Below, in pieces: positions 1-64,000 of a stretch of 64,000 bases of DNA (positions are counted from its first letter, which is position 1; each line of letters starts with the position of its first letter). Origin of the DNA: Rhodococcus phenolicus (GTDB lineage Bacteria; Actinomycetota; Actinomycetes; Mycobacteriales; Mycobacteriaceae); contig NZ_LRRH01000031.1 in the NCBI RefSeq assembly GCF_001646785.1, positions 1 through 64,000 on the forward strand. Reading direction: 5' to 3'. Position numbers and translations under genes: made by a program. Below the pieces are notes generated by a model. That model did no database searches, was not told the origin of the DNA, and saw only the letters and a list, made by a program, of their open reading frames with translations.

Positions 1-158
1 TCGAGCGTGGCACGATAGGTAATCACGTGGGGTCCTGCTCCGGGTTGCTTCTTGCTCGAAACAATCCCTACCAGGCAGGACCCCACGTCCTCTTTTCACG
101 CCACACCGTTCGGATGTCTTTGCTGTCGTCGGTGACTCTCTGGTGAGAAAACCTCACT
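1..158. mobile_element. possible insertion-sequence end disrupting a flippase gene
   Basis: This stretch is not coding in the frame of the flippase that follows: that frame has stops at 16-18 and 133-135. Flippase-like sequence begins abruptly near base 160. The segment contains a perfect 14-bp inverted repeat (25-38 and 75-88). The simplest reading is that an insertion or recombination event replaced the 5' part of the flippase gene and that its end lies here. No transposase is visible, because it would lie to the left of the window. The repeat could equally be a terminator of the upstream gene. Family not recognised. Confidence 0.3.
25..88. repeat. 14-bp perfect inverted repeat
   Basis: ACGTGGGGTCCTGC at 25-38 is the exact reverse complement of GCAGGACCCCACGT at 75-88, with a 36-nt spacer. 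It could be a terminator-like hairpin or a structural element of a mobile element end. It sits just before the broken flippase gene. Confidence 0.6.
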
Positions 159-159
159 C

Positions 160-588
160 GATATCCTGACCTCGTTGGGCGCCACGAAGGCAACTGTCTG
201 GGTAAACCTTGGCTGGGCCGCGGCGCTACTTCCTGCGCTCTGGGTCGGGACCCGGTTGGGTGGAATCCAGGGGACAGCGGTGGCACACGGCCTCAGCGCG
301 ACGCTGGTGGCGCTTCCCCTCACCATCCTCGCTCTCCACCGCCACGGGGTCAGCCTGGTACCCGCATTGCCCGGACTGGTTCGCCCGATGTTCGGCGCTG
401 CGCTGTCGGCCACGGTGATCCTTCTTCTGATCGAACCGTTGGCAGGTGCTGGAGCGTTCGTGCAACTTTCGGTTGCCGGGGGAGCAGGCTGCGGCATCTT
501 CATAATTGTCGTGGTTCCGTTCGACGAGATTCGGCGTCTTCCGTCAAGGTTGCGGGCCCGAAACGCGAATCGTCGAGGAGCGCGGTGA
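160..588 (+). pseudogene. 3' remnant of a Wzx-type polysaccharide flippase
   Basis: The roughly 140 residues encoded here look like the C-terminal third of an oligosaccharide flippase of the MATE-like Wzx type. There is a hydrophobic run after an LTSLGATKATVWVNL motif typical of the second half of these proteins, then further membrane segments and a basic tail. The N-terminal helices expected of a 400-500 residue flippase are missing and the frame is closed upstream by a stop at 133-135. A TTG at 175 could start a fragment, but a fragment of this size would not flip substrates. The intact flippase at 24.4 kb probably supplies the function. The stop codon overlaps the start of the next gene (TGATG). 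Confidence 0.65.
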
Positions 589-1487
589 TGGCAACTGCCG
601 ACACCCTGGTCTCGGTGGGACTTCCCGTCCACAACGGAGTCGACAGGGTACGCGACGTAGTGGAGTCCGTACTCGGTCAAGATCACGAAAATCTGGAGCT
701 GGTTATCGGCGACAATGCCTCCACCGATGGAACTGAGGACCTGTGCCGCGATCTCGCTGCGCAGGACCGGCGAATCGTCTATCACCGCAATCCGGTGAAT
801 ACGGGTTTGCTGAACAACTTTGTCGGTGTCATGCGGCTGTCCGGAGGAGCCTACTTCCGGTGGGTCGGCGACGACGATTGGTTGGCACCGAACAATGTGT
901 CACGCAGCCTCGAAGCATTCGCGGCGGACGAGCGATCGATTCTGGTGACGACACAGCTGGAATACGTTTCCTCCGATAGCGCCGTACAAACCGTCGAGTT
1001 TCACGGCGACTCACTCTCTTCCGAGGATCCGGTCACGCGGTTTACCGAAATGCTACGGCTGCTCAACGAAAGTCACATGTTGATCGATCCTTTGTACGGG
1101 CTCTTCCGGCGCTCGGTTGTCGCTGATATAGACCGGCGCAATATGATGCGCGAGGACGAGGTATTCGCGACGAAGCTCGCGCTCGCCGGGCCGTGGGGAC
1201 ATATACCCGAGGTGCTCGGACGGCGCCACTGGGAAGTGGAACGTGTCTCCGCTCTCGTTCGGAAGTTGGACTTGCCGCCGTGGCACGCGTGCTTCGTGAC
1301 GACACTGCAATGCAGGGAAATCTTGCACTGGCTCGCGAGGTGTGATCTCAGCCCCACCGAACGCCGGCGGGCGCAACTCGCGGTGGCGCGAATGTTCGTA
1401 CGTCGCCAGAAGATCGTTGCGGCGCGCCGCAGCCGGCGGCTCGCCCACATGGCCGGTATCGGTCTCGGGCAACAATGTGCTGATTGA
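588..1487 (+). CDS. family 2 glycosyltransferase
   Basis: The protein of about 299 residues has the GT-A fold signature of family 2 glycosyltransferases. The N-terminal strand VSVGLPVHNG opens the nucleotide-binding region, DNASTDGT follows near residue 45, and VGDDDW near residue 105 supplies the metal-binding acidic motif. It should transfer one sugar from an NDP-sugar to the lipid-linked repeat unit at the cytoplasmic face of the membrane. The ATG at 588 shares one base with the flippase stop and has GAGGAG a few bases upstream; a GTG at 585 is the alternative. Donor and acceptor cannot be deduced. The C-terminal part is rich in Arg and probably contacts the membrane. Confidence 0.85.
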   Translation: MATADTLVSVGLPVHNGVDRVRDVVESVLGQDHENLELVIGDNASTDGTEDLCRDLAAQDRRIVYHRNPVNTGLLNNFVGVMRLSGGAYFRWVGDDDWLAPNNVSRSLEAFAADERSILVTTQLEYVSSDSAVQTVEFHGDSLSSEDPVTRFTEMLRLLNESHMLIDPLYGLFRRSVVADIDRRNMMREDEVFATKLALAGPWGHIPEVLGRRHWEVERVSALVRKLDLPPWHACFVTTLQCREILHWLARCDLSPTERRRAQLAVARMFVRRQKIVAARRSRRLAHMAGIGLGQQCAD

Positions 1488-2152
1488 GGGTGATCCGACA
1501 CCGAACAGTGCTTCGTGACAGTCGAGGCGAGCTCCAGTGCTGCACCGCAAGCCGGAAAGCGCCAGCCACTTGGGTGGAGCGGCAGACGAGATTGGTGGTT
1601 CACTTGGGAGTCAGGAAACGAGGGTGGCGTTGGGTCCTCGCGGCGATGGTGGTGGTTCTGGCACTCGTGGTGGCAGGCTGGTATGTCTACGTGCGTCCGC
1701 CGCGAGACGAGGTGCACCCAGCCGACGTAGTACTTGTGCTCGGTGGTCCGGGCGTCGCGCGCTACTCCGTCGGACTCGAATACGCGTTGGAAGGGTATGC
1801 CCCCCGCGTAGTGATATCCAATCCGATCGGATCCGAAAGCGTGTGGCTCACCGACCTGTGTACCCACCCGCGATACGAGTTCGCCGTTTCGTGTTTCGAA
1901 CCCGATCCGCCTACGACACGGGGGGAAGCGCGCGAGCTCAGCAGACTTGCGGAGTCGGAGGGGTGGCAAAGCGTCATCGTGGTGACGCAGACCCCCCATG
2001 TCACTCGAGCACGCTACATTCTCGGACGGTGCTTCGACGGTGAACTGATGGTTGTCGACAGCATGGAAGATCTTTCCGCGTGGGATTGGGCTTGGGGTTA
2101 TGTGTACCAGACAGTCGGGTACATCCGAGCAGCACTGCAGACCGGCTGTTGA
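1484..2152 (+). CDS. DUF218/YdcF-SanA family membrane protein
   Basis: After a variable basic N-terminus there is one membrane segment (around WVLAAMVVVLALVVAGWYVY). A DUF218 domain follows, recognisable by DVVLVLGG, a TTRGEARELSRL helix and SVIVVTQTPHVTRARYIL. Proteins of this family (SanA, YdcF, ElyC) are membrane-anchored and associated with envelope polysaccharide or lipid-carrier homeostasis; their chemistry is poorly defined. The frame opens at TTG 1484, overlapping the previous stop, but the N-terminal 40 residues look non-conserved and a GTG near 1574 or 1600 is a likely true start. It lies between two glycosyltransferase genes on the same strand. Confidence 0.7.
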   Translation: MRVIRHRTVLRDSRGELQCCTASRKAPATWVERQTRLVVHLGVRKRGWRWVLAAMVVVLALVVAGWYVYVRPPRDEVHPADVVLVLGGPGVARYSVGLEYALEGYAPRVVISNPIGSESVWLTDLCTHPRYEFAVSCFEPDPPTTRGEARELSRLAESEGWQSVIVVTQTPHVTRARYILGRCFDGELMVVDSMEDLSAWDWAWGYVYQTVGYIRAALQTGC

Positions 2153-2313
2153 CGGCCGGATCGAACCGATCGTCTCGGCCGTTCGCTACGTCATGGTCGG
2201 CTGATGAGGGATGACGGTTCGAAAGTGAAAGCACGTCTACGGCAGGTGCTGAGGGCCGAGCTCCTGTGTACGAACACCCCGCTCATTCAGTGCGTGTCGG
2301 TTACTCTCGGGAT

Positions 2314-3564
2314 GTGTCCACGGGCATCACGGTCGCGATCGTCGGCATCAACTATGCGCCGGAACCGACCGGAATCGCTCCCTATACGAGCGGACTGGCG
2401 GTTGGGTTAGCGCGACGTGGACATCGTGTGTACGTGTTCACCGGTCAGCCGCACTACCCGCAGTGGACCCGGATGCACGGTTACCCATCCATGCGCTCGG
2501 AGGAATTGCTGGACGGGGTGCACGTGCGGAGATTCCGCCATTTCGTCACACGTCACCCCTCGGCGATCAAGCGATTGTTGATGGAATTGACCTTCGGATT
2601 GCAGGTAAGTGCGGCGAGATACCCTCGACCGGACGTTGTGGTGTGCGTCAGTCCGCCGCTTCTGACCTCCGCCCTCTGCGCAGCCCGCATCCGGCTGACA
2701 CGCCATCGACCACCCCTGGGGATCGTGGTTCACGACGTATACACTCGCGCCTTCGCAGAGATGGACATGGGTGGCGGGTTCCTCGAGCGTGCTGTCGAAG
2801 CTCTGGAATCGTGGACGATGCGGGCAGCCGACGGGATCGCGGTGATCCACGACGGATTCGCAACCGACCTGATCGACCGGTATCACGTCGATTCTCATCG
2901 AGTTCGCGAGTGCCGCAATTGGACTCATATCGCTCCGTCCGATCCCGCGGCCAGTGCCGCGTTCCGCGCTGGGCGTGGGTGGAGTGACAACGAGTTGGTC
3001 GTTCTACACGCCGGGAACATGGGTACCAAGCAGGGCCTCGAGAACGTGATCGCCGCGGCGCAGTTGGCTGCTGCGCAGGCTCTGCCCCTCCGTTTCGTAT
3101 TGCTCGGGGACGGTCACCAACGGCAATACCTACAGGAATTGAGTGCCTCCGTTCCATGCCTCGAACTTGCCGAACCGGTACCGGAGACGGACTTTCCGGC
3201 GGCGCTCGGTGCAGCCGATCTGCTGCTGGTGAACGAACGTCCAGGGGTTGCCCGAATGTCGATGCCGAGCAAGCTGACCTCGTATTTCGCTGCCGGCAGG
3301 CCGATTCTTGCGGCAACCGGTGAAGGAGGCTTCACTGCGCGGGAGATCATCGCTTCGATGGCGGGCGTCTGCGTTCCAGCTGGGCGTGCGGACCTCCTGG
3401 TCGAGGAAGCGATGCGAATCGGAGAGGATCGCGACCTTGCACGCCGACTCGGCGAGGCCGGGCGCCGCTACTGCGACCTGATGCTGTCCGAGTCCGCGGC
3501 TCTCGACCGGTACGAGGAGTGGATCAGCGAACTTGCTTCCGGTCGGCTCGAGGAGCAACGTTGA
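2314..3564 (+). CDS. family 4 glycosyltransferase, WcaI-like
   Basis: The product (about 416 residues from GTG 2314) is a GT-B enzyme of family GT4 similar to the colanic-acid glycosyltransferase WcaI. It has [23 protein letters not shown] at its N-terminus, [15 protein letters not shown] in the first Rossmann domain, [18 protein letters not shown] at the start of the second, and [27 protein letters not shown] in the donor-binding C-terminal domain. It should add a sugar from a nucleotide donor, plausibly fucose or mannose given the neighbours. The longer open frame from 2266 adds residues unlike the family, so GTG 2314 is preferred. Its stop overlaps the TTG start of gmd, indicating translational coupling. 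Confidence 0.85.
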
Positions 3565-4604
3565 CTGCGCGACGAGCTCTCATAACCGGGATAACAGGTC
3601 AGGACGGGTCATATCTTGCTGAGCTACTGCTCGGTAAGGGATATGAGGTGCACGGCATCATCCGCCGTAGTTCCACCTTCAATACCAGCCGGATCGACCA
3701 CCTCTACGCGGACCCGCACCTGCCGGATGTGCGGCTGTTTCTGCACCACGGTGACCTTCTCGAAGTAACGCGAATAATGGTACTTCTCAATAAGATCCAA
3801 CCGGAAGAGGTGTACAATCTAGCTGCCCAATCCCACGTCCGTCTCAGTTTCGACGAACCCGAGTACACAGCGGAGGTGACCGGACTCGGGACGCTCCGCC
3901 TCCTCGAAGCGATACGCCAGATCGGCCTGGAGTGCCGCTTTTATCAAGCGTCGAGTTCGGAGATGTTCGGAAGTTCGCCGTATCCTCAAGATGAGCGATC
4001 TCCACTGAATCCGCGATCGCCGTACGGGACCTCGAAGGCGTATTCCTACTGGGTGGCTCGAAATTATCGGGAAGCGTACCAGCTCTTCACGGTCAACGGC
4101 ATTCTGTTCAATCATGAATCGCCAAGGCGCGGACCGACATTCGTTACTCGCAAGATCACTCGTGCGGTTGCGCGCATCAAGGCAGGACTGGACAAGTTCC
4201 TGTACCTCGGGAATCTCGATGCCGTGCGTGATTGGGGGTATGCCCCTGAGTATGTGGAGGGAATGTGGCGAATGCTCCGAGCGGACGAACCGGACGACTA
4301 CGTGCTTGCAACAGGAACAGGTAGTTCGGTTCGGGATTTTCTGGCGCTGGCGTTCGAGTACGCCGGCCTCGACTGGGAGCGTCATGTTCGATTCGACGAA
4401 AGCTACCTCCGCCCAGCAGAGGTCGATTCGATCATCGGGGACGCATCGAAGGCACGTTCCGAGTTGGGTTGGGAACCGAAAGTTGCGCTTGATGAACTGG
4501 TCAGAATCATGGTTGATGCCGACATCCGATTGTTGGAAGTCGGTAGGGGTTCCGAATGGGTCGATCGGCCCCGCTGGCCGGGCAACGAGGGTCACGTTCG
4601 ATAG
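3561..4604 (+). CDS. gmd: GDP-mannose 4,6-dehydratase
   Basis: An extended short-chain dehydrogenase that converts GDP-D-mannose to GDP-4-keto-6-deoxy-D-mannose, the first step to GDP-L-fucose. Visible features are the NAD(P) motif [12 protein letters not shown] near the N-terminus, [19 protein letters not shown], the catalytic SSSEMFG and the YxxxK pair in [10 protein letters not shown], and [17 protein letters not shown], all typical of Gmd. Length (347 residues) is normal. The TTG at 3561 is chosen because it shares bases with the previous stop and follows GAGGAG at 3550-3555. Its 3' end overlaps the convergent fcl gene by 13 bp, so the two enzymes of one pathway are encoded tail to tail. 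Confidence 0.93.
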
Positions 4605-5581
4605 TCCTCCTGATGTTCGACAAACCACTGGTGGGTCGTCTTGATGCCGCCCTGCAGCGGAATGCCTGCGGTCCAGCCGATCTCGGTCATTCTTCGGATG
4701 TCCAGCAGTTTTCGCGGTGTTCCGTCCGGTTTCGTGTGGTCCCAATGAATCTCGCCACGATACCCACAAACTTCTGCCACGAGTTGAGCCAGTTCGGCAA
4801 TGCTGTGGTCGACACCGGTGCCGACATTGACGGCCTGATCGTCGTCGTAGTGTTCGAGCAGAAAGTGACACGCATCCGCGAGGTCGTCGGCATGCAAGAA
4901 CTCGCGGCGCGGACGGCCGGTACCCCAGCACGTCACGCAGTCCGAACCGTCCGCTGCGGCGCGGTGAAATCGCCGAATCATCGCCGGAAGCACATGGCCG
5001 TTACTGGAATGGAAGTTGTCCTGGGGACCGTAGATGTTGGTCGGCATCGCGCTGATGTACGGCAGACCGTACTGTCGCCTGATCGCCGTCACGTGCTCGA
5101 TTCCAGCGATCTTCGCGACTGCATAGGCTTCGTTCGTCGGCTCCAACGGACCGGTGAGGAGCGCATCCTCGGATATCGGCTGGGCCGCGAACTTGGGATA
5201 GATACAACTCGAGCCGAGGAAGAGGAAGCGTTCGACACCGGTCGCCACGGCAGCGTCGAGCAGATTGACCTGAATCCTGAGATTGTCCGACATGAAATCC
5301 ACAGGTTGGCGCATGTTGGCTTCGATGCCACCCGTGCGTGCCGCCGCGTCGATCACGACCTGGGGGCGGGTGGACTCAAAGAAGGCCAGCGTATTGCCCC
5401 AATTGCGGAGATCGAGCTCGGCGGAGTCTCGACCGATCAAGTGCCGATACCCGGCACGGCTGAAATGCCGCCAGAGTGCCGAGCCGACGAGGCCCCGGTG
5501 CCCCGCAATGTAGATGCGGATATCGAACGGCAAGTGACCTGGAACCACAGATAATGATTGTTCCAGACCGATTCGCATCAT
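4592..5581 (-). CDS. fcl: GDP-L-fucose synthase
   Basis: GDP-4-keto-6-deoxymannose 3,5-epimerase/4-reductase, the second and last step to GDP-L-fucose. The NADP-binding motif [14 protein letters not shown], the SSCIYPKFA segment, the YAVAKIAG active-site motif, [11 protein letters not shown] and [13 protein letters not shown] are all diagnostic. Length is as expected. The ATG at 5581 gives an N-terminal extension of about 19 residues before the Rossmann fold; a TTG at the [11 protein letters not shown] segment may be the true start. It converges on gmd with a 13-bp overlap of coding ends. The two genes can be transcribed separately. Confidence 0.92.
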
Positions 5582-5899
5582 TCGGTCGACCCCGTGAATC
5601 CTCGACGGCGTTCGCGAGCACGCATTCGGGATCGAGCGGCCGGAACGGCGTCTTTGCCGACTTGGTCCGTTTCCTTATCCGAACCTCGATTCGTCAGCAG
5701 CTCGCGCACGCCTGGCTCCGTTTCCGGGCAGACCCTGCCGCACGTGCCGCAGACATCTGTCTCGAGGAGACTCGAGGCGAGGTGTATCTTGCGACGCTCA
5801 TCGGCAAGGACGGAGCAGCACGAAGCGGCACGAGTGTGACGATCGAGCCGCTACGATTGAACGACCCGATGCCGACGACCGGGACGCCGAGGAGTGGCG
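5582..5899. other. divergent intergenic region, no convincing gene
   Basis: About 318 bp between the diverging fcl and Wzz-like genes. An open frame runs through it on the + strand, but its translation is rich in Arg, Ser and Pro, has no recognisable motif and overlaps real genes at both ends. The region must contain the promoters for fcl and for the gene at 5900; no clear -35/-10 pair or operator is visible by eye. Confidence 0.5.
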
Positions 5900-6658
5900 A
5901 TGGATCTATTCGACGTCGCAAAGTCCTGCGCTCGCCGCTGGTATGTGTTCCTGCCACTGATGGTTGTCACCGTGGTGGTCGGTTACCGTGTGTACGCGGG
6001 TGTCGAGCCCGTGTACTACTCGACCACTACGCTGGGGCTGGCGAATCCGAGCGTCGCCGTGGCACCCGCTGACGGCGAAGTTCGCAGCAATGGGCTGGTC
6101 GACGCAGGCGGAGCGGTTCTACTCATCAACTTGCTGGCGATGGGCCTCGAGGATCCTGCTGTGACTCAGCAGGTAGCCGATTCCGGTGGCATCTCCGACT
6201 ACACTGCCACGGTTTTCGAAACGGGGCTCCCGGGAAACCAATTACCCCTCGTGACGATCGAGGCAACAGCTGCTGATCCAGAAGAATCCAAGAAGACAGT
6301 CGAGTTGGTTGCTGCTCAGAGCGGACCGTTGCTCGAGCGAGTGCAACGGTCGGCCGACGTCCCACCGGACCGGATGTTGATCTCTTATACCGTTGTACCG
6401 CCGGTGGATCCGAAACCGGCCACACCCAGCCGAACGCGCACAACGATTGCTCTGATGCTCGTCGGCACCGGGTTGTCGGTATTCGCCGCGGTACTGTTCG
6501 ATGTTCTCGTCGTGCGTCTCAAGACGAAACGCAAGGATCGGGATCGGGTGTCGGACCTCGTGGAGGGCGGTCAGGATCGACATACGGACAGCGATCGAGA
6601 GTGGACGCGCGTTGGCTCTCCGGCAGGTAAAGGTTCGCCCGGGAGCGAACGGCCGTGA
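5900..6658 (+). CDS. Wzz/chain-length-determinant-like membrane protein
   Basis: A 252-residue protein with the layout of a polysaccharide co-polymerase: an N-terminal membrane helix (WYVFLPLMVVTVVVGYRVY), an extracytoplasmic domain of about 150 residues, a proline-rich segment before a second helix (TTIALMLVGTGLSVFAAVLFDVLVV), and a short charged cytoplasmic tail. There is no kinase domain. It probably helps set chain length together with the polymerase encoded next. ATG 5900 is preferred over GTG 5894 because GAGGAG (5889-5894) lies at good spacing. The stop overlaps the GTG start of the next gene (GTGA). Confidence 0.65.
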   Translation: MDLFDVAKSCARRWYVFLPLMVVTVVVGYRVYAGVEPVYYSTTTLGLANPSVAVAPADGEVRSNGLVDAGGAVLLINLLAMGLEDPAVTQQVADSGGISDYTATVFETGLPGNQLPLVTIEATAADPEESKKTVELVAAQSGPLLERVQRSADVPPDRMLISYTVVPPVDPKPATPSRTRTTIALMLVGTGLSVFAAVLFDVLVVRLKTKRKDRDRVSDLVEGGQDRHTDSDREWTRVGSPAGKGSPGSERP

Positions 6659-7989
6659 CGTTCTCGGAGGAACGCTCGTTTGTACCCGACCTCCCATCAT
6701 CGGCTCCGCCGCTGCCCGAACGCGAGAAGACACCGTGGATCGCAGCGGCGTGCGCACTGATCGTGCCGCTCATCCCGACGCCGGCCGTCCTTCCTGGGCC
6801 ACTGCGGGGTCATGGATCGCCCGCGCGGATGCTGGGCTATCTCTGTCTTGCGCTCGTTATCGCCGGATTCGTTTTCGCGCGCCGGAACTCAGCCGAACGG
6901 ACTCGCAATCCGGGCACGATGATCATCATCGCGTACTTCTTCCTGTTGTTCCTCACCTACGGAACGGGTCTGCTCGATCCCAAGAACGGCGTCATCGAAG
7001 CGAGCAAGACTCGCACGATGCTCGTGATGTGCGCCCACGTCGGGGTCGCGTTGTACGTCATGAAGTCCGTCAGGACTTCCCGGCAAAGGTCGATCGTCGT
7101 AGGGTGTCTCGTCGCGGGTTTGAGCTATGCGTGTGTTGTCGCACTGTTCCAGGCTTTCAGCGGAGTCGATCTGCGTGAGTTACTTGTACCCCCCGGCTTC
7201 ACCGAATCTTTGGAGGACATCGATTTCACCAGCCGCGAGGGGTCCCGGCGGGTGTTCGGAACATCCCAACACGCGATCGAGTTGTCGGTCCTGGCAGTGG
7301 TGGGGGTCGTATTGAGCCTGCACCTCGCGCGGTACGCGATCAAGCCACTGCATCGACAGCTTTCAGCGATCGCGTGTGCCTTGGCGATCGTCGCGATCCC
7401 GACCGCGATCTCGCGGTCGGGAGTCGTCGCACTCGCAGCGGCATTGTTGGTTTACATGTTCGCGTGGAATCTGCGGGCGCTCGCGAATGCTGTAATGGTG
7501 GGGCTGATCGTGGTGGGTATCTACCGACTCCTGTTGCCGGACTATCTGCAGGCCCTCTGGTATTCGATCATCTATGCGGAGCGTGACACCAGCATTTCGA
7601 CCCGGACCGAGGATTACGCGGTTGTGGGGCAGCACTTTCGCGAGAATCCATGGTTCGGGTTGGGGCTCGGCGGCTACCCGCCAACCGAGTATCGATACCT
7701 CGACAACGAATGGCTGCAAGCGATCGTGCAGGGAGGAGTCGTGGGGGTGGCAGCCCTCATGCTTCTCTTCGGGGGTATAGCCGTCGCGATGACCGCGGCA
7801 CTGCGTCGCGTCACCTCCGTCGCGGACCGCAACATGGCGTATGCACTCGGTGCGGCTCTTGTCGGAATCGCATTGTCCAGCTTTACTTTCGACCTTCGCT
7901 CCTTCCAGCAGATCACGTTGGTCTTCTTTCTGCTGTATGGATTGCTGTGGTCTTTCGCTTCGGTCCCGAACTCCACAGCCCGCGCGTAA
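6655..7989 (+). CDS. O-antigen ligase/Wzy-like polymerase
   Basis: A hydrophobic protein of 444 residues with about ten to twelve predicted membrane segments and a large periplasmic-type loop. It contains the O-antigen ligase/polymerase signature around TRTEDYAVVGQHFRENPWFGLGLGG and the following DNEWLQAIVQGGVVGVAALMLL. Proteins of this fold polymerise undecaprenyl-linked repeat units or ligate finished glycans. The pairing with a Wzz-like protein immediately upstream (4-bp GTGA overlap) favours polymerase. A second protein of the same class is encoded at 22.2 kb, so which one polymerises and which might ligate cannot be decided from sequence alone. Confidence 0.75.
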   Translation: MTFSEERSFVPDLPSSAPPLPEREKTPWIAAACALIVPLIPTPAVLPGPLRGHGSPARMLGYLCLALVIAGFVFARRNSAERTRNPGTMIIIAYFFLLFLTYGTGLLDPKNGVIEASKTRTMLVMCAHVGVALYVMKSVRTSRQRSIVVGCLVAGLSYACVVALFQAFSGVDLRELLVPPGFTESLEDIDFTSREGSRRVFGTSQHAIELSVLAVVGVVLSLHLARYAIKPLHRQLSAIACALAIVAIPTAISRSGVVALAAALLVYMFAWNLRALANAVMVGLIVVGIYRLLLPDYLQALWYSIIYAERDTSISTRTEDYAVVGQHFRENPWFGLGLGGYPPTEYRYLDNEWLQAIVQGGVVGVAALMLLFGGIAVAMTAALRRVTSVADRNMAYALGAALVGIALSSFTFDLRSFQQITLVFFLLYGLLWSFASVPNSTARA

Positions 7990-8004
7990 CCGCACGAAAC
8001 GACA

Positions 8005-8919
8005 CTACGAGTCGGCAGCAGCCGTCACTATGTACCGGCGGATGTCGGCGGGCGTATCAGATCGGGATTGAATGTGTATTGCGACGTCGTCAGCCCCGAT
8101 CGATTCCAGGAACCGATCCGCGCCGGTCTTGTCGAGCGGAGCGGAACCCCAATGGCTGTGACACAGCGTGCTGGAGCTTGTAAACGATCGCTCTTCAGGG
8201 GTGCCGAGATGGTCGACGAACACGCCGTACAAGAAGTACTCGGAGAACCGCAGCTCCCGGGCCACCGCGGACTGCCAGTCGCTGGTAGTCGTGTCCTCGA
8301 CACGCCGTTGTACCTTCCTGACGATCCGAGGATCCCAGGGAACGAATGATGTGATGTAGTCGGTAACCGAGTCCGATTCATGCGTCGCCAACCCGAGAAG
8401 TCGGGCTGCCGTGCGGTGCCATAGGTGATGCTCGCTCATTTCGGCACCGATACCACCCGGCAATCGGTAGAACCTGACCGTGCCGTCACGGAGGAAGTCG
8501 GATACATCGATCGGACGGATCAGGACAACGTCGGAATCGATGATCAGGACCACATCGGCGTCGATTCGGCTCGCCGCATCGAGCTTGAGGATTTGCTGGA
8601 GGATCCAACCGCGTACCGGTGGCCATGGCCGGGCGAGGTTGACGGCTGTGATTCTGGGAAGTTTCGACATTCGGGGTATGTGCCGGAGCAGGCTGGCGAA
8701 GCCATATGTCGATATGAAGGTGGACGGTAGATTTTCGTCTTCTGGATGGACCCTGAGTTTGGGAGAGTCGATCTGCGAGAACGCCGCGAAATCACGGTTC
8801 GGCACGAGGACGTGATGAACAACATCGTCGGCCGTGTAACGCCGCACCGACGCATGCAATTCGGTGAAGTGCGGCAGGTCCGGAAGATAACTCGGCGTCA
8901 AGATCGCGAGGACAGCCAA
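8005..8919 (-). CDS. DUF6492-type putative glycosyltransferase
   Basis: A 304-residue protein that looks like a GT-A glycosyltransferase of the DUF6492 family. It begins MAVLAILTPSYLPDLPHF, has a conserved VLVPNRD segment, and contains a DADVVLIIDSDVVLIRP acidic motif near residue 130 that would bind the metal and nucleotide sugar. TTG 8919 is chosen because AAAGGAG lies about 7 nt upstream. It overlaps the end of the acyltransferase-like gene by 22 bp, so the two are probably translated together. Sugar specificity is unknown. Confidence 0.65.
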   Translation of the reverse strand: MAVLAILTPSYLPDLPHFTELHASVRRYTADDVVHHVLVPNRDFAAFSQIDSPKLRVHPEDENLPSTFISTYGFASLLRHIPRMSKLPRITAVNLARPWPPVRGWILQQILKLDAASRIDADVVLIIDSDVVLIRPIDVSDFLRDGTVRFYRLPGGIGAEMSEHHLWHRTAARLLGLATHESDSVTDYITSFVPWDPRIVRKVQRRVEDTTTSDWQSAVARELRFSEYFLYGVFVDHLGTPEERSFTSSSTLCHSHWGSAPLDKTGADRFLESIGADDVAIHIQSRSDTPADIRRYIVTAAADS

Positions 8920-10016
8920 TTCGGTCTCCTTTCGGTTCGCAGGACCGAACGGGTCGAGCGTGATCGGTGTCTGCGGAGGACGGTTCGGGCAACCGAACCC
9001 ACCGGCGAGGACTCGATTGCGGACCGCACTGTCTCTTGCATCTTGTGGACGCCACGCAAGCCCGGGCCGGCGACAAGACCGTAGGCGACGTCGCCATGCC
9101 CGGTCATGACGTGCCGCTTGTACAGGTCTTCACCACGGCCGAGGTCGATACGAGAGACCCCGGTGGTCATCGAGGAGGCGATGAGTTCACGCATCAGGAT
9201 CCAGCCGGGGGCATAAGCGCGGAACTCGGGATCGTAGACAGGGAACCACCAGTGAAGCACCGATGCCGACCGGATGCCGAAGTGACCTGCCACGATTCGG
9301 TCACCGGCAAAGACACCGGAGAGAACACCTGAGAAGTCCGGATCGCGGATGCCGAGCAGGACCTCCAGCAATTCACGTCTTCCCGGAGCGGCGAAGTGGT
9401 CGCGGGCCCCGGTGGCCCGATATTGCGCACGCTTCATCTCGATGACCCGGAGAAGCACGTCCCTGTCCGTCGAGTCCGGTTCGAATCTGAGTTCGCCGTA
9501 TTCGTCGATCAACTTGCGGGCCTGGCGCTGCGCTTGCGCGAGATTGGCTCGGCCCGACTTGGATGCGCGCCCACGATATCCCTTCAGGCCGCCGTCGATT
9601 TCGACGTAGGGTGATCGACGGATGCCGTCCACATACTGCGTGAAATGTCCACCTGGGTCGACCAAATGGTCGAAGGGGAGTGCAGCCACTCCAAGGGCGC
9701 TCAGGGCGGCCCGAGGATCGAAGGTACTTCTCGGGCCGACTATCGGTCCCTGGAAGTCGGTTCCGGGCCAGCCCACCGGTCGGGCGGTACGCGCCGAACA
9801 CTGGACCGCGAATACAACGTCGGGACCGGCCAGCACTGTGACATCGCCGTGGACCGAGTGCACGGCGGCTGCGAACCGCGGGTCGAAGTACGGGCTGTCG
9901 TAAAGGGAGCCGGCTGCACGAAGTCGGCACCAATCAGCGAGAACGTCGGGAGGCAGCTCATCGAAGGCGTAGGCGGTGATCGCTGCTGCAGCACTGTTCA
10001 CGGCGCCGAGGTGCAT
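8898..10016 (-). CDS. GNAT/FemAB-like acyltransferase (CelD/BcsL type)
   Basis: A 372-residue protein with the two-lobed GNAT architecture of the CelD/BcsL-like acetyltransferase family. The recognisable C-terminal lobe contains GVLSGVFAGDRIVAGHFGIRSASVLHWWFPVYDPEFRAYAPGWILMRELI and ends with SRIDLGRGEDLYKRHV, the usual final strand. These enzymes modify exopolysaccharide sugars with acyl or aminoacyl groups. No catalytic residue can be assigned with certainty. It is the middle gene of a leftward group with the AlgD-like dehydrogenase upstream and a DUF6492 protein downstream. Confidence 0.65.
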   Translation of the reverse strand: MHLGAVNSAAAAITAYAFDELPPDVLADWCRLRAAGSLYDSPYFDPRFAAAVHSVHGDVTVLAGPDVVFAVQCSARTARPVGWPGTDFQGPIVGPRSTFDPRAALSALGVAALPFDHLVDPGGHFTQYVDGIRRSPYVEIDGGLKGYRGRASKSGRANLAQAQRQARKLIDEYGELRFEPDSTDRDVLLRVIEMKRAQYRATGARDHFAAPGRRELLEVLLGIRDPDFSGVLSGVFAGDRIVAGHFGIRSASVLHWWFPVYDPEFRAYAPGWILMRELIASSMTTGVSRIDLGRGEDLYKRHVMTGHGDVAYGLVAGPGLRGVHKMQETVRSAIESSPVGSVARTVLRRHRSRSTRSVLRTERRPNWLSSRS

Positions 10017-10060
10017 TCGTCAGGCCGCTCGGCACCGGTGCGTATAGCCTCCAACAACCT

Positions 10061-11398
10061 TCACCACCCGATGCCGAAATAGAATTTCTCTTGCCGGCGT
10101 TCCTCGGCGCCTGGCAGCCGAACCAGATCGACTATCGCGCATTCATCACCGACACGGTCGGCTGCCGATGCCACAGCCGCGTCGGTTGATCCGGCGATGA
10201 ACACCTCGCAGTGATCGAGAACCTCGTCGACGTTGTCTGTGAGGACCTTCTCGAGGTGGGGTAGGCGGTCCTCGATGCAGGCGCGATTCGCGCCGATCAG
10301 CCGCGATACGGCAACCTGGGAATCGTAGACGCGAACGCTGTATCCCTTACCGATCAATTGCTCGGCGAGTTCGACCATCGGGCTCTCCCGTAGGTCGTCG
10401 GTACCGGACTTGAAGGCGAGACCGAAGATCCCCACACGCCGGCGGCCCAGGGAGATCACGAGGTCGATCGCGTGGCGGATCAATTTCTCGTTGGAGGGCA
10501 ATATGTTTGCGAGAACGGGGACTTCGACATCGTGTCGGCGCGCAAGGTAGTTGAGTGCGCGGACGTCCTTGGGTAGGCACGAGCCGCCGAACGCGAATGC
10601 CGGCCGCAGGTAGGCAGGACTGATGTTCAGTTTCGAATCCGACAGAAATATCTCCATGAGGGCGTAGGAGTCGAGACCGAGAGCCGCACACAGGGAACCT
10701 ATTTCGTTCCCGAAAGTCACCTTCAGCGCATGAAAGCTGTTGTCGACGAACTTGGTCATCTCGGCGATCGGGATGGGGGCATGGAATCTCGGTCCTCCCA
10801 GCCCGTCGAAGATGTTCATGACTTCGCTGCCGCTACGGTCGTCGCTCTGGCCCACCACTGTCTTCGGAGGATCGAGGAAGTCGCGCACACTGCTGCCTTC
10901 GCGGAGGAACTCGGGGTTGACGCACACGCCGAAGTCCTTCCCGGCTCGCTTGCCGGAAGCGCGTTCCAGAATCGGAACGAGAAGGTTCTCGCAGGTACCT
11001 GGCAACATCGTGCTGCGGTAGGACACCACGTGCCAGCCCTCCTTGCTCGCCAGCGCTTCGCCGATGGCGTTGCTGACCCGCTCGAGATAGGCGGTGGACA
11101 ACCCTCCCCCGGATGTGGACGGTGTGCCGACGCAAACAATCGTGATGGCCGAAGCGTGTACGGCGCCTGCAGGATCGTCGCTGACCGTCAGCAAGCCCGA
11201 TGCGACGACCTCCGCAGTGAGTTCGCCGATACGTTCCTCTACGACGGGAGCCCTCCCCTCGCGAAGAGCGGCGGTCTTGGCGGGATTGACGTCGACTCCG
11301 ATGACTCTGTGGCCTCGGGAAGCGAGACACGCGGCCGAGACGCAGCCGACGTATCCGAGTCCGAACACGCTCAACACGGGTTTTTCTGTAGCGGTCAC
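10061..11398 (-). CDS. algD: GDP-mannose 6-dehydrogenase (AlgD-like)
   Basis: A member of the UDP-glucose/GDP-mannose dehydrogenase family that oxidises a nucleotide hexose to its uronic acid using two NAD+. It starts with VLSVFGLGYVG and has the catalytic cysteine in FAFGGSCLPKDVRAL. That version of the motif is characteristic of AlgD-type GDP-mannose dehydrogenases rather than UDP-glucose dehydrogenases. NPEFLREG and FGLAFKSGTDDLRESP are also present. GTG 11398 follows GAGG at good spacing; a GTG at 11422 gives eight more residues. With gmd and fcl it suggests GDP-mannose as a shared precursor. Specificity for mannose over glucose is inferred from motif resemblance only. Confidence 0.82.
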   Translation of the reverse strand: MTATEKPVLSVFGLGYVGCVSAACLASRGHRVIGVDVNPAKTAALREGRAPVVEERIGELTAEVVASGLLTVSDDPAGAVHASAITIVCVGTPSTSGGGLSTAYLERVSNAIGEALASKEGWHVVSYRSTMLPGTCENLLVPILERASGKRAGKDFGVCVNPEFLREGSSVRDFLDPPKTVVGQSDDRSGSEVMNIFDGLGGPRFHAPIPIAEMTKFVDNSFHALKVTFGNEIGSLCAALGLDSYALMEIFLSDSKLNISPAYLRPAFAFGGSCLPKDVRALNYLARRHDVEVPVLANILPSNEKLIRHAIDLVISLGRRRVGIFGLAFKSGTDDLRESPMVELAEQLIGKGYSVRVYDSQVAVSRLIGANRACIEDRLPHLEKVLTDNVDEVLDHCEVFIAGSTDAAVASAADRVGDECAIVDLVRLPGAEERRQEKFYFGIGW

Positions 11399-11532
11399 GT
11401 CGACCTCGCTGTGCGTTTCCACGGCTCCGTCGTGCTGCGATTGCGCGAACGCAGTCGCTCTCGCTCAACGCAGTTGCACTCGATTCGGCGCCCCGGTGTG
11501 TTGCTACCTGTGGTGGTCGCGCAGGTGGCGGA

Positions 11533-12816
11533 TTATCGGTCCAAGGTATCACGGTTGAGAAGGCCCAGCAGTGTCCTCGGCCGAATCGGTTTCGCTCGTC
11601 GAGGAGACCATCGCGGCGGCCGATGATCACCGGGCAGGAAGAGCCGGTCGTAGAAGGTGACCAGGTTGTTGCTGGAGATGTCCCATGAAAGTTCGCTCTC
11701 CACGCGCCCGCGACCGAGTTCCCCCATCTTCCTGCGCCGGTCCGGATCTTGAAGCAACTCGTCGATGGCGGTCGCGAATGCCGCGGTGTCGTTTGCCGCG
11801 ACATACAACGCAGAATCGCCTGCAGAAACGCGTGCTTCCACCAGGTCGAACGAGACGATCGGGCGCACCATTGCCATGTACTCGAGAATCTTGTTCATCG
11901 TCGACACATTGTTCAACGGGTTGAGAGGATCCGGAGACAGGCACACATCCGCGGTGGAGAGGCATCGTTGGACGAACTCGTCCGCCACGCGGCCGGTGAA
12001 CTCGACGGTGTCCGAAAGTCCGAGTTCCTCGCTGAGCGCGACCATCGCATCGAACGAGTCGCCGGAGCCCATGAAGATGCAGTGCACATCGCGACGGCCG
12101 AGCTGGTACTTCAAGTGTGCGAGCGCATGCAGTGCATAATCGACGCCGTCCTGTGGTCCCATCACGCCGAGATACGCAAGAAGGAAGCGTTTTCCGCGGA
12201 GCAGTTCGGGCTCGCGGTCACGTCGTACGAAGCGGTGGAGGTCAGGTGCACTCCGAACCACCGTCACGCGATCGGGTCGCATGCCGCCGCGGTCGATCGC
12301 TGCACGGCGGTAGCTCTCGTTGGTCGATATCACCGCGTTTGCCGTCGCGAAGGTGAGCCGCTCGAGAATTCTTGTCCCCCAGTAAAGTACGGGAAGTCTG
12401 CTACCGAATCGGGAACGAAACAGTTCCGGCACGAGGTCGTGATGATCGAAGACGAACCGCGCCCCGGTCAGGCGGAACATCAACCCCACGAGGAAGAGGA
12501 GATCCGGCGGATTGCATGCGTGCACCGCATGCACCGGTTCCTTCCTTCGTACGCGAATCGCGAGTCGGAAGGTGTGCCAGAGGGCGACCGAATATTCGCG
12601 CAGATATCCAGATGGCCCCCCTTCGGCGGTCCGAAGCGGATATCGCAGAATGCGAACGCCTTCGAGGGTTGTCTCGGCTTCGTCGTCCCGTCCGCTTCCC
12701 ATCGGGCAGATCACCGTGACTGTGTGCCCGGCAGCGACGAGGGTTCGGCTCTCCTGCCAAACGCGACGGTCGAATGGAACCGACAAGTTCTCGACGAGGA
12801 TCAGGATGTGGCTCAT
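11533..12816 (-). CDS. family 4 glycosyltransferase
   Basis: A 427-residue GT4 enzyme. The N-terminal domain begins HILILVENLSVPFDRRVWQESRTL, a motif common in mycelial and mycobacterial GT4 proteins, with CNPPDLLFLVG and FVFDHHDLVPELF following. The second domain opens with FLLAYLGVMGPQDGVDYALHAL. The donor-binding EX7E-like region is present as DPLNPLNNVSTMNKILEYMAMVRPIVSFDL. It is the first gene of a leftward group that includes algD, and diverges from the GT2 gene at 12970 across a promoter region of about 150 bp. Sugar unknown. Confidence 0.85.
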   Translation of the reverse strand: MSHILILVENLSVPFDRRVWQESRTLVAAGHTVTVICPMGSGRDDEAETTLEGVRILRYPLRTAEGGPSGYLREYSVALWHTFRLAIRVRRKEPVHAVHACNPPDLLFLVGLMFRLTGARFVFDHHDLVPELFRSRFGSRLPVLYWGTRILERLTFATANAVISTNESYRRAAIDRGGMRPDRVTVVRSAPDLHRFVRRDREPELLRGKRFLLAYLGVMGPQDGVDYALHALAHLKYQLGRRDVHCIFMGSGDSFDAMVALSEELGLSDTVEFTGRVADEFVQRCLSTADVCLSPDPLNPLNNVSTMNKILEYMAMVRPIVSFDLVEARVSAGDSALYVAANDTAAFATAIDELLQDPDRRRKMGELGRGRVESELSWDISSNNLVTFYDRLFLPGDHRPPRWSPRRAKPIRPRTLLGLLNRDTLDR

Positions 12817-12969
12817 CCGTGGGTCACCGCCTCATCAGCCTGGGCTCCCGGATGCACCCCGACGTTCTCCGCGGTTCCGGAGTGACGATCTCGAGGCTCT
12901 GCCGGTACAGTGACGTTGCCACCAAGAATAACGGACGGCGGTTGATGCGCATGACCTTTTCGCGACCAC

Positions 12970-13956
12970 TTGGTCCTCAGAACCGCAAGTGAATCGAGAG
13001 AACCGGAGCGTCCGGTGGGCAACGAGGGATGTTTCGTATCCCGTGACGAGTGGGCCGACGTTGCTGTGGTCGTCGTGACCTACAACAGTGCACGCGACAT
13101 CCGGAATCTGGTGACGGATCTCCGGCGCGACGCGCGTCGTCTGTCACTGCGCCTGATCGTCGTGGACAACGACTCGACGGACAACAGTGCTGAAATCGTC
13201 GCCGCCGAGACGGACGTCATTCTCGTCCGCGCCGGGGGCAATCTGGGCTACGCGGGAGGAATCAATCGAGCTCGACGCTATATCGGTAGGTGCACCGGTG
13301 TGCTGGTGCTCAATCCGGACCTTCGATTGCGTAGGTATGCGATCGACGAACTTCTCAACTCGCTGAGCGGAACCGGCGTCGGGGCGGTGGTGCCGCTGAA
13401 CCTCTTTCAGCACACCGATCGGATCGATCCGACACTGCGTCGCGAACCTTCCATCTCCCGGGCCTTCGGTGACGCAATCGTCGGCGGACACCGGTTGCGT
13501 CGGCGTCCATCCTGGTTGTCGGAGACCGAACTTCGCCCGGAGCGCTACACCTGTGCACATTCGGTCGACTGGGCTGTGGGGTCGGCCCTGTTGATCAGCG
13601 CGGACGTAGAACGGGCCGTGGGGAACTGGAACGAGGACTATTTTCTGTACTCGGAGGAGATCGACTACTGCCGTCGCATCCGCGAACAAGGAAGACTGAT
13701 CTGGTTCGAGCCGGCCGCCGTCGTCGAGCATGCCGGCGGTGGCTCGGGTACGTCCGCCGCTCTTGCGATGCTGGCAACGGTCAATCGGGTCCGCTACATC
13801 GAGAATTGTCATTCCCGGCCGTACGCCTTCGCCTTCCGCGCGGTGATCGCACTCACTCAAGCGATACGGGTATACCGTCCTGTACCTCGAGCAACCCTGC
13901 AAATGGTCCTCTACAGGGAGCGATGGAGGGACCTTCCTCACGCAACGCAGAGTTGA
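12970..13956 (+). CDS. family 2 glycosyltransferase, rhamnosyltransferase-like
   Basis: A GT2 enzyme of about 328 residues similar in outline to WbbL-type rhamnosyltransferases: VAVVVVTYNSARDIRNLV, VVDNDSTDNSAEIV, GNLGYAGGINRA, VLVLNPDL, and a late VDWAVGSALLISADVERAVGNWNEDYFLYSEEIDYCRRI segment with the catalytic acidic residues. The first 25-30 residues before this are not conserved, so the start may be GTG 13015 rather than TTG 12970. It is the first of four genes read rightward towards the GH16 lipoprotein. Confidence 0.83.
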   Translation: MVLRTASESREPERPVGNEGCFVSRDEWADVAVVVVTYNSARDIRNLVTDLRRDARRLSLRLIVVDNDSTDNSAEIVAAETDVILVRAGGNLGYAGGINRARRYIGRCTGVLVLNPDLRLRRYAIDELLNSLSGTGVGAVVPLNLFQHTDRIDPTLRREPSISRAFGDAIVGGHRLRRRPSWLSETELRPERYTCAHSVDWAVGSALLISADVERAVGNWNEDYFLYSEEIDYCRRIREQGRLIWFEPAAVVEHAGGGSGTSAALAMLATVNRVRYIENCHSRPYAFAFRAVIALTQAIRVYRPVPRATLQMVLYRERWRDLPHATQS

Positions 13957-13995
13957 TAGGATCGCCATGCCTTCGTGTGAAATTTGAGGGACCTC

Positions 13996-14868
13996 ATGAC
14001 GAGTGTAGTCATCGCCGCGCACAACGAGGCCGCTGTGATCGAGCGTTGCCTCGCGTCGCTGTTGGCGGATGCGGCTTCCGGTGAGTTCGATGTGATAGTC
14101 GTCGCCAACGGTTGCACCGACAACACTGCGAGGCTGGCCGAACGAAGACCGGGGGTGCGTGTCGTCGAAATCCCTGAGGCCAGCAAGCCGAAGGCGCTCA
14201 ACGCCGGAGATGCGATCGCGTCCGGATTTCCCCGTGTGTACCTCGATGCCGACATCGTTGCGGGTACGCATGTGGTGCGCGCCCTTCGAGATGCACTCGC
14301 CGCGGACGCGCCGCCGCCCGTTCCGCTGGCTGTGGTTCCACGCCGCGACCTCGATTTGACGGGAAGATCGATTCTGGTCCGCCAGTTCTTCGCGATCAAT
14401 TCACGACTTCCCGTCTTCCACGAGGGGCTGTTCGGACGGGGATTGATCGCGCTTTCGGCCGAAGGCCGACGCCGTTTCGACCGGTTTCCCGACATGGTCG
14501 CCGACGATCTCTTCCTGGACTCACAGTTCACACCGCAGGAAAAGCGAGAGGTCGGCGGAGTGTCGACCGTGGTCGAAGTACCGTTGCGCACCCGGGATCT
14601 GGTGCGTCGGCTCGTCCGGGTACGTCGCGGCAACGCGTCCTTGCGAGCGGCCGACCGGAGCGGAGGGATCGCGGGGGAGGTTCGTCCGGTCGACCGATTC
14701 GCCTGGCTGCGCGATGTCGTCATCCCGAATCCGCGGCTCGCTCCAGCAGGAGTCGTGTATGCCGGTATTACGAGTCTCGCAGCTCTCCTTGCGCTTCGCA
14801 CACCTGCCGAAGGCCAGGCGTGGGGCCGCGACGAGTCGACGCGCCGAGCGATAAGAGCCCATGGCTGA
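13996..14868 (+). CDS. family 2 glycosyltransferase
   Basis: GT2 protein of 290 residues with TSVVIAAHNEAAVIERCL, VVANGCTDNTARLAE, and an acidic DADI motif near residue 85. The middle segment FHEGLFGRGLIALSAEGRRRFDRFPDMVADDLFLDSQF resembles the acceptor-binding part of this family. The ATG at 13996 has GAGGGA upstream, and is preferred over TTG 13984. The 3' end overlaps the next gene by 8 bp, which suggests coupled translation with the deacetylase. Confidence 0.82.
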   Translation: MTSVVIAAHNEAAVIERCLASLLADAASGEFDVIVVANGCTDNTARLAERRPGVRVVEIPEASKPKALNAGDAIASGFPRVYLDADIVAGTHVVRALRDALAADAPPPVPLAVVPRRDLDLTGRSILVRQFFAINSRLPVFHEGLFGRGLIALSAEGRRRFDRFPDMVADDLFLDSQFTPQEKREVGGVSTVVEVPLRTRDLVRRLVRVRRGNASLRAADRSGGIAGEVRPVDRFAWLRDVVIPNPRLAPAGVVYAGITSLAALLALRTPAEGQAWGRDESTRRAIRAHG

Positions 14869-15529
14869 GATCAGACCGGCGAACGTAAGCTTTCACGGCA
14901 TCGGTACCGCCCGTCGTGAACTCGAGCACGGCGAAGACCGGTTCTGGATCGGCATCGACGAGTTCCGGCGAATTCTGGACGAGGTGGCCACGTGGCCCGA
15001 TGTCCGGCTGAGCTTCGACGACGGCAACAGTTCCGACATAGAGATCGCACTCGACGAGGTGTCCGAGCGCGGGCTCACCGCCACATTCTTCGTGTTGGCC
15101 GGAAGGTTGGGCGCCGCAGGAAGTCTGAGCGAGAAAGATGTGTCGGAACTGCGTCGGCGTGGAATGGGAATCGGCACGCACGGCATGGATCACCGATCCT
15201 GGCGCGGCATGGACGAGGTGACGCGTCATCGCGAACTCGTCGAAGCGCGACAACGAATCTCCGAGGTTGCCGGAGTGCGCGTCGACGAGGCCGCGCTGCC
15301 GCTAGGACAATATGACGGCAGAATACTCGCCGATCTCAGAGGGCTCGGCTATGCCGCAGTGCACACCAGTGACCGCCGTCCGACGCGGCGTGAAGCGTGG
15401 TTGCAGCCGCGCTTCAGTGTCCGGGCGGACCACACTCCGGAATCGCTTCGTTCGGAAGCGCTCGGCGCATCCACGGTCGGCCGGCGGGCTTTCGTGGCAG
15501 CCAAAGGTGTCATCAAGCGGTTGCGGTGA
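14861..15529 (+). CDS. polysaccharide deacetylase (NodB/CE4 family)
   Basis: A compact 222-residue NodB-homology domain. The metal-binding Asp pair is in LSFDDGNSSD near residue 52, the His pair is in GTHGMDHRSW near residue 108, and ALPLGQYDG further on matches the later CE4 motif. These enzymes remove N- or O-acetyl groups from polysaccharides. No signal peptide or membrane helix is seen, so it may act on a cytoplasmic or lipid-linked intermediate. It overlaps the preceding glycosyltransferase and is followed one base later by the GH16 lipoprotein gene. Confidence 0.82.
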   Translation: MAEIRPANVSFHGIGTARRELEHGEDRFWIGIDEFRRILDEVATWPDVRLSFDDGNSSDIEIALDEVSERGLTATFFVLAGRLGAAGSLSEKDVSELRRRGMGIGTHGMDHRSWRGMDEVTRHRELVEARQRISEVAGVRVDEAALPLGQYDGRILADLRGLGYAAVHTSDRRPTRREAWLQPRFSVRADHTPESLRSEALGASTVGRRAFVAAKGVIKRLR

Positions 15530-15530
15530 C

Positions 15531-16508
15531 ATGGATCGCACACGGAGAGCACGGGAAGCGGTGTCGGAGTTGTCTCCGATCACCTCGGTTGCTCTCCGAG
15601 CGTTGTTGGTCGCTGTACTCACTTTTCCGCTGCTGTCCGGCTGTGGCAATGACTCGAACCGATGCGATGCCGACAGCATCGGCGCATCGCCCGAGTGTTT
15701 CCCGGCACCACCGGAGCCGGCGCCATCCGGCAAGTCCTGGCGCGTCGCCTTTTCGGAGGAGTTCGAGGGATCCGACTACGACCACGGCAAGCTCACTCCC
15801 TGCTTCGATTGGAACTACGACGGGGCATGCACGAGCAGTTTCAACAACGGCAAGGAGACGTACAGGCCGGAACAAGTACAGGTGCGCGGCGGTATTGCGA
15901 TCCTTACCGCCGAGCCGCTCGCGGCACCTGAACCCAACGATGCGTGCTTCCAGGGCATTTGTACGTACAAGGCGGGATTACTCTCCACTGCTCGACCGGA
16001 CGTTGAGTCGGGGCAATACCTGTTTCCGTTCACGTACGGATATGTGGAATCGCGTATGAAGTTTCCCGGTGAGTCGGGTTTTTTCACTGCCTTCTGGATG
16101 GTGCCGGCAGATCCGTCGTTCAACTATCGGAGCGAGATCGACATCATGGAGGTCTTGGGAGGTCAGCCCGAGACAATTAATATGAACTACAGTTACAACG
16201 GCCGAACCGAGTCGTATTCGGTCAACGCCGGTCCCGAAGACAACGGTGCATGTGGAGTGCGCGACTACTCCGACGAATGGGTGCGGTACGGCGTCGATTG
16301 GCAGCCCGACTACATTGCCTGGTACATCAACGGAGTCGAGTGTGGCCGCTTCACCGACAGCGGCCGGATAGAGAACGGGCCGATGCAACTCATTCTGCAC
16401 ATGATGATCGACAACGACTGGGAGCGCGAAGCGGATTCGATCCTGACGGATCAGACGCGTGTCGGTCGTCTCGAAGTCGACTACATCCGGGTGTACCAGC
16501 AGTACTGA
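15531..16508 (+). CDS. glycoside hydrolase family 16 lipoprotein
   Basis: A 325-residue exported enzyme. The N-terminus has a hydrophobic signal ending in the lipobox LLSGC, so it should be lipid-anchored outside the membrane. The GH16 domain carries the catalytic motif EIDIMEVLG, with the nucleophile and acid/base Glu two and five positions apart, preceded by a long beta-jellyroll containing GYVESRMKFPGESGFFTAFWM. GH16 enzymes cleave beta-1,3 or beta-1,4 glucans, galactans and related polymers. In an exopolysaccharide cluster it probably trims the product or sets its length, as ExoK/ExsH do in rhizobia. ATG 15531 lies two bases after the previous stop. Confidence 0.87.
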   Translation: MDRTRRAREAVSELSPITSVALRALLVAVLTFPLLSGCGNDSNRCDADSIGASPECFPAPPEPAPSGKSWRVAFSEEFEGSDYDHGKLTPCFDWNYDGACTSSFNNGKETYRPEQVQVRGGIAILTAEPLAAPEPNDACFQGICTYKAGLLSTARPDVESGQYLFPFTYGYVESRMKFPGESGFFTAFWMVPADPSFNYRSEIDIMEVLGGQPETINMNYSYNGRTESYSVNAGPEDNGACGVRDYSDEWVRYGVDWQPDYIAWYINGVECGRFTDSGRIENGPMQLILHMMIDNDWEREADSILTDQTRVGRLEVDYIRVYQQY

Positions 16509-16656
16509 GTGTCCGGGCGACAAGTCGACCACTGTGCCCTGGCGTGAACTGCGGGGCCGCTCTTCAATCGTGGTTCGGAGGTTCCGTAGGGCAACCGTGA
16601 TCTCCGGAAGGGCAGAAAAGAGTACGCCGATCGAGTTATGAGTGCCACGAATTCTG

Positions 16657-17955
16657 CTATAGCACAGGGGTATCGACAGATTTGTCCGGTCTCCGAACAG
16701 TAGTCGTGGTGTCCACGTCGACGTGAACCGTGCCGAGCAGCGGAGCGCCGGTATCACGCAGTCGTTCGGCTGCCTCGACGAGGTCGCGCCGCAGCGTGAC
16801 GTGGAATGAGATTGCCAGCAGGACTCCGTCGGCGAAGTCGCTCATCACCGATGCGGTGCATGACGCCAATACAGGTGGTGCGGCAACGACCACATGTGCG
16901 TAATCCTTCCGCACGCGATTTGTGAGTTCTCCAAAGGCAGTCGGCAGGTCGCCGGTGTCCGTGCCCCATTTCGTCGGGGTAGTCGGGGCGGGTCGGTCGT
17001 CGGACTTTCGCAGGGGTGCTGGTCCAACACTGTCCGGGCCGCGGGAGTCGCCTGCCCCGAGGTCGGCGACAGGGTCCTCAGCGGCATCGATCACCGTCAC
17101 GCGACCATCGCGGAGTTCCAAGGCACGACCGAGATTCGCGGCCAGTACCGATGAATCGGCTTCACCGGCGACACTTGTGATCACCCACACCATGCCCGAT
17201 CGGTGGGATCCGTACAAACGATCGCCCGCCGAACCCAGGTGAGTCCGCAGACGTCGGTAGCTCTCGAAATCGGGTCCATCGGCGTTGCGTACTTCGGGCA
17301 CGGATCCGATCACCGGTAGGCCTGATAGCTGCGCGGCACGCGATGCAGTTCGGACCACAGGATCCGTCTGCGCACGAACCCATACCGCGATCGCCGCGAG
17401 CACTATCCCGGCGAGCACGATGATAACGATGAGGCCGATACGTTCGACACGTTGCTCGTGCGGTTCGGTCGCGGCAGTGACCACCGTCGTATGCACCTTC
17501 TGGCCGTCTGCTCCCGTCGGAGTTTCCAGCGCATCGGCATACTCGATGAACTCGCGTGCGAACGTGTCGGCGAGAAGCTGTGCACGAGCAGATGATTCGT
17601 CCGTCACCGCGACGTCGATGATCGCAGTTCTCGGAGGCACGATAGTTGCGCTGACCTGCTCGGCGAGCTCCTGAGGTGTCTCGGGCAGGTCGAGTTCGTC
17701 CACCACGCGCTGACTCACCACATCGCTCGTGAGCAGCGCAACGTAGGAATTGACGCGCCCCGCTACCACCTCGTCGTTCTCGTATGCGGTCGCTGTCGTT
17801 GTTCCCTCTATCGACACCATCAGCTGGGTGGTGGACACGGACGGGGTGGGGTTCAGCAGAACCCAGCTCAGACCGGCGATCACCACTGCTGCACAGGCGG
17901 CGCCGAAGGTCTTGCGATACAGCTTGATCGTCGCGAAAAATGTCGCCAGGTTCAC
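16657..17955 (-). CDS. Wzz domain protein with degenerate tyrosine-kinase-like domain
   Basis: A 432-residue protein with an N-terminal Wzz part (helix around GAACAAVVIAGLSWVLL, periplasmic domain, second helix IGLIVIIVLAGIVLAAIAVWV) and a cytoplasmic domain that follows the order of a bacterial tyrosine kinase. The P-loop expected as GEGKST reads GEADSS, so the lysine is missing, and there is no C-terminal tyrosine cluster. It probably acts as a structural co-polymerase rather than a kinase. GTG 17955 overlaps the upstream stop (GTGA); the longer frame is non-conserved. It is the last gene of a six-gene leftward operon. Confidence 0.78.
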   Translation of the reverse strand: MNLATFFATIKLYRKTFGAACAAVVIAGLSWVLLNPTPSVSTTQLMVSIEGTTTATAYENDEVVAGRVNSYVALLTSDVVSQRVVDELDLPETPQELAEQVSATIVPPRTAIIDVAVTDESSARAQLLADTFAREFIEYADALETPTGADGQKVHTTVVTAATEPHEQRVERIGLIVIIVLAGIVLAAIAVWVRAQTDPVVRTASRAAQLSGLPVIGSVPEVRNADGPDFESYRRLRTHLGSAGDRLYGSHRSGMVWVITSVAGEADSSVLAANLGRALELRDGRVTVIDAAEDPVADLGAGDSRGPDSVGPAPLRKSDDRPAPTTPTKWGTDTGDLPTAFGELTNRVRKDYAHVVVAAPPVLASCTASVMSDFADGVLLAISFHVTLRRDLVEAAERLRDTGAPLLGTVHVDVDTTTTVRRPDKSVDTPVL

Positions 17956-19094
17956 TCGGTCTCCTCTCCATCCCCGAGAGGGGGGACTCCACGGTCGAAG
18001 ACCACGGCGGACGCCACGGACTTCGGTAGAAGCATCGCTGTGTCGCGCAGTTGTCGGCGGGTCGTCACACCTTGCCGGACGGTCAGCACGATTGCATCCG
18101 ATACATCGGCAAGCGCAGCGGCATTCGTCGCCGAAGGGCACGCCAGGATGACCCAGTTGTAGCGGGAACGCAGTTTCCGGATTCTCGTTCGGAATTCGGT
18201 CGAGTCGATCACGTGCGCGCGTTGCCCGTCGAGATCAGCGATGACGACCGAGGAGTCCCGCACCGCGAGAGCGCGCGCGAGGTAGCGGGCTGTGGTGGCG
18301 GTCGCTGACGCTCGACTTCCATCGGTGACCGTTATCACGCCGCGAGACGGATTCCTCAGTAGCGGGAGTAGCCGCAGTCGAAGACCGCGCTCATTCGACG
18401 TCACCCGATCGGGCGCCCCATCTCGGATCGAACCGAGAAGTGTGCTGCCGGATACGCGGGCGGCGTCACGGGGATCGTGCAGAGAGTGGTCGAAGATCGA
18501 CCGGACAACCGCTGCGGTCGTTCCGAGAAACAATCCAGCAAGGACCGCGGCCAGAAGCGCGGTCGGCAGTGGCACATTCCAGGCCACGATTCGTGTCGGT
18601 GGTCCGGGCAGTTCGACAACGACGAGTTCCGCCCGGGGTTGCAGTGCTCCGGGAACTTCCTCGAGGGTTCGCACCATCGTCGCGAACTCGGCGATCAGGA
18701 CGGTCGTTGTCTGCACGGCCTCTTCGGGGGAAGGAGCGCGAACGTCGACGTCGATGAGCGCGGTACCGGGCCGGTTGGCCGCGTCTATTCGATTCGCGAG
18801 TGCCTCCGGAGCCAGGCCGAGGCCGAGGTCGTCGATCACGCGCGCTGCGAGGTCGGTGCTGTCGGCGAGTTCGGCATATGTAGCGGCGCGACCCTGTGCG
18901 TACGAGTCGCCGCCGTCGACGACTCGACTGACGTCGCCCGGGGTACGGACGAACACGGTTGCCTGCGTTCGATAGATCGGGGGGCTGAGCAACAGGAAGA
19001 CGGTTGTAGCACCAACTGTCAGGAGCACTCCCCACGCGACCCATCGCCACCGCTTGCGCAGCACACTTCGGTATTCGGTCAGCGCGCTGGTCAT
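17952..19094 (-). CDS. Wzz domain protein with degenerate kinase-like domain (paralogue)
   Basis: A 380-residue paralogue of the next gene downstream: N-terminal helix WVAWGVLLTVGATTVFLLL, a periplasmic Wzz domain of about 140 residues, a second helix ALLAAVLAGLFLGTTAAVV, and a shortened cytoplasmic kinase-like domain. At the P-loop position it reads TDGSRASATATTARYLARALA, with neither the glycine pattern nor the lysine of a Walker A motif. VVIADLDGQ keeps a Walker A'-like Asp. It should pair with its neighbour in chain-length control. ATG 19094 overlaps the stop of the upstream SGNH gene (ATGA). Confidence 0.75.
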   Translation of the reverse strand: MTSALTEYRSVLRKRWRWVAWGVLLTVGATTVFLLLSPPIYRTQATVFVRTPGDVSRVVDGGDSYAQGRAATYAELADSTDLAARVIDDLGLGLAPEALANRIDAANRPGTALIDVDVRAPSPEEAVQTTTVLIAEFATMVRTLEEVPGALQPRAELVVVELPGPPTRIVAWNVPLPTALLAAVLAGLFLGTTAAVVRSIFDHSLHDPRDAARVSGSTLLGSIRDGAPDRVTSNERGLRLRLLPLLRNPSRGVITVTDGSRASATATTARYLARALAVRDSSVVIADLDGQRAHVIDSTEFRTRIRKLRSRYNWVILACPSATNAAALADVSDAIVLTVRQGVTTRRQLRDTAMLLPKSVASAVVFDRGVPPLGDGEETE

Positions 19095-19843
19095 TGCTCA
19101 CCGGCCACGCCTCGGACAGCCAGCGACTGGAAAAGGGCTTCGGCGATGGCGTGATCACCCTTCTGGTTCGGATGCATGCCATCGGCGGCGAGCATGACCG
19201 ATGTGTCCATATCGGACAGAGACGCAATCGGGTCCACGAAGATCACCCCGTCGACGGCTGGGTCGGACTGCAGGCGTGCCATGAAGTCGTCGTCGAATCG
19301 GATTTCGTCGCGCGGATCGTTGAGGACTCGCGGCCGGATGAACACGACCCGGGCGGTGGGCCAGGTCCGGCGGACATCTTCGATAGTTGATCGCATTGCG
19401 TTGAAGACGTCCTCGCTTGGAGGGAACCGATCGTTTCGTCCGCCGTCGAGAATGACTGTGTCGGGAGCGTAGGCAGCGGCGAGGTGGGGGATGCGTTCAG
19501 CAAACGATGCCGACTCGCCGATGTATGGGTCGACGACGAATCGGTTGGCCGGGCCACCACTCACGTAGCCGGTACCGGTCATCGCCGAAAGATTGCACAG
19601 CCATCCCAGCCGGATGGCTGCCATGCATGCGTACGACATCTCCGCCAACCCGTTCCCTGCGGTGTACGAATCACCGAGGACCAGAGCCGAGGGGTGGCCA
19701 TCGTCCGATCTCTGCAAGTTATCGATCCGAGCGTGCTCGGGTGTTGCAGGGAGGTCGGGGCGATGGGTGATGAGGGCCAGCACGATGACGATTGCGACAG
19801 CGAAAGTAATCGCGGCCGAATCGAACCATCGGGTTCTGCTCAT
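19091..19843 (-). CDS. membrane-anchored SGNH hydrolase
   Basis: A 250-residue protein with an N-terminal membrane anchor (AAITFAVAIVIVLALI) followed by an extracytoplasmic SGNH/GDSL esterase domain. Block I is LGDSYTAGNG with the nucleophile Ser, block III is GGRND, and the late DGMHPNQKG supplies Asp and His. All catalytic residues appear intact. It may remove acetyl or other acyl groups from the exported polysaccharide. ATG 19843 is chosen because it overlaps the upstream stop (ATGA). Confidence 0.8.
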   Translation of the reverse strand: MSRTRWFDSAAITFAVAIVIVLALITHRPDLPATPEHARIDNLQRSDDGHPSALVLGDSYTAGNGLAEMSYACMAAIRLGWLCNLSAMTGTGYVSGGPANRFVVDPYIGESASFAERIPHLAAAYAPDTVILDGGRNDRFPPSEDVFNAMRSTIEDVRRTWPTARVVFIRPRVLNDPRDEIRFDDDFMARLQSDPAVDGVIFVDPIASLSDMDTSVMLAADGMHPNQKGDHAIAEALFQSLAVRGVAGEQ

Positions 19844-20502
19844 TTCGAGACCTCCGAGCGGACCCATTCGGCGATCCGGTCGGCGAGCACGGATTGCCCG
19901 GCATCGGTCGGGCCGCTGAGGTCCGGCTGCATCTGAGTTCTTGTCAGCAGCGGCGGGTCGAGGGCGTCGAGGTACGGAACGCCGGCGTCCTCGGCGACCT
20001 GTCGGACGGCGTCTGCAACATCATCGATCGGTTCCGGGATCGGTTGCTCGAACCACGTCGGTCCGACGATGAGAGCGCGTCTGCCGCCGAGAGTGATCTT
20101 GTTGATCGCGTCGATCGCTCCGATGCCGACCGGATCCGGAGAAGACAGTCCGGTGTCGTTCAGACCGCCGACGATGAGGATGACCCGGGTGTCCGCACCC
20201 TGCGCACGATCGACCTGGTAGGTGAAGGCATGCCCTCCCTGGCCGTCTGCGACGTAGCCCGCGTTCGGTTGCGCGAAGTTCGATACCGACCATCCGGTGC
20301 GTTGCGCCATCAGCGTCGGCCAGACCGAGCGATTCTGCACTCCGGCGGAATACTGGTCTCCGACCACGGCAATGCTCAGTGGGATGTGAGGTCCGGACTC
20401 GTCCGCCCTGGTCGCAGCGAGAACCGAAGCGGCGACGAGAGTGGTGAGTGCCACGTTGAAGACGATCACCCACATCGTGCGAGGTCTGCCGACGAACTTC
20501 AT
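19840..20502 (-). CDS. SGNH-hydrolase-like protein lacking catalytic residues
   Basis: A 220-residue protein with an N-terminal membrane anchor (MWVIVFNVALTTLVAASVLA) and the same SGNH fold as its neighbour. Block I reads VVGDQYSAG, so the nucleophilic Ser is replaced by Gln, and the late DxxH motif is replaced by DLSGPTDAG. Block III (GGLND) is kept. It is probably a non-hydrolytic partner or carbohydrate-binding relative of the intact hydrolase next to it. ATG 20502 overlaps the GT4 stop (ATGA). Confidence 0.72.
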   Translation of the reverse strand: MKFVGRPRTMWVIVFNVALTTLVAASVLAATRADESGPHIPLSIAVVGDQYSAGVQNRSVWPTLMAQRTGWSVSNFAQPNAGYVADGQGGHAFTYQVDRAQGADTRVILIVGGLNDTGLSSPDPVGIGAIDAINKITLGGRRALIVGPTWFEQPIPEPIDDVADAVRQVAEDAGVPYLDALDPPLLTRTQMQPDLSGPTDAGQSVLADRIAEWVRSEVSK

Positions 20503-21614
20503 GGACCGCTCCCGAGCAAGCGTGAATAGACATCCTGCAGGCGTTCGGCGACCGGTTGCATTCCGAAGTCGGCATGCGCAACGGCCCGGCCCCGTTCGCC
20601 CATCGCTCGGGCGAGTTCGTGTTCGGCGAGAACGGATTCCACGGCGGCAGCGAGTGCCGGGACGGCGGGGTCGGTGACGATGCCGCTGGCCGTCCGTTCC
20701 ACAACGGAAGCCAGCCCGCACCCATTGGTGATGACGACCGGAAGGCCGACCGACATCGCTTCGAGTACCGACATCGGAAAAGGTTCGCGAACCGACGGAA
20801 GCACATAGAGGCTGGCGGCCGCCATCCGCTGGGGGATTGCGACGGGTGCGAGCGCACCTTCCCATGAGATCCGGGTATCGCCGCTGAGCGCAGCGCGGAT
20901 CGCAGATCCCTCGCCCTCGTCCGGACCGACAAGTGTGAACCGAGCCTCGACACCCTTCGCGAGCAGTGCCTTTGCCATCTCCACGAACGCGACCGGTCTC
21001 TTGCGGGGATGCATGCGGGCGACGAAGAGCACCTCCGGCGGGCCGGGACGCACCGCGGTACCCCGATAAGTCGGCACACCGTTGCGCAGCTGGACGAACG
21101 GGAGGACCGTCCTGGCGACTGCACCGATTTGCTCGCGTTCCGGAGCGTTCAGGTAGAACACCGCCCCGGCACCCCGAAGTACTCTTCGCGTGAGTGCGGC
21201 GTCGAGCGGCGCGGCCAGGGGGTGATCGGACGGGCCGACCATGCCGTGCGTTTGCAGCACGTACGGGATTCCCGATCGCCGCATGGTCACTGCCACCGGG
21301 AGCACAACGAGATCACGGCCGAAATGGATGTGGACGACGTCGAAGCGTGTTCGGTTTCGGCCGACCCATCGGGTCATCGCCGGCGCCCCGAGCCCGGCGA
21401 ACCCGGATCCGGGCACGAGTTGCCGAGCATTGAACAGCCGGACCGGCACTCCGTCGATCCAGCTCGGCCCGAGCGGATAGTCACGGGTTGCGGCGACGAC
21501 GGTGACGTCGTCGCCTCTGCCGAGCAGTTCCGCGCTCTGGTTCAAGGCGACGCGGGCGGGCCCGCCGTACGCCCCGTCCCGGCTGAGCATCGTCACCACT
21601 TGCAGAACTCGCAT
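20499..21614 (-). CDS. family 4 glycosyltransferase
   Basis: A GT4 enzyme of 371 residues. The N-terminal domain has VVTMLSRDGAYGGPARVALNQSAEL, the glycine-rich acceptor loop of this family, and VVHIHFGRDLVVL and LQTHGMV further on. The second domain has VLFVARMHPRKRPVAFVEMAKAL and the EX7E motif as REPFPMSVLEAMSVGLPVV, in which both Glu are seen. It lies six bases after the acetyltransferase gene and overlaps the following SGNH-like gene, in a tightly packed leftward operon. Confidence 0.87.
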   Translation of the reverse strand: MRVLQVVTMLSRDGAYGGPARVALNQSAELLGRGDDVTVVAATRDYPLGPSWIDGVPVRLFNARQLVPGSGFAGLGAPAMTRWVGRNRTRFDVVHIHFGRDLVVLPVAVTMRRSGIPYVLQTHGMVGPSDHPLAAPLDAALTRRVLRGAGAVFYLNAPEREQIGAVARTVLPFVQLRNGVPTYRGTAVRPGPPEVLFVARMHPRKRPVAFVEMAKALLAKGVEARFTLVGPDEGEGSAIRAALSGDTRISWEGALAPVAIPQRMAAASLYVLPSVREPFPMSVLEAMSVGLPVVITNGCGLASVVERTASGIVTDPAVPALAAAVESVLAEHELARAMGERGRAVAHADFGMQPVAERLQDVYSRLLGSGP

Positions 21615-21620
21615 CGGGGA

Positions 21621-22169
21621 TCATCTCGGTGTGATGGCAGGTCGTGGAGGACGGACCACGCAGTTCGAGGGGACATCGTCCGTCACCAACGCGGTGGCAC
21701 CGACCACGCAGTTCGATCCGAGGGTGACGCCACGCAGGACAGTGGCCCTGGCACACACCCACACGCCGTCCTCGACCACAATCGGAGCGTTGTCGAATCC
21801 GAAGGTGGCTGATCGGCGATCATGACTGCCGGTGCACAGGTATGCACGTTGCGAAATGCACACGTCGGATCCGATGACGATGGTGTCGATGTCGTAGAGT
21901 TCTGCTCCCGTTCCGATCCACGAGTCGTCTCCGATCGAGAGCTTCCACGGCCACTGGATCGTGACGTTGTGTTTGATCAGGACGCCTTGTCCGACCTCTG
22001 CGCCGAACCACCGCAGAATGGTGCATCGCAAACGATTCGGACACCACACCTGTGTGAAGATCAGTTTTGACACTGCGACCCAGAGCGCCTGCGCAACCAT
22101 CCCGCGTCCCTTGTCGTACGAGCGGCCGCGCGCTACTGCCAGTGAGCGATTCGATCCAGTGCTAGGCAT
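21621..22169 (-). CDS. WcaF-like hexapeptide-repeat acetyltransferase
   Basis: A left-handed beta-helix O-acetyltransferase of 182 residues similar to colanic-acid acetyltransferase WcaF. It contains LRCTILRWFGAEVGQGVLIKHNVTIQWPWKLSIGDDSWIG, then hexapeptide repeats and the catalytic His in LCTGSHD. It should transfer acetyl from acetyl-CoA to a sugar of the repeat unit. The longer open frame back to 22352 is not WcaF-like, so ATG 22169 is preferred. It is the first gene of the leftward operon ending at 16657 and diverges from the polymerase-like gene at 22247. Confidence 0.82.
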   Translation of the reverse strand: MPSTGSNRSLAVARGRSYDKGRGMVAQALWVAVSKLIFTQVWCPNRLRCTILRWFGAEVGQGVLIKHNVTIQWPWKLSIGDDSWIGTGAELYDIDTIVIGSDVCISQRAYLCTGSHDRRSATFGFDNAPIVVEDGVWVCARATVLRGVTLGSNCVVGATALVTDDVPSNCVVRPPRPAITPR

Positions 22170-22246
22170 TTGCGACAAGTATGCATCGGTCGGAGTCTCG
22201 GCCGCTATCGTTTCAATGAGCGTCCATCTTGCTGTAGGGGTGCTTG

Positions 22247-23503
22247 TTGACCGAAATGGCGTTCGTGCCTGTACAAACCGTGGCTGAACTGCAGCGCGCA
22301 CATCGTGCTGCGCTCGCACGGGTAACCCTGTTCGCGATCGGCGCCACATCATGTATCCAGCTCGCCAACGTGGCGGTCACCGGACTGTCGGTAATCTGCC
22401 TGCTTCTGGTGCCGGCGATATTCCTGATGGAGCACCGGGGCGTGGACCTGATGCCGCTCGCGCTGGCCGTCCTCGGATGGATGTCGTTTCGCGCATCCGG
22501 CATCGTCAACGGTGTGAATGTATTGTGGCCGAACGCCATTGCTCCCGGGGCATTTGCGTTGTATCTCGCCGGTCTCACTGTTCTCACCGGCCGTGCGGTG
22601 GAGCGGATCGGTACGATCATCGCAGGTATCGCCGCCGGCACCGTCGGTTTCTACCTCATCGAGGGCATCGAACTGACCCATACGGGGAGCTTCCTCGACT
22701 TCTGGAAGTACGGGATTGCATTCTCCGTGACAATCCTGGTGCTGTTCGTCTTGACGAAGATGCGTGTGCCGCGGTCCGTTTTCCCGATAGTCCTCGCAAT
22801 ATTCGGACTTGCCAGCCTGGGCCTCAACTTTCGCTCGCATGCCCTTGTCTGTCTGGTGGCTGCCGCGATCTTGGCAACCAGGCCCCTCGGCGTACGACTC
22901 GGCCGAGGACTGCAGTTCTCGATCGTGATCTGTTCAGGGCTGGTGTTTGCGTTCGTCATGCCGAACGCGGCGCGTGCCGGCCTGTTCGGGCCGGTGCTCC
23001 AAAGGAAGACGATCGAGCAGGACGCGACAGGACTGCGATTGCTGTTGGCCGGTCGTACCGAACCGCCGATGACCGTCACCGCGATTCTCGAGCGTCCAAT
23101 TCTCGGTTGGGGTAGCGCCGAGAACCTGACGGCACAGGTGTATACCCAGGCGGAGCACTTGGCGATTCGGCTGGGCTTCGATCCGACCTTCCCGTTCGAA
23201 CTCTACTGGAGACTTCCGCCGAGCGACTTCTCGGCGATGCACTCCATACTGCTGGGATCGTGGGCAGAGGGCGGCGTACTCGCCGTGCTCCTTCCTGTAT
23301 GGCTACTGGTCGCGTGCATCGGTGTTGTCTGGAACTTCGCGCGGTACGGGATGTGGGCGCCGATAGCGCTCACGGCTTCTCTGCAAGGGATCTGGGATCT
23401 GTTCTACGATGCGTGGACGTACAACAGCATTCCCCAGTACGCGTGCATAGCGCTGCTGTTCTGTGGGATGCACTTCCGGACGCGGGCGGTCGATCCGCAA
23501 TGA
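22247..23503 (+). CDS. O-antigen polymerase/ligase-like membrane protein
   Basis: A very hydrophobic protein of about 418 residues with ten or more membrane segments and a large extracytoplasmic loop containing AGRTEPPMTVTAILERPILGWGSAENLTAQ. That is the position and style of the Wzy/WaaL signature. It is the second such protein in the locus. TTG 22247 is chosen because AGGGG at 22236-22240 is well spaced; TTG 22244 or ATG 22256 are alternatives. Its stop overlaps the start of the following GT2 gene (ATGA), and a flippase gene follows, so the three could form a polymerisation and export unit. Confidence 0.7.
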   Translation: MTEMAFVPVQTVAELQRAHRAALARVTLFAIGATSCIQLANVAVTGLSVICLLLVPAIFLMEHRGVDLMPLALAVLGWMSFRASGIVNGVNVLWPNAIAPGAFALYLAGLTVLTGRAVERIGTIIAGIAAGTVGFYLIEGIELTHTGSFLDFWKYGIAFSVTILVLFVLTKMRVPRSVFPIVLAIFGLASLGLNFRSHALVCLVAAAILATRPLGVRLGRGLQFSIVICSGLVFAFVMPNAARAGLFGPVLQRKTIEQDATGLRLLLAGRTEPPMTVTAILERPILGWGSAENLTAQVYTQAEHLAIRLGFDPTFPFELYWRLPPSDFSAMHSILLGSWAEGGVLAVLLPVWLLVACIGVVWNFARYGMWAPIALTASLQGIWDLFYDAWTYNSIPQYACIALLFCGMHFRTRAVDPQ

Positions 23504-24402
23504 CGCCGAGTGTCAGCGTAGTCATCCCCACGCTAGTCCGACCGACGCTGCTTCGCGCCGTAATGTCCGTTCTCGGACAGACATTCCGAGTCGAGGAGAT
23601 CATCGTGATCGCCCCACCGGACGTGCCCGTGCCACTTCCTGTCGATGATCGAATTCTGGTGCTCCGGGCCGAGATCGGCCTCGGCCCTGCTCGCCGAAGG
23701 CAACGGGGAATCGAAGCTGCTCACGGCAACGTGATCGCTTTGCTGGACGACGACGACGAGTGGTACCCGACGAAGCTGCAACGCCAACTGGCGGCCGTTG
23801 GAGCCGGGGCCGGGGATCACTGGATCACTTCGTCGTGTATGGCGGTCATGGGTCCGGGTACCCGACGACGAACGTGGCCGCGTCGGCTCATCGAACCCGG
23901 AGAGTCCATCGCCGACTACTTGTTCCGATTCACGGGATTCACTTCCGGTGGCGCGGTCCTGCAAACGTCGACACTCTGCTTTCCGGTCGAGCTTGTGCGG
24001 ACGGTTCCGTGGTGTGCCGACGACGACGCCCCACACGAGGAACCGGACTGGTTGATCCGTGTCCAACGTGCGATTCCGCGTGTGCAGGTGATTCAGCTTG
24101 CGGACGTGCTGAGCACGTACGACGTCAGTGGTCTGTCCGTATCGCGCAGTTCCATCGACCGTACAGACGAGTACATAGCGTGGGGCCTGAACAGACTGAG
24201 TATGGAATCGCCGCGTGTGCGGGGCGATTATCTGTGCACCAGCCCGGTCAGCGCGGCGGTGTTCGCGCGATCGCTGTCAGGAGTGTGGCGTTCGCTCTGG
24301 TCGTCGTTGCGGCATGGCAAACCAGGCCCGTTTGCGCTCACCTACGCCGTCCTCTCCGCGGTGCGGATCGTATTGCACCGGCCACGTGCCCCGATCCGCT
24401 GA
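23500..24402 (+). CDS. family 2 glycosyltransferase
   Basis: A 300-residue GT2 enzyme. VSVVIPTLVRPTLLRAVMSVLGQTF opens the fold, and GIEAAHGNVIALLDDDDEWYPTKLQRQL near residue 85 carries the acidic metal-binding motif. The remainder is compatible with acceptor recognition. A much longer open frame starts upstream, but only the part from ATG 23500 is glycosyltransferase-like and this ATG overlaps the previous stop (ATGA). Its own stop shares one base with the flippase start. Confidence 0.83.
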   Translation: MTPSVSVVIPTLVRPTLLRAVMSVLGQTFRVEEIIVIAPPDVPVPLPVDDRILVLRAEIGLGPARRRQRGIEAAHGNVIALLDDDDEWYPTKLQRQLAAVGAGAGDHWITSSCMAVMGPGTRRRTWPRRLIEPGESIADYLFRFTGFTSGGAVLQTSTLCFPVELVRTVPWCADDDAPHEEPDWLIRVQRAIPRVQVIQLADVLSTYDVSGLSVSRSSIDRTDEYIAWGLNRLSMESPRVRGDYLCTSPVSAAVFARSLSGVWRSLWSSLRHGKPGPFALTYAVLSAVRIVLHRPRAPIR

Positions 24403-25730
24403 TGGCAGCATCGGAGCGGTATCGGCTCGCGCCCGAGGAAAGCCGGGCCGTGGTGTACAGCACGGTATACCGGGTTCTCGGCACGCCGGTAGTCGCGGCA
24501 CTGGGACTTGTCAACACTGCCGTAATAGTGCGTGAAACCGGGTCTGCCGTGTTCGGGCTCGTGTCGTTGATCGCGACAGTCACGCTTCTTCTCCCCTTCG
24601 CGGATCTCGGGATCGGTGCGACGGTACTGAGTGCAAGTGCAATGCTGCACGGGCCGAACCGAGATCCGGGAGCTCCCGAGGTGATCCGGCGCGCCTACCG
24701 CGTATTGGGAGCGATTGCTGCCGGATTTGTGGTTCTGGCGTTGGTAGTCATGGCTTTCGACGGATGGGGATTTCTCCTCGGAATGTCGAGTGGTGCCGCA
24801 GACAGGTGGGCGATCACCGTCGCCGCATCGGTCTTTGCGCTGACGATTCCTGCCGGTCTCGGGGTACGCATTCTCATAGGTATCGATCGGAATCCTCTGG
24901 CCACGCTGGTGCTCATGAGTTGTCCCGTGTTTGCCCTGCTGGTGACATTGCTGCTGAGTGCGCTCGATGTCGATGGGATCTGGTATGCGGTGTCGTCGCT
25001 GGGTGGCTTGCTCTGCGGCCTGACTCTGGGCACCGTGCTGGCTCTCCGCGCGAGCGGGTTGGGTTGGTCGGCGTTCGCGAGGGTTTCCCCGACATCGTCC
25101 AGGAGTCGGTTGCTGGAGGGAAGCGGGTGGCTCTTCGTCGTGGCGGTGGGAATGCCCATCGGGCTGCAGGCGGGACGGCTTCTGCTCGCTCATCGGTCCG
25201 ATCCCGCTGAGTTGTCGGAGTATGCATTGATGGCGCAGATCTACGGCGTGTGCTGGTCGGTGTTGTCGACGGCGGGCTTGGCCTACTGGCCGGTGTTCGT
25301 GAGACGCAGATCTGCCGTAACCGAGACGGTCCGGATGTGGCGGCGCCTGACTGTGGTGTTCGCCGGTTACGCCGTTGTCGTGGCGACCGGGTTGGCGTTG
25401 CTGGGTCCCGGAGTGACATCGATACTGTCAGGTAGGCAAATTGTTGTATCGGTGCCGCTTGCATCGGCTTTCGGGGCTCTTCTCGTGGTGCAGGCGCTGT
25501 ACCTGCCGGCCAACGTGCTGCTGACCAGACCCGATGAGGCGCGCTGGCAGGCTCTGTGGACGGTGGTGATGGCCGCGGTATGCCTCGGCGTCGGTGGAGT
25601 GGCAGCAGGACCGATCGGCGCATTCGGAGTGGTTACCGCATCCGTGTTGGGAATTCTTGTGGCGCAGGTAATTCCATGTTTGCTATGGGTGCCTAGGCTG
25701 GTTCGTCGACGTCCCCTGGGTGACGTCTGA
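24402..25730 (+). CDS. Wzx-type polysaccharide flippase
   Basis: A 442-residue protein with about twelve predicted membrane segments arranged like MATE/MOP-superfamily flippases. The start YSTVYRVLGTPVVAALGLVNTAVIVRETGSAVFGLVSLI is the usual first-helix region, and LLPFADLGIGATVLSASAML follows. It should move the undecaprenyl-linked repeat unit across the membrane. This intact copy probably substitutes for the broken one at the left end of the window. ATG 24402 overlaps the previous stop; the upstream extension of the open frame is the glycosyltransferase in another frame. The 3' end overlaps the convergent acetyltransferase by 38 bp. Confidence 0.8.
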   Translation: MAASERYRLAPEESRAVVYSTVYRVLGTPVVAALGLVNTAVIVRETGSAVFGLVSLIATVTLLLPFADLGIGATVLSASAMLHGPNRDPGAPEVIRRAYRVLGAIAAGFVVLALVVMAFDGWGFLLGMSSGAADRWAITVAASVFALTIPAGLGVRILIGIDRNPLATLVLMSCPVFALLVTLLLSALDVDGIWYAVSSLGGLLCGLTLGTVLALRASGLGWSAFARVSPTSSRSRLLEGSGWLFVVAVGMPIGLQAGRLLLAHRSDPAELSEYALMAQIYGVCWSVLSTAGLAYWPVFVRRRSAVTETVRMWRRLTVVFAGYAVVVATGLALLGPGVTSILSGRQIVVSVPLASAFGALLVVQALYLPANVLLTRPDEARWQALWTVVMAAVCLGVGGVAAGPIGAFGVVTASVLGILVAQVIPCLLWVPRLVRRRPLGDV

Positions 25731-26304
25731 GGACGGTGGCCGGCGGGGCGACGACAGTGGTCCCTGGAGGTACGTCGTGAACAACGGTGGCATTCGCTCC
25801 CACGGTTGCGCCATCGTGCAGCGTTATGGGACCGATAACGACCGCTCCTGCCCCCACACGCACGTCATCACGAAGGGTCGGCTTACCCTTGGCGTCGTGT
25901 CCTATGGTGACCTGCTGATTGATCCAGCAGTGGCTGCCTACCGATTCCGCTGCGACGATCGTGCCGATTCCGTGCTGAATGAACAGACCGGGACCGATCC
26001 GTTCTGCGTCGAGTGTAAGGGTGGCCGACGGCCGATAGAGCCGGCGAAGAAGCAATCGAAGTGGCAGCGGTGTCCTGCGAAGTCGGTAGTGGACAAGCGT
26101 GCGGAACTCGGGCAGCGCTCCGGCGAGGTAAGCGAAGCGAGAGTACTCGTCGCGTGCTGACAGGTCGGCGTCGCCGATACATCGCATCCACCAGTCTATG
26201 TCCTCGGCGACGGCATCGGCCGAGGTCGAACGGCTGACGGTCCACCACAACGGATACACCCAGACCCGCGCACACTCCAGAAGCACTGCCCGCCTACCGT
26301 GCAT
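25693..26304 (-). CDS. serine-acetyltransferase-like hexapeptide protein
   Basis: A 203-residue protein of the CysE/WcaB type. There is an N-terminal helical region, then a left-handed beta-helix beginning GPGLFIQHGIGTIVAAESVGSHCWINQQVTIGHDAKGKPTLRDDVRVGAGAVVIGPITLHDGA. The HG and GHD motifs hold the His expected in the active site. In a polysaccharide cluster an O-acetyltransferase acting on sugars is more likely than serine acetylation, but sequence cannot separate the two. ATG 26304 or GTG 26307 could start it. It overlaps the methyltransferase-like gene upstream by about 11 bp and runs convergently into the flippase gene. Confidence 0.78.
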   Translation of the reverse strand: MHGRRAVLLECARVWVYPLWWTVSRSTSADAVAEDIDWWMRCIGDADLSARDEYSRFAYLAGALPEFRTLVHYRLRRTPLPLRLLLRRLYRPSATLTLDAERIGPGLFIQHGIGTIVAAESVGSHCWINQQVTIGHDAKGKPTLRDDVRVGAGAVVIGPITLHDGATVGANATVVHDVPPGTTVVAPPATVLRRHPGDVDEPA

Positions 26305-27454
26305 CACGTTTCTCGGAGCACTGTGACTGCAAGCCCGACGCCGGACCGGAGACCGGTGCCTCGGTCGTAGCGGAGCAACGGGCGGATCGGCCGTCGATCA
26401 CCCAACACCTCTCCAGCGATGGGTATTGCCGCCCCACTTCGGGCAAGAGGTCGGGCAGAGTGAGCAGGACCCGATCCGGTTCGGCAGCGACGAGTTCCTC
26501 CGGTGAGATGATCGGAACGTCGGTGCCCGGCATCCGGCGACCCTGCTTGGCCGGTGCGGCATCTGCGACCGCAGTCACGAGCCTGCGGTCGATTCCGGCG
26601 AGATGGAACAGCGCCACCGCGCGGGACGCCGCGCCGTATGCGTAGACGCGATTGCCGGAAAGGAACTCGTTCTCGAGCCACGTACGTAGGGAACGAACGT
26701 GGTCGTCGGCCGCGCGCTGCAGGCCGCCGACGACACTCGCATCGGTCGTCCCGGCTTCGTCCACGACGACTCGCCGCACGGACTCGCCGGGTGTTCCGCG
26801 TCCGTGCACGGCTGCCAGCAGAACCGTTCCGCCGTAGAGGTCGAAGGTCCACGCGTCTGCGGCATGCATCCCGACATCGTCGAGCAACCGGATCAGCGCT
26901 GCTGCAGAGTAGTACGCGAAGTGACCGTGGCGCAGTGCGTTCCATTGACCGAGCCGCACAATCGTGGCCAGTGAGTGGAATTGCAGCAGCAACAGTCCGT
27001 CCGGTGCGGTGGCTGCGGCTCGTTCGGAGAAGGCCGCTCGCTGATCCGGAGCGTGCATGATGCCGAAGCTGTCGATCACGACGTCCGCGGGTCCGTCGCA
27101 CGGTGTGAAGCCCCATTCGGCGAGCCGCGGCAACCAGGTGCCGCCGTGGGGGCTCCCGTACTCACGGACCGACGTGCCCCGGAGCCGGCCGGACTCGCCG
27201 ACCCGCCGTACCGCGTCCGCTGCCTGGTCCGCCAGTGCCCGGGGTTCGATTCCCCGCGGTTCGGCGGCGATGGTGTCGTCGTCGGCCAGTTGTGCCAGCC
27301 CGCACGCCGAGCACAGATCCATGGCGAGGAAATGGGACGCCTCGTCGTCGCGGACGGTGGCACCGCTGCGGGGGAAGTGGTCTGCGGCAGGGACCCGGCC
27401 GAGATCCAGTACGCGCTGCAGATTCGACATCCCGCATCCGCGGCACGGGTTCAT
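26294..27454 (-). CDS. NovU-like C-methyltransferase relative with degraded core
   Basis: A 386-residue protein with the three-part layout of sugar C-methyltransferases such as NovU and TcaB9: N-terminal zinc site (CRGCG and CSACG), a SAM-binding middle, and a C-terminal domain with NRVYAYGAASRAVALFHL. Compared with the intact relative at 30480 it lacks about 25-30 residues after the glycine motif, including the acidic residue that normally binds the SAM ribose, and the family's YHEH motif is reduced to RHGH. Catalysis is therefore doubtful. It could be an inactive partner or a diverged enzyme. Third positions here are visibly more GC-rich than in the genes to the left. Confidence 0.7.
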   Translation of the reverse strand: MNPCRGCGMSNLQRVLDLGRVPAADHFPRSGATVRDDEASHFLAMDLCSACGLAQLADDDTIAAEPRGIEPRALADQAADAVRRVGESGRLRGTSVREYGSPHGGTWLPRLAEWGFTPCDGPADVVIDSFGIMHAPDQRAAFSERAAATAPDGLLLLQFHSLATIVRLGQWNALRHGHFAYYSAAALIRLLDDVGMHAADAWTFDLYGGTVLLAAVHGRGTPGESVRRVVVDEAGTTDASVVGGLQRAADDHVRSLRTWLENEFLSGNRVYAYGAASRAVALFHLAGIDRRLVTAVADAAPAKQGRRMPGTDVPIISPEELVAAEPDRVLLTLPDLLPEVGRQYPSLERCWVIDGRSARCSATTEAPVSGPASGLQSQCSEKRDAR

Positions 27455-27468
27455 GGGACGATCTCCCC

Positions 27469-28023
27469 ATGCGCATCGAGGAGACGGACCTGTCCGATGT
27501 CCTGGTTCTTGTACCGCAACCGGCCCGCGACGACCGCGGATTGTTCACCCGGACGTTCGACGCCTCGATCTTCGACGAGTACCTCGGCAGGCCGGGAGCG
27601 GCCGCAGCGTTCGTTCAGGATTCCCAATCGCGTTCTGCCCGTGGTGTTGTCCGGGGGATGCACGGACGTTCCGGATTCGGGGAGGCGAAGCTCGTGCGAT
27701 GTGCCCACGGCGCGGTCCACGATGTGCTGGTCGATGTGCGGCCCGATTCCCCGACGTTCGGGGCCAAGCAGGCGTTCCGGCTCGACGACGAGGAGTTCCG
27801 GCACCTCTACGTTCCTCCGGGATTCCTCCACGGCTTCCAGGCTCTGACGCCGACCGCGGACGTCTGCTACCGGATCGACCGGCCGCACGATCCCAGGGAA
27901 GACCTTGCTGTCGCCTACGACGATGCCGATCTGGCGATCGAATGGCCGTTGCCGGTGACGCTCGTGTCCGAGCGCGATGCGAACGCCGGGAGCTGGCGGG
28001 AGTTGCTCACGCTGCTGAGGTGA
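27469..28023 (+). CDS. dTDP-4-dehydrorhamnose 3,5-epimerase-like (RmlC family)
   Basis: A 184-residue cupin of the RmlC family. Visible features are DDRGLFTRTFD near residue 20, the catalytic His region GVVRGMHGRSGFGEAKLVRCAHGAVHDVLVDVRPDSPTFG, and YVPPGFLHGFQALTPTADVCYRID. The enzyme would epimerise positions 3 and/or 5 of an NDP-4-keto-6-deoxy sugar. Length is normal. No rmlA, rmlB or rmlD is in the window, so its substrate is probably made by the surrounding modified-sugar genes. ATG 27469 is the first Met in conserved sequence. It runs convergently into the SDR gene with a 17-bp overlap. Confidence 0.82.
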   Translation: MRIEETDLSDVLVLVPQPARDDRGLFTRTFDASIFDEYLGRPGAAAAFVQDSQSRSARGVVRGMHGRSGFGEAKLVRCAHGAVHDVLVDVRPDSPTFGAKQAFRLDDEEFRHLYVPPGFLHGFQALTPTADVCYRIDRPHDPREDLAVAYDDADLAIEWPLPVTLVSERDANAGSWRELLTLLR

Positions 28024-29035
28024 CACGGCGCATCGAGTCATCGAGAGCTCCTGTCCTCCTGAGAGTTTCGAGCCGGGCGAGCCGGGTGAAGCGTTCGTCG
28101 AAGTCCTCCGCGGTGAGTCCGGCGAGCGTGTAGTGCTCGTACAACTCCGCCGCACCGTCGGCGATACTCCATTCCGCCTCGAAGTCCAGCTCGGTGCGGG
28201 CGGCACCGAAGTCCACGCGGTAGGAGCGCGGGTCGGCTCCGTACTCGCCGGTGATCATCAGTGTCGAATCGGGAACGGTGTCGACCACGGCCCGGGCAAT
28301 GTCCGCGACGGTCCGGTTGTTCATCTCGGAGCCGACGTTGAACGCGTGGCAATGGATCGTGTCGGCGGGTGCCTCCAGGCACCGTGCGAAGGCCCGCGCA
28401 ATGTCCCGGGCGTGGACGAGCGGTCGCCAGGGCGTGCCGTCGGAGAGGACCTTGACCTTTCCGGTGAGCACCGCGTGCCCCACCAGGTTGTTGAGCACGA
28501 TGTCCGCCCGCAGTCGCGGAGAGAACCCGAATGCCGTCGCATTGCGGAGGAACACGGGGGAGAACCCCGAGTCTGCCATCGCCGCGACGTCGTCCTCGAC
28601 CCGGACCTTGCTCTCGGCATAGGGCGTGAGGGGGCGCAGCGGCGCGTTCTCGTCGACCGGTTCCGATCCGGCGGCGCCGTACACCGAACATGTCGAGGCG
28701 TAGAGGAACCGGCGTACACCTGCGGCTTTGGCGCACCGTGCGAGCCGGACGGAGGCCGCGTGATTGATCTCGTAGGTGATCTGCGGCTCGAGGTAGCCGA
28801 GCGGGTCGTTCGACAGCGCCGCAAGGTGGACCACGGCGTCGAAGCCCGTCAGATGGGCGGCCGTGACCTCGCGGACGTCGAGACACAGGGTCGGAGGGTC
28901 GTCAGGCGGGGCACCGAGGACGCAATCGGCGAAGAGTCCGGAGTCCAGTCCGGTCACGGAGTGGCCGTGTGCCAGGAGTACCGGCACCATGACCGACCCC
29001 AGATAGCCTTGATGTCCGGTGACGAGAACTCGCAT
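28007..29035 (-). CDS. NAD-dependent nucleotide-sugar epimerase/dehydratase (extended SDR)
   Basis: A 342-residue extended SDR. The NAD-binding motif is VLVTGHQGYLGSVMVPVLL, the active-site segment includes STCSVYG and YAESKVRVE (YxxxK), and RPLVHARDIARAF is a typical sugar-epimerase motif. It should epimerise, dehydrate or reduce an NDP-sugar. Family comparison by eye does not fix which. It follows the PIG-L deacetylase gene in the leftward run from the methyltransferase at 31.7 kb, so it probably acts in the same modified-sugar pathway. Confidence 0.82.
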   Translation of the reverse strand: MRVLVTGHQGYLGSVMVPVLLAHGHSVTGLDSGLFADCVLGAPPDDPPTLCLDVREVTAAHLTGFDAVVHLAALSNDPLGYLEPQITYEINHAASVRLARCAKAAGVRRFLYASTCSVYGAAGSEPVDENAPLRPLTPYAESKVRVEDDVAAMADSGFSPVFLRNATAFGFSPRLRADIVLNNLVGHAVLTGKVKVLSDGTPWRPLVHARDIARAFARCLEAPADTIHCHAFNVGSEMNNRTVADIARAVVDTVPDSTLMITGEYGADPRSYRVDFGAARTELDFEAEWSIADGAAELYEHYTLAGLTAEDFDERFTRLARLETLRRTGALDDSMRRVTSAA

Positions 29036-29038
29036 CGT

Positions 29039-29692
29039 TCATGCCTTTCCGAAGTCGACGGTGGCCTTCTCCAGGACGAACGCCTCGGCATGCGGGCGTC
29101 GGCACTGCACGCCGCGGAGCCTGGACAGCCCGAGGAACGCGTCCTCGTCGAACCAGTCGTGGTCGGTCTGGGACGGGTAGTGCTTGAGCAGGATCCGTGC
29201 CTTCTCCTCGGCGATCTTGCGAGTCAGCGGGTGATAGATCGTCGTCCGGGGAGTGTCCGATTCCCATTTGAGAATTTCGTAGCCGAGGATCAGATGATCG
29301 CGGAACACCGTCGGCACCAGTTCCGCGAGCAGGCGGTGGTCCTGATGCGCGTCCTCGCGTTGCGGCGCGAAAACCACGTCCGGCTCGCACGTGCGGCGGA
29401 ACGCCTCGAGGGCGGTCTTGATGGCCTCCCAGTACCCGGGGGCGCGACCGTCCGGCACGTCGAGGATGGTGAACTCGATCTCGGCGCCGGGACACAACGC
29501 GGCGAGTGCGTGCCGTTCCTCGATCTCACGTCGCGAATCCTCGCCGGCGATGACGAAGATCTGGACGCGCGTGGGCGCGGTCGCGCGTGCCGTCAGTGTC
29601 AGCAGTGTGCCGCCGATCCCGATGGCGATGTCGTCGCAGTGCGCGCCGATCGCGGCGATCTCGCGCACGCCTGCGGCCCGGAACTCGATCAC
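29039..29692 (-). CDS. PIG-L family deacetylase
   Basis: A 217-residue PIG-L/LmbE-type zinc-dependent deacetylase. The signature AHCDD near residue 18 and AHQDH near residue 119 supply the metal ligands. Family members deacetylate N-acetylglucosamine-containing compounds, such as MshB in mycothiol and enzymes in antibiotic sugar pathways. Here it is coupled by a GTGA overlap to the cytidylyltransferase gene and is followed by an SDR epimerase, so it probably deacetylates a sugar intermediate of the polysaccharide. The overlap decides the GTG start at 29692; the longer frame runs through the upstream gene. Confidence 0.85.
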   Translation of the reverse strand: MIEFRAAGVREIAAIGAHCDDIAIGIGGTLLTLTARATAPTRVQIFVIAGEDSRREIEERHALAALCPGAEIEFTILDVPDGRAPGYWEAIKTALEAFRRTCEPDVVFAPQREDAHQDHRLLAELVPTVFRDHLILGYEILKWESDTPRTTIYHPLTRKIAEEKARILLKHYPSQTDHDWFDEDAFLGLSRLRGVQCRRPHAEAFVLEKATVDFGKA

Positions 29693-30483
29693 GACTGCAC
29701 CACCGCGGGTTCGGATTCCCACACCGTCCACGGGTGGATGCCGTGCGCGTAGTTGTCGTCCAGTTCGGCACGTTCCTTGAACGTGTCCGCCGGCTTCCAG
29801 AATCCGTCGTGGCGGTAGCCGAAGAGCCGTCCCTGGCCCGCGAGGGTCCCGCAGACGTCGGCCACCAGGTCGCCGCCGGGCGGAAGGAGATCGAAGATCT
29901 CCTGGCTCAGCACGAAGTACCCGCCGTTCTCGAAGATCGGCAGGTTTCCGACGGGAATGATCTCCTTGATCTCTCCGTTGTCGGCCACGTTGACGCAGTG
30001 GAACGACGATTGCGGTGGTACGACGAGCATCGAGGCTGCGGCGCCCGATTCGTGATAACGCTCGATCATGCGGTCGAGGGGCGCATCGGTCAGCACGTCG
30101 GCGTAGTTGGCGAGGAAGTAGCGGTCGTCGCCGAGGTGACCGCGGACCCGGCGCAGCCTCTCGCCGATCGCGGATTCGAGTCCGGTGTCGACGAAGGTGA
30201 TCGACCAGTCGCTGATGTCGGTGTGCAACATCTCGATCCGGTTGTCGTGCATGACGAAATCGTTGGATTGTTCCTCGTGGTAGTCGAGGAAGAACTCCTT
30301 GATCTTGGTGGCGCCGTAGCCGAGACAGAGAATGAACTCCGAATGGCCGTAGTGCGCGTAGTACTTCATGATGTGCCACAGCAGGGGTCTGGGTCCCACC
30401 ATCTGCATGGGTTTGGGAATCTCGTCGTGGCGATCGTTGCGCATGCGCATGCCGTATCCGCCGCAGAAGAGTACGACCTTCAT
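29689..30483 (-). CDS. rfbF: glucose-1-phosphate cytidylyltransferase-like nucleotidyltransferase
   Basis: A 264-residue sugar-phosphate nucleotidyltransferase. VVLFCGGYGMRMRN is the nucleotide-binding loop, EIPKPMQMVGPRPLLWHIMKYYAHYG supplies the conserved Lys-Pro, and YHEEQSNDF, GDDRYFLANYADVLTD and ENGGYFVLSQEIFD are typical of glucose-1-phosphate cytidylyltransferases. It would make CDP-glucose from glucose-1-phosphate and CTP, the entry to CDP-3,6-dideoxyhexoses. The usual partner, CDP-glucose 4,6-dehydratase, is not seen nearby unless the SDR at 28007 does that job. Both ends are coupled by 4-bp overlaps (ATGA upstream, GTGA downstream). Confidence 0.85.
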   Translation of the reverse strand: MKVVLFCGGYGMRMRNDRHDEIPKPMQMVGPRPLLWHIMKYYAHYGHSEFILCLGYGATKIKEFFLDYHEEQSNDFVMHDNRIEMLHTDISDWSITFVDTGLESAIGERLRRVRGHLGDDRYFLANYADVLTDAPLDRMIERYHESGAAASMLVVPPQSSFHCVNVADNGEIKEIIPVGNLPIFENGGYFVLSQEIFDLLPPGGDLVADVCGTLAGQGRLFGYRHDGFWKPADTFKERAELDDNYAHGIHPWTVWESEPAVVQS

Positions 30484-31736
30484 GATCTGACGCTCCTTAC
30501 GAAGTCGCTGGGACCGATAGCGGTGTGCAGCGTGGGCAGCGGGAAGACGAGACGGCCGCCCCATTCGCCGATGGACCCGAGTTGGTCCGTCAGTTCCGGC
30601 TCGAGGTTCCAGGGCAGCGCGACGACGACGTCTGGCCGGTCCTTGTCGAGGTCCTCCGGCGGGCGGATGGGTAGCCGGACGCCGGGCGTGTACCGGCCGT
30701 GTTTGTACGGGTTCCGGTCGACGGTGTAGCGCATGAGGTCGGGGCGGATGCCGCAGTAGTTGAGCAGGGTGTTGCCTTTTCCCGGTGCGCCGTAGCCCAC
30801 GACCAGGAGATCGCGGTCGCGGCAGTCCAGCAGGAACCGCAGGAGGTCCCTGCGGACGGCCTGGGCGCGGGCCTCGAGATCCGTGTAGCCGCCCGTCGTG
30901 TGCAGCCCGGCTTGTCGTTCCTCTTCGAGAACGGCTTCGAGCCGTGGTCCGGCGGGGCCGGCGGACTCTTCGGGCCGCGCCCACAGCCGAATGGATCCTC
31001 CGTGGGTTTCGAGCAGCTCGACATCGACGATGCACAGGTTCGCGGTCGCCAGAGCACGCATCGCGGACAGGACGGTGTAGTACTGGAAGTGCTCGTGGTA
31101 GATGGTGTCGAACTGGGCCGAGCGGACCAGGTTCAGCGCGTGGTGGACCTCGATGCTGAGCCACCCGTCGTCGGCGACGAGGATGCGCAGTGCGCGCGTG
31201 AACCCCAGCAGATCGGGGATGTGGGCGTACACGTTGTTGGCGACGACCAGATCGGCCGGGCCGTACTCACGCCGGATGTCCTCGGCGGTACCTTCGTCGA
31301 GGAACGCGGTGAGCGTGGGCACCCCGATCCCGCGGGCGGCGGCCCCGACGTTGACGGAGGGTTCGATGCCCAGGCAGGGGATCCCGGCCGAAATCGCGTG
31401 GCGGAGCAGGTAACCGTCGTTGCTGGCGACTTCGACTATCGAGGAGTGCGGGCCCAAACCGAGGTCGTGGACGGCCTTCTCGACGAAATTGCGCGCGTGC
31501 TCGACCCAGGAATCGGAGTACGACGCGAAGTAGGCGTAGTCCGTGAAGGTGTCCTCCGGGGTGATCAGTGCCGGGATCTGGAGCAGGAGGCATTCCTCGC
31601 ACAGGCGAAGGTGGAGCGGGTAGGTGGTTTCGGGAAGGTCGAGTTGTTCCTCGAGCAGGAACCGTTCGCACGGCGGGGTGGCGCCGAGGTCCAGGACGCT
31701 CAACAGTTGTTCGGAATCGCAGAGACGGCATCTCAT
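30480..31736 (-). CDS. NovU-like sugar C-methyltransferase
   Basis: A 418-residue class I SAM-dependent methyltransferase with the complete three-domain layout of NovU/TcaB9-type enzymes. The N-terminal zinc site uses CRLCD and CEECL, the SAM motif is IVEVASNDGYLLRHAISAGIPCLGIEPS, the catalytic YHEH is in DTIYHEHFQYY, and the C-terminal domain has LLVVGYGAPGKGNTLLNYCGI. It would C-methylate a keto-deoxysugar, often at C-3. ATG 31736 has GAGGGG upstream; the open frame to 31799 lies before the conserved region. It is the first gene of a leftward operon with the cytidylyltransferase, PIG-L and SDR genes. Confidence 0.87.
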   Translation of the reverse strand: MRCRLCDSEQLLSVLDLGATPPCERFLLEEQLDLPETTYPLHLRLCEECLLLQIPALITPEDTFTDYAYFASYSDSWVEHARNFVEKAVHDLGLGPHSSIVEVASNDGYLLRHAISAGIPCLGIEPSVNVGAAARGIGVPTLTAFLDEGTAEDIRREYGPADLVVANNVYAHIPDLLGFTRALRILVADDGWLSIEVHHALNLVRSAQFDTIYHEHFQYYTVLSAMRALATANLCIVDVELLETHGGSIRLWARPEESAGPAGPRLEAVLEEERQAGLHTTGGYTDLEARAQAVRRDLLRFLLDCRDRDLLVVGYGAPGKGNTLLNYCGIRPDLMRYTVDRNPYKHGRYTPGVRLPIRPPEDLDKDRPDVVVALPWNLEPELTDQLGSIGEWGGRLVFPLPTLHTAIGPSDFVRSVRS

Positions 31737-31985
31737 CGCTTCACCCCTCGGGCGCTGAGGATCCGCACCGACAGAAAATGGCGACGCAGAGTCCGACAAG
31801 CCCAGCTAATCATACTTGGAGCCGGTAGAAAAGACGGAAAGAGACTTCGAGATTGTTTTGGGAGAGATGTGAGAAAACGGCCCCTGGGGGGTCCTAGACT
31901 CGAATCAACTCACATCGTTCGCATTCGTCGGGGGACCGTGCGGGATGGCGAGGCGTCCGGAACCTGAGGGTTGGGAGGTTGCCCG
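31737..31985. promoter_or_regulatory. divergent promoter region
   Basis: 249 bp between the start of the leftward sugar operon and the rightward GyrI-like pair. The middle part (about 31800-31870) is clearly AT-richer than its surroundings, as expected for promoters. A symmetrical C4TG6-like tract lies near 31881-31893. No confident -35/-10 pair or known operator can be named by eye. Confidence 0.35.
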
Positions 31986-32444
31986 ATGTCGTTCCAGATC
32001 GTCCAGCGAAAACGCACCCTGGTCGCAGGGCTGCCGGTGCGCAGCCCCCGGCGGCCGCTGGGGAAGGTACGCGATCGTGAACTCGAGCGAGCCTGGTCCG
32101 CCGTCCTCAAGCAGGAACTCGGCGGCCCGCTGGCGTCGGCCTACACCGACCACGCCGTGGAAGTCGGGTCCTATTACACGCAAATCGTGGGATACCAATG
32201 TGATTCGCTCGATCAGGTGACTCCGGGGCACATCGTGTCCTGGCTGCCGGCGGGAAAATACGCGAAGTTCTCGTCGACCGGCACGTTCCCCCAGATCCTC
32301 ATCGATCTGTGGGACCGTCTCCACGCCGCGGAGAATTCGGGTGAGATCGTCCGTGCCTTCACCGGCGATTTCGAATTCTATCCGCACGCGTACGGAATCG
32401 AGTTGTACGTGGCAATCCGTCTTCCCGAAGATATTGGTGTGTAG
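31986..32444 (+). CDS. GyrI-like/effector-binding domain protein
   Basis: A 152-residue protein that appears to be a single GyrI-like (AraC effector-binding) domain. It has a central VEVGSYYTQIVGYQCDSLDQVTPGHIVSWLPAGKYAKFSSTG stretch and ends FEFYPHAYGIELYVAIRLPE, the usual final strand. Domains of this fold bind small hydrophobic or cationic ligands, and stand-alone versions include Cass2 and SbmC. No DNA-binding region is present. ATG 31986 is preferred, being the first Met in conserved sequence. Its stop overlaps the next gene by one base. Confidence 0.68.
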   Translation: MSFQIVQRKRTLVAGLPVRSPRRPLGKVRDRELERAWSAVLKQELGGPLASAYTDHAVEVGSYYTQIVGYQCDSLDQVTPGHIVSWLPAGKYAKFSSTGTFPQILIDLWDRLHAAENSGEIVRAFTGDFEFYPHAYGIELYVAIRLPEDIGV

Positions 32445-32869
32445 TGAGTTTCGAGGTAGTGAAAGTTCACTCGTTCGGCGTGGGAGGGTTGGTCCTCCCG
32501 GGATTGACACCCGGCGCGGCGGCCCAGCGCTCGGACCTGATGGTCTTCACCGAGGATCGGATCCGTGCCCGTGGCATCGACGAGGTCGTCGTGGCGTACG
32601 TGTGCAATCCCGAGGTCGGCTGGTCCGCGGTGGTGGGGTATCGATGCGGTGGGGTCGAGGACCTGCCGGTGGGCGACTCGATGGTGACGGTCCCCACCGC
32701 GTACTTCGCTCATTTCACCAACGACGGCGACGAGGGCGACGCGGCCGAGGACGTCTGGAACCAGGTCGAGATCGCGGAGAAGGAGGGGCGGATCGAACGC
32801 GCCTACGGTAGCGAAGTGGCGACCATCCGATCGACGGGCGAAACGGACTTGTTCATCCGATTGGTCTGA
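32444..32869 (+). CDS. GyrI-like/effector-binding domain protein (second copy)
   Basis: A 141-residue protein that is another single GyrI-like domain. It has VVVAYVCNPEVGWSAVVGYRCGGVEDLPVGDSMVTVPTAYFAHFTNDG, and ends ATIRSTGETDLFIRLV. It is related to but clearly diverged from the preceding gene product. GTG 32444 overlaps the previous TAG by one base, so the two should be translated together and may form a heterodimer. Ligand unknown. Confidence 0.65.
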   Translation: MSFEVVKVHSFGVGGLVLPGLTPGAAAQRSDLMVFTEDRIRARGIDEVVVAYVCNPEVGWSAVVGYRCGGVEDLPVGDSMVTVPTAYFAHFTNDGDEGDAAEDVWNQVEIAEKEGRIERAYGSEVATIRSTGETDLFIRLV

Positions 32870-32998
32870 TTACACCGAGGGAATGAGCCGTAAACGCCTC
32901 ATCCCGGCAATCCGTACGCGATGATTGGTGAATGCGGTCGTCGCCGCGGATGTGTGTGGGCACCGGCCGGGGGAGTGACGGGCGTTCGGAGGCCGACA

Positions 32999-33706
32999 AT
33001 GAATCGAGCCGTGCGGCTTGCGTCGGAACCGGTACCGGAATCGGCGCAGTCGCAGGTTTCGGTCCATCGGGACCACGCATCCGGATACCACTTCGTCGCG
33101 GCCGCACCGCACGCGGTTCCCGACCTGTGGCACGAGTACATTTCGGGTGCGTTGCGCGCCTACCAGCGGTTCGGCGTGGAGTCGGCGCTGGAGTACGAAC
33201 GGGTGTGCAGCGGCGAGACGACCGCGCTGTTCCACGCGGCACTCGACGCGAGTGGCGTCGTGGTGGGTGGGTTGCGTGCGCAGGGGCCGTACCGCCGGGC
33301 GGACGAGTCCCATGCTCTCCGGGAATGGAAGACACCCGAGGACACCGACCGGATCCGGAGGATGATCGAGGCCCGGATCCCGGCGGGTGTGGTCGAGGCG
33401 AAGGCAGCCTGGGTCTCGGAGGAACTACCGCATCGACGTGAACTGACCCTCGCGCTGGCGCAGATGGGTGCCATGTTCATGGACCTGCTCGACGTCCGGT
33501 TCATGATGGCCACCGCGGCGGACAATGTGCTCGAACTGTGGAAGACCTGCGGTGGGGTGGTGGACAACCGTGTGCCGGCCACCCCCTATCCCGACGCGCG
33601 GTACCGGACGCGCCTGATGTGGTGGGACCGGCAGCACAGCCACGTTCAGGACTTCGTGTTCACCGGTGGGGTGCCGGTGCCGCCGCGGGGCGAGGACTCG
33701 GGGTGA
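32999..33706 (+). CDS. GNAT-like acyltransferase-fold protein
   Basis: A 235-residue protein of uncertain function. Two stretches suggest a GNAT-type acyltransferase fold: TTALFHAALDASGVVVGGLRAQGPYRR in the N-terminal half, and GVVEAKAAWVSEELPHRRELTLALAQMGAMFMDLLDVRFMMATAADNVLELWKTCGG in the C-terminal half, which looks like the acyl-carrier-binding part. It loosely resembles N-acyl amino acid synthases. Its stop overlaps the start of the MoeY-like gene (GTGA), so the two products probably work together. ATG 32999 is the best start; the open frame to 32921 is not conserved-looking. Confidence 0.45.
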   Translation: MNRAVRLASEPVPESAQSQVSVHRDHASGYHFVAAAPHAVPDLWHEYISGALRAYQRFGVESALEYERVCSGETTALFHAALDASGVVVGGLRAQGPYRRADESHALREWKTPEDTDRIRRMIEARIPAGVVEAKAAWVSEELPHRRELTLALAQMGAMFMDLLDVRFMMATAADNVLELWKTCGGVVDNRVPATPYPDARYRTRLMWWDRQHSHVQDFVFTGGVPVPPRGEDSG

Positions 33707-35829
33707 ACCCGCCCGACGGTTCGGCCTGGGAAGCGCCCGTGCTCGCGGAGGACCGAGCGGCAGACATGGAGACGTTGCGCGACCTGCGCGCGGATCCCGG
33801 CATCGAGGTCGTCGATCGTCTGGACGATCAGGTGAAGGAACTTCGGACGGTACTGCCGTCCCCGAGCCGCGACCTGCTCGAGGAGGCGCCGAACTGGGTG
33901 CACTATCCGTGGCGGCGGACCGTCGTGCGGGTGCTCGGTCCCCGCTCGTTCCGTCGGCTCCGATTCGATCGGAACCGGAACAAGCTCACGGTGCAGGAGC
34001 AGGACAGGCTGCGCGAGCAGACGGTCGGGGTGGTCGGGCTCAGCGTCGGGTCGGCGGTGGCGCAGGCCCTGGCGCTCGACGGCCTGTGCGGGACGCTGCG
34101 CCTCGCCGATTTCGATGTGATCGAAGTGTCGAACCTCAACCGGGTCCCCGGCTCGGTGGTGGACATCGGCGTCAACAAAGCCGTCACCGCGGCCCGTCGC
34201 CTCGCCGAACTCGATCCCTATCTCGAGCTCTGCGTGTGGCCCGACGGGGTCCAGGTGGACACGGCGGCCGCGTTCGTCGACGGACTCGACGTACTCGTCG
34301 ACGAGTGCGATTCCTTCGATACCAAGATCGGATTGCGAATCGAAGCCGCGAAACGCGGAGTGCCCGTCGTCATGGCGACGAGCGACCGGGGGTTGATCGA
34401 CGTCGAGCGCTTCGATCGGAACCCCGCGGCGCCGTTCCACGGGCTGTTCGAGGAATTGCGACCCGAGCACCTGGCCACGTTGACCTCCCGCGAGAAGATC
34501 CCGTACGCCCTCCGCCTGCTCGGTGCCGATCGGCTGTCCCCACGGATGGGCGCCTCGCTTCTCGAAGTGGATCGGTCGCTGACGACGTGGCCGCAGCTAG
34601 GTAGCGAGGTGATGCTCGGGGGAGCTGCGGTTGCCGCCGCGGTGCGGCGGATCGGCCTGGACATGCCCCTGCGCGCGGGGCGCGCGGGCATGGACATCGA
34701 CGATCTTCTCGACGGGCTCGTCCGCCCGCCCGGCCCGGCGACACAGCCCGATCGTGCCGCCGCCGACAGCCCTCCCGAGGACCCCGTGGACCGGGTACTG
34801 CACGCCGCAGGCAGAGCCCCGTCCGGAGGGAACAGCCAGCCGTGGTCGATCACCGCCGGCAGTGACGGCCTCACGATCGCGTTCGCGGCCGATTTCGTTC
34901 CGACCGCCATCGACATCCGCTCCCGAGGCACGTACGTGGCTCTCGGCGCCGCACTGCAGAACGCTCGTATCGCCGCGGCCGCGCACGGAATTCTCGGGCC
35001 GGTGACACTCGCGGAGGGGGACCCCGGCCGGACCGGGAAACCCTTCGCGACGATGGAGTTCGACGATGGTGCCGATCCGGTGCTGGCGGCCCAGTACGAC
35101 CGGATGCTCACCCGTGGCACCAATCGGCGTCCGTGCGACGGGTCGCCGCTCTCGGAGCGCGAACTCGAGGCGCTGCAGGTGTCGGCCGGGCAGGAAGGAG
35201 GCGAGATACGCGTCGTGGCGGGTACCGAGAATCTGGCCGCGATTGCCGGGATCCTCGCCGAATCGGACCGGATCCGCTATCTGACCGGAGAATTGCGCCG
35301 CGAGATGGTGGCCGAGTTGCGGTGGTCCGCCTCCGGCGGGCTCGAGAGCGGGATCGACGTCGATGCACTGGGACTGGACGACGTCGAGCGGACGTTGCTC
35401 GACGTGGCTCTGCGCAACGACGTGCTCGATCAGCTCGAGGAATGGGATCTGGGTCAGGGTCTCGGGCGCATCACCGGTGAGCGGATACTCCGCAGTGCCG
35501 CGGTGATCGCCGTGACGGCCCCCGGACCCGATCCCGCCGACTACCTGCGTGCCGGGATGGTCACCGAAAGCGTGTGGATCTGCGCGCACGGGCTCGGGCT
35601 GGCGGTGCAACCGACCTCACCGGTGTTCCTGTACGCGGAAGACGACGGCGATCTCGTCCGCCTCTGCGCGCCACGGTTGCAGGCGATCCGCCGGCTGCGT
35701 TCCGAGCTCGAGCGCGTGCTCGGTTCGAAACCGGGAGAGCGGCACGCGATCCTGCTCCGAGTCGGTCACGGAACGCCGGAACCTATCCGTAGCGCCCGAC
35801 GCTCGGATAGGGTACGGAGATCATCCTGA
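33703..35829 (+). CDS. moeY: MoeY-like ThiF (E1-like)-nitroreductase fusion protein
   Basis: A 708-residue protein with two enzyme domains. The N-terminal half is a ThiF/E1-like adenylating domain: VGVVGLSVGSAVAQALALDG is the nucleotide loop and DFDVIEVSNLNR the conserved Asp-Arg segment. The C-terminal half is a nitroreductase-like flavin domain starting around RVLHAAGRAPSGGNSQPW. This arrangement matches M. tuberculosis Rv1355c (MoeY) as I recall. Zinc-binding cysteine pairs seen in many E1 proteins are absent. Assignment to molybdopterin synthesis is only by annotation tradition; the real substrate is unknown. GTG 33703 overlaps the previous stop. Confidence 0.78.
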   Translation: MNPPDGSAWEAPVLAEDRAADMETLRDLRADPGIEVVDRLDDQVKELRTVLPSPSRDLLEEAPNWVHYPWRRTVVRVLGPRSFRRLRFDRNRNKLTVQEQDRLREQTVGVVGLSVGSAVAQALALDGLCGTLRLADFDVIEVSNLNRVPGSVVDIGVNKAVTAARRLAELDPYLELCVWPDGVQVDTAAAFVDGLDVLVDECDSFDTKIGLRIEAAKRGVPVVMATSDRGLIDVERFDRNPAAPFHGLFEELRPEHLATLTSREKIPYALRLLGADRLSPRMGASLLEVDRSLTTWPQLGSEVMLGGAAVAAAVRRIGLDMPLRAGRAGMDIDDLLDGLVRPPGPATQPDRAAADSPPEDPVDRVLHAAGRAPSGGNSQPWSITAGSDGLTIAFAADFVPTAIDIRSRGTYVALGAALQNARIAAAAHGILGPVTLAEGDPGRTGKPFATMEFDDGADPVLAAQYDRMLTRGTNRRPCDGSPLSERELEALQVSAGQEGGEIRVVAGTENLAAIAGILAESDRIRYLTGELRREMVAELRWSASGGLESGIDVDALGLDDVERTLLDVALRNDVLDQLEEWDLGQGLGRITGERILRSAAVIAVTAPGPDPADYLRAGMVTESVWICAHGLGLAVQPTSPVFLYAEDDGDLVRLCAPRLQAIRRLRSELERVLGSKPGERHAILLRVGHGTPEPIRSARRSDRVRRSS

Positions 35830-35890
35830 ATTCGTCGTCGTACGTGGTCGGGCACAGAATTTCGGTGACGCGGAACGTCGGTGGTGCCAG

Positions 35891-37777
35891 ATGGCTGTCG
35901 GAAGTGTCGAGAACATTGTCACGCGGGTGGCCTCGCGTCTGATGCCGGTGGACGCGGTCACGCACAAGTCGGTGATCGAGCAGGTTCTGCGCACACTCGT
36001 CGAGCATTTCGGTGTGGACACCTCGTTCCTCAGGTTCAACGACCACGACATCCACGCGACAGTCCTGTTCGCGGAGTGGCCCCCGCGGCCGTTCGTCCCG
36101 GATCCGGATCCATTGGGTGTCGTGTATTTCCGTGACGCGGACTCGATCTTCGCGATGACCGAGGACATGAAGGAACCCGCGGTCAGCCGTCCGTCGGAAT
36201 CCGGTACGGAATACGCCGATCGGGTCTTCGCCGGTTCGGGGGTGCCCGCGGTCTCGGTGGCCGCGGTCCCGTTGATCTCCGGCACGGTCACGACCGGCAC
36301 ACTCGGGTTCATCAAGGTCGGTGAACGGGATTGGACCGAGGAGGAGATCAACTCGCTCACCATGATCGCGGCCCTGCTCGCTCAGGTTCAGGCGCGGGTG
36401 CGGGCCGAACAGGAACTGCGGGACGCGGCGTATCACGACGAACTCACCGGACTGGCCAGTCGCCGGGCGCTGCTCGAACACCTCGAGGAGCGGCTGCGGC
36501 CGGGGCAAACCGGACCGGTCGCGGTGTTGTTCCTGGATCTGGACAGGCTCAAGCCGCTCAACGATTTCCTGGGACACGCGGCCGTCGACGTGTTCCTCTA
36601 TCGCACCGCACAGCGGCTGACCCGCGTGTGCGACCCGGCGGACATGGTGGCCCGCCTGGGCGGGGACGAGTTCGTCGTCGTCCTCGACGGTCCGACTTCC
36701 CTCGAGGCCGCCCGCCAGCGTGCCGACGCGCTGCGCTGGGCGGTCGGGATGTCGGTGCAACTCGGCAGTCAGGTCGTCGGACGTGGGGGCAGCGTCGGAG
36801 TGGCGCTCGGGGAACCGGGCCGCATCACGCCGGTGGCGTTGCTGGGACGCGTCGACGAGGCGATGCTGATGGCCAAGAGCAAGGGCGGCAACAGCGTGGT
36901 CGCGTACACCGAGGACATGCGCGGGGCGAGTGAACGCCGCAACCTGATCGAACTCAGTCTGCGGACGTCCATCGACAGTGAACACCTCGCCCTGGAGTAC
37001 CAGCCGGAGGTGGATCTGGTCGACGGCACGATCGTCGGTGTGGAGGCGCTGGTTCGCTGGAACCATCCGGTGCTCGGGAGACTGCAGCCGACGGAGTTCA
37101 TCGAGGTGGCGGAGTCGACCAACCTCGCCGGCGAACTCGGTGTCTGGGTACTGCGCGCTGCGTGCTCGCAGCTGGCCGCGTGGAAGAAGGAGATCCCCGG
37201 TCTGAAACTCCGGATGAACGTGAACGTCTCGCCGGTGCAGCTGGTGAGCCTCGACTTCGTCGAGACGGTGGAGAGCACCCTCGAGGAGTTCGGGTTGGAC
37301 AGCTCGTCGCTGGGACTCGAGATCACCGAGTACGTGGTCGTCAGCGACCTGGAACGGTCGCGTATGACGCTGCACCGGCTCGATCGGCTCGGTGTCCGCT
37401 GCGCGATCGACGACTTCGGGACCGGGTACAGCTCGCTGGCGCATCTGAAATCGCTTCCGGTGCAGACACTCAAGATCGACAAGGTGTTCGTGCTGAACCT
37501 CCAGCGCAGCAAGAGCGATCGCGTCATCGTCGAGTCGATCATGGGGCTGGCATCGGCGTTCGGTCTCGACGTGGTCGCGGAGGGGCTCGAATCCGAGGTG
37601 GCCGCTGCAGAACTGCTCGCACTCGGATGCACCCGGGCGCAGGGCTTCCTACTGAGCCGGCCGCGGCCTCCGGACGAGATCGGTGAGTTGCTCCGGCGCG
37701 GTCGGATTGTCCTGCCATGGCAACGCGATGGGAACCGCGAGCCCGTCCGGGCGGACGGTGCGCGGAGCCGGAATTGA
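35891..37777 (+). CDS. GAF-GGDEF-EAL cyclic-di-GMP turnover protein
   Basis: A 628-residue cytoplasmic protein with an N-terminal GAF-like sensor (residues about 25-175), a GGDEF domain with the intact signature ARLGGDEF, and an EAL domain with the intact EALVRWNHP, DDFGTGYSSLAHLK and VVAEGLES motifs. Both synthesis and hydrolysis of cyclic-di-GMP are therefore possible, as reported for mycobacterial Rv1354c/DcpA-type proteins with the same domain order. The ATG at 35891 begins conserved sequence. It lies 61 bp after moeY and about 200 bp before the priming glycosyltransferase gene, which suggests a role in exopolysaccharide control. Confidence 0.9.
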   Translation: MAVGSVENIVTRVASRLMPVDAVTHKSVIEQVLRTLVEHFGVDTSFLRFNDHDIHATVLFAEWPPRPFVPDPDPLGVVYFRDADSIFAMTEDMKEPAVSRPSESGTEYADRVFAGSGVPAVSVAAVPLISGTVTTGTLGFIKVGERDWTEEEINSLTMIAALLAQVQARVRAEQELRDAAYHDELTGLASRRALLEHLEERLRPGQTGPVAVLFLDLDRLKPLNDFLGHAAVDVFLYRTAQRLTRVCDPADMVARLGGDEFVVVLDGPTSLEAARQRADALRWAVGMSVQLGSQVVGRGGSVGVALGEPGRITPVALLGRVDEAMLMAKSKGGNSVVAYTEDMRGASERRNLIELSLRTSIDSEHLALEYQPEVDLVDGTIVGVEALVRWNHPVLGRLQPTEFIEVAESTNLAGELGVWVLRAACSQLAAWKKEIPGLKLRMNVNVSPVQLVSLDFVETVESTLEEFGLDSSSLGLEITEYVVVSDLERSRMTLHRLDRLGVRCAIDDFGTGYSSLAHLKSLPVQTLKIDKVFVLNLQRSKSDRVIVESIMGLASAFGLDVVAEGLESEVAAAELLALGCTRAQGFLLSRPRPPDEIGELLRRGRIVLPWQRDGNREPVRADGARSRN

Positions 37778-37828
37778 CTCGGCGGGACTGCCGAGGAGCG
37801 GACGTTCTGTTCGTGCTGGAGTGAAGGC

Positions 37829-37844
37829 GTACCACCGGTGGTAC
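37829..37844. promoter_or_regulatory. 16-bp perfect palindrome, probable operator
   Basis: GTACCACCGGTGGTAC is a perfect 16-bp palindrome in the gap between the c-di-GMP gene and the glycosylphosphotransferase gene, about 130 bp before the latter. Its size and symmetry fit a binding site for a dimeric regulator. No regulator gene of obvious match is adjacent. Confidence 0.55.
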
Positions 37845-37906
37845 GGGGGCCGGTTCGAGCGGTCCGGAGTGGCATAGGTGGAGTACCAGCAGTTCGTTAT
37901 TGCGCC

Positions 37907-37931
37907 CAAAACAATCCGCGAGTATGTTTTG
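37907..37931. promoter_or_regulatory. AT-rich dyad in the promoter region of the priming enzyme
   Basis: CAAAACA (37907-37913) and TGTTTTG (37925-37931) form a 7-bp perfect inverted repeat with an 11-nt spacer. The surrounding 40 bp are clearly AT-richer than neighbouring sequence, so the promoter of the following gene is probably here and this dyad could be a second regulatory site. Confidence 0.4.
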
Positions 37932-37952
37932 ATGCTATTGGAGTAATCCATT

Positions 37953-37966
37953 CCCCGAAATGGGGG
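37953..37966 (+). promoter_or_regulatory. hairpin covering the ribosome-binding site
   Basis: CCCC (37953-37956), loop GAAAT, GGGG (37962-37965). The G-run at 37962-37966 is also the only plausible ribosome-binding site for ATG 37976, with about 9 nt spacing. In mRNA the two could pair and lower translation. The stem is short, so this is tentative. Confidence 0.35.
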
Positions 37967-37975
37967 TCAATTTCC

Positions 37976-39514
37976 ATGTACAAGAATGACCGCGGTGCAG
38001 CTACCGGCGTGGGGGAATTTCCTCCCGGGGGTGCCTACCCGTCCGACCTGGAAGAGCCGGCAGTCTGCGGTGTGCTTCCGGGATGCGCTGCACCGGAACC
38101 TGTTTCGCGGCCACGATGGGAACGACGATATACGGCGCTCGCGTTCTGGCTCGATTTCCTGTGTGTTCTCGCGGCCGACGCGGTGGTCACGTTCGGCTAT
38201 CACCGGGTCACCTTCCCGGCCGGACGATCGCTGGCTCTCGTCGTCATACTGCCGCTCGCGGCCATGATCGCGCTTGCATCTCAACGATCCTGGGATGCAA
38301 GAATTATCGGCTCCGGTGTCGAAGAGTTCCGGAGGATCGGACGCGCCTACACGCTCGCGATCGCGGTGCTCGCCGTGGCCGGCTACGCGTGGGGGACAGC
38401 CTCCGGTCAATCGTGGATCTTCGGCGCCCTGCCTCTGGCCGCGGTCGCGACCGTGTGCGCCCGCCTCGGGCTTCGCCGCTACATCCGGCATCGGCGCCGT
38501 AAGGGCGCGTTCGTCTGGTCGGTCCTGGTCGCCGGGGAGTCGGTCGAGGTGCACGAGCTGCTGGCACGATCGTCGGAGTTCCTCGAATCGGGATGGGAGA
38601 TCGACGGTATCTGCCTGCCCGCCGATTCCTTCCGGGGGAGGGGCCCGCTCGCAATCGACGACGTGCCCGTTCTGGGCACCGAGGACGACATCGTCGAGAT
38701 CGTCGCCCTGCACGGGTTCCAGGCGGTCGCGCTGTTGCCGTCCAGCGGATGGACGCATTCGAAGACCCGGTCGTTGAGCTGGGATCTCGAGCGGACCGGC
38801 ACGGACCTCCTCATGGCCCCTGTTCTCATGGATCTGACCGGCCCGCGCCTGCACATGGCTCCACTCGGCGGTCTGCCGCTGCTCAAATTCTCCGCGCCGC
38901 GCTACTCGGGCCCCTCGTGGCTGGTCAAGAACATCTTCGACCGGATGTTCGCGCTGCTGATCGTCGCGTTTCTCGCGCCGGTGCTGCTCGCCATCACGCT
39001 CGCGATCCGCGTCACGAGCCCGGGCCCGGTGCTGTTCAAGCAGACACGGGTGGGACGAGACGGACACACGTTCACGATGTACAAGTTCCGCAGCATGGTC
39101 GCCGACGCCGAGACCCGGCTGGACGAACTCGCCGACCGCGACGTCGGTGCCGGCGTCCTGTTCAAGATGTACGACGATCCGCGGGTCACCCGCGTGGGCA
39201 AGTTCATCCGGAGATACTCGCTGGACGAGCTTCCCCAGCTCTTCAACGTCGTGTCCGGCGACATGTCGCTGGTGGGGCCGCGCCCACCGCTCGAGTCCGA
39301 GGTCGCCCGCTACGGCAAGGACGGGATGCGGAGGCGGTTGTTCGTCAAGCCGGGGCTCACGGGACTGTGGCAGGTCAGCGGACGCAGCAACCTGTCGTGG
39401 GAGGAATCGGTGCGCGCGGACCTGCGGTACGTGGAGAACTGGACGTTCGCCATGGACCTGTCGATCCTGTGCCGCACGGTCGGCGCGGTGCTGCGCGGCA
39501 ACGGCGCCTATTGA
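37976..39514 (+). CDS. polyprenyl-phosphate glycosylphosphotransferase (WbaP/CpsE-like)
   Basis: A 512-residue membrane enzyme that transfers a sugar-1-phosphate to undecaprenyl phosphate and so starts repeat-unit synthesis. The N-terminal half has about four membrane helices and a CoA-binding-like domain. The C-terminal half is the bacterial sugar transferase domain: one helix (MFALLIVAFLAPVLLAITLAI), then TSPGPVLFKQTRVGRDGHTFTMYKFRSMV, RRYSLDELPQLFNVVSGDMSLVGPRP and GLTGLWQVSGRSN, all diagnostic. ATG 37976 is the first Met near conserved sequence. It is the only priming enzyme in the window and ends before a strong terminator. Confidence 0.9.
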   Translation: MYKNDRGAATGVGEFPPGGAYPSDLEEPAVCGVLPGCAAPEPVSRPRWERRYTALAFWLDFLCVLAADAVVTFGYHRVTFPAGRSLALVVILPLAAMIALASQRSWDARIIGSGVEEFRRIGRAYTLAIAVLAVAGYAWGTASGQSWIFGALPLAAVATVCARLGLRRYIRHRRRKGAFVWSVLVAGESVEVHELLARSSEFLESGWEIDGICLPADSFRGRGPLAIDDVPVLGTEDDIVEIVALHGFQAVALLPSSGWTHSKTRSLSWDLERTGTDLLMAPVLMDLTGPRLHMAPLGGLPLLKFSAPRYSGPSWLVKNIFDRMFALLIVAFLAPVLLAITLAIRVTSPGPVLFKQTRVGRDGHTFTMYKFRSMVADAETRLDELADRDVGAGVLFKMYDDPRVTRVGKFIRRYSLDELPQLFNVVSGDMSLVGPRPPLESEVARYGKDGMRRRLFVKPGLTGLWQVSGRSNLSWEESVRADLRYVENWTFAMDLSILCRTVGAVLRGNGAY

Positions 39515-39555
39515 CCTTCGGTGGGCCGTCCACCCCTCGCGGCCCACCTTCCCTG

Positions 39556-39593
39556 CCTGCGTCGGTGATTCAGGGCGGAATCACCGACGCAGG
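39556..39593. terminator. bidirectional stem-loop terminator
   Basis: A perfect 16-bp inverted repeat (39556-39571 with 39578-39593) with a 6-nt loop (AGGGCG) lies between the convergent glycosylphosphotransferase and efeB genes. Long GC-rich stems without a marked U-run are usual for actinobacterial terminators. It should end transcription from both sides. Confidence 0.8.
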
Positions 39594-39599
39594 TGTATC

Positions 39600-40877
39600 T
39601 CACGCCTCGAAGAGCTGCTGTCCCCAGTAGCCACCCGGGGTGGGGCCGGGCGGGCACGCGAACACCGCCGACCCGACGTGCTGGATGTACTCGTTGAGTG
39701 CGTCGGCGCGGGCGAGGGCGAGCTGCATCGGCACGAACTGCGTCTGTGGATCCCGGCAGAATGCGATGAAGAACAGTCCGGCGTCGAGGTGGCCGAAGCC
39801 GTCGGAGCCGTCGGTGAAGTTGTAGCCGCGCCGCAGGATCCGGATGCCGTCGAGGTTCTGCGCCGACGCCAGGCGAACGTGCGAGGTCTCGGGGACGAGA
39901 AGGCCGTCGGGTCCCTTGGACTCGAGGTCCAGCTCGTCGAACTCGTTGTCGAGACCGAGGGGGGCGCCTTCGCGTTTGTCGCGTCCGATCACCGCTTCCT
40001 GTTCCTTGAGGATCGCGCGGTCCCACTGCTCGATGAGCATGCGGATGCGGCGGGCCACCAGGTAGCTGCCGCCCGCGAGCCAGGCCTGGTCGTCGGCGCC
40101 GTCGACCCACACCGACTCCGCCAGCGCCGCCGGGTCCTCGGCCTTGAGGTTGTTGGTTCCGTCCTTGAATCCGAACAGGTTCCGCGGCGTCACCTGCGAG
40201 GTCGACGTCGACGACGTGCGGCCGAACCCGAGTTGTGACCATCGCACCGACGCCGTGCCGAACGCGACACGTGCCAGGTTGCGGATCGCGTGGACCGCGA
40301 CCTGCGGATCGTTCGCGCAGGCCTGGACGGCGATGTCGCCGCCGCAGCGGGACGGATCGAGGTTGTCGGCCGGAAAGTGCGGAAGGTCCTGCAATGCGGC
40401 GGGTTTGAGACCCGTAAGCCCGAATCGGTCGTCGAACAGCGACGGGCCGAACCCGATGGTGAGTGTCAGTTGCGACGCGTCGAGGTCCAGCGCTTCGCCG
40501 GTGTCGCTCGGCGGGTGGTACGCACCGTCCCCGGTCGCGCCGTCCTCGGTGGCCTCGAGCCCGGCGGTCATCCGTTCGGCCATGGCGGTCCACGTCTTCA
40601 GCAGTTCGATCAGCTCGTCGCGGTCGCGGGTGGTGACGTCGAAGGTCACGAAGTGCATGCGGTCCTGGGCTGGGGTGACGATGCCCGCCTGGTGCTCGCC
40701 GTGGAACGCCACGACACCGTCGGTGCCGTTGCCGTCGTCCGGGGCGGTGACCCGGCCGACCACCGCACCTGCGCCGGCGAGTACCGCTCCGGCGCCGACG
40801 GCGCCGAACAGGCGTCGCCGGGAGATCCCGGACGTGCCGTGCGGTTCGGGTGGTTCGGTGGTCGGCCGGTCGGTCAT
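39600..40877 (-). CDS. efeB: Dyp-type deferrochelatase/peroxidase EfeB
   Basis: A 425-residue Dyp-type haem peroxidase. The Tat signal has SRRRLFGAVGAGAVLAGAGA, so it is exported folded. The Dyp signature NLFGFKDGTNN holds the conserved Asp, and VRRGYNFT/GLFFIAFCRDPQTQF are typical of EfeB. Known EfeB proteins support ferrous/ferric iron uptake and were proposed to release iron from haem. ATG 40877 overlaps the efeO stop (ATGA). The large open frame upstream of this ATG is a shadow of efeO. It is the last gene of the efeUOB operon. Confidence 0.92.
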   Translation of the reverse strand: MTDRPTTEPPEPHGTSGISRRRLFGAVGAGAVLAGAGAVVGRVTAPDDGNGTDGVVAFHGEHQAGIVTPAQDRMHFVTFDVTTRDRDELIELLKTWTAMAERMTAGLEATEDGATGDGAYHPPSDTGEALDLDASQLTLTIGFGPSLFDDRFGLTGLKPAALQDLPHFPADNLDPSRCGGDIAVQACANDPQVAVHAIRNLARVAFGTASVRWSQLGFGRTSSTSTSQVTPRNLFGFKDGTNNLKAEDPAALAESVWVDGADDQAWLAGGSYLVARRIRMLIEQWDRAILKEQEAVIGRDKREGAPLGLDNEFDELDLESKGPDGLLVPETSHVRLASAQNLDGIRILRRGYNFTDGSDGFGHLDAGLFFIAFCRDPQTQFVPMQLALARADALNEYIQHVGSAVFACPPGPTPGGYWGQQLFEA

Positions 40878-42013
40878 GCGCCCGAGGCCTCCGCGATGAC
40901 GCCCTGCACCTTGCTGACCTCGGCGGACAGCGCGTCGATCAGGCGGGACAGGTCCTGACGCTGCGGTTCGGTGACCGTGTCGTAGGAAACGAACACGTCG
41001 CCCTGGCGGTACTGCGCGAGCGCCGCGTCGAGATCCGCGAAGCGAGCGTCGATGGCCTGACCGAGAGTGGGGTCCTGCTCGTCGAGAATCGGGCGCAGCG
41101 CGGCGACCGCGGCCTGCGAACCGTCGACGTTGGCCTGGAAGTCGTAGAGATCGGTGTGGGAGAAGATGTCCTCCTCGCCGGTGATCTTCGACGTGGCGAT
41201 CTCGTCGAGCAGGCCCTGCGCGTCGCCGGCGATGCGCGTCGGGTCGATGGTGTAGTCGTCGGCGTTCACCAGGTCCGCGAGTTCCTGGATGTCCACGGTG
41301 AGCTGGTCGGCGATCGCGTTGGTGTCGGGCTTGGGGCCGTCGACCCACAGGTCCTTCTCGAGCCGGTGGAAGCCGGTCCATTCCTGGCCCGGTTCGAGGT
41401 CCGCCTCACGCAGGTCGAGGCGCGGGTCGAGGTCGCCGAAGCTCTCGGCCTCCGGCTCGATCCGCTCGTAGTAGGTGCGCGAGAGCGGGAAGAGCCGCTT
41501 GGCCTCGTCGATGTTGCCGGCCTTGACGGCGGCGACGAACTCGCCGACCGTCGTGACCAGCGCCTCGGTCTGGCTGCGGATGTAGCGGCGGTAGCCGTCG
41601 GCGGCCTCGGCGAGCTTGCCGTCGGCGTCGGTGGCGGCTTTCGAGTCGCCGGTGACGGCGAACGCCGTGCGGATGCCCTCGCCGACCATGCCGGGACGGC
41701 ACGACAGTTCGTAGTCGCCGGGCTCGGGAATGTTGACGATGAGCTGGCGGGTCAGCCCGGGTCCGATGTTCTCGACCTCGCCGAGGGCACGGTCGCCGGC
41801 GTCGAACACGTAGAACTCGGTGACCTTGGTTCCGTTGTTGGTCACCGCGAAGGTGTTGTGCCCGGTGGTGCCCTCGGTGACGGTGACGTCACACGCCGAG
41901 TCGGTGGCGGTGACCGCGACGGCGTCGGCGTCGGACGTCGACTTCTCGGTGCAGCCCGCGAGTGCGAGGGGCAGGACGGCGGCTGCCGCCAGGGCATAGG
42001 TGGTGCGACGCAT
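40874..42013 (-). CDS. efeO: iron uptake lipoprotein EfeO
   Basis: A 379-residue exported protein with a signal peptide ending in the lipobox LALAGC. An N-terminal cupredoxin-like domain (residues about 40-120) is followed by a C-terminal M75-like imelysin domain with the HxxE-type metal motif in GFHRLEKDLW. EfeO binds iron at the cell surface and hands it to the permease EfeU. Length and domain order are normal. It lies 60 bp downstream of efeU and overlaps efeB. Confidence 0.92.
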   Translation of the reverse strand: MRRTTYALAAAAVLPLALAGCTEKSTSDADAVAVTATDSACDVTVTEGTTGHNTFAVTNNGTKVTEFYVFDAGDRALGEVENIGPGLTRQLIVNIPEPGDYELSCRPGMVGEGIRTAFAVTGDSKAATDADGKLAEAADGYRRYIRSQTEALVTTVGEFVAAVKAGNIDEAKRLFPLSRTYYERIEPEAESFGDLDPRLDLREADLEPGQEWTGFHRLEKDLWVDGPKPDTNAIADQLTVDIQELADLVNADDYTIDPTRIAGDAQGLLDEIATSKITGEEDIFSHTDLYDFQANVDGSQAAVAALRPILDEQDPTLGQAIDARFADLDAALAQYRQGDVFVSYDTVTEPQRQDLSRLIDALSAEVSKVQGVIAEASGA

Positions 42014-42073
42014 CGGGTCGGTGCCTTTCGGAAAAGAGAGATGGAGCAGAAAAGGTGTGCGCCGAGCGCGAGC

Positions 42074-42961
42074 TCAGACGGTGGCGTGCTCGTCGGCCTC
42101 CGGGGCCCTGCTCGTGGCTGCGGCGGGGCGAAGGAACAGGAACAGGACGATCACCAGGTACGCCAGCCATGCGACGAACTGGAGCACCGTCGGGTCGGGG
42201 CGGACGTTGAGGATGCCGCCGAGGATCGTGCCGTACCAGCTGCCGGCGTCGTAGTGGGCGGTTGCGTCGAAGGCCAGGTTGCCGGCGCCCGGCAGGAGGC
42301 CGCCGATCTGCAGGGCGCGGACTCCGTAGGCGAGGATGCCGGCGGCCACGACCACGAGGAACACCCCGGTGAACTTGAAGAACTTGGCCATGTCGATCCG
42401 CACGGCACCGAGATACATCAGCACGGTGAGGACCGCGGCCGTGACGATGCCGAGGAGCAGGCCGATCAGCGGCCACGCACTGCCGGCGGCGTTCTCGGCG
42501 TATCCGACCATCAGCAGCGCCGTTTCGAGGCCTTCGCGGCCCACCGCGAAGAACGCCAGGGACAGGACCGCGGTCGGGCCGACGATCAGGGCCTTCTCCA
42601 TCCCCGATCGGAGATCACCCGAGATCGAACGGGCCGCCTTGCGCATCCACAGCACCATGGCGGTGACGATGACGACGGCCACCAGGGACGCGATCCCCGC
42701 GGCGATCTCCGCGGCCAGGCCGTCGAGCGTGGACGTGCCGAAATGGATGACGAGGAACGTCGCGGCGACCATCGCGACGGCGATGCCCACACCGAGCCAC
42801 ACCCATTTCAACGCGTCACGCCGCTCGGCCTTGACGAGGAAGGCGACGAGAATCATCACGACGATGCCCGCTTCGAGGCCTTCCCGGAGTCCGATGAGGC
42901 CGGAGCCCACCAGTTGTGTGGCGATCGACGGGGCGCCGGACGCGGCGGCGAGCACGGGCAT
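42074..42961 (-). CDS. efeU: iron permease EfeU (FTR1 family)
   Basis: A 295-residue membrane protein with seven predicted helices and two REXXE iron-transport motifs, REGLEAG near the N-terminus and REGLETA near the middle. These define the FTR1/EfeU permeases. It imports ferric iron, or oxidised ferrous iron, across the cytoplasmic membrane. ATG 42961 is chosen because the IdeR-like box lies just upstream and the open frame beyond it is non-conserved. It is the first gene of the efeUOB operon. Confidence 0.92.
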   Translation of the reverse strand: MPVLAAASGAPSIATQLVGSGLIGLREGLEAGIVVMILVAFLVKAERRDALKWVWLGVGIAVAMVAATFLVIHFGTSTLDGLAAEIAAGIASLVAVVIVTAMVLWMRKAARSISGDLRSGMEKALIVGPTAVLSLAFFAVGREGLETALLMVGYAENAAGSAWPLIGLLLGIVTAAVLTVLMYLGAVRIDMAKFFKFTGVFLVVVAAGILAYGVRALQIGGLLPGAGNLAFDATAHYDAGSWYGTILGGILNVRPDPTVLQFVAWLAYLVIVLFLFLRPAAATSRAPEADEHATV

Positions 42962-42980
42962 GGGTGGAACTCCAGGACGG

Positions 42981-42999
42981 TTAGGTGAGGCGAACCTCT
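42981..42999. promoter_or_regulatory. IdeR/DtxR iron box
   Basis: TTAGGTGAGGCGAACCTCT matches the DtxR/IdeR consensus TTAGGTTAGGCTAACCTAA at 15 of 19 positions and keeps the dyad symmetry. It lies about 20 bp before the efeU start, where IdeR binding would block transcription when iron is plentiful. Confidence 0.8.
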
Positions 43000-43099
43000 T
43001 TCGTTGATGCGGTCCGAAACATACACCCGGCGTTGCCGTGAGCGGGAGGGCCTTTCGCACTTTTACCTGGGCTTTAGGAATGTTGTGCAAGATGGACGT

Positions 43100-43885
43100 G
43101 TGCACCCGACCGTGAGGTACCCGCCCCCGCCGCGGCCCGTGCGCCGCCGCTCGCTGTGGCCGCGGTTCCTCTTCGGGATGCTCGCGGCAGTGGTGCTCGT
43201 CGCCGGCGCCGTCTCGATCCTGACGCCGGACGAGCCGCCGATCCCGATTCCGGACGGTGTCCCGCCGGTCCCGGGGACTCCCGTGCCGGAGATCGACGTG
43301 GACGCGCCCGGCCGCAGCGCAGCGCAGCTGCGGGACTGGGCGCAGCCGCAGGCCGAGACGCTGGGGATCCCCGTCGTCGCACTCGAGGCGTACGGGCATG
43401 CCGCCGCCGTGCTGGCGCGCAGCCGCCCGGACTGCGGACTCGCGTGGACCACACTCGCCGGGATCGGCAGCGTCGAGAGCGGACACGGCCGGCACGGCGG
43501 CGCCTCCGCCGACGAGAACGGCACCGTCGCGCCGCCCATCCGCGGGGTCCCGCTCGACGGTGGTCCGGGCCTCGCCGAGATCCGCGACACCGACGGCGGC
43601 CGGCTCGACGGCGACCCGGTCCTCGACCGGGCGATGGGCCCGCTGCAGTTCATCCCCGAGACGTGGACGCGGTGGGCCACCGACGCGAACGGTGACGGTG
43701 TCGCCGACCCCGACAACATCGACGACGCCGCGCTCACCGCGGGGCTGTACCTGTGCGAGCGCGGCGGTGACCTCACCACCGCGGAGGGCTGGACGGCGGC
43801 GCTGATCGCCTACAACCATTCGGCCGACTACATGGCGCTGGTCCGCGACCGTGCCGCCGCCTACGGCGTCGGTGTACGGCCCTGA
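43100..43885 (+). CDS. lytic transglycosylase (LpqU-like)
   Basis: A membrane-anchored protein of about 261 residues with an N-terminal helix (FGMLAAVVLVAGAVSIL), a proline-rich linker and a soluble lytic transglycosylase domain. The catalytic Glu is in GIGSVESGHG, and MGPLQFIPETW and AALIAYNHSADY are the usual later motifs. It should cleave peptidoglycan between MurNAc and GlcNAc. It precedes eno as lpqU (Rv1022) does in M. tuberculosis. Start uncertain: GTG 43100 or 43112; the open frame to 43004 is poorly conserved. A lipobox cysteine is not obvious. Confidence 0.82.
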   Translation: MHPTVRYPPPPRPVRRRSLWPRFLFGMLAAVVLVAGAVSILTPDEPPIPIPDGVPPVPGTPVPEIDVDAPGRSAAQLRDWAQPQAETLGIPVVALEAYGHAAAVLARSRPDCGLAWTTLAGIGSVESGHGRHGGASADENGTVAPPIRGVPLDGGPGLAEIRDTDGGRLDGDPVLDRAMGPLQFIPETWTRWATDANGDGVADPDNIDDAALTAGLYLCERGGDLTTAEGWTAALIAYNHSADYMALVRDRAAAYGVGVRP

Positions 43886-43966
43886 TCCCGGCTCCCGGGC
43901 GAGTGGTGCCTCGTGCCCAGGTGGGGACCGTTAGGCTGTTCCCAGCGTGCAGACCCCGCAGCGTGA

Positions 43967-45277
<1,311 letters not shown>

Positions 45278-45287
45278 CCGGAGCGGT

Positions 45288-45992
45288 ATGAGTCAGCGCG
45301 GTAGATCCCGGCCCGGCGCCCGGCGCACACGTTCCGAGGGTGCGGTGGGTTCGCGGCGGCCCAGCCGGTCCCGTCAGGCGGGGTCTACCGCATCGTCCGA
45401 TCCGGCAGCCGAGTCGGCGGGTGCGCGCCCGGCAGGGCGCGAAGACCCCGTCACCTCGGCGCCGGGCCGCGGCCGGGGTTCCGCCAACCGGGCCCGGCCC
45501 ACCCGTGTCGGGGTCCCCCGCGAGTCCCGGAAACCCCGCACCGAACGCACGTTCCTGGGATTGTCCACCGGGCGTGCCGTCGTGCTCGCTCTCGTCGTGT
45601 GCGGCCTGGCGCTGACCCTCGCGATGCCCTTGCGCACGTATGTCGGTCAGCGAGCCGAAGCGGACCGCGTCGAGGCCCAGCGCATCGAGCTCGAGCAGGA
45701 GATCGCTGCGTTGCGTGAGGAGAAGGCGCACATCGAGGACCCGGCGTGGATCCGCGCGCAGGCCCGTGAACGCCTCCGGTTCGTGATGCCCGGCGACACC
45801 CCGTACCAGGTGCAGCTGCCCGGCGACGGTCAGCGTGTCGACGACGAGAAGATCGAGGAACGTCCCTCCACCGGCGCGTGGTACAGCGACCTGTGGCGGT
45901 CGGTGTCCGAACCGCCGCCCGAACCCGAGCCCGACCCGGTGCCGCGGCAGATGCCCGTGGCACCCCCAGAAGCAGGAGAACCGACCGGGTGA
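45288..45992 (+). CDS. FtsB/DivIC-like septum formation initiator
   Basis: A 234-residue protein with a long basic, Arg/Ser-rich N-terminal tail (about 100 residues), one membrane helix (AVVLALVVCGLALTLAMPL), and a heptad coiled coil (EADRVEAQRIELEQEIAALREEKAHIED). It ends with a Pro/Glu-rich tail. This matches actinobacterial FtsB-like proteins such as Rv1024, which act in the divisome. ATG 45288 is 10 bases after the eno stop. Its 3' end overlaps the DUF501 gene (GTGA). Confidence 0.85.
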   Translation: MSQRGRSRPGARRTRSEGAVGSRRPSRSRQAGSTASSDPAAESAGARPAGREDPVTSAPGRGRGSANRARPTRVGVPRESRKPRTERTFLGLSTGRAVVLALVVCGLALTLAMPLRTYVGQRAEADRVEAQRIELEQEIAALREEKAHIEDPAWIRAQARERLRFVMPGDTPYQVQLPGDGQRVDDEKIEERPSTGAWYSDLWRSVSEPPPEPEPDPVPRQMPVAPPEAGEPTG

Positions 45993-46516
45993 CCGATCCC
46001 GTCGCACAGTCCGACCTCGACGCCGTCGCCGCCCAGCTCGGGCGCACCCCGCGCGGTGTCCTCGCCATCGCCTACCGCAGTCCCGACGGCGCGCCCGGTG
46101 TGGTCAAGACCGCACCGAAGCTGCCGGACGGCACGCCGTTTCCCACCCTGTACTACCTGACCGATCCGCGGCTGACCGCGGAGGCGAGCCGTCAGGAATC
46201 CGCGGGGGTGATGCGGGAGATGACCGAGCGTCTCGGCACCGACCCCGAACTCGCCGCGGCCTACCGCCGCGCCCACGAGGCGTATCTCGCCGAGCGGGAC
46301 GCGATCGAATCGCTCGGCACCGATTTCACCGGCGGCGGCATGCCGGACCGGGTCAAGTGCCTGCACGTGCTCATCGCGCACTCGCTCGCGAAGGGGCCGG
46401 GCGTCAACCCGTTCGGTGACGAATCGGTCGCCCTGGCCGCCGACGCCGGGCTGCGCGGCACCGCAATCCCCGCGGACTGGCCCACCTACGCCGAGTTGCG
46501 GGGAGTGTCCGAGTGA
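45989..46516 (+). CDS. DUF501 domain protein
   Basis: A 175-residue protein of the DUF501 family, matching Rv1025. Recognisable parts are QLGRTPRGVLAIAYRSPDGAPGVVKT, DGTPFPTLYYLTDPRLTAEASRQESAGVM, and DRVKCLHVLIAHSLAKGPGVNPFGDE with conserved Cys and His. No function is established; the linkage to eno, FtsB and Ppx is conserved in the group. GTG 45989 overlaps the previous stop, and its own stop overlaps the ppx start. Confidence 0.88.
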   Translation: MTDPVAQSDLDAVAAQLGRTPRGVLAIAYRSPDGAPGVVKTAPKLPDGTPFPTLYYLTDPRLTAEASRQESAGVMREMTERLGTDPELAAAYRRAHEAYLAERDAIESLGTDFTGGGMPDRVKCLHVLIAHSLAKGPGVNPFGDESVALAADAGLRGTAIPADWPTYAELRGVSE

Positions 46517-47460
46517 ACCGTGTCGCCGCGATCGACTGCGGGACCAATTCGATCCGCCTGCTGATCGCCGACATCGGCGCCGACGGCCACCTCACCGACG
46601 TGACGCGGCTGATGCGGGTCGTGCGGCTCGGACAGGGCGTGGACGCCACCGGCCTGCTCGCCCCCGAAGCGATCGAACGCACCCGCGTGGCGCTCACCGA
46701 ATACGCGGATCTCATCCGTGAGACCGGGGCGAGCGCCGTACGCATGGTCGCCACCTCCGCGACCCGCGACGCCGGCAACCGCGAGGACTTCTTCTCGATG
46801 ACCCGCGAGGTGCTCGGCGCCGTGATTCCGGGTGCGGAGGCCGAGGTGATCACCGGTGACGAGGAAGCCCGCCTGTCGTTCACCGGTGCCGTCGGCGAAC
46901 TCGACTCGGCGCGTGGACCTTTCGTCGTCGTCGACCTCGGCGGCGGATCCACCGAGATCGTGCTCGGAGACGCCTCTGGTGTGCACGCCGCGTATTCCAC
47001 CGACATCGGGTGCGTGCGGCTCACCGAACGGTGCCTGCACGACGACCCGCCCACCGCGGAGCAGATCGCCGAGGCACGCTCGGTCGCGCGGGAGAAGATC
47101 GTGGAGGCGCTCGCTCACGTGCCCGTCGAGCAGGCCCGCACCTGGGTCGGCGTCGCGGGCACGATGACCACGCTGTCGGCGATCGCGCAGGACCTCGACG
47201 AGTACGACCCCGAGCGGGTGCACCTGTCGACCGTCGGGTTCGACCGGCTCCGGCAGGTGTGCGACACGCTGCTCGGGCAGACGCACGACGAGCGCGCCGC
47301 CCACGGTCCGATGCATCCGGGACGGGTCGACGTGATCGGTGGAGGTGCCATCGTCACGACGGTCCTCGCCGACGAGTTCGGCTCCCGTGCCGGGATCACG
47401 GAGCTGATCGTGAGCGAGCACGACATCCTCGACGGGATCGCGATGTCGGTGGTGCGGTAA
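46513..47460 (+). CDS. ppx: Ppx/GppA-type exopolyphosphatase
   Basis: A 315-residue ASKHA-fold protein of the short Ppx/GppA type (like M. tuberculosis Ppx2, Rv1026). AAIDCGTNSIRLLI is the phosphate 1 motif, ATSATRDAGN follows, and VVDLGGGSTEI is the phosphate 2 motif. It should hydrolyse polyphosphate or (p)ppGpp-type substrates, although mycobacterial Ppx2 is reported to act differently from Ppx1. GTG 46513 overlaps the DUF501 stop (GTGA). Confidence 0.9.
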   Translation: MNRVAAIDCGTNSIRLLIADIGADGHLTDVTRLMRVVRLGQGVDATGLLAPEAIERTRVALTEYADLIRETGASAVRMVATSATRDAGNREDFFSMTREVLGAVIPGAEAEVITGDEEARLSFTGAVGELDSARGPFVVVDLGGGSTEIVLGDASGVHAAYSTDIGCVRLTERCLHDDPPTAEQIAEARSVAREKIVEALAHVPVEQARTWVGVAGTMTTLSAIAQDLDEYDPERVHLSTVGFDRLRQVCDTLLGQTHDERAAHGPMHPGRVDVIGGGAIVTTVLADEFGSRAGITELIVSEHDILDGIAMSVVR

Positions 47461-47564
47461 CGAAGGAGCATCGTCGCCGAGGCGGTACGCGCGCTCGAGG
47501 TCGCCGGGTGCGCCGGTTAGGGTGTGAGACGGTGCCGTGGCCGAGCCTGCTCGGTCGCGGCGGC

Positions 47565-47638
47565 GCCCCCATAGCCCAATTGGCAGAGGCAGCGGACTTA
47601 AAATCCGCCGAGTGTCGGTTCGAGTCCGACTGGGGGCA
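47565..47638 (+). tRNA. tRNA-Leu (anticodon TAA) with short variable arm
   Basis: A complete cloverleaf of 74 nt. Acceptor stem GCCCCCA/TGGGGGC with discriminator A at 47638, D arm GCC/GGC, anticodon stem GCGGA/TCCGC with loop CTTAAAA, anticodon TAA at 47599-47601, a 5-nt variable loop (CGAGT), and T arm GTCGG/CCGAC with loop TTCGAGT. CCA is not encoded. UAA anticodon and A73 indicate leucine, but leucine tRNAs normally have a long class II variable arm, which is absent here. Confidence 0.93.
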
Positions 47639-47699
47639 CAGCCGGGTCGATCGGCGCGACGCCGTTCGCCGCGACGAGATTCACGAGTTCGGCACGTGC

Positions 47700-48074
47700 T
47701 CAGAGTCCGAGGACGCGCAGGACGGGGGAGCCGAGTGCGCCCAACCATCCGGCGAGAGCGACCAGCGGGCGATGGACGGCCGATTCCGCCGCAGCCACCG
47801 CGGTGACCGTTCGCGCGATCTGCATCAGCCGGGTCGCGATGTGTCCGCGGTCGGGATCGCGTTGCCTCAGTTCCCGTCCGATGTCGTCGGCGTCGCGCGC
47901 GCTCTCGCCGAGACCGAGCGTGCGCAGTGCCCGCGCGAGCTCGCCGGCGGACGCGGTCGCCTCGGGGTGGGTGAACGAAACATGTTGGCCGCCATGGATC
48001 GTCTGGTCGCCCGCGACGTTGTTGATCGCTCCGTGTTGTGAGCCGATGTTGAAAACCATGGCGTGTCCTTTCAT
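47700..48074 (-). CDS. small protein with QHG-INNVAGDQ motif (candidate amyloid-signalling)
   Basis: A 124-residue protein I do not recognise. Residues 11-33 contain QHGAINNVAGDQ (13-24) followed by TIHGGQHVSF. That stretch is rich in Gln, Asn, Gly and beta-branched residues, and resembles RHIM-like bacterial amyloid-signalling motifs (Q-x-x-I-x-G-G-x-H). The rest (about 44-124) is predicted helical, with a hydrophobic end (PLVALAGWLGALGSPVL). A related motif occurs in the FHA protein encoded immediately upstream. ATG 48074 overlaps the FHA gene stop (ATGA), so the two proteins are probably made together. ATG 48059 is an alternative start. Confidence 0.6.
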   Translation of the reverse strand: MKGHAMVFNIGSQHGAINNVAGDQTIHGGQHVSFTHPEATASAGELARALRTLGLGESARDADDIGRELRQRDPDRGHIATRLMQIARTVTAVAAAESAVHRPLVALAGWLGALGSPVLRVLGL

Positions 48075-48850
48075 CTCGCCGCGTTCGCGTTCCACGGATA
48101 GCGCGGGTCGGTGTCGACACGCCGTACCCGGGCGGCCGCGACGATCCACAGGATCAGCCCGACGACCAGTACGAACTGCCCGACGAACGCGATCATGAAG
48201 AAGATCGGCCCGACCGGGCCGAACCCGGCGTCCGGTCCGAACAGCGCGAAACTGTCGGGTTCGATGCCCGTCTCGAAGCCGGTGCTCAGGCTTCCCATGG
48301 CGTCGACGACGAACCATGCGTAGCCCAGCGCCCCGATGAACACCATCGCGAGCCCGGTCCAGAACACGAACCGCGCCCGGGTTCTCGACGCCGCGATCTT
48401 CCGCAGGAAACTCTCGCGTTGCTGGACGATGCTGTTGTACTGATTGTGGCCGACGTTGTTCACGTGCCCGGCGTGCTGCTGTCCCACCTCGAATCGGGCC
48501 GGTGGCGGGCGTGGTGTGTCGACCCGCGGGAGCAGTGCCGTCGCGTCCGCCGACACGAGCCGCGCGTCGACGCAGCCGAACGTGACGAGCTCTCCGCCGT
48601 GCAGCTCGCGGGGACCGTGCAGTCGCTCGCCGCCGATCCAGGTGCCGTTCGCCGATCCGAGGTCCTCGACGATGACGCGGCCGTCCCGGCAGTCGATCGC
48701 GGCGTGATGCCCGCTGATGTATCGGTCGTCGATCCGCAGGTCGGCGGAGGTGCCTCTTCCGAGGAGGTGCCGTCCCGGTCCGAGTTGCAGGACGGTTCCG
48801 GCCAGGGCGGGAGGCCCGACGATCGTCATGGACAGTGTGGAGGTTTCCAT
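48071..48850 (-). CDS. FHA-domain two-helix membrane protein with QHAG-VNNV motif
   Basis: A 259-residue protein. Residues about 8-100 form an FHA domain with all phosphothreonine-binding positions kept: Arg32 in LLGRG, Ser46 and His49 in ISGHH, and Asn69 in SANGT. A linker (about 105-150) contains QQHAGHVNNVGHNQ at 124-137, matching the motif in the small protein encoded next. Two membrane helices follow (about 161-180 and 214-240), and a short conserved tail RVRRVDTDPRYPWNA. The FHA domain should be cytoplasmic and bind a Thr-phosphorylated partner. ATG 48850 follows a promoter-like leader shared with the paralogue at 50999. The very long open frame upstream belongs to the lipase in another frame. 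Confidence 0.75.
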   Translation of the reverse strand: METSTLSMTIVGPPALAGTVLQLGPGRHLLGRGTSADLRIDDRYISGHHAAIDCRDGRVIVEDLGSANGTWIGGERLHGPRELHGGELVTFGCVDARLVSADATALLPRVDTPRPPPARFEVGQQHAGHVNNVGHNQYNSIVQQRESFLRKIAASRTRARFVFWTGLAMVFIGALGYAWFVVDAMGSLSTGFETGIEPDSFALFGPDAGFGPVGPIFFMIAFVGQFVLVVGLILWIVAAARVRRVDTDPRYPWNANAAR

Positions 48851-48910
48851 GACACGAGCCTGGCAACGCAGCGCCTGGAGCGCACGAGTACACGGGTACC
48901 TGGATTCGGG
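48848..48910. repeat. leader sequence duplicated upstream of both FHA genes
   Basis: About 60 bp before this FHA gene closely match the same distance before the FHA gene at 50999 (see 51740-51802). Both contain CACGAGTAC, two bases, G, two bases, GTACCTGGAT and a shared block close to the start. The core GTACACGGGTAC at 48888-48899 has GTAC half-sites in dyad arrangement. It is probably a promoter or operator copied with the gene. Confidence 0.6.
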
Positions 48911-48987
48911 GTGACCGCCTGTGCGCCCACGCGTGCGGGGCCGGCGACGGTTCGTCGGGTGGTCTCGGGACGGGCCGGGGCGAGGAC

Positions 48988-50670
48988 TCACACGGGAATC
49001 GGTCCGAACTCCCGGTCGGTCACGTCGACGACCAGATGCGCTGTCTCCCCGAAGATGGGAAGCTGCCGCCCCTTGTCGGGTAGGGGGATCGTGAACTTCC
49101 AGGTTCCCGCGCCGTCCAGGAGCGTGGAGGCCTGTCGGTCGCGTCGTGCCGCGTTGTCCAGTCCCCGGGCGATAGGGTCGAATCGATCGAGCTCCCCGCC
49201 CACCTCGGAGCTCCACGCCGCGTAGGCAGCGAGGCCGTTTCCCGTCGCATCGGACTTCACGTCGACGATCAGCGTGTCCGCCCAGTCGAAGACCTGCTCG
49301 AGATGATTCCGGAAATCGAAGAGGTGATCCTTCTCGACGAGTTTGGCCACCCGCAGGGTCAAGCTGTATCGCGCGAGTCCTCCGTGCGCGACCTGGGTGT
49401 CGTTCTCGCGGGCCAGGGCGACGGGGTCCATCAGGAAAGTGCCCACCAACGGCACCGGATGGTCGGGGCTGTCCTGCAGCTTGGTCATTTCCTGGTCGAG
49501 CTGGATGGGGCAGTAGTGGTCGGCGCGTTGTTCGGTCAGCATCACGGGCAGTCCCCGGATGGTGAGTCGCATATCGGCCTGCCACGCCACCCGGTCGCCT
49601 GTCCCGTTGTCGACCGGTACGCGGGGCAATCCCTCGAGTCCGATCCTGATGCCCCAGCGGCCGAACAGGAACCGGCGCAGACTCTGATATCCCTCCTCGG
49701 AATTGACCTCTCCGTACCGGCCCGAGTGCGAGCGGTACACGAAGGCCCGGTGGGCCTTCCTGATGTAGGCATTGTCGATCCGGACCAGACCGTCGCTCCT
49801 GGGTCCGACGATCGACCGGGCGATACCGTAATCCTTGGCGTTCGTGCCGATCAGGCAGAACACATTGTCGGTGTCCAGCGAATCGGCGAGATCCTTCGGA
49901 TCGAACGACTTCTTGGGTTTGGCGCCGAACTTCACGCCCGGTGTGAGGTAGCCGTACATCTTCGCCGGGGCGAAGACGTCCGAACCGGCCGGGCCGACGG
50001 CCTCCTCGAACCAGTTGATCGGGCCTGCGTCGAAGACGATGCCGCCGTGAGGCGTTCCGTACGTGAAGAACTTGTCGACGAGGTTCCGCGCCTCGATCCG
50101 AGGGCCGGTGCGACCGGTGTGCTTCCTGGTCTCGCGCTCTCGGCAGATCTTCTGCATCATGCAGCGTGCCACCAGACCTCCCATCGAATGCGCAACGAGG
50201 ATCACCTTTTCCGCATTCGTCTTGAGCCGGACGAGGGCGATCAGGTCGTACAGGCCGAGTGCAGCGTCCTCGATGTCGAAGCCGTCCACCGTGACCTGCC
50301 GGCGAATCGTGGACAGGATCTTCCGGAGAATGTTCTGCCGGGGTAGGGTCGCGAACGTCGTCGCCGCCCGATCGTAGAACCGGTACACCCAGATCGAGTT
50401 CGACGCGACCGTGCCGTCCTGTGCGCGCTGCAGGTAGGCGCTCTGGTCGCCGCGCACCAGCAGTTGATAGTCCTCGTCGATGAGCAGACGCAGCATCGGC
50501 CCCTCGAACTGGTAGAAGCGCGGGTCGCCGTCGCCGTTCACACGGATGTGGGTGGCTCCTTCGTTGAACCCGTAGAACGGATCGTCGACCTGGGCGTCGA
50601 CGCCGGCCGTGGCACCGGCGTAACCGCGGATGTAGATGATCGGATAGTGCTGCATGCCTCGATACCCCAC
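48988..50670 (-). CDS. PGAP1-like alpha/beta-hydrolase (lipase)
   Basis: A 560-residue protein whose N-terminal 250 residues form an alpha/beta-hydrolase. It opens YPIIYIRGYAG, the oxyanion-hole region, and has the nucleophile elbow AHSMGGLVAR with Ser162. KFFTYGTPHGG follows, typical of PGAP1-like and lipase class proteins. No signal peptide is seen, so it is probably cytoplasmic. The C-terminal half (about 330-560) is not recognised, and its VQTHLVVD-like end suggests a beta-rich region. Start is GTG 50670 or ATG 50655. It lies between two FHA genes on the same strand. The closest known role in such a setting is SesB-type lipase effectors of amyloid signalling; that comparison is inference. 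Confidence 0.75.
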   Translation of the reverse strand: MGYRGMQHYPIIYIRGYAGATAGVDAQVDDPFYGFNEGATHIRVNGDGDPRFYQFEGPMLRLLIDEDYQLLVRGDQSAYLQRAQDGTVASNSIWVYRFYDRAATTFATLPRQNILRKILSTIRRQVTVDGFDIEDAALGLYDLIALVRLKTNAEKVILVAHSMGGLVARCMMQKICRERETRKHTGRTGPRIEARNLVDKFFTYGTPHGGIVFDAGPINWFEEAVGPAGSDVFAPAKMYGYLTPGVKFGAKPKKSFDPKDLADSLDTDNVFCLIGTNAKDYGIARSIVGPRSDGLVRIDNAYIRKAHRAFVYRSHSGRYGEVNSEEGYQSLRRFLFGRWGIRIGLEGLPRVPVDNGTGDRVAWQADMRLTIRGLPVMLTEQRADHYCPIQLDQEMTKLQDSPDHPVPLVGTFLMDPVALARENDTQVAHGGLARYSLTLRVAKLVEKDHLFDFRNHLEQVFDWADTLIVDVKSDATGNGLAAYAAWSSEVGGELDRFDPIARGLDNAARRDRQASTLLDGAGTWKFTIPLPDKGRQLPIFGETAHLVVDVTDREFGPIPV

Positions 50671-50998
50671 TTCCGTCCGGGTGCTGCGATGCCGGCGGAA
50701 TCCGGGTGTGCACCAGGATCGCCGGTGCAGAGGGTGTTTCCTCTTCCGGCCAGGAACCTACGTGCTCCCGTCGGGGGCGGTCCCCCGAACAACCCGAAGT
50801 GCGGAAATCGATACGCGGTCAATGTCCGTTCGGGACAGGTCACAGAAAGTCCGGTCTCCATCGTGATACATCCGTGTCGCAGTCGCCGCAGCGTCATCGA
50901 ATGCGGGCGAACGTGCTCGACATCAGCCGCGACGCGACGGCCGGCGCGGATGTGACGCCGCCGAAATGACGTGTCCACCAAGGAGTACGCGGTAGATC
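50671..50998. other. 328-bp gap between the FHA gene and the lipase gene
   Basis: No convincing gene is present: open frames here are Arg- and Pro-rich and lack motifs. The conserved leader of the FHA genes is not seen before the lipase. The gap is long enough for a separate promoter for the lipase gene, but no clear -35/-10 pair is visible. Confidence 0.4.
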
Positions 50999-51742
50999 TC
51001 ACTCCGGGGCGTGTGCATTCCATGGGTAGCGCGGGTCGGTGTCCACCCGCCGAACGTGGGCGGCGGCGATGACCCACAGGATCGACCCGAGGATCAGCAC
51101 GAACTGACCGACGAATCCGACCATGACGAAGATGGGGCCGACCGGACCCAGAACGGTGTCCGGCGCGAATGCCGGGAACTCGTCCTCCACCGTGGCCGAC
51201 TGCAACGAGATGTTCTGCTCGTCCGTTCCTCCCGCGAGGAACCAGCTGCACCCGAACGCTCCGACGGACACCATCGTGAACCCGACCCAGAACACGAACC
51301 GGGCCCACGACCGTGCCGCGGTGACCTCGCGCAGGAAACGTCGACGCTGCTGGACGTAGCTGTCGTACCGGTTGCGACCGGCGTCGTATCCGGCCGGGGG
51401 CGGTCGCGGGTTCTCGTGGATCCGGGGGAGCGGTTCGCCGATCTGCTCGAGCAGGACCTTGACCCGGCCGAACGTGACGATGTCACCGTCGTGCACCTCA
51501 CGGGCACCGCGCAGGCGCTCGCCGCGCACCCAGGTCCCGTGGGACGACCCGAGATCCTCGACGACGACCCGGTCGCCGAAGCGGTCGATCGTCGCGTGAC
51601 GTCCATCGAGCCGATGATCGTCGATCTGCAGATCGGCGCAGGCGTCACACCCGAGGACCTGCCGTCCCGGTCCGACACGCAGGACGGTTCCGGAGAGTGT
51701 CGGCGGTCCGACGATCGTCATCGACAAGGTTTCGGTGTCCAT
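50999..51742 (-). CDS. paralogous FHA-like membrane protein with degraded FHA domain
   Basis: A 247-residue paralogue of the FHA protein at 48071, alignable from end to end including the RRVDTDPRYPWNA tail. The FHA domain has lost residues that contact phosphothreonine: Cys32 replaces Arg32, Asp46 replaces Ser46, and His69 replaces Asn69; only His49 remains. The QHAGHVNNVGHNQ motif is also missing, the region reading AGYDAGRNRYDS instead. Two membrane helices (about 149-168 and 202-228) are kept, with a longer loop between them. It may be an inactive partner or regulator of the intact FHA protein. Confidence 0.75.
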   Translation of the reverse strand: MDTETLSMTIVGPPTLSGTVLRVGPGRQVLGCDACADLQIDDHRLDGRHATIDRFGDRVVVEDLGSSHGTWVRGERLRGAREVHDGDIVTFGRVKVLLEQIGEPLPRIHENPRPPPAGYDAGRNRYDSYVQQRRRFLREVTAARSWARFVFWVGFTMVSVGAFGCSWFLAGGTDEQNISLQSATVEDEFPAFAPDTVLGPVGPIFVMVGFVGQFVLILGSILWVIAAAHVRRVDTDPRYPWNAHAPE

Positions 51743-51779
51743 GACGAAAGTCTTGCAACGCAGCGGCCGATGAACACGA

Positions 51780-51791
51780 GTACGCGAGTAC
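51780..51791. promoter_or_regulatory. GTAC-N4-GTAC core of the second FHA leader
   Basis: GTACGCGAGTAC is the counterpart of GTACACGGGTAC at 48888-48899. The surrounding 51740-51802 is similar to 48848-48910 over about 60 bp, including bases close to the start codon. This supports shared regulation and origin by duplication. Confidence 0.5.
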
Positions 51792-51855
51792 CTGGATCCG
51801 TGCGGGATTTTCCGCCCGTCGCACGAGTACTACACCGAGAGCCGGAGCACGCCGG

Positions 51856-52035
51856 TCACTCGTCGTCGGGTCCGGGCAGTTCCTGCCAGTCGCCGTCCAC
51901 CTGTTCCTCGAGAATCCACGTCCCCAGCTCCGCGCGGGGATGAGTGGTGGCCCACGCGTGGGCTTCGTCGGTGGTGCGGAACGACTGGGCGTCGATGACG
52001 CCGCCGTGCCCGTCGACCAGTCGGAAGTGTTTCAT
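51856..52035 (-). CDS. 59-residue protein of unknown function
   Basis: A short protein beginning MKHFRLVDGHGGVIDAQSF and ending in an acidic tail (LPGPDDE). It is rich in Trp, Asp and Glu and looks like a compact alpha/beta domain (RTTDEAHAWATTHP could be one helix, GTWILEEQVDGDWQEL a strand pair). I do not recognise it. It follows the 45-residue peptide gene by 40 bp and precedes the degraded FHA gene on the same strand by 113 bp, so it may belong to that locus. No clear ribosome-binding site was checked beyond a weak purine run. Confidence 0.5.
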   Translation of the reverse strand: MKHFRLVDGHGGVIDAQSFRTTDEAHAWATTHPRAELGTWILEEQVDGDWQELPGPDDE

Positions 52036-52074
52036 GTATTCCCCAGGGGTGCCGAAGAATTCCGGTGACGACGG

Positions 52075-52212
52075 TCAAGGGCGCGAGGAGAACAGTCCTT
52101 CGTAGCTCGGGGCGATCTGCGGCTGCGGCTGCGGGGTCTCGGGCAGCTGTTCGTCGTCCGGGTTGCTCGGCTGCAGGAACAGCGGACCGGAGAATTCGGT
52201 GTCGTTGCTCAT
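52075..52212 (-). CDS. 45-residue peptide, possible precursor peptide
   Basis: A short coding sequence with a strong ribosome-binding site (AAGAAGGA about 6 nt before ATG 52212). The peptide has an N-terminal part SGPLFLQPSNPD, a Pro-Gln-rich middle (TPQPQPQIAPS) and ends YEGLFSSRP. Its length and low complexity fit a RiPP-type precursor or small regulatory peptide, but no modifying enzyme is adjacent. It is the first gene of a possible leftward group leading to the FHA and lipase genes. Confidence 0.5.
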   Translation of the reverse strand: MSNDTEFSGPLFLQPSNPDDEQLPETPQPQPQIAPSYEGLFSSRP

Positions 52213-52468
52213 AGCGTCCTTCTTTCGGGTGCGGCGCGGTACAACCGGCCATCGCGGGGTCGAGAAAGATCCGCGACCGGATGGAGACGTGCCAGGTGGT
52301 TCTCGGATGGTCGCGTGCTGCTCGGATGGTGGTTGTGGACCATGGGAGCGCCGCCGACCTCGAACGCTCGATGCGAGCTGCTCGATGTGCCCACACTACA
52401 CGTTGCGGCGATTCACACCAGAGCGACACGAGACCGAACACTCCGAGTCGCGCGCCTAGACTTCTCCG

Positions 52469-53929
52469 GTGCAAACCGTGCTCGAAACCCTGCGATCCCC
52501 GCGACGCCTCACCACCGAGATCCTCGCCGGTCTGGTGACGTCCCTGGCGCTGATTCCGGAGGTCGTGTCGTTCGCCGTGATCGCCGGGGTGGATCCGAAA
52601 GTCGCCCTGTACACCTCGTGCATCATGGCGATGACGATCGCGTTCGTCGGAGGCCGCCCCGCGATGGTCTCGGCCGCGGCGGGCGCGACCGCTCTGGTGA
52701 TCGCCCCGCTCGTCGCGTCGCACGGACTCGACTACCTCATCGCCGCAGTGTGGCTCGCCGGGGCACTGCAGATCGTGCTGGCCGTCGCCGGGGTGGCGAA
52801 ACTCATGCGGTTCATTCCGAGGTCGGTGATGATCGGTTTCGTCAACGCGCTGGCGATCCTCATCTTCACCGCGCAGCTGCGGCACCTGTTCGACGTGCCG
52901 TGGGCGGTGTACCCGCTCGTCGCCGCCGGCATCGCGATGATCGTGTTCATCCCGAAGCTCACCACCGCGGTGCCCGCCGCGCTGATCGCCATCGTCGTGC
53001 TCACCGGAATCGTGGTGCTGTTCGGCCTCGACGTGCCCGACGTCGCCGACCAGGGCGAGCTGCCCGGTGGATTCCCGACGTGGATGATCCCCGACGTGCC
53101 GCTGACCACCGAGACGCTGCAGATCGTCGCGCCGTACGCGGTGGGGCTCGCGCTCGTCGGGCTCATGGAGTCGCTGATGACCGCGAAACTCGTCGACGAC
53201 CTGACCGACAGCCACTCCGACAAGACCCGCGAGGCGTGGGGGCAGGGCGTCGCGAACTGGGCCGGCGCGCTGTTCGGTGGCATGGGCGGCTGCGCGATGA
53301 TCGGGCAGACGATGATCAACGTCAAGGAAGGTCGCGCCCGGACCCGCATCTCGACATTCCTCGCCGGGCTGTTCCTGCTGGTGCTGTGCGTGACCGTCGG
53401 CGAGATCGTCGGTGCCATCCCGATGGCCGCGCTCGTCGCGGTGATGCTGGTGATCGCCGTCACCACCCTCGACTGGCACAGCATCGCCCCGCGCACCCTG
53501 AAACTGATGCCGCTCAGCGAAACTCTCGTCATGGTCGTGACGGTGGCGCTGACCCTGCTCACCGACAATCTCGCGATCGGTGTGGTGGCGGGTGTGCTGA
53601 CGGCGATGGTCGCGTTCGCGCGGCGGGTCGCCCACATGACCCGCGTGCACACCGCCGACGCCGACGGTGTCCGCACCTACCGGGTCTCCGGGGAACTGTT
53701 CTGGGCGTCGAGCAACGACCTGGTGTACCGGTTCGACTACGCGAACGACCCCGACGAGATCGTCATCGATCTCACCGACGCCGAAGTCTGGGACGCCTCC
53801 ACCGTCGCGACCTTCGATTCGGTGCAGCACAAGTACGCCGAGCGTGGAAAGAACGCGCGGATCGTCGGGCTGGACGGCGCGAGCCTGCGCCGGCTGGAAC
53901 TACTGTCGGGCAAACTCGACGTGTCCTGA
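52469..53929 (+). CDS. SulP-family anion transporter with STAS domain
   Basis: A 486-residue SulP (SLC26-like) protein with about ten to twelve membrane helices followed by a C-terminal STAS domain (about 400-486). The N-terminal [35 protein letters not shown], and [27 protein letters not shown] after the middle helices, are typical. Transported anion (sulfate, bicarbonate or other) cannot be deduced. GTG 52469 is the start. The large opposing open frame over this gene is a shadow. Confidence 0.87.
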
Positions 53930-54020
53930 CCGGGCCGCGCCGCCGATATGCCTTGTTCGGGGCGTTCGCGGCGGGCTACGGTGGACGGGCCTGCGCGTGC
54001 GTCGAACCGGGAGGTCGATC

Positions 54021-55421
54021 ATGAAGGCCGGCAGAGTCGTCCTGCTCGTGGTGGGCGTTTTGATGTCGATGCTCGGTCTGGCCCTGCTCACCGCCGCCGC
54101 GTTCCTCGGCTGGGCGACCGTGTTCCAACGCGACAACGGCTACTTCACGACGCCGACGGAGCGCTACCGCACCGACACCGCGGCGCTGGTGTCCCAACGT
54201 ATCGATCTGGTCGTGGACGAGAACATGCCTGCGGGGTTCGGGCCGGACGATCTCGGCCGGATCCTGCTGCGCGGCACCGCGGCCGACCCCGGCCGCGAGG
54301 TGTTCCTCGGTATCGCGCGGCAGGCAGACGTCGACGGCTACCTGGACGGGGTCGCGCGCACCGAACTCGACGACCTCGACTTCTATCCGTTCCGTCCCGG
54401 GTACCGGCAGATTCCCGGGACCGCACAGCCGGCTCCGCCCGGGGACCAGACGTTCTGGTCCGCGTCGGCATCCGGACCCGGCACGCAGGAACTTCGCTGG
54501 GACTTCCAGGACGGCAACTGGACGATCGTCGTGATGAACGCGGATGCCGCGCCGGGGATCCGCGTGGATCTCGCTGCGGGAGTGAATCTTCCGATCCTCG
54601 GCACGCTCGCCCTGTGGTGCCTGATCGGGGCGCTGGTGCTGCTGGTGATCGGTGTGCCTCTGATCGTGCTCGGAGCGGTCGGGCTGGGCAGGCACCTGCC
54701 GCCCCCGGCGCACGCGCCACCGCCGGTGGCCGCCGTTCCGGGGCTCTACCCCGTGACCGTGCGCGGCGATCTCGATCCGCCGTCGCGGTGGCTGTGGCTC
54801 GTCAAGTGGTTGCTGGCGATCCCGCATTTCATCGTGCTGATCTTCCTCGCGGTCGCGCATTTCGTGACGACCGTGATCGCGGGATTCGCGATCCTGTTCA
54901 CGGCCCGGTATCCGCGCGCCCTGTTCGACTTCAACGTCGGCGTGATGCGGTGGTGGTGGCGCGTGTCGTTCTACACGTACTCGGCGCTGGGCACCGACCG
55001 CTATCCGCCGTTCACGTTGCACCGCACGGACTATCCGGCCGACTTCGACGTCGAGTATCCGGAACGACTCTCCCGCGGCCTGGTGCTGGTCAAGTGGTGG
55101 TTGCTGGCCATACCGCACTATCTGATCCTGACCGTGCTGGTCGTCGGCGGGTCGGCGTGGGCGAGCGGCGACCTGGACGGCCCTGCCGTGTACTACTCCT
55201 GGTCGCTGCTGGGAATCCTGGTGCTCGTCGCGGCGGTCGCGCTGTTGTTCACCGGCAGCTATCCCCGCGGTCTGTTCGACCTGGTGGTGGGAATCAACCG
55301 GTGGGCGTACCGGGTATGGGCGTACGCGGCGTTGATGCGCGACGAGTACCCGCCGTTCCGGCTCGACCAGGGGCCGCGCGATCACGCGGCCCCGGAGCCG
55401 GAGCATCGGGTCACTTCTTGA
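54021..55421 (+). CDS. DUF4389 membrane protein with duplicated domain
   Basis: A 466-residue envelope protein. It has an N-terminal membrane helix, an extracytoplasmic domain of about 170 residues, a second helix pair, and then two copies of DUF4389. Each copy has a helix rich in Trp and Leu next to an RYPRALFDF or SYPRGLFDL motif (about 300-345 and 405-450). Function of the domain is not known. ATG 54021 begins conserved sequence. The last 11 bp overlap the convergent CsbD gene. Confidence 0.8.
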
Positions 55422-55608
55422 ACGAATCCTTCACGTCGTCCACGGCGTCGGTCACCTTGTCGCCGGCCTTCTTCAGACCGCTCGACGCCTGGTCGTTCTT
55501 GCCTTCGTCTTCGAGGGCGCGGTCACCGGTCGCCTTGCCGGTGTGTTCCTTCGTCTTGCCCGCGAGCTCCTCTGCCTTGTGCTTCGCCTTGTCGATGAAG
55601 TCGGCCAC
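55411..55608 (-). CDS. CsbD family stress-response protein
   Basis: A 65-residue, highly charged protein ([37 protein letters not shown]) with the CsbD repeats. It has alternating Lys/Glu/Asp and Ala and is predicted to be helical and soluble. CsbD proteins are induced in general stress and may protect membranes or proteins; no enzymatic role is known. Ends overlap the DUF4389 gene by 11 bp, tail to tail. Confidence 0.9.
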
Positions 55609-55703
55609 GAATCCTCCTCGGGTGCGTGATCACGGGTTGTGATCGCTCAGCGAGGACGTACCCATGCTCCGGGATCGCGAAACGTCGGGCGCCGAAGGCG
55701 CAC

Positions 55704-56723
55704 CTACAGCCAGCCCCGACGTTTGAACACCACGTACAGCGTCCCGGCGGACACGACGATCACGATCGCGCTGGCGGCGAGTCCGCCGTGACTGCCGAAA
55801 CCGGGAAAGGGGATGTTCTGGCCGTACCAGCCGGTGACCGCGGTCGGCACCGCGATGATCGCGGCCCAGCCGGTGAGCTTCTTCATCACCGTGTTCAGCC
55901 GGGCATCCTGCAGCGACAGATTCGTCTCGAACACGGTGGTCACCATGTCGCGCAGCGATTCGGTCCACTCCGTCGCCCGCACCACGTGGTCGTACAGGTC
56001 GGTGTACCAGCTGTCGAGCTCGACGGAGTTGCCGTGCTCGGCCCGGCGTCTCATGATCAGCGCGACCACCTCGCGCATCGGCAGCACCACGCGGCGCAGT
56101 TCGACGAGTTCCTTACGGACCCGGTAGGTGCGGCGCTGGATCATCCGGGTCTGCGCGTGGTCGTCGAACAATCCGTCCTCGAGACCCTCGATGACGTCGT
56201 CGAGTGTCTCGATGGCCTCGAACTGGCCGTCGACGACGACGTCGAGCAGACCGTGGAGCAGTGCCGGCGTGCCGTGCTGCATCAGATCGACGTTGTCGTC
56301 CCAGCGGCGCAGCAGCTCGTCGATGTCGAAGGCGTCACCGCGCCGCACCGTGACCATGCCGTGAGGGAGCACGAACGCCGACACACGGCTCGTTCGCAGC
56401 CGCGAGGCCAGGTCGCCATCCGGGTCCGTGCCGGCGGCATCGAGCCGGGTCGCATAGACGGTGAGGAAGGTGTGGGTCGTGTACCGGGTCGCCTTGGTGC
56501 GTTCACCGTGCGCGAGAGCGTCCTCGACGGCATGCGCGTCGAGGCCGAGCTCCTCGGCGAGCGCGCACAGCCGCTCGTGGTCGGGTTCCCACAGGTCGAC
56601 CCACACCAGCGCGGAGTCGTCCGCGAGGTGGTCGGAGACGTCGGCGAGCGAGAAGTTCTCGTCGACGAGTCGCCCGCCGCGCCACAACCGCGTGCGGACC
56701 CCGTCGCTGTCTGGGGAGGTCAC
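55704..56723 (-). CDS. CorA-family divalent cation transporter
   Basis: A 339-residue CorA-like protein with a large cytoplasmic N-terminal domain and two C-terminal helices. The segment before the pore reads TAVTGWYGQNIPF, so the usual GMN pore motif is GQN. This variant may occur in an actinobacterial CorA subgroup and could change selectivity. The rest (DAVEDALAHGERTKATRY and YRVRKELVELRRVVLPMREVV) matches CorA. GTG 56723 overlaps the end of the pknK-like gene (GTGA), so the two are co-translated. Confidence 0.85.
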   Translation of the reverse strand: MTSPDSDGVRTRLWRGGRLVDENFSLADVSDHLADDSALVWVDLWEPDHERLCALAEELGLDAHAVEDALAHGERTKATRYTTHTFLTVYATRLDAAGTDPDGDLASRLRTSRVSAFVLPHGMVTVRRGDAFDIDELLRRWDDNVDLMQHGTPALLHGLLDVVVDGQFEAIETLDDVIEGLEDGLFDDHAQTRMIQRRTYRVRKELVELRRVVLPMREVVALIMRRRAEHGNSVELDSWYTDLYDHVVRATEWTESLRDMVTTVFETNLSLQDARLNTVMKKLTGWAAIIAVPTAVTGWYGQNIPFPGFGSHGGLAASAIVIVVSAGTLYVVFKRRGWL

Positions 56724-59700
56724 AGATCGAAGTGTGCCCGAACCGGGCGCCGATCTCCCAGCGCGGCGTGCGCGGTATCGGCGTCCGCGATCCGCAGCAT
56801 CTCGTCGAGGAACGCTTCGTCGACGGCGGGCCACTCGGCGTCCCACCGGTTCTCCCGCAGACGGGTGCGCAGGAGTTGCAGAATCGCGACGGTGCGCATG
56901 CCACCGTCGACGAGATAGCGCAGCATGCCCCGCTCGCCGCAGGTGTGTACCGCTCCGGCGAGCTGGCGTTCGGCTTCCTCGGTGCGTCCGGAGTCGTACA
57001 GACAGAGGGCGAACAGGCGGGTGGACATCAGGTGCGCGCGGGACCGTCCCCGAGTCTCCACCTGCTTCTGCCACCGCCGTGCCCACTCGCAGGCGCGCTC
57101 CAGAGATTCGGGATCGCCCCGTTCGCACAGCAGCCGGATCGCGGTGGCGTCCTCGATCTGCGTGGTCGCCTCGACGACCCCGTTCGGATAGACGGTGTCG
57201 TCGTCCGGCATCGGACGAGCCGGTGGCGCCGGCGTCGGCAGCCCCAGACGCACGCGCTCGTTGTCGATCCGGGCGCGCAGTCGCGGCAGGTCGGGATCGG
57301 TCGCCGCGCGAATTCCTTCGTCGAGCAGGGCCGTCGCGGCGGCCAGATCGCCGCGCGCCGCCTTCAGCCGGGCCGCGGTGACGAACCGCGCGATCATGAA
57401 GTCGGGGATGCCGCCCTCGGTCCCGAGATGGCCGCTCTCGTCGAGTAGTTCCTCGGCTTCGGCGATCCGCCCCTGCTCGTACAGCCATTCGCCCAGCATC
57501 GCCGAGGCGAGGCGCGAGGCGTGCGAGTGCCGCCCGCCGTCGCGTCGTGCCGTGCGCAGTGCGGTACGGAACATCCGTTCGGCGGACGCCGTGTCGAGCT
57601 GCTCGTTCGCGGCGATGCCGGCCAGGCACTGCCCGTAGACGGCGGCGAATGTTCCCTTCGTGAGCTTGTGGAAGCGTTCGGCCTCTTCCTGCCGTCGACG
57701 GGCACCGGCGAAGTCGAACCGGAACAGGTCGCTGTAGGTGCCGAAGTCCGCCGCGGCCGACGGCACCCACGGCGGCAGTGCGTCCGGCGCGGCCAGGCAC
57801 TCCCGGATCAGACCCTCGATCCGGTCGGGACGATCCGCCTGCATCTCGGTCGCGGCCTCGAGAACGTCCGCCTCCACCCGGAAGAGTTCGATCTCCGATG
57901 CGGGAAGGTCGCTGTGTGCCAACGCCTCCCGGGCGGCGGCGAGAGCCTTCCGGGCGGGGCGGAGCCGCTGCAACGGGACGTTGCCCCACCCGATGTTCAG
58001 TTGCAGCCGGGCGCTCGCTGCGACGGTCCGAGCCGGAAGTTTGTCGATGACGGCCAGCAGCGTCACCATATGGGAGTGTTCGGCGAGGTACAGGCCGTCC
58101 TCCGTGACCAGGTCCACCGCCAGTTGCTCGTCGTCGGCGGCGAGCGCGTGGTCGACGGCTTCGCTGAGCATGTGGTGCCGTCCGAACCACTGCGCGGCCG
58201 TGCGGTGCAGTTCCGGGATCCGGCCCGGATGGTCGCGTTCGAGGCGGCGGCGCAGGAAATCCAGGAACAGATGGTGGTAGCCGAACCAGATCCGCTCGTC
58301 GTCGAGGTGACGTACGAACAGGTCACGTTCCTCGGCTTCTTCGAGCATGGCCTGCCCCCGGGTCGTGCCGGTCAGGGCGGAGGCCAGGCTGCCGCTGATC
58401 CGTTCGGGGATCGATGTGGTCAGCAGGAATTCGTACATGTCCGGTTCGAGTGTGGACAGGACGTTGTCGGCGAGGAACTCGCCGATCGCGTGATGCCGGC
58501 CGGACAGATGCTCGATGAGCCCGGACGGATCGTCGCTGTCGCGCAGCGACAACGACGCCAGTTGCAGTGCGGCGGCCCAGCCGTCTGTGGTTCGGGTGAG
58601 ACCGTCGACGTCGTCGTGCTCGAGGCGCAGGCCGCTCACGTCCCGCAGGAAAGAATCGGATTCGGTGACGTCGAAACGCAGATCGTCCGAATCGATCTCG
58701 ACCAGTTCGTCGCGAACACGCATGCGGCTCAACGGCAGTCCCGATCGGCTGCGGCTCGTCACCACGATCTGGAGGTGGTGACATCCGCGGTCCAGCAGAA
58801 ATTCCAGGGCGGCAATGGTTTCCGAAGAGGACACCAGATGCCAGTCGTCGATGACCAGTGTCGTGCGCAGGTCCTGCCGGTGCACCTCGTCGATGAGTGC
58901 GGTCAGGACGTACCGTTCGGGCTCGTCGTCCGCGTGGTCTTCGAGGATCTCCGTCAACTGTTGTGCCAGGGCGGGACGCACCACACGCAGCGCCTCGATG
59001 ACATGGGTGAGGAACCACACGGCCTTGTTGTCGTCGTGGTCGACGGCCAGCCACGCCACAGGGATCCCCTCGCCCGTGAGCACGTCGCGCCACTGCACGG
59101 CCAGCGTGGACTTGCCGAACCCCGCCGGAGCGTGGATGGCGGTGAGCCGGCGACGCTGCCCGGCGCGCAGCAGATCGATGAGCCGGGTGCGTTCCACGAG
59201 CTTACGGGTGGTCGCGGGCGGGCGGAACCGGGTGGCCGGCGTCGTGGACGGTGTCGTCGTCGTGTACCGCTGCGACCCGGTGGACATCGCTCCCGTGGCG
59301 GGCCCCCCGGTCGAGTACGCGGATCCACGCAGCAGCCGGCCCGCTTCGTCGGGGTGGTTCGGCAGCGCCATCTCGTCGACGTCGAGTGAGTTCGCCTCCT
59401 GGACCCGTCGGAGCAGGTCGCCGAACGCGAGCGCACTCCGGGGCCGGTCGGCCGGATCGGTGGCCATGCCCTGCTCGATCGCGTCGCTCACGTCGTCGGG
59501 GATGCCTTCGCCGCGCAGGTCCGGGATGGGCTCGGTGGTGATGCGCACGAACTGCGCGACCACCCGTTCACCCTTGCGCCGCTCGAACGCGGCGTGTCCG
59601 GTGAGCGCGCAGAACAGTGTCGCGGCCAGTGCGTACACGTCGGCGGTCACGGCGGACGGTTTGCCCTCGATGATCTCCGGTGCGGTGAACGCGGGCGAAC

Positions 59701-60277
59701 CGGTGATCGCATTCGCGGTCGTGTGGAACCCACCGGCGACGCGGGCGATGCCGAAATCGGTGAGCTGCGGCTGACCGTATTCGGTGATGAGGACGTTCGC
59801 GGGTTTGACGTCGCGGTGCAGGATTCCGGCGCGATGGGCGGTCTCGAGCGCGCCCGCGAGCTTGACGCCGAGACACAGCACCTGTGGCCACGGCAGCGGG
59901 CCGTGCCGGCGGATGCGGACCTCGAGCGAGTCGTGGGGGTGGTAGTGCATCACCAGGTACGGCCGCCCGCTCTCGGAGGACCCGGCCTGCAACACCGTCA
60001 CGATGTGCGGATGCCCGGACAGGCGGCCCATCGCGCGTTGCTCGCGCAGGAAACGCTCGAAGTTCTCCTGCTCCAGGGTGGAGGCGAGAACCTTCACCGC
60101 GACCGTGCGGTCGAGTTCCTCCTGGCGGCAGCGGTAGACGACCCCGAAGCCACCGCGGCCGATCTCCTCGGGGTCCGTGAAACCGGCCGCTTCCAGATCG
60201 TGCGCGACCGTCTCCTCGGCGTCGGTGCCGGCGGGTATCGGCGCTCGTTGCGTCTCGAGAGGATTCTGTTCGACCAT
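56720..60277 (-). CDS. pknK: PknK-like serine/threonine kinase with MalT-type ATPase region
   Basis: A 1185-residue protein. Residues about 30-300 form a Hanks-type kinase with IGRGGFGVVY, VAVKVL, HRDVKPANV and DFGIARV all intact. A Pro/Thr-rich linker precedes a STAND-type ATPase region with the P-loop APAGFGKST near residue 390 and LVIDDWH as Walker B. A long helical repeat region follows. It resembles mycobacterial PknK, a regulator linked to growth and transcription control. No LuxR-type HTH is visible at the end. ATG 60277 is the first Met before the kinase. Any partner is unknown; the CorA gene is coupled downstream. Confidence 0.87.
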   Translation of the reverse strand: MVEQNPLETQRAPIPAGTDAEETVAHDLEAAGFTDPEEIGRGGFGVVYRCRQEELDRTVAVKVLASTLEQENFERFLREQRAMGRLSGHPHIVTVLQAGSSESGRPYLVMHYHPHDSLEVRIRRHGPLPWPQVLCLGVKLAGALETAHRAGILHRDVKPANVLITEYGQPQLTDFGIARVAGGFHTTANAITGSPAFTAPEIIEGKPSAVTADVYALAATLFCALTGHAAFERRKGERVVAQFVRITTEPIPDLRGEGIPDDVSDAIEQGMATDPADRPRSALAFGDLLRRVQEANSLDVDEMALPNHPDEAGRLLRGSAYSTGGPATGAMSTGSQRYTTTTPSTTPATRFRPPATTRKLVERTRLIDLLRAGQRRRLTAIHAPAGFGKSTLAVQWRDVLTGEGIPVAWLAVDHDDNKAVWFLTHVIEALRVVRPALAQQLTEILEDHADDEPERYVLTALIDEVHRQDLRTTLVIDDWHLVSSSETIAALEFLLDRGCHHLQIVVTSRSRSGLPLSRMRVRDELVEIDSDDLRFDVTESDSFLRDVSGLRLEHDDVDGLTRTTDGWAAALQLASLSLRDSDDPSGLIEHLSGRHHAIGEFLADNVLSTLEPDMYEFLLTTSIPERISGSLASALTGTTRGQAMLEEAEERDLFVRHLDDERIWFGYHHLFLDFLRRRLERDHPGRIPELHRTAAQWFGRHHMLSEAVDHALAADDEQLAVDLVTEDGLYLAEHSHMVTLLAVIDKLPARTVAASARLQLNIGWGNVPLQRLRPARKALAAAREALAHSDLPASEIELFRVEADVLEAATEMQADRPDRIEGLIRECLAAPDALPPWVPSAAADFGTYSDLFRFDFAGARRRQEEAERFHKLTKGTFAAVYGQCLAGIAANEQLDTASAERMFRTALRTARRDGGRHSHASRLASAMLGEWLYEQGRIAEAEELLDESGHLGTEGGIPDFMIARFVTAARLKAARGDLAAATALLDEGIRAATDPDLPRLRARIDNERVRLGLPTPAPPARPMPDDDTVYPNGVVEATTQIEDATAIRLLCERGDPESLERACEWARRWQKQVETRGRSRAHLMSTRLFALCLYDSGRTEEAERQLAGAVHTCGERGMLRYLVDGGMRTVAILQLLRTRLRENRWDAEWPAVDEAFLDEMLRIADADTAHAALGDRRPVRAHFDL

Positions 60278-60419
60278 CGGTGCAAACCACCTCGTCGTGC
60301 GGTTTCTCCAGGATAGTCGCGTCAGGAGCTGCCCGGCGCTGATCGATTGCGCCGATTCGTTTACCGTGTTGCCGCCGGGACTACCGGAAAACGACACTGC
60401 GATCAGAAGTGGGACATCA

Positions 60420-60785
60420 ATGAAGAAGACTCTCGCGGCGCTGTTGGGTGCAGGTGCTGTCCTGCTTACGGCGGCGTGCGGATCCTCCGACGACGGATCC
60501 GATTCGGCCGCCGCTGCCACCACCACGACCACCACCGTGGCCGCCTCCGGCGATTCCGAGGCCACCGGCTCCACCGGAGTCGAGCTCGGCCAGAGCTACG
60601 ACGAGATCTGCACCGCGATGCTGCCGTACTTCGAGCAGCTCGAGGGATGGGGCCAGAACCGCGAGGAGGCCGCGAAGGCCGTCGCCGACGCCCAGCAGAT
60701 GCTGCCGGGCTGGGAGGGTCTCGACGAGGACCAGAAGGCCGACACCCTCCGCGCCATCGAGAACGCCGGCAAGGGCGAGTGCTGA
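60420..60785 (+). CDS. small secreted lipoprotein
   Basis: A 121-residue protein with a signal peptide ending in a lipobox (LLTAAC), then a Ser/Thr-rich low-complexity linker (AAAATTTTTTVAASGDS). A small C-terminal domain contains GQSYDEICTAMLPYFEQLEGWGQ and a terminal Cys that could pair with the earlier Cys. Function unknown. ATG 60420 fits; the open frame upstream is not conserved. It diverges from the pknK-like gene and overlaps the following gene by 7 bp. Confidence 0.75.
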   Translation: MKKTLAALLGAGAVLLTAACGSSDDGSDSAAAATTTTTTVAASGDSEATGSTGVELGQSYDEICTAMLPYFEQLEGWGQNREEAAKAVADAQQMLPGWEGLDEDQKADTLRAIENAGKGEC

Positions 60786-61927
60786 CCGACTGTCAGGAGC
60801 TGTTCACCAGGTTGCGGCGCCTTCCCGACGTGGAGGCGCCCAACCTGGTCGCCGTGGACGCCGCCGACCGGCTGATCCTCGACGAAGCCGACGCCGCGCT
60901 CGCGGTGGCGCCGGCGGGCACCGTCGTGGTCGTCGACGACCAGTACGGTGCCCTCACGCTCGGTGCCGCCGTGCGACACCGCAGCACCGGCCTGCGTGTC
61001 CATCAGGATTCGGTGGTGGGGGAGCGGGCCCTGGCCGCCAACGCCGACCGCGAGGGTCTCACCGGCTCCTATACCCGGCACGACCTCGACGCCGCCCTGG
61101 TGACGGGCGCGCGGGTGGTGCTGTTGCGGCTGCCGCGGTCGCTGAGCGCGCTCGGTGAGATCGCCGAGACGATCGCCCGGCACGCCGACCCCGACGTGGT
61201 CGTCTTCGCCGGGGGGCGCGACAAGCACATCTCGCACGCCATGAACGACGTGCTGGGGCGTTCCTTCACCGACGTGCACGCCTCCCGCGGCAGGCAGAAA
61301 TCGAGGGTGCTCACCGCCCGCACCCCGATCCCCGGCCCGTCCACCTATCCGGTGACCGACACCCTCACCGACCTCGATCTGACCGTCGTGGCGCACGGCG
61401 CGGCGTTCGCGGGTCCGCGCCTGGACATCGGCACGCGGTTCCTCCTCGAATTTCTGCCGCGCATCGGGGCGACCGACCCGGCGCGGGGCGCGGCGGTCGC
61501 CGTCGACCTGGGCTGCGGCACCGGAATCCTCGCGGTGTCCCTGGCGCGGCGGAACCCGGACCTGCGGGTCGTCGCGACCGACCAGTCCGCCGCCGCGGTC
61601 GCCTCCGCGGCCGCGACCGCCGCCGCGAACGGCGTCGCCGACCGGGTCGAGGTGCTGCGCGACGATTCCGCCTCGACCCTGCCGGACGATTCCGTCGACC
61701 TGGTGGTGTGCAATCCGCCGTTCCACATCGGCGCCGCGGTGCACACCGGTGCGGCCGAGAAGATGTTCGACGCGGCCGCTCGGATCCTGCGCGACGGCGG
61801 CGAACTGTGGACGGTGTACAACTCGCATCTCAATCACCGTGGAACGTTGAAACGGGTCGTCGGGAAGACCGACGTCGCCGGACGGAACCGCAAGTTCACG
61901 GTGACCAGGTCCGTGCGGACCCGGTAG
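60779..61927 (+). CDS. RsmC/RlmG-like SAM-dependent methyltransferase
   Basis: A 382-residue protein with a degenerate N-terminal methyltransferase-like domain and an active C-terminal domain. The SAM motif is VAVDLGCGTGILAVSLA, and the target-binding motif is VVCNPPFHIG, characteristic of guanine N2-methyltransferases acting on rRNA (RsmC, RlmG). Substrate rRNA site cannot be fixed. GTG 60779 is the start that overlaps the lipoprotein gene end; the frame upstream is the lipoprotein gene in another frame. Confidence 0.85.
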   Translation: MLTDCQELFTRLRRLPDVEAPNLVAVDAADRLILDEADAALAVAPAGTVVVVDDQYGALTLGAAVRHRSTGLRVHQDSVVGERALAANADREGLTGSYTRHDLDAALVTGARVVLLRLPRSLSALGEIAETIARHADPDVVVFAGGRDKHISHAMNDVLGRSFTDVHASRGRQKSRVLTARTPIPGPSTYPVTDTLTDLDLTVVAHGAAFAGPRLDIGTRFLLEFLPRIGATDPARGAAVAVDLGCGTGILAVSLARRNPDLRVVATDQSAAAVASAAATAAANGVADRVEVLRDDSASTLPDDSVDLVVCNPPFHIGAAVHTGAAEKMFDAAARILRDGGELWTVYNSHLNHRGTLKRVVGKTDVAGRNRKFTVTRSVRTR

Positions 61928-62034
61928 AGTCCGGTTCGTCCGATCTCGGTTGCGCCGATCCGGGGTATGCGGGAACTCTCGCGGCCCGCGGTGCGTTGAC
62001 CGGACAGAACCGACCACCAGAAGGGATGTGCACG

Positions 62035-62889
62035 GTGCGCACCACCAGTAACCCGGTGTTCCGCAACCTGCCCAAGCAAGAGGGCGGCGGATACGCCACG
62101 TTCGGCTCTGCGACGGCGGGCGCCGCGCAGGTCACCCAGCAATTCGGTCAGCCGCAGTACCAGCAGCAGGACCCGTGGGCCCGGCCCGCGACCACGCGGG
62201 CGATGACCATCGACGATGTCGTCACCAAGACCGGCATCACCCTCGCCGTGCTCACGGTCTCGGCGCTGGTCTCGTACTTCCTCGTCAACTCCAACGTGAA
62301 CCTGGCTGCGCCGTTCGTCATCGGCGGTGGCCTGATCGGCCTGGTACTGGTCCTCGTCGCGACCTTCGGCCGCAAGATGGACAACCCGGCGATCGTCCTC
62401 GCCTACGCCGTCGCCGAGGGCTTCTTCCTCGGTGCGCTGTCGTTCATGTTCACCGACATCACGTTCGGTGGCGCCGGCGGAGCGACGCTCATCGCCCAGG
62501 CGGTGCTCGGCACGTTCGGTGTGTTCTTCGGCATGCTCGTCGTATACCGGACCGGCGCGATCCGTGTCACCCCGCGCCTGACCCGCATGATCGTCGGCGC
62601 CCTCATCGGCGTGCTGGTCCTGGCCCTGGGCAACCTGGTCGCCGGGTTCTTCATCGACGGCGGTCTGGGCCTGCGTGACGGCGGCACCGTCGCGATCATC
62701 TTCAGCCTCGTGTGCATCGGCATCGCCGCGTTCAGCTTCCTGCTGGACTTCGACGCCGCCGACCAGCTGATCCGCGCGCAGGCGCCGGAGAAGGCCGCAT
62801 GGGGCGTCGCGTTCGGTCTGACCGTCACCCTGGTGTGGCTGTACGTCGAGATCCTGCGGCTGCTGAGCTACTTCCAGAGCGGTGACTAG
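62035..62889 (+). CDS. Bax inhibitor-1/YccA family membrane protein
   Basis: A 284-residue protein with a polar N-terminal stretch (RTTSNPVFRNLPKQEGGG) and seven predicted membrane helices. VRTTSNPVF is a typical start of the actinobacterial members. The family includes Ca2+ leak channels and proteins affecting membrane-protein turnover; the role in this group is not established. GTG 62035 is chosen because AGAAGGG ends 9 nt upstream; ATG 62026 would sit on top of that site. Confidence 0.82.
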   Translation: MRTTSNPVFRNLPKQEGGGYATFGSATAGAAQVTQQFGQPQYQQQDPWARPATTRAMTIDDVVTKTGITLAVLTVSALVSYFLVNSNVNLAAPFVIGGGLIGLVLVLVATFGRKMDNPAIVLAYAVAEGFFLGALSFMFTDITFGGAGGATLIAQAVLGTFGVFFGMLVVYRTGAIRVTPRLTRMIVGALIGVLVLALGNLVAGFFIDGGLGLRDGGTVAIIFSLVCIGIAAFSFLLDFDAADQLIRAQAPEKAAWGVAFGLTVTLVWLYVEILRLLSYFQSGD

Positions 62890-62906
62890 TCACTGCCCCG
62901 AACCTT

Positions 62907-62950
62907 CTGCCCGTTCGCGTAGTTTCGCTACCGAAAACGCGCACGGGCAG
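62907..62950. terminator. stem-loop between BI-1 and cbs
   Basis: CTGCCCGT (62907-62914) pairs with ACGGGCAG (62943-62950), and inside it CGCGT (62916-62920) pairs with ACGCG (62937-62941), giving a 13-bp stem with one mismatch. No U-run follows. It is probably the terminator of the upstream gene, though a leader structure for cbs cannot be excluded. Confidence 0.55.
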
Positions 62951-63030
62951 CAGTGTTTCTGTCGTGTTTCTGCCGGGCCGGCGAGGTGGGCGCCAGGCCG
63001 GGCCACATCGTGAAATGAGAGCATAAACCC

Positions 63031-64000
63031 ATGCGCATCGCGGATACCGTCGTCGACCTCATCGGGAACACCCCCCTCGTCAAGCTCAACTCGGTCGTGA
63101 AGCCGGGTTCGGCACTCGTTGCGGCGAAAGTCGAATACCTCAATCCCGGCGGCAGCTCGAAGGACCGCATCGCGGTCAAGATGATCGACGCCGCCGAGGC
63201 GTCCGGCGAGCTGAAGCCCGGCGGCACCATCGTCGAGCCGACCTCCGGAAACACCGGCGTGGGCCTGGCCCTGGTCGCGCAGCAACGCGGATACAAGTGC
63301 GTGTTCGTGTGCCCCGACAAGGTGAGCGAGGACAAGCGCAACACCCTCCGGGCGTACGGCGCCGAGGTCGTGGTGTGCCCGACTGCGGTTCCGCCGGAGC
63401 ACCCGGACAGCTACTACACCGTCTCCGACCGGCTCGCGCGTGAGCTGCCCGGCGGCTGGAAGCCCAACCAGTACTCCAACCCGGGCGGCCCCGAGAGCCA
63501 CTACGAGACCACCGGCCCGGAGATCTGGCGCGACACCGAAGGCAAGGTCACCCACTTCGTCGCCGGCGTCGGCACCGGCGGCACCATCACCGGCACCGGC
63601 CGGTACCTCAAGGAGGTCTCCGGCGGGAAGGTCAAGGTCATCGGCGCCGACCCCGAGGGCTCGGTGTACTCGGGCGGCACCGGCCGCCCCTACCTCGTCG
63701 AAGGTGTGGGCGAGGACTTCTGGCCCAGCGCGTACGACCCGTCGATCCCGGACGAGATCATCGCCGTGTCCGACGCCGACTCGTTCGAGATGACCCGCCG
63801 CCTCGCCCGCGAGGAAGGCCTGCTCGTCGGCGGTTCCTGCGGTATGGCGGTCGTCGCCGCGCTGCAGGTGGCCGAGCGTGAAGGCCCCGACGCGGTGGTC
63901 GTGGTACTGCTCCCGGACGGTGGCCGCGGTTACCTGTCGAAGATCTTCAACGACAAGTGGATGGCGTCCTACGGCTTCCTGCGGTCGCCGCTCGACGGCA
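63031..64000 (+). CDS. cbs: cystathionine beta-synthase (partial)
   Basis: The first 323 residues of a PLP-dependent enzyme joining serine and homocysteine to cystathionine. The PLP-binding Lys is in NPGGSSKDR, followed by EPTSGNTGVGLALVA and AGVGTGGTITGTGRYL, all diagnostic. CBS, not cysteine synthase, is supported by YLVEGVGEDFWP and the long continuing frame. The C-terminal regulatory CBS domains would lie beyond the window. ATG 63031 lacks a strong ribosome-binding site (GAGAGC upstream). Confidence 0.9.
   Translation, partial: MRIADTVVDLIGNTPLVKLNSVVKPGSALVAAKVEYLNPGGSSKDRIAVKMIDAAEASGELKPGGTIVEPTSGNTGVGLALVAQQRGYKCVFVCPDKVSEDKRNTLRAYGAEVVVCPTAVPPEHPDSYYTVSDRLARELPGGWKPNQYSNPGGPESHYETTGPEIWRDTEGKVTHFVAGVGTGGTITGTGRYLKEVSGGKVKVIGADPEGSVYSGGTGRPYLVEGVGEDFWPSAYDPSIPDEIIAVSDADSFEMTRRLAREEGLLVGGSCGMAVVAALQVAEREGPDAVVVVLLPDGGRGYLSKIFNDKWMASYGFLRSPLDG

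Follow-up and report, generated by a model that had tools for sequence, protein, structure and literature searches.

A short motif shared by an FHA membrane protein and its small helical neighbour in Rhodococcus phenolicus points to a candidate homotypic signalling pair

Why do two adjacent genes of Rhodococcus phenolicus, encoding otherwise unrelated proteins, carry the same short G/N/Q-rich segment? An earlier note on positions 47,700 to 48,850 of the window (the whole 64,000-nucleotide stretch analyzed here) had described the two genes as overlapping at an ATGA and had taken the shared segment as a hallmark of BASS/RHIM-like amyloid-signalling pairs. The explanation that we favor, with moderate confidence, is a signalling module of two genes coupled by a homotypic motif, with an FHA membrane receptor standing in place of an NLR. 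The genes and features concerned are as follows.

50999..51742, minus strand: FHA2, a paralogous FHA-2TM protein without the motif, 57% identical to FHA1
48988..50670, minus strand: alpha/beta hydrolase gene between FHA2 and FHA1 (Pfam)
48071..48850, minus strand: FHA1, an FHA-linker-motif-2TM protein of 259 aa, the putative sensor side of the pair (Pfam FHA E 1.9e-17; two hydrophobic segments)
48551..48835, minus strand: FHA domain of FHA1, residues 6-100 (Pfam, pocket residues, AlphaFold strands)
48434..48496, minus strand: sensor-side motif RFEVGQQHAGHVNNVGHNQYN, residues 119-139 (pattern, profile match, identity, low-confidence model)
48296..48352, minus strand: predicted TM helix 1, residues 167-185 (Kyte-Doolittle; helix in the model)
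48149..48205, minus strand: predicted TM helix 2, residues 216-234 (Kyte-Doolittle; helix in the model)
48066..48071, minus strand: AAAGGA, ribosome-binding-like site for the small protein (direct reading)
47700..48059, minus strand: small motif-helical protein, 119 aa from the likely start at 48059, or 124 aa if the ATGA start at 48074 is used
47985..48056, minus strand: effector-side motif VFNIGSQHGAINNVAGDQTIHGGQ (pattern, profile match; no confident structure in the model)
47712..47969, minus strand: four-helix domain of the small protein, residues 31-116, with a hydrophobic last helix (AlphaFold; Kyte-Doolittle)

On the minus strand the gene order is FHA2, alpha/beta hydrolase, FHA1, and then the small-protein gene. 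The neighbors, named by eye from their sequences, resemble a SulP transporter and a tRNA-Leu/ppx-like gene; this chromosomal setting is conserved in Rhodococcus sp. HM1, which holds an orthologous locus, and in R. zopfii, which holds a partial one, and no defence island is visible around the pair. The ATGA is present in the DNA, but the start codon that makes the genes overlap there has probably been called wrongly. Codon 6 (48059), which is preceded by the AAAGGA site, is probably the better start for the small protein; an ATG or GTG lies immediately before [VT]F[NH]IG in 11/11 compared sequences, including that of the window, and by eye a stretch rich in purines lies upstream. With the start at codon 6, the genes therefore adjoin and do not overlap. 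In HM1, the FHA2 and FHA1 genes are ~80 bp apart with nothing between them, and no alpha/beta hydrolase gene occupies that position; the hydrolase gene at 48988-50670 in the window is possibly an acquired effector or an insertion.

Both strings named in the earlier note are encoded on the minus strand. In the 124-aa reading of the small protein, QHGAINNVAGDQ spans residues 13-24; in the 259-aa FHA protein, QHAGHVNNVGHNQ spans residues 125-137. The shared motif is longer than first noted, comprising ~20 residues (F-x-[IV]-G-x-Q-x-[GA]-x-[ILV]-[NS]-N-V-x-x-[DN]-Q; full-length comparison, FNIGSQHGAINNVAGDQ versus FEVGQQHAGHVNNVGHNQ). The coding pattern NNV[AG]x[DN]Q has two matches in the 6.28 Mb genome (48003-48023 and 48440-48460), one per gene of the pair, and this exact pattern occurs at no third site; a reversed-pattern control had no matches in this genome or throughout the relatives. 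Nine pair-holding relatives, scanned with a slightly looser pattern, had exactly two matches per genome (9/9), both inside the pair in 8/9. The exception was G377, in which the FHA-side motif reads NNVGGHQ, with H replacing D/N; one of its two matches belongs to the pair, and the second falls in an unrelated reading frame. When the window genome is counted, both matches fall within the pair in 9/10 genomes. Comparison of the two family profiles with hhalign (11 and 10 sequences, of low diversity) aligned 19 columns, the motif alone, with an E value of 4.5e-7 and a probability of 92.6. Pairwise BLASTP of the two window proteins did not detect the motif and returned one marginal match elsewhere (E 0.010), between the small-protein N-terminus and the FHA domain; with the motif as the sole hhalign match between the families, the view that the two proteins are otherwise unrelated holds. 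The motif sharing is real and not a product of chance.

The FHA domain of FHA1 (PF00498) scored 63.9 bits versus a cut-off of 20.7, and three residues that we take to form the FHA phosphothreonine pocket were retained in the motif-bearing sequences (R32 in 10/10, S46 in 10/10, and N68 in 9/10), which together support its assignment from sequence as an FHA domain with a putative phosphothreonine pocket. In the AlphaFold model of the FHA protein, strands span residues 6-100, residues 106-135 have pLDDT <50, and two long helices follow, with an overall pTM of only 0.39. The model helix begins at residue 130, so that it covers the motif's second half with low confidence. Residues 1-28 of the small protein likewise have pLDDT <50, and residues 31-116 form four helices, mostly >80, the last of which has a Kyte-Doolittle value of 1.67 over residues 99-117. 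In both models, then, the motif lies in no confidently folded domain, the helix over the second half of the FHA-side copy being a low-confidence one.

No Pfam family was matched by the small window protein. DUF5955 (PF19380) gave weak matches in 5/11 members of the small-protein family (best E 0.0032), and the relative L075, from family f19, reached 29.1 bits versus the curated cut-off of 27.1, a level that the window protein does not attain. The four-helix domain thus appears to be linked to DUF5955 through divergent relatives. A core DUF5955 member scored only 5 bits against the window-family profile, and by eye none of 22 core DUF5955 loci had such an N-terminal motif.

Adjoining genes that each carry the motif were found in 10 genomes from two families (the window genome, HM1, G377, and seven of genus g175, which belongs to the family of G377), so that the motif is conserved in orthologous pairs. 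The earlier note had named two outcomes that would speak against its reading, namely a lack of conservation in orthologous loci and a place within ordinary folded domains; given this conservation and the position of the motif outside confident folds, neither was observed. The pair occurs in 2/201 genomes of the window's own family, 8/249 of family f21 (strong cases), 7/70 of g175, and 2/296 of the class sample. Mean pairwise identity in the FHA protein was 62% for the motif, 16% for the preceding linker, and 54% for the FHA domain, and by this measure the motif is an island of sequence conservation; in the small protein it was 79% for the motif and 54% for the helices. Between the window and HM1, the first 29 codons of the small protein had 1 nonsynonymous change on 68 sites versus 22 on 128 in the helical part (p 0.0007). 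The FHA-side motif was less sharply distinct in this comparison (pN 0.136, versus 0.192 for the FHA domain and 0.086 near the membrane).

FHA2 is a natural negative control. In three Rhodococcus genomes its alignment has a gap where the motif sits, and two of the three pocket positions have changed, from R32 to C and from N68 to H, in 3/3 Rhodococcus copies. In R. zopfii (L046, about 4600-5740), an FHA2-type, motif-less gene lies directly 5' of the small-protein gene, and no motif-bearing FHA1 is present at the locus. There the small-protein motif has decayed from GAINNVAGDQTIHGGQH to EAINNVAGSQTTHGGQR, with 6-7 nonsynonymous changes on 67 sites versus 1 on 68 (p 0.03, a modest value from one lineage).

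The strongest evidence for reading the two genes as a pair is the behavior of relatives. Elsewhere the helical domain stands behind other N-terminal motifs, and in those cases the adjacent gene usually bears the same other motif. On cyanobacterial plasmids, a different motif is shared by both adjacent genes at 13/14 loci (L142-L144 and L146-L155), where it takes the form of a QGDNN repeat or VQIGG.AGRD; the partner is a NACHT, iSTAND, formylglycine-generating-enzyme, or pentapeptide protein, with NACHT domains in 3/5 partners scanned, and some of the helical-domain proteins are fused to pentapeptide repeats. In f19, a motif is common to both adjacent genes at 5/6 loci (weakly at one of the five), and the partner is an unrelated membrane protein. 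Pairing follows motif type: none of 20,000 permutations matched the observed arrangement of 14 systems, and among the 5,040 pairings of 7 types the true one was the best.

Several smaller observations concern these relatives. At the f19 loci L075-L077 (= L134, L136, and L135), L133, and L139, the motif ends the large membrane protein and reappears at the N-terminus of the DUF5955-like protein of the next gene; the motif differs among three kinds of system and is weak in L133, and the large membrane proteins of L133, L134, and L139 had no Pfam match. On plasmid p1 of Streptomyces sp. BHT-5-2 (L141, 2086-4399), a distant homolog of the f19 membrane protein precedes a small protein that has a similar N-terminal motif and goes unrecognized by the helical profile. 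A 115-codon gene beside IS elements in L142 (2865-3212) matches the N-terminus of an intact A. marina NACHT protein and therefore looks like a truncated copy.

The RHIM tetrad is defined as [IV]Q[IVLY]G. Direct reading finds no such tetrad in either window motif, and the HGGQ tail is confined to the small protein, so the description of the segment as RHIM-like is not supported; what remains is a general resemblance to RHIM, PP, and BASS3 as short motifs with Q and G. VQIG is absent from the window motifs but present in the cyanobacterial L142-L144 and the f19 L133 versions. Published BASS architecture, as given in PMC7889193, places the motif at the N-terminus of an NLR and the C-terminus of a Bell protein, and BASS 1-10 with Bell effectors (Dyrka et al. 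2020) are cited in PMC7889193, PMC8086366, and PMC12261475. The pair is like BASS in that adjacent genes encode unrelated proteins with one short G/N/Q-rich motif outside folded domains, in that one partner is small and alpha-helical, and in that cyanobacterial relatives of the small protein adjoin NACHT proteins bearing the same motif. It differs in that the receptor is an FHA-2TM protein rather than an NLR/STAND protein with its motif internal rather than N-terminal, and the effector motif precedes a four-helix domain rather than following Bell or another effector domain. Because of these two architectural differences from BASS as described in PMC7889193, we do not file the pair as BASS. The earlier reading is thus supported by the short motif in unrelated neighbors and by the NACHT-paired helical domain in cyanobacteria; its RHIM-like part is not supported, and the BASS architecture differs.

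Looser likenesses exist as well. By eye, a provisional fungal GDQN motif (PMC12261475) shares G-x-Q-[YH] and GDQ, with different spacing. In the conflict systems that multicellular bacteria carry, EADs (PMC7159879) also couple the same module across neighboring genes, but these are folded domains, whereas the element shared here is a motif without confident structure. The likeness to DUF5955 lies in the f19 relatives of the helical domain; the window protein, without a match, and the core loci, without the motif by eye, differ. Our literature search, whose scope left out most subscription papers and bioRxiv, found no paper naming DUF5955 and none describing such an FHA pair or partner.

Since the helical domain is coupled by other shared motifs to NACHT, iSTAND, and other proteins, the pair resembles an NLR-type pair in which the FHA protein replaces the NLR. 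By analogy it appears to work like an NLR/BASS pair, for which a homotypic templating motif coupling receptor and effector has been proposed (PMC7889193), and it may be a signalling switch that operates by amyloid-like templating without the usual NLR receptor. The FHA protein would be anchored in the membrane by its two helices, with the FHA domain and the motif probably cytoplasmic, as suggested by positively charged flanks. A phosphothreonine ligand from a Ser/Thr kinase could then cluster the FHA protein, and the clustered, unstructured motifs might nucleate an ordered, probably cross-beta assembly. This assembly would capture the matching N-terminal motif of the small protein, and the four-helix domains would crowd at the membrane, with damage to the membrane or an arrest of growth as the probable output. 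We propose only tentatively, and at less than even confidence, the fullest form of this idea: phosphorylation-gated, NLR-free amyloid signalling, in which a phosphothreonine-bound FHA receptor templates prion-like conversion of a four-helix effector, as a member of a broader, undescribed class whose one helical effector domain can be connected to any receptor, whether NACHT, iSTAND, FHA, or another membrane protein, by a simple exchange of the shared motif.

A 2021 review of the field asks whether bacterial signalling amyloids act in NLR-independent pathways (PMC7889193), and the pair is a compact candidate for one; if the proposal is true, Ser/Thr-kinase/FHA signalling would be joined to prion-like signal transmission. 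With FHA2 as a negative control, R. zopfii as a decayed case, and 13 cyanobacterial and five f19 loci with exchanged motifs, motif-swap specificity is directly testable.

Chance or low-complexity convergence of Q/N/G-rich segments is one alternative, and we consider it very remote in view of the two matches per genome, both in the pair in 9/10 genomes, the profile-profile E value of 4.5e-7, and the block structure across motif types. It is also improbable, though less so, that the small protein is phosphorylated at T20 (119-aa numbering) and bound as a ligand by the FHA domain, with the resemblance on the FHA side being secondary. The residue after [GN]-[DN]Q in the small protein is indeed T in 9/11 and S in 2/11 sequences, and the FHA pocket residues are retained; however, the aligned FHA-side residue is Y in 9 and F in 1, never T or S, and such binding leaves unexplained both the motif copy in the FHA protein and the pairing of the helical domain with NACHT proteins through other motifs. 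A more substantial, still unlikely, alternative is non-amyloid homotypic docking, in which a short linear segment co-folds into an ordinary small interface without open-ended polymerization. All of the sequence evidence requires only that the two motifs recognize each other. The sensor-side copy is internal and adjoins a TM helix, a site at which a fibre growing without end would meet steric difficulty, and the model draws the second half of this copy as a low-confidence helix. Yet the two copies are alike rather than complementary, the motifs of relatives are Q/N/G-rich and often repeated (the QGDNN units), and the NACHT domains of the scanned partners are the setting in which such motifs have been described as amyloid (PMC7889193 and PMC9815663).

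The remaining alternative concerns the output of the pair and overlaps with the homotypic-motif module that we favor: the small protein could act in FHA-dependent kinase signalling, as its adaptor or its inhibitor, in the control of growth or of the cell wall, and the output would be neither toxic nor defensive. We regard this as rather unlikely, although the chromosomal setting (SulP, tRNA-Leu/ppx-like), found also in HM1 and R. zopfii and with no visible defence island, would suit it, as would the lack of a PADLOC match for window proteins P0001, P0002 (these two hold the motif segments), and P0003. Against it stand the patchy distribution of the pair, the NACHT and iSTAND partners of relatives, and a PADLOC candidate-defence match among them. 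The profile PDC-M14B matched the cyanobacterial L143 (E 2.1e-11) and L148 (E 7.2e-7) over its C-terminal part, and the window-type relative L065 at E 0.0087. By analogy, these partners and matches favor, short of proof, a defence or cell-death output over a housekeeping one for the homotypic-motif module. Given the matches in L143 and L148, the module may already sit unrecognized in candidate defence systems.
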